From assembly GCA_016209865.1 (NCBI GenBank), contig JACQVL010000072.1, positions 1 to 9,997 of the forward strand: DNA of 9,997 bases. Direction: 5' to 3'. Each line of letters starts with the position of its first letter. Position 1 is the first letter of the stretch. The notes beneath the pieces were generated by a model. That model was not told the origin of the DNA. It searched no databases and was given only the letters and a program-made list of their open reading frames with translations. Shown here one piece after another: positions 1 through 9,997 of this stretch. Position numbers and translations under genes: made by a program. This DNA is from Candidatus Latescibacterota bacterium (GTDB taxonomy: Bacteria; JAAXHH01; JACQVL01).

Positions 1-44
1 CAACCGCCCCTCCTCCGCGAATTTCTTCCGCGCCAGGCCGTAGC

Positions 45-60
45 TGGCACGATTGTTGCG
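45..60 (+). promoter_or_regulatory. sigma-54 (RpoN) -24/-12 promoter
   Basis: The sequence TGGCACGATTGTTGCG matches the RpoN consensus TGGCACG-N4-TTGCW at every fixed position except the last base. The -24 TGGCAC is at 45-50 and the -12 TTGC at 56-59, with the required 5-bp gap. Transcription should start near position 71 and leave a leader of about 90 nt before the small cysteine-rich gene at 162. Enhancer sites, if present, would lie left of the window. A sigma-54 activator gene is encoded at 3362-4723 and is the obvious candidate regulator, but that link is inference. Confidence 0.8.
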
Positions 61-161
61 CCACTCCGTCGTAGAAGGGGACCCTGGCACCGGGCGGCCA
101 CGCAGGGCCGTCCCCACAGATTCCCGATGTATTCATCAATATCCAGAAGGAGGAGGCCCCG

Positions 162-506
162 ATGACATGGGAAGAGGCCAGACAACGGAGCATCACGAAA
201 TGGAATCTGCTGCTCGATCTGATGGCTGTCCAGGATAAGAAGACGTTTCTCCAGGAGACGGCGGAGGCGTGCGCCTTCTGTGAGAAGGCGATCGACCTCT
301 GGACCCAGGCGGGACGGGTCACGCGCATCCAGTGCCCATTCTGCGAGGCGTACATCCAGACCGGGGGATGCCGGCACCCGATCGACAACCTGCAGATGGC
401 CGTGGCGGACGATGACTGGGATTCGGCCCGGCAGCAAGTCGAGGCGATCATCCAGATGTTACAGCGGCTCGACCTTCCGATCGAAGAGTCGATCGCCGAC
501 CGTTGA
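162..506 (+). CDS. small cysteine-rich protein, possibly metal-binding (hypothetical)
   Basis: This is a 114-residue soluble protein whose family I do not recognise. The start is well supported: a strong Shine-Dalgarno, AAGGAGGAGG at 147-156, lies 5 nt before the ATG. The middle carries two CxxC pairs (C37-C40 in ACAFC and C58-C61 in QCPFC), then C70 and H72 in GGCRH. This spacing suggests a zinc- or iron-binding ribbon. The flanks look helical, and the C-terminal third is acidic and amphipathic. There is no signal peptide or membrane segment. The gene sits behind the sigma-54 promoter at 45-60, so it probably belongs to the same regulon as the genes at 2095-7065. Its 3' end overlaps the convergent membrane-protein gene by 59 bp. 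A regulatory or metal-sensing partner of the module is possible, but that is a guess. Confidence 0.75.
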   Translation: MTWEEARQRSITKWNLLLDLMAVQDKKTFLQETAEACAFCEKAIDLWTQAGRVTRIQCPFCEAYIQTGGCRHPIDNLQMAVADDDWDSARQQVEAIIQMLQRLDLPIEESIADR

Positions 507-1641
507 CCGTCGCCTTTCGCACCCCATACCCGGTGTTCCCGAAGAAGAACACCAGGACGAACGCGTTGAGGAGGCCGCTCCATTCGCGTCCCGGCGACCA
601 GGACATCAGGTCGCTCGCCACGCGCGCCAGCAGGGTCAGGTGCAGCAGGACGAGATGGACGTAGAACGCGGGACGAAACGCGACAGGAAGCTTGAGCACC
701 GCTGGCACGATGACGGGCGCGTGGCCGAAGATCATGGAAAACACAAACCCTAAGAAGAACGTGTGGAGGATGGCGTCGTAGGGGAGGCCGCCGATCACCC
801 GTCCGAACCCGATTCTCAACAGCCCGCTGGCTCCCAGCCAGACATAGCCAGTCAGCAGGCAGACTGCGATGAAGCGCGGCAGTCCTGTCTGCCGCACCGT
901 CTGCCGGGCGATGTCATACCGGAGCAGCCAGACGGCCAGGCCGGCCATCGCAAGGCCAGCGAGGCGCTCGCCGAGGGTGAAGAGGGGTGACACAAACAGA
1001 AGTTCCCCCTGCGCTCCGGAGAGGAGTTGAAACTCCTGATCAATGGCGAAGCCGATTCCAGTCAGGCCTATCCCGGCGAGAAATACCCCCAGCATCGCAG
1101 AGAACAGGACACGGCTGCGCCGGGACGGCCGGAGCAGGCGCGTGAGTTCCAGCCGTTCCCCCGCGATCGTCAGCAGGAGGAACCCCATCCACCAGGGCAC
1201 GACCGCAAACAGCGGCCAGCCGGCCAGCCGCAGACTATTGCCGGTCAGCCAGATGAGGGCTCCAAGCCCGATGCAGACGGTGTACAGCGCAGGCTGGCGC
1301 CGGATGAACGTGACGAACAGGGCGACCAGCCCGGCGCTGCCGAGGGTGATGCTGAGCACGGCGAGGGGAGAGGCCGGCATGGCGATGAGTCCCACCCCTC
1401 CCAGGCCGGCGAGGAAAGGAACGGAATACCCCCACCACCTGTCCAGCGCCACTGCACGCTCCACGCAGATGAGCGTGCCTAAGAACCCGCATACCATCAG
1501 CGGGCCGTGCGCGATGAGGAGGTCGAGGTTGGGCAACGGCAACCCCCAGCCCAGACGGACGAGTCCGGCGTCTAAGGCGGCGAACAACGCCAGAGCGCCC
1601 ATCGCCAGCAGGGGAAAGCGGATGTGGTATCGCGTGATCAT
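448..1641 (-). CDS. NnrS-like polytopic membrane protein
   Basis: The product is a 397-residue, very hydrophobic protein with roughly ten to twelve membrane segments and no large soluble domain. It is related in style to NnrS and heme-copper-oxidase subunit I-like proteins. An early histidine sits in a membrane segment (H45, in LLIAHGPLMVCGF). A late segment, LHTFFLGFVFSMIFGHAP, holds H293 and H307, and resembles the histidine-containing late helix of NnrS. NnrS family members bind heme and copper and relieve nitric-oxide stress. Whether this protein binds metal is inferred from the histidines. The ATG at 1641 has no clear Shine-Dalgarno. About 300 nt upstream lies a leftward sigma-54 promoter (1952-1967), so the gene is probably co-regulated with the divergent operon. 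Its C-terminus (about the last 20 residues, polar) overlaps the convergent gene at 162-506. A second, longer relative is encoded at 5638-7065. Confidence 0.7.
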   Translation of the reverse strand: MITRYHIRFPLLAMGALALFAALDAGLVRLGWGLPLPNLDLLIAHGPLMVCGFLGTLICVERAVALDRWWGYSVPFLAGLGGVGLIAMPASPLAVLSITLGSAGLVALFVTFIRRQPALYTVCIGLGALIWLTGNSLRLAGWPLFAVVPWWMGFLLLTIAGERLELTRLLRPSRRSRVLFSAMLGVFLAGIGLTGIGFAIDQEFQLLSGAQGELLFVSPLFTLGERLAGLAMAGLAVWLLRYDIARQTVRQTGLPRFIAVCLLTGYVWLGASGLLRIGFGRVIGGLPYDAILHTFFLGFVFSMIFGHAPVIVPAVLKLPVAFRPAFYVHLVLLHLTLLARVASDLMSWSPGREWSGLLNAFVLVFFFGNTGYGVRKATVNGRRSTLRSEGRAAVTSG

Positions 1642-1669
1642 CGCGTCACGGTACTCAACCGAAAAGAAA

Positions 1670-1697
1670 GTGGTCAGTGGTCGGTGGTCAGTGGTCG
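1670..1697 (+). repeat. heptad tandem repeat, copy 1
   Basis: Four heptads follow in register: GTGGTCA, GTGGTCG, GTGGTCA, GTGGTCG. They lie just upstream of the start of the NnrS-like gene at 1641. The same 7-bp unit recurs at 2046-2071 (inverted), 4713-4740 and 5582-5610, and a close variant occurs at 3243-3328, always in gaps of this gene cluster. Confidence 0.85.
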
Positions 1698-1722
1698 GTC
1701 AGACTAAAACAAGGAATCAGAA

Positions 1723-1818
1723 TGACAGACTGTCAATCCTCACCAGCCTCGTCCAACCCTTCTCTGACATTTTGACGAAACAGACGAAAATTCCCCCGGT
1801 TCCTGCGACATTTTGTCA
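1723..1818. promoter_or_regulatory. three phased palindromes, candidate enhancer (UAS) sites
   Basis: Three 13-bp inverted repeats share the pattern TGACA-N3-TGTCA. They are TGACAGACTGTCA at 1723-1735 (perfect), TGACATTTTGACG at 1765-1777 (right arm degenerate) and CGACATTTTGTCA at 1806-1818 (one mismatch). Their centres (1729, 1771, 1812) are 42 and 41 bp apart, about four helical turns, so all three face the same side of the DNA. They lie about 190-290 bp upstream of the start expected from the rightward sigma-54 promoter, a usual distance for activator binding. They also lie downstream of the leftward promoter start, where enhancers can still act. The Fis-type activator encoded at 3362-4723 is the likely ligand. 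That assignment is inference. Confidence 0.6.
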
Positions 1819-1853
1819 ATGCCTACCCGGCCTTCTCATCAATTTTGATCATC

Positions 1854-1920
1854 AGGGGCGGGTATGGTCTGCGGGGGTGACCCGATGGATCGCCCAGGCC
1901 GAGGCGACGCCTCGCCCCTA
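1854..1920. repeat. GC-rich intergenic hairpin element
   Basis: The element is bounded by AGGGGCG (1854-1860) and its complement CGCCCCT (1913-1919). Near its right end it holds a perfect palindrome, CGAGGCGACGCCTCG (1900-1914), with 7-bp arms around one base. Read on the minus strand it begins GTAGGGGCGAGGCG, a style of short mobile or repetitive intergenic element seen in many GC-rich environmental genomes. It lies in the predicted 5' leader of the leftward NnrS-like transcript, so the folded RNA could affect expression. I see no second copy in this window. Confidence 0.55.
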
Positions 1921-1951
1921 CAACGATGACCCATCTTGATCGTGAAACGGG

Positions 1952-1967
1952 AGCAACAACCATGCCA
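1952..1967 (-). promoter_or_regulatory. leftward sigma-54 promoter
   Basis: On the minus strand this reads TGGCATGGTTGTTGCT. It has one mismatch to the RpoN consensus TGGCACG-N4-TTGCW (T for C at the sixth base), correct 5-bp spacing, and the preferred G after the -24 block and T at the end. Transcription should begin near 1941 and run toward the NnrS-like gene at 1641, leaving a leader of about 300 nt that includes the hairpin element and the candidate enhancer sites. It lies back to back with the rightward promoter, with the two -24 blocks 17 bp apart. Confidence 0.65.
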
Positions 1968-1984
1968 GAGACGGGCGGCGACGC

Positions 1985-1999
1985 TGGCACTCTTTTTGC
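1985..1999 (+). promoter_or_regulatory. rightward sigma-54 promoter of the radical SAM operon
   Basis: TGGCAC (1985-1990) and TTGC (1996-1999) are separated by TCTTT, giving perfect -24 and -12 cores with the standard gap and a T-rich spacer. The predicted start is near 2010, leaving a leader of about 85 nt before the ATG at 2095. The sigma-54 activator is the second gene of the downstream series, so it may amplify its own expression. Confidence 0.8.
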
Positions 2000-2045
2000 C
2001 ATGTTGCACGGATGATGCAACACTGTGAAGATGCGGTTCTGGTTT

Positions 2046-2071
2046 ACCGACCACCGACACCGATCACCGAT
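2046..2071 (-). repeat. heptad repeat, inverted copy in the operon leader
   Basis: On the minus strand this reads as degenerate heptads of the GTGGTCG and GTGATCG type, with one unit a base short. It is the same family as at 1670-1697, 4713-4740 and 5582-5610 but in opposite orientation. It lies between the predicted transcription start (about 2010) and the ribosome site of the radical SAM gene (2081-2086), so it is part of the 5' leader of that mRNA. Confidence 0.7.
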
Positions 2072-2094
2072 TGAACCACCAAGGAGCAGACACG

Positions 2095-3270
2095 ATGATC
2101 TCGGCAGAACGGGGTATCCAGCCTGGGGAACGGACGCGTCCCGGCCCTCCGGCAATGGCCTGGATCGATTTTCACGCATCCCCGTTTCTCGTCATCTGGG
2201 AGGTCACGCAGGCCTGCGACCTCGCCTGCGTCCACTGCCGGGCAAAGGCGCAGTCGTTCCGCGACCCGCGCGAACTGACGACCGTGGAGGGGTTCCGGCT
2301 GATCGACCAGATCCGTGAGTTCGGGCAGCCGTTGTTCGTCCTCACCGGGGGCGACCCGATGAAGCGTCCGGACATCTTCGACTTCATCGCCTACGGGACC
2401 CAACGGGGACTCCGGATGGCGATGACACCGAGCGGGACGGCGCTCATGACGCGCGAGGCGGTCGCCCGGCTGAAGGCCCACGGCCTGGCCCGTCTGGCGA
2501 TCAGCCTGGACGGTTCATCTGCCGACATCCATGACACCTTCCGCCGGGTGCCCGGCTCGTATACCTGGACGACCCGATGCGTCGAGTACGCCCGGCAACT
2601 CGACCTGCCCGTCCAGATCAACACGACGATGACCCGGCACAACTTCGACGACTTCGACGCGATGGCGGCGCTGGTGGAGCGGTTGGGGATCGTGCTCTGG
2701 AGCGTGTTCTTCCTCGTCCCGGTCGGCCGGGGACGGAAAGAAGATGAGTTGACACCCCAGGAATATGAGATCATTTTCAATAAACTGTACGACCTGTCCC
2801 GTGTCGTCCCGTTCGACATCAAGACGACCGCCGCGCCCCATTATCGCCGGGTCGTCCTCCAGCGGCGCCGGGCGGAGGATGGCGGGACGGACGGGCCGCG
2901 CCCCGTCGGGTTCATCCCCGGCGACGGCATCGGCCGCGCCCCGAAGGGAGTCAACGAGGCGAACGGCCTGGTGTTCATCTCCCATACGGGCGAGGTCTAC
3001 CCCAGCGGGTTCCTGCCGCTGTCCGGGGGGAACGTCCGGGAACGGTCGCTCGTCGACATCTACCGCAACACGAAGCTCTTCCAGTTGCTCCGCGACTCCT
3101 CTCAGCTCAGGGGGAAGTGCGGGTACTGCGACTTCCGGGACGTCTGCGGCGGGTCACGCGCCCGTGCGTACGCGCTGACGGGCAACCCGATGGCGTCGGA
3201 GCCGTACTGTGTGTACAGGCCGCCCCGTCCCAAGGCCCTTCCCCACCGGGCAGTAGGCAGTGGGCAGTAG
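2095..3270 (+). CDS. radical SAM/SPASM protein, related to the heme-pathway NirJ/AhbD group
   Basis: The product is a 391-residue radical SAM enzyme. C41, C45 and C48 form the CxxxCxxC motif (CDLACVHC) that binds the catalytic [4Fe-4S] cluster and S-adenosylmethionine. LTGGDP follows as the GGE-type SAM-binding motif, and AISLDG marks the next barrel strand. The C-terminal cysteine cluster (GKCGYCDFRDVCGG ... EPYC) is of the SPASM/twitch kind that holds an auxiliary Fe-S cluster. The overall sequence best recalls the TIGR04053 family, a sister group of the NirJ and AhbD enzymes of heme d1 and alternative heme synthesis. The substrate is unknown. The ATG at 2095 is chosen over the in-frame TTG at 2071 because AAGGAG (2081-2086) lies 8 nt before it. 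The last seven residues, including the TAG stop, are encoded by a heptad repeat. It is the first gene behind the rightward sigma-54 promoter. Confidence 0.88.
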   Translation: MISAERGIQPGERTRPGPPAMAWIDFHASPFLVIWEVTQACDLACVHCRAKAQSFRDPRELTTVEGFRLIDQIREFGQPLFVLTGGDPMKRPDIFDFIAYGTQRGLRMAMTPSGTALMTREAVARLKAHGLARLAISLDGSSADIHDTFRRVPGSYTWTTRCVEYARQLDLPVQINTTMTRHNFDDFDAMAALVERLGIVLWSVFFLVPVGRGRKEDELTPQEYEIIFNKLYDLSRVVPFDIKTTAAPHYRRVVLQRRRAEDGGTDGPRPVGFIPGDGIGRAPKGVNEANGLVFISHTGEVYPSGFLPLSGGNVRERSLVDIYRNTKLFQLLRDSSQLRGKCGYCDFRDVCGGSRARAYALTGNPMASEPYCVYRPPRPKALPHRAVGSGQ

Positions 3271-3328
3271 GCAGTGGACGGGAGAACGGCTTCTACTGCC
3301 CACTGCCCATTGCCCATCTGCCCGGTGG
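3243..3328. repeat. 86-bp long inverted repeat built of heptads
   Basis: The left arm starts CCACCGGGCAG (3243-3253) and continues as GTAGGCA and GTGGGCA heptads to about 3277. The right arm is the near-complement, ending CTGCCCGGTGG (3318-3328). The arms can pair over about 35 bp with a few mismatches around a 15-nt loop. The TAG stop of the radical SAM gene (3268-3270) lies inside the left arm, and the activator gene starts 33 bp after the right arm. The hairpin has no U-tract, so it is not a classical terminator, but it could attenuate read-through or protect the upstream mRNA end. Confidence 0.85.
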
Positions 3329-3361
3329 AGTGGGGGATGAGGGGAAAGATTGGAGGACACG

Positions 3362-4723
3362 ATGCCGCAGCACAGCCATGAATACTTCGAGACTCTCCTG
3401 AACGCGATGGAAGAGGGAGCGATGGCGCTCGACCGGAATCAGACGATCATCGCGTTCAACCGGGCGGCGTCCGTATTGACCGGGGTGCCCGTGCACCAGG
3501 CGATCGGACAGAAATGCTACGAGGTCTGCCGGGGGAGTCTCTGTCTCACCGAGACGTGTCCCGTCCTCATCTCCATCGACACCGGACAGCCGGTTGAGAA
3601 CTCCGAGATGACCGTTCGTGCTCAGGATGGAGACCTCCGGGTCGTCAAGATCCATACCGGGCTGCTGCGCGACAAGCAGGGGAACGTCACCGGGGCGATC
3701 GAACTCCTCCGGGATGTGACGGACACGCGTGCGCTCGAAAAACAGTTGCAGGAGCGACGACAATTCACCAACCTCATCGGCAAGAGCAAGCCGATGCAGC
3801 GGCTCTACCAGTTGATCGAAGACATCAGCGATTCCGACGCCACCGTCCTGATCTTGGGGGAAACCGGCACCGGGAAAGAGCTGGTGGCGGAGGCGATCCA
3901 TTTTCACAGCCCGCGGGCGAACGGGCCGCTCATCAAGGTGAACTGTTCGGCGTTCCCGGAGACGCTCTTGGAGAGCGAGCTCTTCGGTCATGTCCGGGGG
4001 GCGTACACCGGCGCGGTCTCGGACAAGCCCGGACGGTTCGAGCTGGCGGACGGGGGAACGCTCTTCTTAGATGAGATCGGGGACATCAGCCCCGCCGTCC
4101 AGTTGCGGCTCCTCCGCGTCCTCGAACGGCACGAGTTCGAGCGATTAGGCGACATCCGCACCCGCAAAGTCAACGTCCGGCTCATCACCGCGACGAACAA
4201 AGACCTGCGGGCGTCGGTCGCCAACCGGACGTTCCGGGAGGACCTGTTCTACCGGCTGAACGTCGTCCCCATCATCCTCCCGACGCTCCGGGAACGCCGG
4301 GATGACATCCCGCTGTTGGTGGAACATTTCATCCACAAACTCCGGAGCCGGACTGGCCGGGGGATCGACCACATCTCCGGGGCGGCGCTCGGACGCCTGA
4401 TGGCGCACGACTGGCCGGGGAACATTCGAGAATTAGAGAACACCTTAGAGTTCGCGTTCGTCGCGTGCAAGAACGCAGTGATCGAAATCTCCGATCTCCC
4501 TCCCATCGTTCACTCCGGCTCATCGACGACCGGATACAACGAGGGCCCGTTCCACGCGCTGGACGAGCACCGGGCGGGCGAGCGGGACGCTCTGCTCGCT
4601 ATGCTGGAGGCCACCCGCTGGCGGATGAAGGCGTGTGCGCAAGCGCTCGGCATCGACCGGACGACGCTGTGGCGAAAGATGAAGCGGTACGGGATTTCGA
4701 GAGCAAAAGAGGGTGGTCAGTGA
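3362..4723 (+). CDS. sigma-54-dependent activator, PAS-AAA+-Fis HTH
   Basis: This 453-residue enhancer-binding protein remodels RpoN holoenzyme by ATP hydrolysis. An N-terminal PAS domain (about 5-115) is followed by a short coiled linker (120-138). The AAA+ domain runs from about 140 to 370, with Walker A GETGTGKE (166-173), sigma-54 contact loop GAYTGA (213-218; Y replaces the usual F, a common variant), Walker B LFLDE (234-238), the arginine-finger region REDLFYRLN and sensor II WPGNIRELE. A Fis-type helix-turn-helix occupies about 410-448. There is no receiver domain, so the PAS domain is the likely sensor. It carries four cysteines, C52, C56, C61 and C66, that could bind a metal or Fe-S cluster. 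The ATG at 3362 is chosen over TTG at 3350 because GGAGG (3352-3356) precedes it by 5 nt. The stop codon lies in a heptad repeat. It probably controls the sigma-54 promoters in this window. Confidence 0.93.
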   Translation: MPQHSHEYFETLLNAMEEGAMALDRNQTIIAFNRAASVLTGVPVHQAIGQKCYEVCRGSLCLTETCPVLISIDTGQPVENSEMTVRAQDGDLRVVKIHTGLLRDKQGNVTGAIELLRDVTDTRALEKQLQERRQFTNLIGKSKPMQRLYQLIEDISDSDATVLILGETGTGKELVAEAIHFHSPRANGPLIKVNCSAFPETLLESELFGHVRGAYTGAVSDKPGRFELADGGTLFLDEIGDISPAVQLRLLRVLERHEFERLGDIRTRKVNVRLITATNKDLRASVANRTFREDLFYRLNVVPIILPTLRERRDDIPLLVEHFIHKLRSRTGRGIDHISGAALGRLMAHDWPGNIRELENTLEFAFVACKNAVIEISDLPPIVHSGSSTTGYNEGPFHALDEHRAGERDALLAMLEATRWRMKACAQALGIDRTTLWRKMKRYGISRAKEGGQ

Positions 4724-4758
4724 TCGGTGGTCAGTGGTCGGTTAAAATCGGTTAAAAT
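4713..4758 (+). repeat. heptad repeat between activator and ywiC-like gene
   Basis: Four heptads, GTGGTCA, GTGATCG, GTGGTCA and GTGGTCG (4713-4740), are followed by an AT-rich tail in which GTTAAAAT occurs twice. The first heptads encode the last residues (GGQ) and the TGA stop (4721-4723) of the activator. The tail runs directly into the ATG of the next gene and supplies no Shine-Dalgarno, so translation of that gene may rely on a leaderless-like or unstructured AT-rich site. Confidence 0.85.
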
Positions 4759-5613
4759 ATGAGGCTCAGCCGTCCTCCTTTCCCCCATGAACACGGCGCC
4801 TGGGTGATGCTGTATGCGCCACTGGTGATCGTCCTGGCGGCGGTGCGTCCTGTTGCCGTTCTCCCCTCTCTCTTCCTCATCCTTACGGTGACCAGCGTGT
4901 TCTTAGGGCAGTATGCCCTTCGGGTATTCATCCGGCGGCGCGGCCCCAGGTTGGTCGTCGCCTGGCTGGGGGTTGAACTGACGTTGCTCGCCGCTGGTCT
5001 GCTTCCCCTCCTGTTCGTCTACCGCCTGACCGGTCTTCTCGCCATCGGCGCGTTAGCGGCCGCGCTGTTCGGCCTGCACACCCTGCTGCTCTACTGGCCG
5101 TCGCGCAAGCGGCTCGACCGCTCGCAGTGGGGAGAAACCTTAGCCGTCGGCGCGCTGGCGCTCACCGCCCCCGCCGCATACGTCGTCGCACGCGGCGGCC
5201 TCGACCCCATCGCCTGGTCGATCTGGGCGGCGTGCGTTCTGTACTTCAGCAGCGGAATCTTCTACGTCAACATGCTCCTCTCCGCCGCCCGGATCAGGGG
5301 GGAGTTCGATGCGCGCGACCGCTGGCGGGTCGGGCGTGACCTCGTCGTCTACCATGTCCTGCTCATCCTGGTGGTCGGGGGGGCCAGCCTGGCCATCGGC
5401 GGGTGGGCCGCCCCGCTGGCGGCGCTGGCGTACGTCCCCGTCCTCGTCCGCGCGTTCTGGGGATGGGCGACGCTCTCGAACGAACTGCCCCCGCTCACGC
5501 GCGTCGGTCTGCGTGAGGTCGCCTACACGCTCTGGTTCACGGGAGTGTTCGTGGCCGCGTTGCGGTCGATGGCGGAAATCAGTGGTCGGTGGTCGGTGGT
5601 CGGTGGTCAGTGA
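4759..5613 (+). CDS. YwiC-like integral membrane protein
   Basis: The product is a 284-residue membrane protein with about nine hydrophobic segments. Near the N-terminus it carries the hallmark PHEHGAW (residues 9-15), as in the YwiC-like family. In Bacillus ywiC lies among the nitrate respiration and fnr genes, but its biochemical role is not established. The start at 4759 is required because the conserved motif begins only eight residues later; no ribosome-binding site is visible. The gene follows the sigma-54 activator by 35 bp and precedes the second NnrS-like gene by 24 bp, so it is probably in the same operon. The natural protein seems to end near AEIS. The last nine residues (GRWSVVGGQ) and the stop codon are translated heptad repeat. 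A role linked to nitrogen-oxide or heme metabolism is inference from context. Confidence 0.85.
   Translation: MRLSRPPFPHEHGAWVMLYAPLVIVLAAVRPVAVLPSLFLILTVTSVFLGQYALRVFIRRRGPRLVVAWLGVELTLLAAGLLPLLFVYRLTGLLAIGALAAALFGLHTLLLYWPSRKRLDRSQWGETLAVGALALTAPAAYVVARGGLDPIAWSIWAACVLYFSSGIFYVNMLLSAARIRGEFDARDRWRVGRDLVVYHVLLILVVGGASLAIGGWAAPLAALAYVPVLVRAFWGWATLSNELPPLTRVGLREVAYTLWFTGVFVAALRSMAEISGRWSVVGGQ
5582..5613 (+). repeat. heptad repeat at the end of the ywiC-like gene
   Basis: Three GTGGTCG units and one GTGGTCA are followed by GTGA. The TGA stop of the ywiC-like gene (5611-5613) is supplied by the element. It is the most uniform copy in the window and the third successive gene end formed by this repeat family. 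Confidence 0.88.
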
Positions 5614-5637
5614 AACCCCCTATCAGCATGCTTGAAC

Positions 5638-7065
5638 ATGAATCACTCCTCCGTCGAGCGGTCTCATGCTGCGTTCTTTCTCGAATTCGTCTACGCCGGC
5701 CTGTGTCTCGCGCTGACCGCCGGGTTCGGGTATGCGGCCGTCTTAGCGGTCTTCCTCAGCTTCGGCCTCCCGCTCGGCGACTGGTGGATTCCGATGATCC
5801 AGGCGCACGGCCACGCCCAGCTCTGGGGATGGACGGGCTTGTTCATCATCGGGGTCAGCCTCCATTTCGTCCCGCGTCTGACGGGGACGCCGCTCCGCTT
5901 TCCCTCTCTGGCCCGGTGGGTCTGCGGGCTGTTGTTCACCGCCGTCCTCGTCCGATCGATCACGCAGCCGATCCTGGCGGCCTTGACCGAGGGGACGTTC
6001 CGGTGTGCGCTCCGGTGGGGCATGGGCGGCGCTGCCGTCGTTGAAGCAGCGGCGGTCGGCCTCTATCTCGTCCTCCTCGGCGGGGCGATGCGCTCCGCTC
6101 GCCAGGAAGAGGAGTCTCCGCTTCGCTCGGTGCGGCTCTACCTGACGACCGCGCTGTGCGGGTGGAGCGTGTCCACCCTGCTCATGAACGGCCTGGCGGT
6201 GCGATCCGCCGTTGCGGACGATCCCCTGCTCAGCCCGACCTGGACGCCGGTGGCGGAGAACCTGTACACCGGCCTGGTGGTATTGCCCGTCGCCATGGCC
6301 TTCTCCATTCGCACGTTCCCCCTGTACCTTCGCCTGCCCGCCCCGCGCTGGCCGGTCCGGTGGCTCGGACTGCTCTACCTGTGCGGGTTCGGACTGGAGA
6401 CGATCCCGGATGCGCTCAACCTGTTGGGAGCGTTTCCGGGGGATGTCCGGTTGGGGATCGCCCTCACCAGCGCGGGGCAGGTGCTCAAGGGAATCGTCCT
6501 CCTCTGGTTTATCTGGGAGCTGGATATTCTGGTGCGGCGCAAACCGCCCTGGACGGTCGACCGGAGAGAGCCTATCCGAGAGCCACGGCGGCCTACTCGT
6601 CCAGGACTGCCGGATTACGGGGAATTCGGCCGGTTTGAACGGCTGCTCTACGGGGCGTACGTCTGGCTGGCGGTGGGGGCGGGGTTCGACATCGTGGCTG
6701 GGGCGGCTGTCCTGGGCGGCTGGGACCCGCCGGTGAACCAGGACGCCATTCGGCATGCTTACGTCGTCGGGTTTATCTCGTTCCTCATCCTTGGCATGGC
6801 GCCCCGGATGATTCCCGGGTTCGTCCACCAGCGACGGCTGGCGTTCCCCCGGCTGGTGAACGGGACGTTCTGGCTGGCCGTGAGCGCGGCCGTGTGCCGG
6901 GTGATTCCGCTGCTCATCCCCGTGCGCGTCGTGGAGCGGTTTCCGGTGATGGAGCCGCTCTCCACGGCGGCGTTCGGCCTGTCCGGTGCGCTGGGCTGGC
7001 TGGCGGTGCTGCTGCTCGCATGGAATTTGGTGGCGACGTGTGGGACGGGGCGGGAAGAAGCGTAG
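5638..7065 (+). CDS. NnrS-like / heme-copper-type polytopic membrane protein
   Basis: This is a 475-residue protein with about twelve membrane segments. An early segment carries HGHAQLWGW (H57 and H59), and a late one carries RHAYVVGFISFLILGMAPRM (H373), which closely recalls the NnrS signature of an early HxH pair and a late RHA...G...LGM helix. NnrS proteins bind heme and copper and protect denitrifiers from nitric oxide; the same histidines here support metal binding. A cytoplasmic stretch near 300-330 is rich in Arg and Pro. The ATG at 5638 is given as start; a TTG two codons earlier (5632) is possible, and neither has a good Shine-Dalgarno. The gene is last in the sigma-54 operon and ends 6 bp from the convergent deacetylase gene, with no room for a separate terminator. 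It is longer than, and diverged from, the NnrS-like protein at 448-1641. Confidence 0.82.
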   Translation: MNHSSVERSHAAFFLEFVYAGLCLALTAGFGYAAVLAVFLSFGLPLGDWWIPMIQAHGHAQLWGWTGLFIIGVSLHFVPRLTGTPLRFPSLARWVCGLLFTAVLVRSITQPILAALTEGTFRCALRWGMGGAAVVEAAAVGLYLVLLGGAMRSARQEEESPLRSVRLYLTTALCGWSVSTLLMNGLAVRSAVADDPLLSPTWTPVAENLYTGLVVLPVAMAFSIRTFPLYLRLPAPRWPVRWLGLLYLCGFGLETIPDALNLLGAFPGDVRLGIALTSAGQVLKGIVLLWFIWELDILVRRKPPWTVDRREPIREPRRPTRPGLPDYGEFGRFERLLYGAYVWLAVGAGFDIVAGAAVLGGWDPPVNQDAIRHAYVVGFISFLILGMAPRMIPGFVHQRRLAFPRLVNGTFWLAVSAAVCRVIPLLIPVRVVERFPVMEPLSTAAFGLSGALGWLAVLLLAWNLVATCGTGREEA

Positions 7066-7071
7066 GGCGGA

Positions 7072-7983
7072 TTAGCGGATGGGTACGGCGTGGCCAGCGA
7101 TGTACCGTTCGATCTCGTCGGAACCGGCGAACCCGTACACACTCCCGCCCGGCGGGACGTAGAGGAACGGCTCGGCGTAGTCCAGCCCGTATTCCTGGCC
7201 AAGCTGTCGGGCTGCGGTCGAACAGAACAGCCGGATGTATTCCCGGTCTGCGGTCTCATCGTCATCCCCTAACGCCGGCAGGCGCAGGCCCTGTTGCGCC
7301 AATCTGGCCCTGAGCCGTGAGCCGCCCGACCCTGCGGGTCCCTGCGTTGTATTCACGCGCAACGCGTCGATCCGCTTCTCGATGTACGGGCTGATGTCCA
7401 CCACCCGGTTGTACGGCTGGCCGGGGCGCACCACCCAGTAATACTTGTCCCTCACGCCGTGGGGCGTGATCCCGCCGGCGCGATGTTCCGGGTAGTCCTT
7501 ATTCATGCCCGCCATCCAGCACGCGGCTTCCACCGCCTGCGCGGTCATCCAGTGGTCCGGGTTCTCCTCCCCGTGGCCCCACGGGTTGAAGGTGAAGACG
7601 GTATCAACTTTCAACGCCCGGAAGAGGAAGATGAACCGGAGGCGCAGTTCGATCGGGGACGCCTCGTCCATCAGGTGATTCCGGTAGCCTAAGAAGAAGA
7701 CATCGCTGAATCCCAGCGCTCTGCCCAGTTCCTCCACCTCACGTTCGTTGCGGAGAATCGTGTCGCCGGAACTGTGGGTCGGACCGCATTTTTCGTCGTT
7801 GGTCGTCTGGATGAGGTAGGCGGTGTAGCCTTCATCGATCAGCTTGGCGACCGTGCCCGCGCAGTACAGCGGGATATCGTCCGCATGCGCCTGGATGGCG
7901 GCCAGCACCCGGCCCGCGTGGGGTCGGCCCGGCAGGCAGCGTTCGACGTGAACGTCGCCCACAGGGATGGCGTGCTGTTCCAT
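7072..7983 (-). CDS. PIG-L/LmbE-family deacetylase
   Basis: This 303-residue soluble protein belongs to the PIG-L family of zinc hydrolases, which remove N-acetyl groups from sugars and related compounds. The family motif HPDDE appears here as HADDI (H33-I37, in AIQAHADDIPLYCAGT), followed by the strand TAYLIQTTNDE. Further on, NPWGHGEENPDHWMTAQAVEAA has the position of the HxxH-type third zinc ligand and helix. The substrate cannot be told; sugar, mycothiol-like or antibiotic intermediates are all possible. The start at 7983 is chosen because TGGAG lies 8 nt before it; an in-frame ATG at 8001 lacks a ribosome site and would add six residues. The gene is convergent with the NnrS-like gene and preceded by a tandem duplication. 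I see no functional link to the sigma-54 module. Confidence 0.85.
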   Translation of the reverse strand: MEQHAIPVGDVHVERCLPGRPHAGRVLAAIQAHADDIPLYCAGTVAKLIDEGYTAYLIQTTNDEKCGPTHSSGDTILRNEREVEELGRALGFSDVFFLGYRNHLMDEASPIELRLRFIFLFRALKVDTVFTFNPWGHGEENPDHWMTAQAVEAACWMAGMNKDYPEHRAGGITPHGVRDKYYWVVRPGQPYNRVVDISPYIEKRIDALRVNTTQGPAGSGGSRLRARLAQQGLRLPALGDDDETADREYIRLFCSTAARQLGQEYGLDYAEPFLYVPPGGSVYGFAGSDEIERYIAGHAVPIR

Positions 7984-8010
7984 GAGAAGGGCTCCATACA
8001 TCTGAAATGG

Positions 8011-8118
8011 AAAAGGGGAAAGGGGACATGGGAAAAAGGGACGCGCGCCCCATATCTACATCAGGGAAAATGGGCAAGGGAAAATGGGAAAAAGAGACGC
8101 GCGCCCCATATCTTCACT
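8011..8118 (+). repeat. 56-bp imperfect tandem duplication
   Basis: Positions 8011-8062 and 8067-8118 align at an offset of 56 bp with only a handful of mismatches. Each copy is an A/G-rich run of the gggaaaatggg type followed by ACGCGCGCCCCATATCT. It occupies nearly all of the gap between the deacetylase gene and the small gene at 8134-8439, upstream of the deacetylase on the minus strand. The GGG-CGCGCG-CCC core is self-complementary. It is unrelated to the heptad family. Confidence 0.85.
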
Positions 8119-8133
8119 GGGACCGCAGCGTCG

Positions 8134-8439
8134 CTACGCCCATTTTTTCCCCAATTCTTCCAGGCCCGCCTGCTTGAGATCCTCCGCGGTCATCGCAATC
8201 CGGAACTCGCAATCCGCATTAAAATTCAGGAACCACGGCTCGGCCAGGGAGGGAATCTGTGACGGCCGCTCCACGTTGACGACCAGTATGGCGCCCCGGG
8301 TCCCGTTCTGTTCGGTGAAGTAGACCGCCTCCGGCTTGGTCGCCTCGAGAATCCGGCCGATCGTCGCGCCAGTCGTGCCGTTCCTGACGGCGGTGTTGAA
8401 CGGTTCGTGCGGAATCCGCACGGTGAGTAGCATCCGCAT
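8134..8439 (-). CDS. small conserved protein, possible alpha+beta-barrel fold
   Basis: This 101-residue protein has the look of a small dimeric ferredoxin-like (alpha+beta-barrel) family: strand MLLTVRIP, a helix-forming HEPFNTAVRNG stretch, strand AVYFTEQNG, strand GAILVVNV, a short helix SQIPSLAEPWF, strand CEFRIAMT and a terminal helix. I have an impression of similar small proteins in environmental proteobacteria and Nitrospira-like genomes but cannot name the family with confidence. The start is well fixed: AAAGGAGC precedes the ATG at 8439 by 6 nt on the minus strand, and a sigma-70-like promoter lies at 8508-8535. A longer open frame extends upstream to 9225, but only this part has gene-like sequence and a ribosome site. 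It has one cysteine, no signal peptide and no membrane segment. Confidence 0.75.
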   Translation of the reverse strand: MRMLLTVRIPHEPFNTAVRNGTTGATIGRILEATKPEAVYFTEQNGTRGAILVVNVERPSQIPSLAEPWFLNFNADCEFRIAMTAEDLKQAGLEELGKKWA

Positions 8440-8507
8440 GGGGTGCTCCTTTCTGTGGGAAAGTATGGTGTATAGGGTAAGGGTGGATGAGCACGGTGAA
8501 CATAACA

Positions 8508-8535
8508 GACATAATCGGGAAAACCGTTTTGTCAA
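8508..8535 (-). promoter_or_regulatory. sigma-70-like promoter for the small gene at 8134-8439
   Basis: On the minus strand TTGACA (8535-8530) is followed after 16 bp by TATGTC (8513-8508). The -35 is perfect and the -10 partial. Transcription should start near 8500, giving a leader of about 60 nt before the ATG at 8439. The region is AT-rich compared with its surroundings. Confidence 0.45.
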
Positions 8536-8671
8536 GGGGAAAATCCTTGTTTTAGTGGAATCGGCCCTCAGATGATTTGGGGGGCCGGGTGAGAGTTTTT
8601 GATTGACAAGTCGTCGCGTGTTCGCCCATCTTAGAGAACGTACGCGGGGCATTGATCCTGATCGCTCGTGA

Positions 8672-8702
8672 ACCCCGAACCTCGGATGGTCATCATCGGG
8701 GT
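8672..8702. promoter_or_regulatory. inverted repeat upstream of brnT, possible operator
   Basis: ACCCCGA (8672-8678) and its exact complement TCGGGGT (8696-8702) flank a 17-nt loop and end 19 bp before the brnT start. BrnT/BrnA operons are known to be autoregulated through the DNA-binding antitoxin. A TTGACA at 8603-8608 with a poor -10 could be the promoter. The assignment as an operator is tentative. Confidence 0.35.
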
Positions 8703-8721
8703 CTGACTGTGTGAGCATGAC

Positions 8722-9009
8722 ATGGCGGTCATCTTTGAATGGGATCCTCAGAAAGCCCAGACGAATCTCAGCACACATCGGGTCTCCTTTGAAGAAGCCA
8801 TGACTGTATTCTACGATCCTCTGTCGATTGCGATTGCGGACCCGCTCCATTCGGACCAGGAAGATCGGTTTGTCATCATTGGGGAGTCGCTCAACCGTCG
8901 CGTCTTGGTGGTGGTGCATACCGACCGAGGCGACCGCATTCGGCTGATCAGCGCCCGCGTGGCGACTCCTCAGGAAAGGAAACGGTATGAAAAAGGCCCG
9001 ACATTCTAA
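8722..9009 (+). CDS. brnT: BrnT-family toxin (ribonuclease)
   Basis: This 95-residue protein matches the BrnT family throughout: the N-terminal FEWDPQKAQTNLSTHRVSFEEA, the FYDPLSIAIADPLHSDQEDRF segment, and the C-terminal strand RLISARVATPQERKRYE. BrnT is a RelE-fold toxin that cleaves RNA and is neutralised by BrnA. Length is typical for the family and the frame is intact, so it is probably functional. The ATG at 8722 has no strong ribosome site. The gene overlaps the following antitoxin gene by 23 bp, the usual toxin-first arrangement of this system. It lies between ordinary genes and a CRISPR array, an accessory context. Confidence 0.92.
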   Translation: MAVIFEWDPQKAQTNLSTHRVSFEEAMTVFYDPLSIAIADPLHSDQEDRFVIIGESLNRRVLVVVHTDRGDRIRLISARVATPQERKRYEKGPTF

Positions 9010-9244
9010 GTCTGACCCCGACCTCTTAGAGGAATATGACTTCAGCCACGGGGTCCGGGGGAAATATATCGATCGGCTCGCGGCAGGGAGCAATCTGGTC
9101 CTCTTAGCCCCGGATGTCATCGCCGCGTTTCCAACGTCAGACGCGGTGAATGACGCCTTACGGTTACTCATCAAGGTGGCCAAGACCACCCGCAAGACAC
9201 CCCGGGGATCGACGCGGAAGACCAAGGTGTCCGCAGCGGTCTGA
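8987..9244 (+). CDS. brnA: BrnA-like antitoxin
   Basis: This 85-residue protein is encoded directly after, and overlapping, the BrnT gene. An acidic N-terminal part (DPDLLEEYDFSHGVRGKY) resembles the BrnA segment that wraps the toxin, and it is followed by LAPDVIAAFPTSDAVNDALRLLI, which corresponds to the ribbon-helix-helix DNA-binding part. The C-terminus is lysine- and arginine-rich (KTTRKTPRGSTRKTK), somewhat unusual for the family. GGAAAGGAAA precedes the ATG. It probably binds BrnT and represses the pair from the upstream inverted repeat. The family assignment rests on gene position and moderate sequence resemblance. Confidence 0.82.
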   Translation: MKKARHSKSDPDLLEEYDFSHGVRGKYIDRLAAGSNLVLLAPDVIAAFPTSDAVNDALRLLIKVAKTTRKTPRGSTRKTKVSAAV

Positions 9245-9303
9245 GGGCTGTCCTGCGGGCATGACGACTGACGTGTCGTGTCGTCGAGCGTGTAAGACTG
9301 TGG

Positions 9304-9573
9304 TCACGTCAGTTTGCCAACTACGTATGCACGTCGGGCCAACACGACGCGTTGGAGTTTCGGCGCTTCAGAAAGAAGGAGGACTGCGCGGCGCAACGCG
9401 GCGAGCCGCCCGCGCGTGGGATCACGGCTGCGGAATAGGAGCGGGAGACCACGTGCAAGAGCCCCACGGATTTGTTCAAAGAACTGGTCGATTGGGTCGA
9501 GGACCACGCCATCTCCGGCGATTTCGCCTTCGATTGTTCCTTCACCAATGCTGAAATTCTCAACCACCGCCAC
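9304..9573 (-). CDS. possible small hypothetical or remnant gene beside the CRISPR array
   Basis: An open frame of 89 codons runs leftward from a GTG at 9573; extending it to the GTG at 9600 would place the start inside a CRISPR repeat. The amino-acid sequence (for example [20 protein letters not shown] and [20 protein letters not shown]) looks more protein-like than the other frames, and GGAA precedes the GTG only weakly. I do not recognise a family, and it could be a decayed fragment. It occupies most of the gap between brnA (ending 9244) and the array (from 9587); otherwise I see nothing in that stretch. Confidence 0.3.
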
Positions 9574-9586
9574 GGTTTTTCCACGA

Positions 9587-9997
9587 AGGTTCGTCCCCAC
9601 GCCTGTGGGGAACAGGGCGGCGGCGTTTAATTGACATCGCGCGACTCCGGTTCATCCCTACGCCTGTGGGGAACAGTCGCCTGGTTTTCCGTGTCACTCA
9701 CCGGACGTCGGTTCATCCCCACGCCTGTGGGGAACAGTGCAGGACTGGACGGAGCAGAACACGCTCGGTCGGTTCATCCCCACGCCTGTGGGGAACAGCC
9801 CCGATCTTTCTGTCAGGGTCACATCGCCCCCGGTTCATCCCCACGCCTGTGGGGAACAGAGCGTGGCGGCGGTGGACTATATGGATGCGGCCGGTTCATC
9901 CCCACGCCTGTGGGGAACAGATTGGGGACCCATTGATAGCGATGTTCCCCCTCGGTTCATCCCCACGCCTGTGGGGAACAGCCATGCGCACCAAGCA
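9587..9997 (-). CRISPR. type I-E-like CRISPR array, trailer end
   Basis: Seven repeats of 29 bp start at 9587, 9648, 9709, 9770, 9831, 9892 and 9953, separated by six spacers of exactly 32 bp; a seventh spacer is cut by the window end. The core CCCCACGCCTGTGGGG forms a 6-bp stem with a 4-nt loop. Read on the minus strand each unit ends ATGAACCG, matching the 8-nt 5' handle of type I-E crRNAs (ATAAACCG in E. coli), so transcription is probably leftward. The leftmost repeat has changes at 9587 and 9593, and the second has T for C at 9659, as expected at the oldest, leader-distal end. Leader and cas genes, if present, lie beyond the right edge. Several spacers have open frames, for example QDWTEQNTLG from 9740, consistent with protospacers from coding DNA. 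Confidence 0.96.

Follow-up and report, generated by a model that had tools for sequence, protein, structure and literature searches.

The NmpRSTU system of Myxococcus xanthus includes a protoglobin kinase, an NtrC-like regulator and sigma-54 (PMC11841059). Besides its own regulator genes, the targets of NmpR include a universal stress protein, a P-type ATPase, a CBS-domain protein and an oxygen-independent heme gene, and its operator is formed by GCGCA-N5-TGCGC pairs, usually 14-15 bp apart (PMC11841059). In the case of NorR, three dyads are needed for activator assembly (PMC2941729), and spacings of 19 and 25 bp separate the sites listed for the hmp gene of P. stutzeri (PMC1274295).

Here, an array of three dyads of the GACA-N3-TGTC type is described in a stretch of 9,997 nucleotides from a Candidatus Latescibacterota bacterium (the window), together with its counterparts at other loci and in other genomes. 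The source genome (G000) was compared with G015, the Ca. Latescibacterota MAG SI072_bin148 (same order, another family), with the Ca. Poribacteria MAGs G039 and G040, and with further genomes; all of these are MAGs in a fragmented state, and completeness is 83-85% for several.

Promoters, operator sites and genes of the window

Two -24/-12 promoters of the sigma-54 type were predicted in the window by consensus match (Table 1). A previous sequence-only reading of this DNA had proposed such a pair in opposed orientation, and this was confirmed by the low number of mismatches and by a GG-N10-GC core that is intact in both. The same reading had described three palindromes, the position and register of which were right (42 and then 41 bp from start to start); as sites 2 and 3 deviate from the consensus, their exactness had been overstated. 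A degenerate middle site was also found in the array at locus C194.

Table 1. Coordinates of the features of the window and of the candidate regulator encoded elsewhere in the source genome.
Feature	Position	Strand	Sequence	Match or description
Leftward sigma-54 -24/-12 promoter (predicted)	1952-1967	-	TGGCATGGTTGTTGCT	0 mismatches to TGGCAYN5TTGCW
Rightward sigma-54 -24/-12 promoter (predicted)	1985-2000	+	TGGCACTCTTTTTGCC	1 mismatch to TGGCAYN5TTGCW; array upstream
Putative operator site 1	1723-1735		TGACAGACTGTCA	0 mismatches to TGACA-N3-TGTCA; 24.0 bits, other-genome matrix
Putative operator site 2	1765-1777		TGACATTTTGACG	2 mismatches, right half weaker; 16.8 bits, other-genome matrix
Putative operator site 3	1806-1818		CGACATTTTGTCA	1 mismatch; 21.5 bits, other-genome matrix
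Leftward target, polytopic membrane protein	448-1641	-		NnrS-like by eye only
Rightward target 1, radical SAM/SPASM protein	2095-3270	+		AhbD/NirJ relative; NCBIfam TIGR04053, 477 bits (cut-off 395)
Rightward target 2, PAS-AAA+-Fis sigma-54 activator	3362-4723	+		Pfam
Rightward target 3, YwiC-like membrane protein	4759-5613	+		PF14256
Rightward target 4, COX1/NnrS-like membrane protein	5632-7065	+
Candidate binder, NtrC-family response regulator	C109, locus L032:3540-4901			Contig of G000 other than that of the window
Further sigma-54-like promoter	45-60	+	TGGCACGATTGTTGCG	1 mismatch; before gene 162-506
Small gene	162-506			114 aa, with CxxC pairs
Heptamer short repeats	1670-1700, 4721-4743, 5578-5615			GGTCAGT/GGTCGGT; at or near gene ends
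BrnT-type toxin gene and small ORF	8722-9244			PF04365; ORF in the usual antitoxin position
CRISPR array	9590-9981		about GGTTCATCCCCACGCCTGTGGGGAACAG	At least 6 repeat copies; continues past contig end

A Pfam search of the leftward product at E<=0.1 gave no match. The product of the last rightward gene is 36% identical to a COX1/NnrS-like protein of G039, the gene of which is beside a response regulator and an array. In the PAS domain of the activator, a Cys-rich stretch (CYEVCRGSLCLTETCPV) was seen, which could correspond to a metal or redox centre. Concerning other features, the heptamer repeat directly adjoins the array at one of its three places, and the contig begins just upstream of the further promoter-like match, so that any array upstream of it would have been lost. 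When the window was searched for Rfam families and tRNAs, no match was obtained.

Significance of the triplet

The triplet of the window scored 62.3 bits against a matrix derived exclusively from the arrays of G015, G039 and G040, compared to top scores of 18.4 bits among 400 random 10-kb sequences (4 Mb) and 3.7 bits elsewhere in the source genome (94 kb scored). Lone dyads with up to three mismatches showed no excess, the window having fewer of them than its shuffles; as single sites of such quality are not rare, the significance rests on the phased triplet. The two-site pattern GACA-N3-TGTC-N29-33-GACA-N3-TGTC was found four times in G000 and seven times in G015, was absent from 14 other genomes of the same order, and its backward control had no occurrence in all 16 genomes. 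The triplet of the window is not a product of chance.

The array at other loci

When the source genome was scanned with YGACA-N3-TGTCR, pairs at matching spacing were detected on other contigs. Triplets were present beside predicted sigma-54 promoters at C194, C109, C51, C170 and C354, in addition to the window, with a weak third site in the last two, and five array loci were detected in G015. When ~85,000 genomes were scanned for strict triplets, most matches were CRISPR or tandem repeats, which were excluded by spacer identity, and the non-repeat matches with sigma-54 promoters came from G015 and the two Poribacteria MAGs. Non-repeat triplets in Cupriavidus and Bacillota were set aside, as they had no sigma-54 promoters nearby.

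In total, triplets were found at 13 loci in four genomes, each with exactly three sites spaced by 40-43 bp (41.5 +/- 0.9 bp, equivalent to 3.95 turns of 10.5 bp); a fourth site, looked for on either side of these triplets, was not found. When the only two-site array is also counted, 13 out of 14 arrays have a sigma-54 promoter match with up to one mismatch within ~400 bp, against a background of 0.11 per kb. The 13 triplets of the source genome, G015 and the Poribacteria have the layout of an NtrC-family enhancer, in which several phased dyads lie at most a few hundred bp from the promoter, in agreement with the three-site enhancer suggested by the sequence-only reading. A whole-genome profile search recovered the arrays, which were part of its own training set. 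Its weak matches in G006 and G004, before a leuB-like gene and with neither promoter nor pair, were taken as chance. In G014 only degenerate arrays were found, one of which, before uspA, is plausible.

At C109, in G015 and in the Poribacteria, the array is usually flanked by two promoters that point outward. Both promoters are to the right of the array in the window and at C194, where it is therefore upstream of the rightward promoter and at the same time within the leader of the leftward one, which is 311 nt long in the window and 303 nt at C194.

A comparable geometry was observed at L101:2317-2411 (Acidimangrovimonas) and L130:4718-4812 (Defluviimonas), where three dyads of the form GGACA-N3-TGTCC, at an exact spacing of 42 bp, are located between an MFS transporter and a pair formed by a kinase and an NtrC-type regulator. 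This regulator is devoid of GAFTGA and no sigma-54 promoter match was found in the surroundings, so perhaps the same geometry is used there without sigma-54.

Genes adjoining the arrays

The products of genes that adjoin arrays include UspA in G000, G015 and G014, with an HMA P-type ATPase downstream of it, alanine dehydrogenase, acetyl-CoA hydrolase, a conserved lipoprotein and a cytidylate-kinase-like protein; CBS and nosZ genes adjoin arrays in both Poribacteria. The palindromes are kept beside orthologous operons in other families: proteins encoded next to an array are 67% identical for UspA (C170 versus C765 of G015) and 55% identical for the lipoprotein (C51 versus C765 of G015), and the MTHFR and methyltransferase genes keep the array at C194 and at C129 of G015. 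The nosZ frame behind the array of G040 (L226:1311-2096) ends after 261 codons, so the gene is either broken or misassembled in this MAG.

The array-adjoining genes seem fitted to life at low oxygen and to the respiration of nitrogen oxides. From these genes, together with a protoglobin kinase in G039 and narG in G015, we infer a regulon that would serve both oxygen limitation and nitrogen-oxide respiration.

A response regulator accompanies the arrays

When the sigma-54 activators of G000 were compared with those of G015, one response regulator, encoded on C109, stood out, as its HTH is nearly identical in G015. Relatives sharing the C-terminus AA-LLGI-SRTIYRKLD were found in G014, G039 and G040, and the clade formed by the five proteins was supported at 99/99 in a maximum-likelihood tree. 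Every array genome has a member of this clade, including G014 with its degenerate arrays only, and the best matches from nine genomes without strong arrays fall outside the clade or are at paralog level; the test thus compares five genomes with nine that are close relatives of one another.

The regulator gene is ~3 kb from an array in G000 and ~5 kb in G039, and in G040 it is a partial ORF directly behind the array promoter, in the operon that this promoter is predicted to drive. Pfam analysis of the G039 ortholog revealed the receiver-AAA+-HTH architecture of the NtrC type. The gene before the regulator in G039 encodes a protoglobin histidine kinase, which was searched for in G000, G014, G015 and G040 and found in none of them. 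The adjoining kinase of G000 has a PAS domain, and the regulator of G015 is near narG. As the clade follows the arrays through five genomes and adjoins them in three, the C109 regulator is the best candidate for the binder, most likely a better one than the PAS activator of the window.

Proposed mechanism and alternatives

We consider it probable that the C109 regulator, when phosphorylated, binds the triplet as three dimers, builds a hexamer and drives both promoters of a low-oxygen and nitrogen-oxide regulon. The window would then be one of about six copies in G000 of a standard sigma-54 enhancer made of three GACA-N3-TGTC dyads four turns apart. The three dimers would lie on one helix face, the AAA+ hexamer would assemble at the triplet, and DNA looping would bring it to the leftward or rightward promoter, leading to the opening of sigma-54 polymerase at both. 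Oxygen or NO could be the signal. The expected output would include UspA, the CBS protein, alanine dehydrogenase and the P-type ATPase, plus nosZ in Poribacteria; that of the window would be NnrS-like proteins, a heme-type radical SAM enzyme and a second sigma-54 activator. The latter is probably a downstream regulator and not the array binder, forming a second tier that would pass the signal further.

The sequence-only reading had instead assigned the binding to this PAS activator, which would autoregulate its own operon. Its gene comes second in the rightward operon, it has the Fis-type HTH of a sigma-54 activator, and activators frequently regulate their own operon. However, no ortholog was found in G014, G015, G039 or G040 (best matches at paralog level, E about 1e-82 to 1e-91), although arrays are present in the last three and weakly in the first; therefore, it is unlikely to be the binder. 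A real relative does exist in G016 (E 2.7e-130), but no array was found at its locus, and the five other array loci of G000 do not encode the window activator either. Its NorR equivalog score was 335.8 bits, below the cut-off of 476, so that it did not qualify as NorR. Binding by this protein is thus quite improbable, and even more so is the possibility that the palindromes are operators of a repressor, a CRP/FNR-like protein or another factor independent of sigma-54, sharing the promoters by happenstance. Short dyads like GACA-N3-TGTC are common among many regulator families, but the -24/-12 promoters that constantly accompany the arrays at enhancer distances, the phasing of the triplets and the co-occurrence of the arrays with one sigma-54 response regulator speak against a fortuitous neighbourhood. 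An origin of the triplet as a repeat or CRISPR-like artefact, or by chance, can be practically discarded: most triplet matches among the ~85,000 genomes were indeed repeat arrays with near-identical spacers, but the spacers between the sites of our arrays are unrelated in sequence, the control counts were zero, and the reading is refuted by a window score far exceeding that of random sequence.

A further question is whether the array serves both promoters, as the sequence-only reading had put forward. The anatomy that this requires, with the array upstream of the rightward promoter and downstream of the leftward one, held in the window and recurs at C194; that both promoters make use of it is what we infer. 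It is rather unlikely, though less so than the former alternatives, that the array serves only the rightward promoter, with the leftward match unused or driven by another activator and gene 448-1641 transcribed from a promoter of its own. A position downstream of the leftward promoter, inside its leader, is certainly unusual, and the array is usually between both promoters at C109, in G015 and in the Poribacteria. Against this, the leftward promoter is a perfect match, C194 has an equal order and a similar leader, and action from a downstream position is known for sigma-54 enhancers, as in the case of RocR and rocG in B. subtilis.

A more tentative proposal is that, in bacteria of the Latescibacterota/Poribacteria type, oxygen limitation and nitrogen-oxide respiration could be under a global regulator that works with sigma-54 and plays the role of FNR/DNR or DosR elsewhere, with a fixed four-turn, three-dyad operator that directs one hexamer to two promoters at once, at some loci from within one leader. 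A global regulon, its operator and its regulator are predicted for bacteria that are known here only from metagenome assemblies, and the prediction is testable in E. coli, making culture of the source bacteria unnecessary. The fixed geometry of three dyads and four turns lends itself to testing how the assembly of a sigma-54 activator hexamer is set by enhancer DNA, and the layouts of the window and C194 to testing whether a single enhancer can act simultaneously from upstream and downstream.

Comparison with known systems

No description of GACA-N3-TGTC triplets or of their regulon was found in the open-licence papers searched, in line with the suggestion of the sequence-only reading that the operator may be undescribed. 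The DosR dormancy regulon of Mycobacterium, subjected to two-component control by heme sensors, resembles the present one in its Usp, CBS, P-type ATPase and nitrogen-oxide targets, but DosR is a LuxR-type regulator that works without sigma-54 and at an operator unrelated to GACA-N3-TGTC.

The likeness to NorR lies in the three dyads, the sigma-54 promoter and the nitrogen-oxide theme, and three dimers on one helix face would suit its three-site model of hexamer assembly, here at four-turn spacing. In contrast, NorR is a one-component GAF protein and the candidate here is a response regulator. The sequence-only reading had likened the array to the NorR layout, which holds for the number of dyads but not for their spacing (~19-25 bp in the example listed for P. 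stutzeri hmp versus 41-42 bp here), and had considered the half-sites as inverted; actually, the register is the same and one base is changed per half, the core being GT-N7-AC in NorR sites and GA-N7-TC in the window and the other arrays (PMC1274295, PMC4987338). GlrR/QseF, with sites at glmY, also belongs to the NtrC family of response regulators and its half-sites are likewise TGTC and GACA, but these form TGTC-N10-GACA, in the opposite order and farther apart (PMC4987338).

Among known systems, NmpRSTU of M. xanthus comes closest. For the regulator of a Myxococcales MAG, its nearest proxy here (53% identical and adjoining a CBS gene), neither arrays nor NmpR-type sites beside it were convincing. 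Both systems have an NtrC-like response regulator that is used, or would be used, with sigma-54, several dyads per promoter, and USP, CBS and P-type ATPase genes, an oxygen-independent heme gene and the genes of the regulator itself among the targets, and a protoglobin kinase is shared in the case of G039 only. The hybrid kinase relay of NmpRSTU was not seen here, and the arrays are GACA-N3-TGTC triplets 41-42 bp apart instead of GCGCA-N5-TGCGC pairs, with nitrogen-oxide genes (nosZ, NnrS-like) among the targets. Therefore, the circuit and its targets are similar in both systems, whereas the operator is different.
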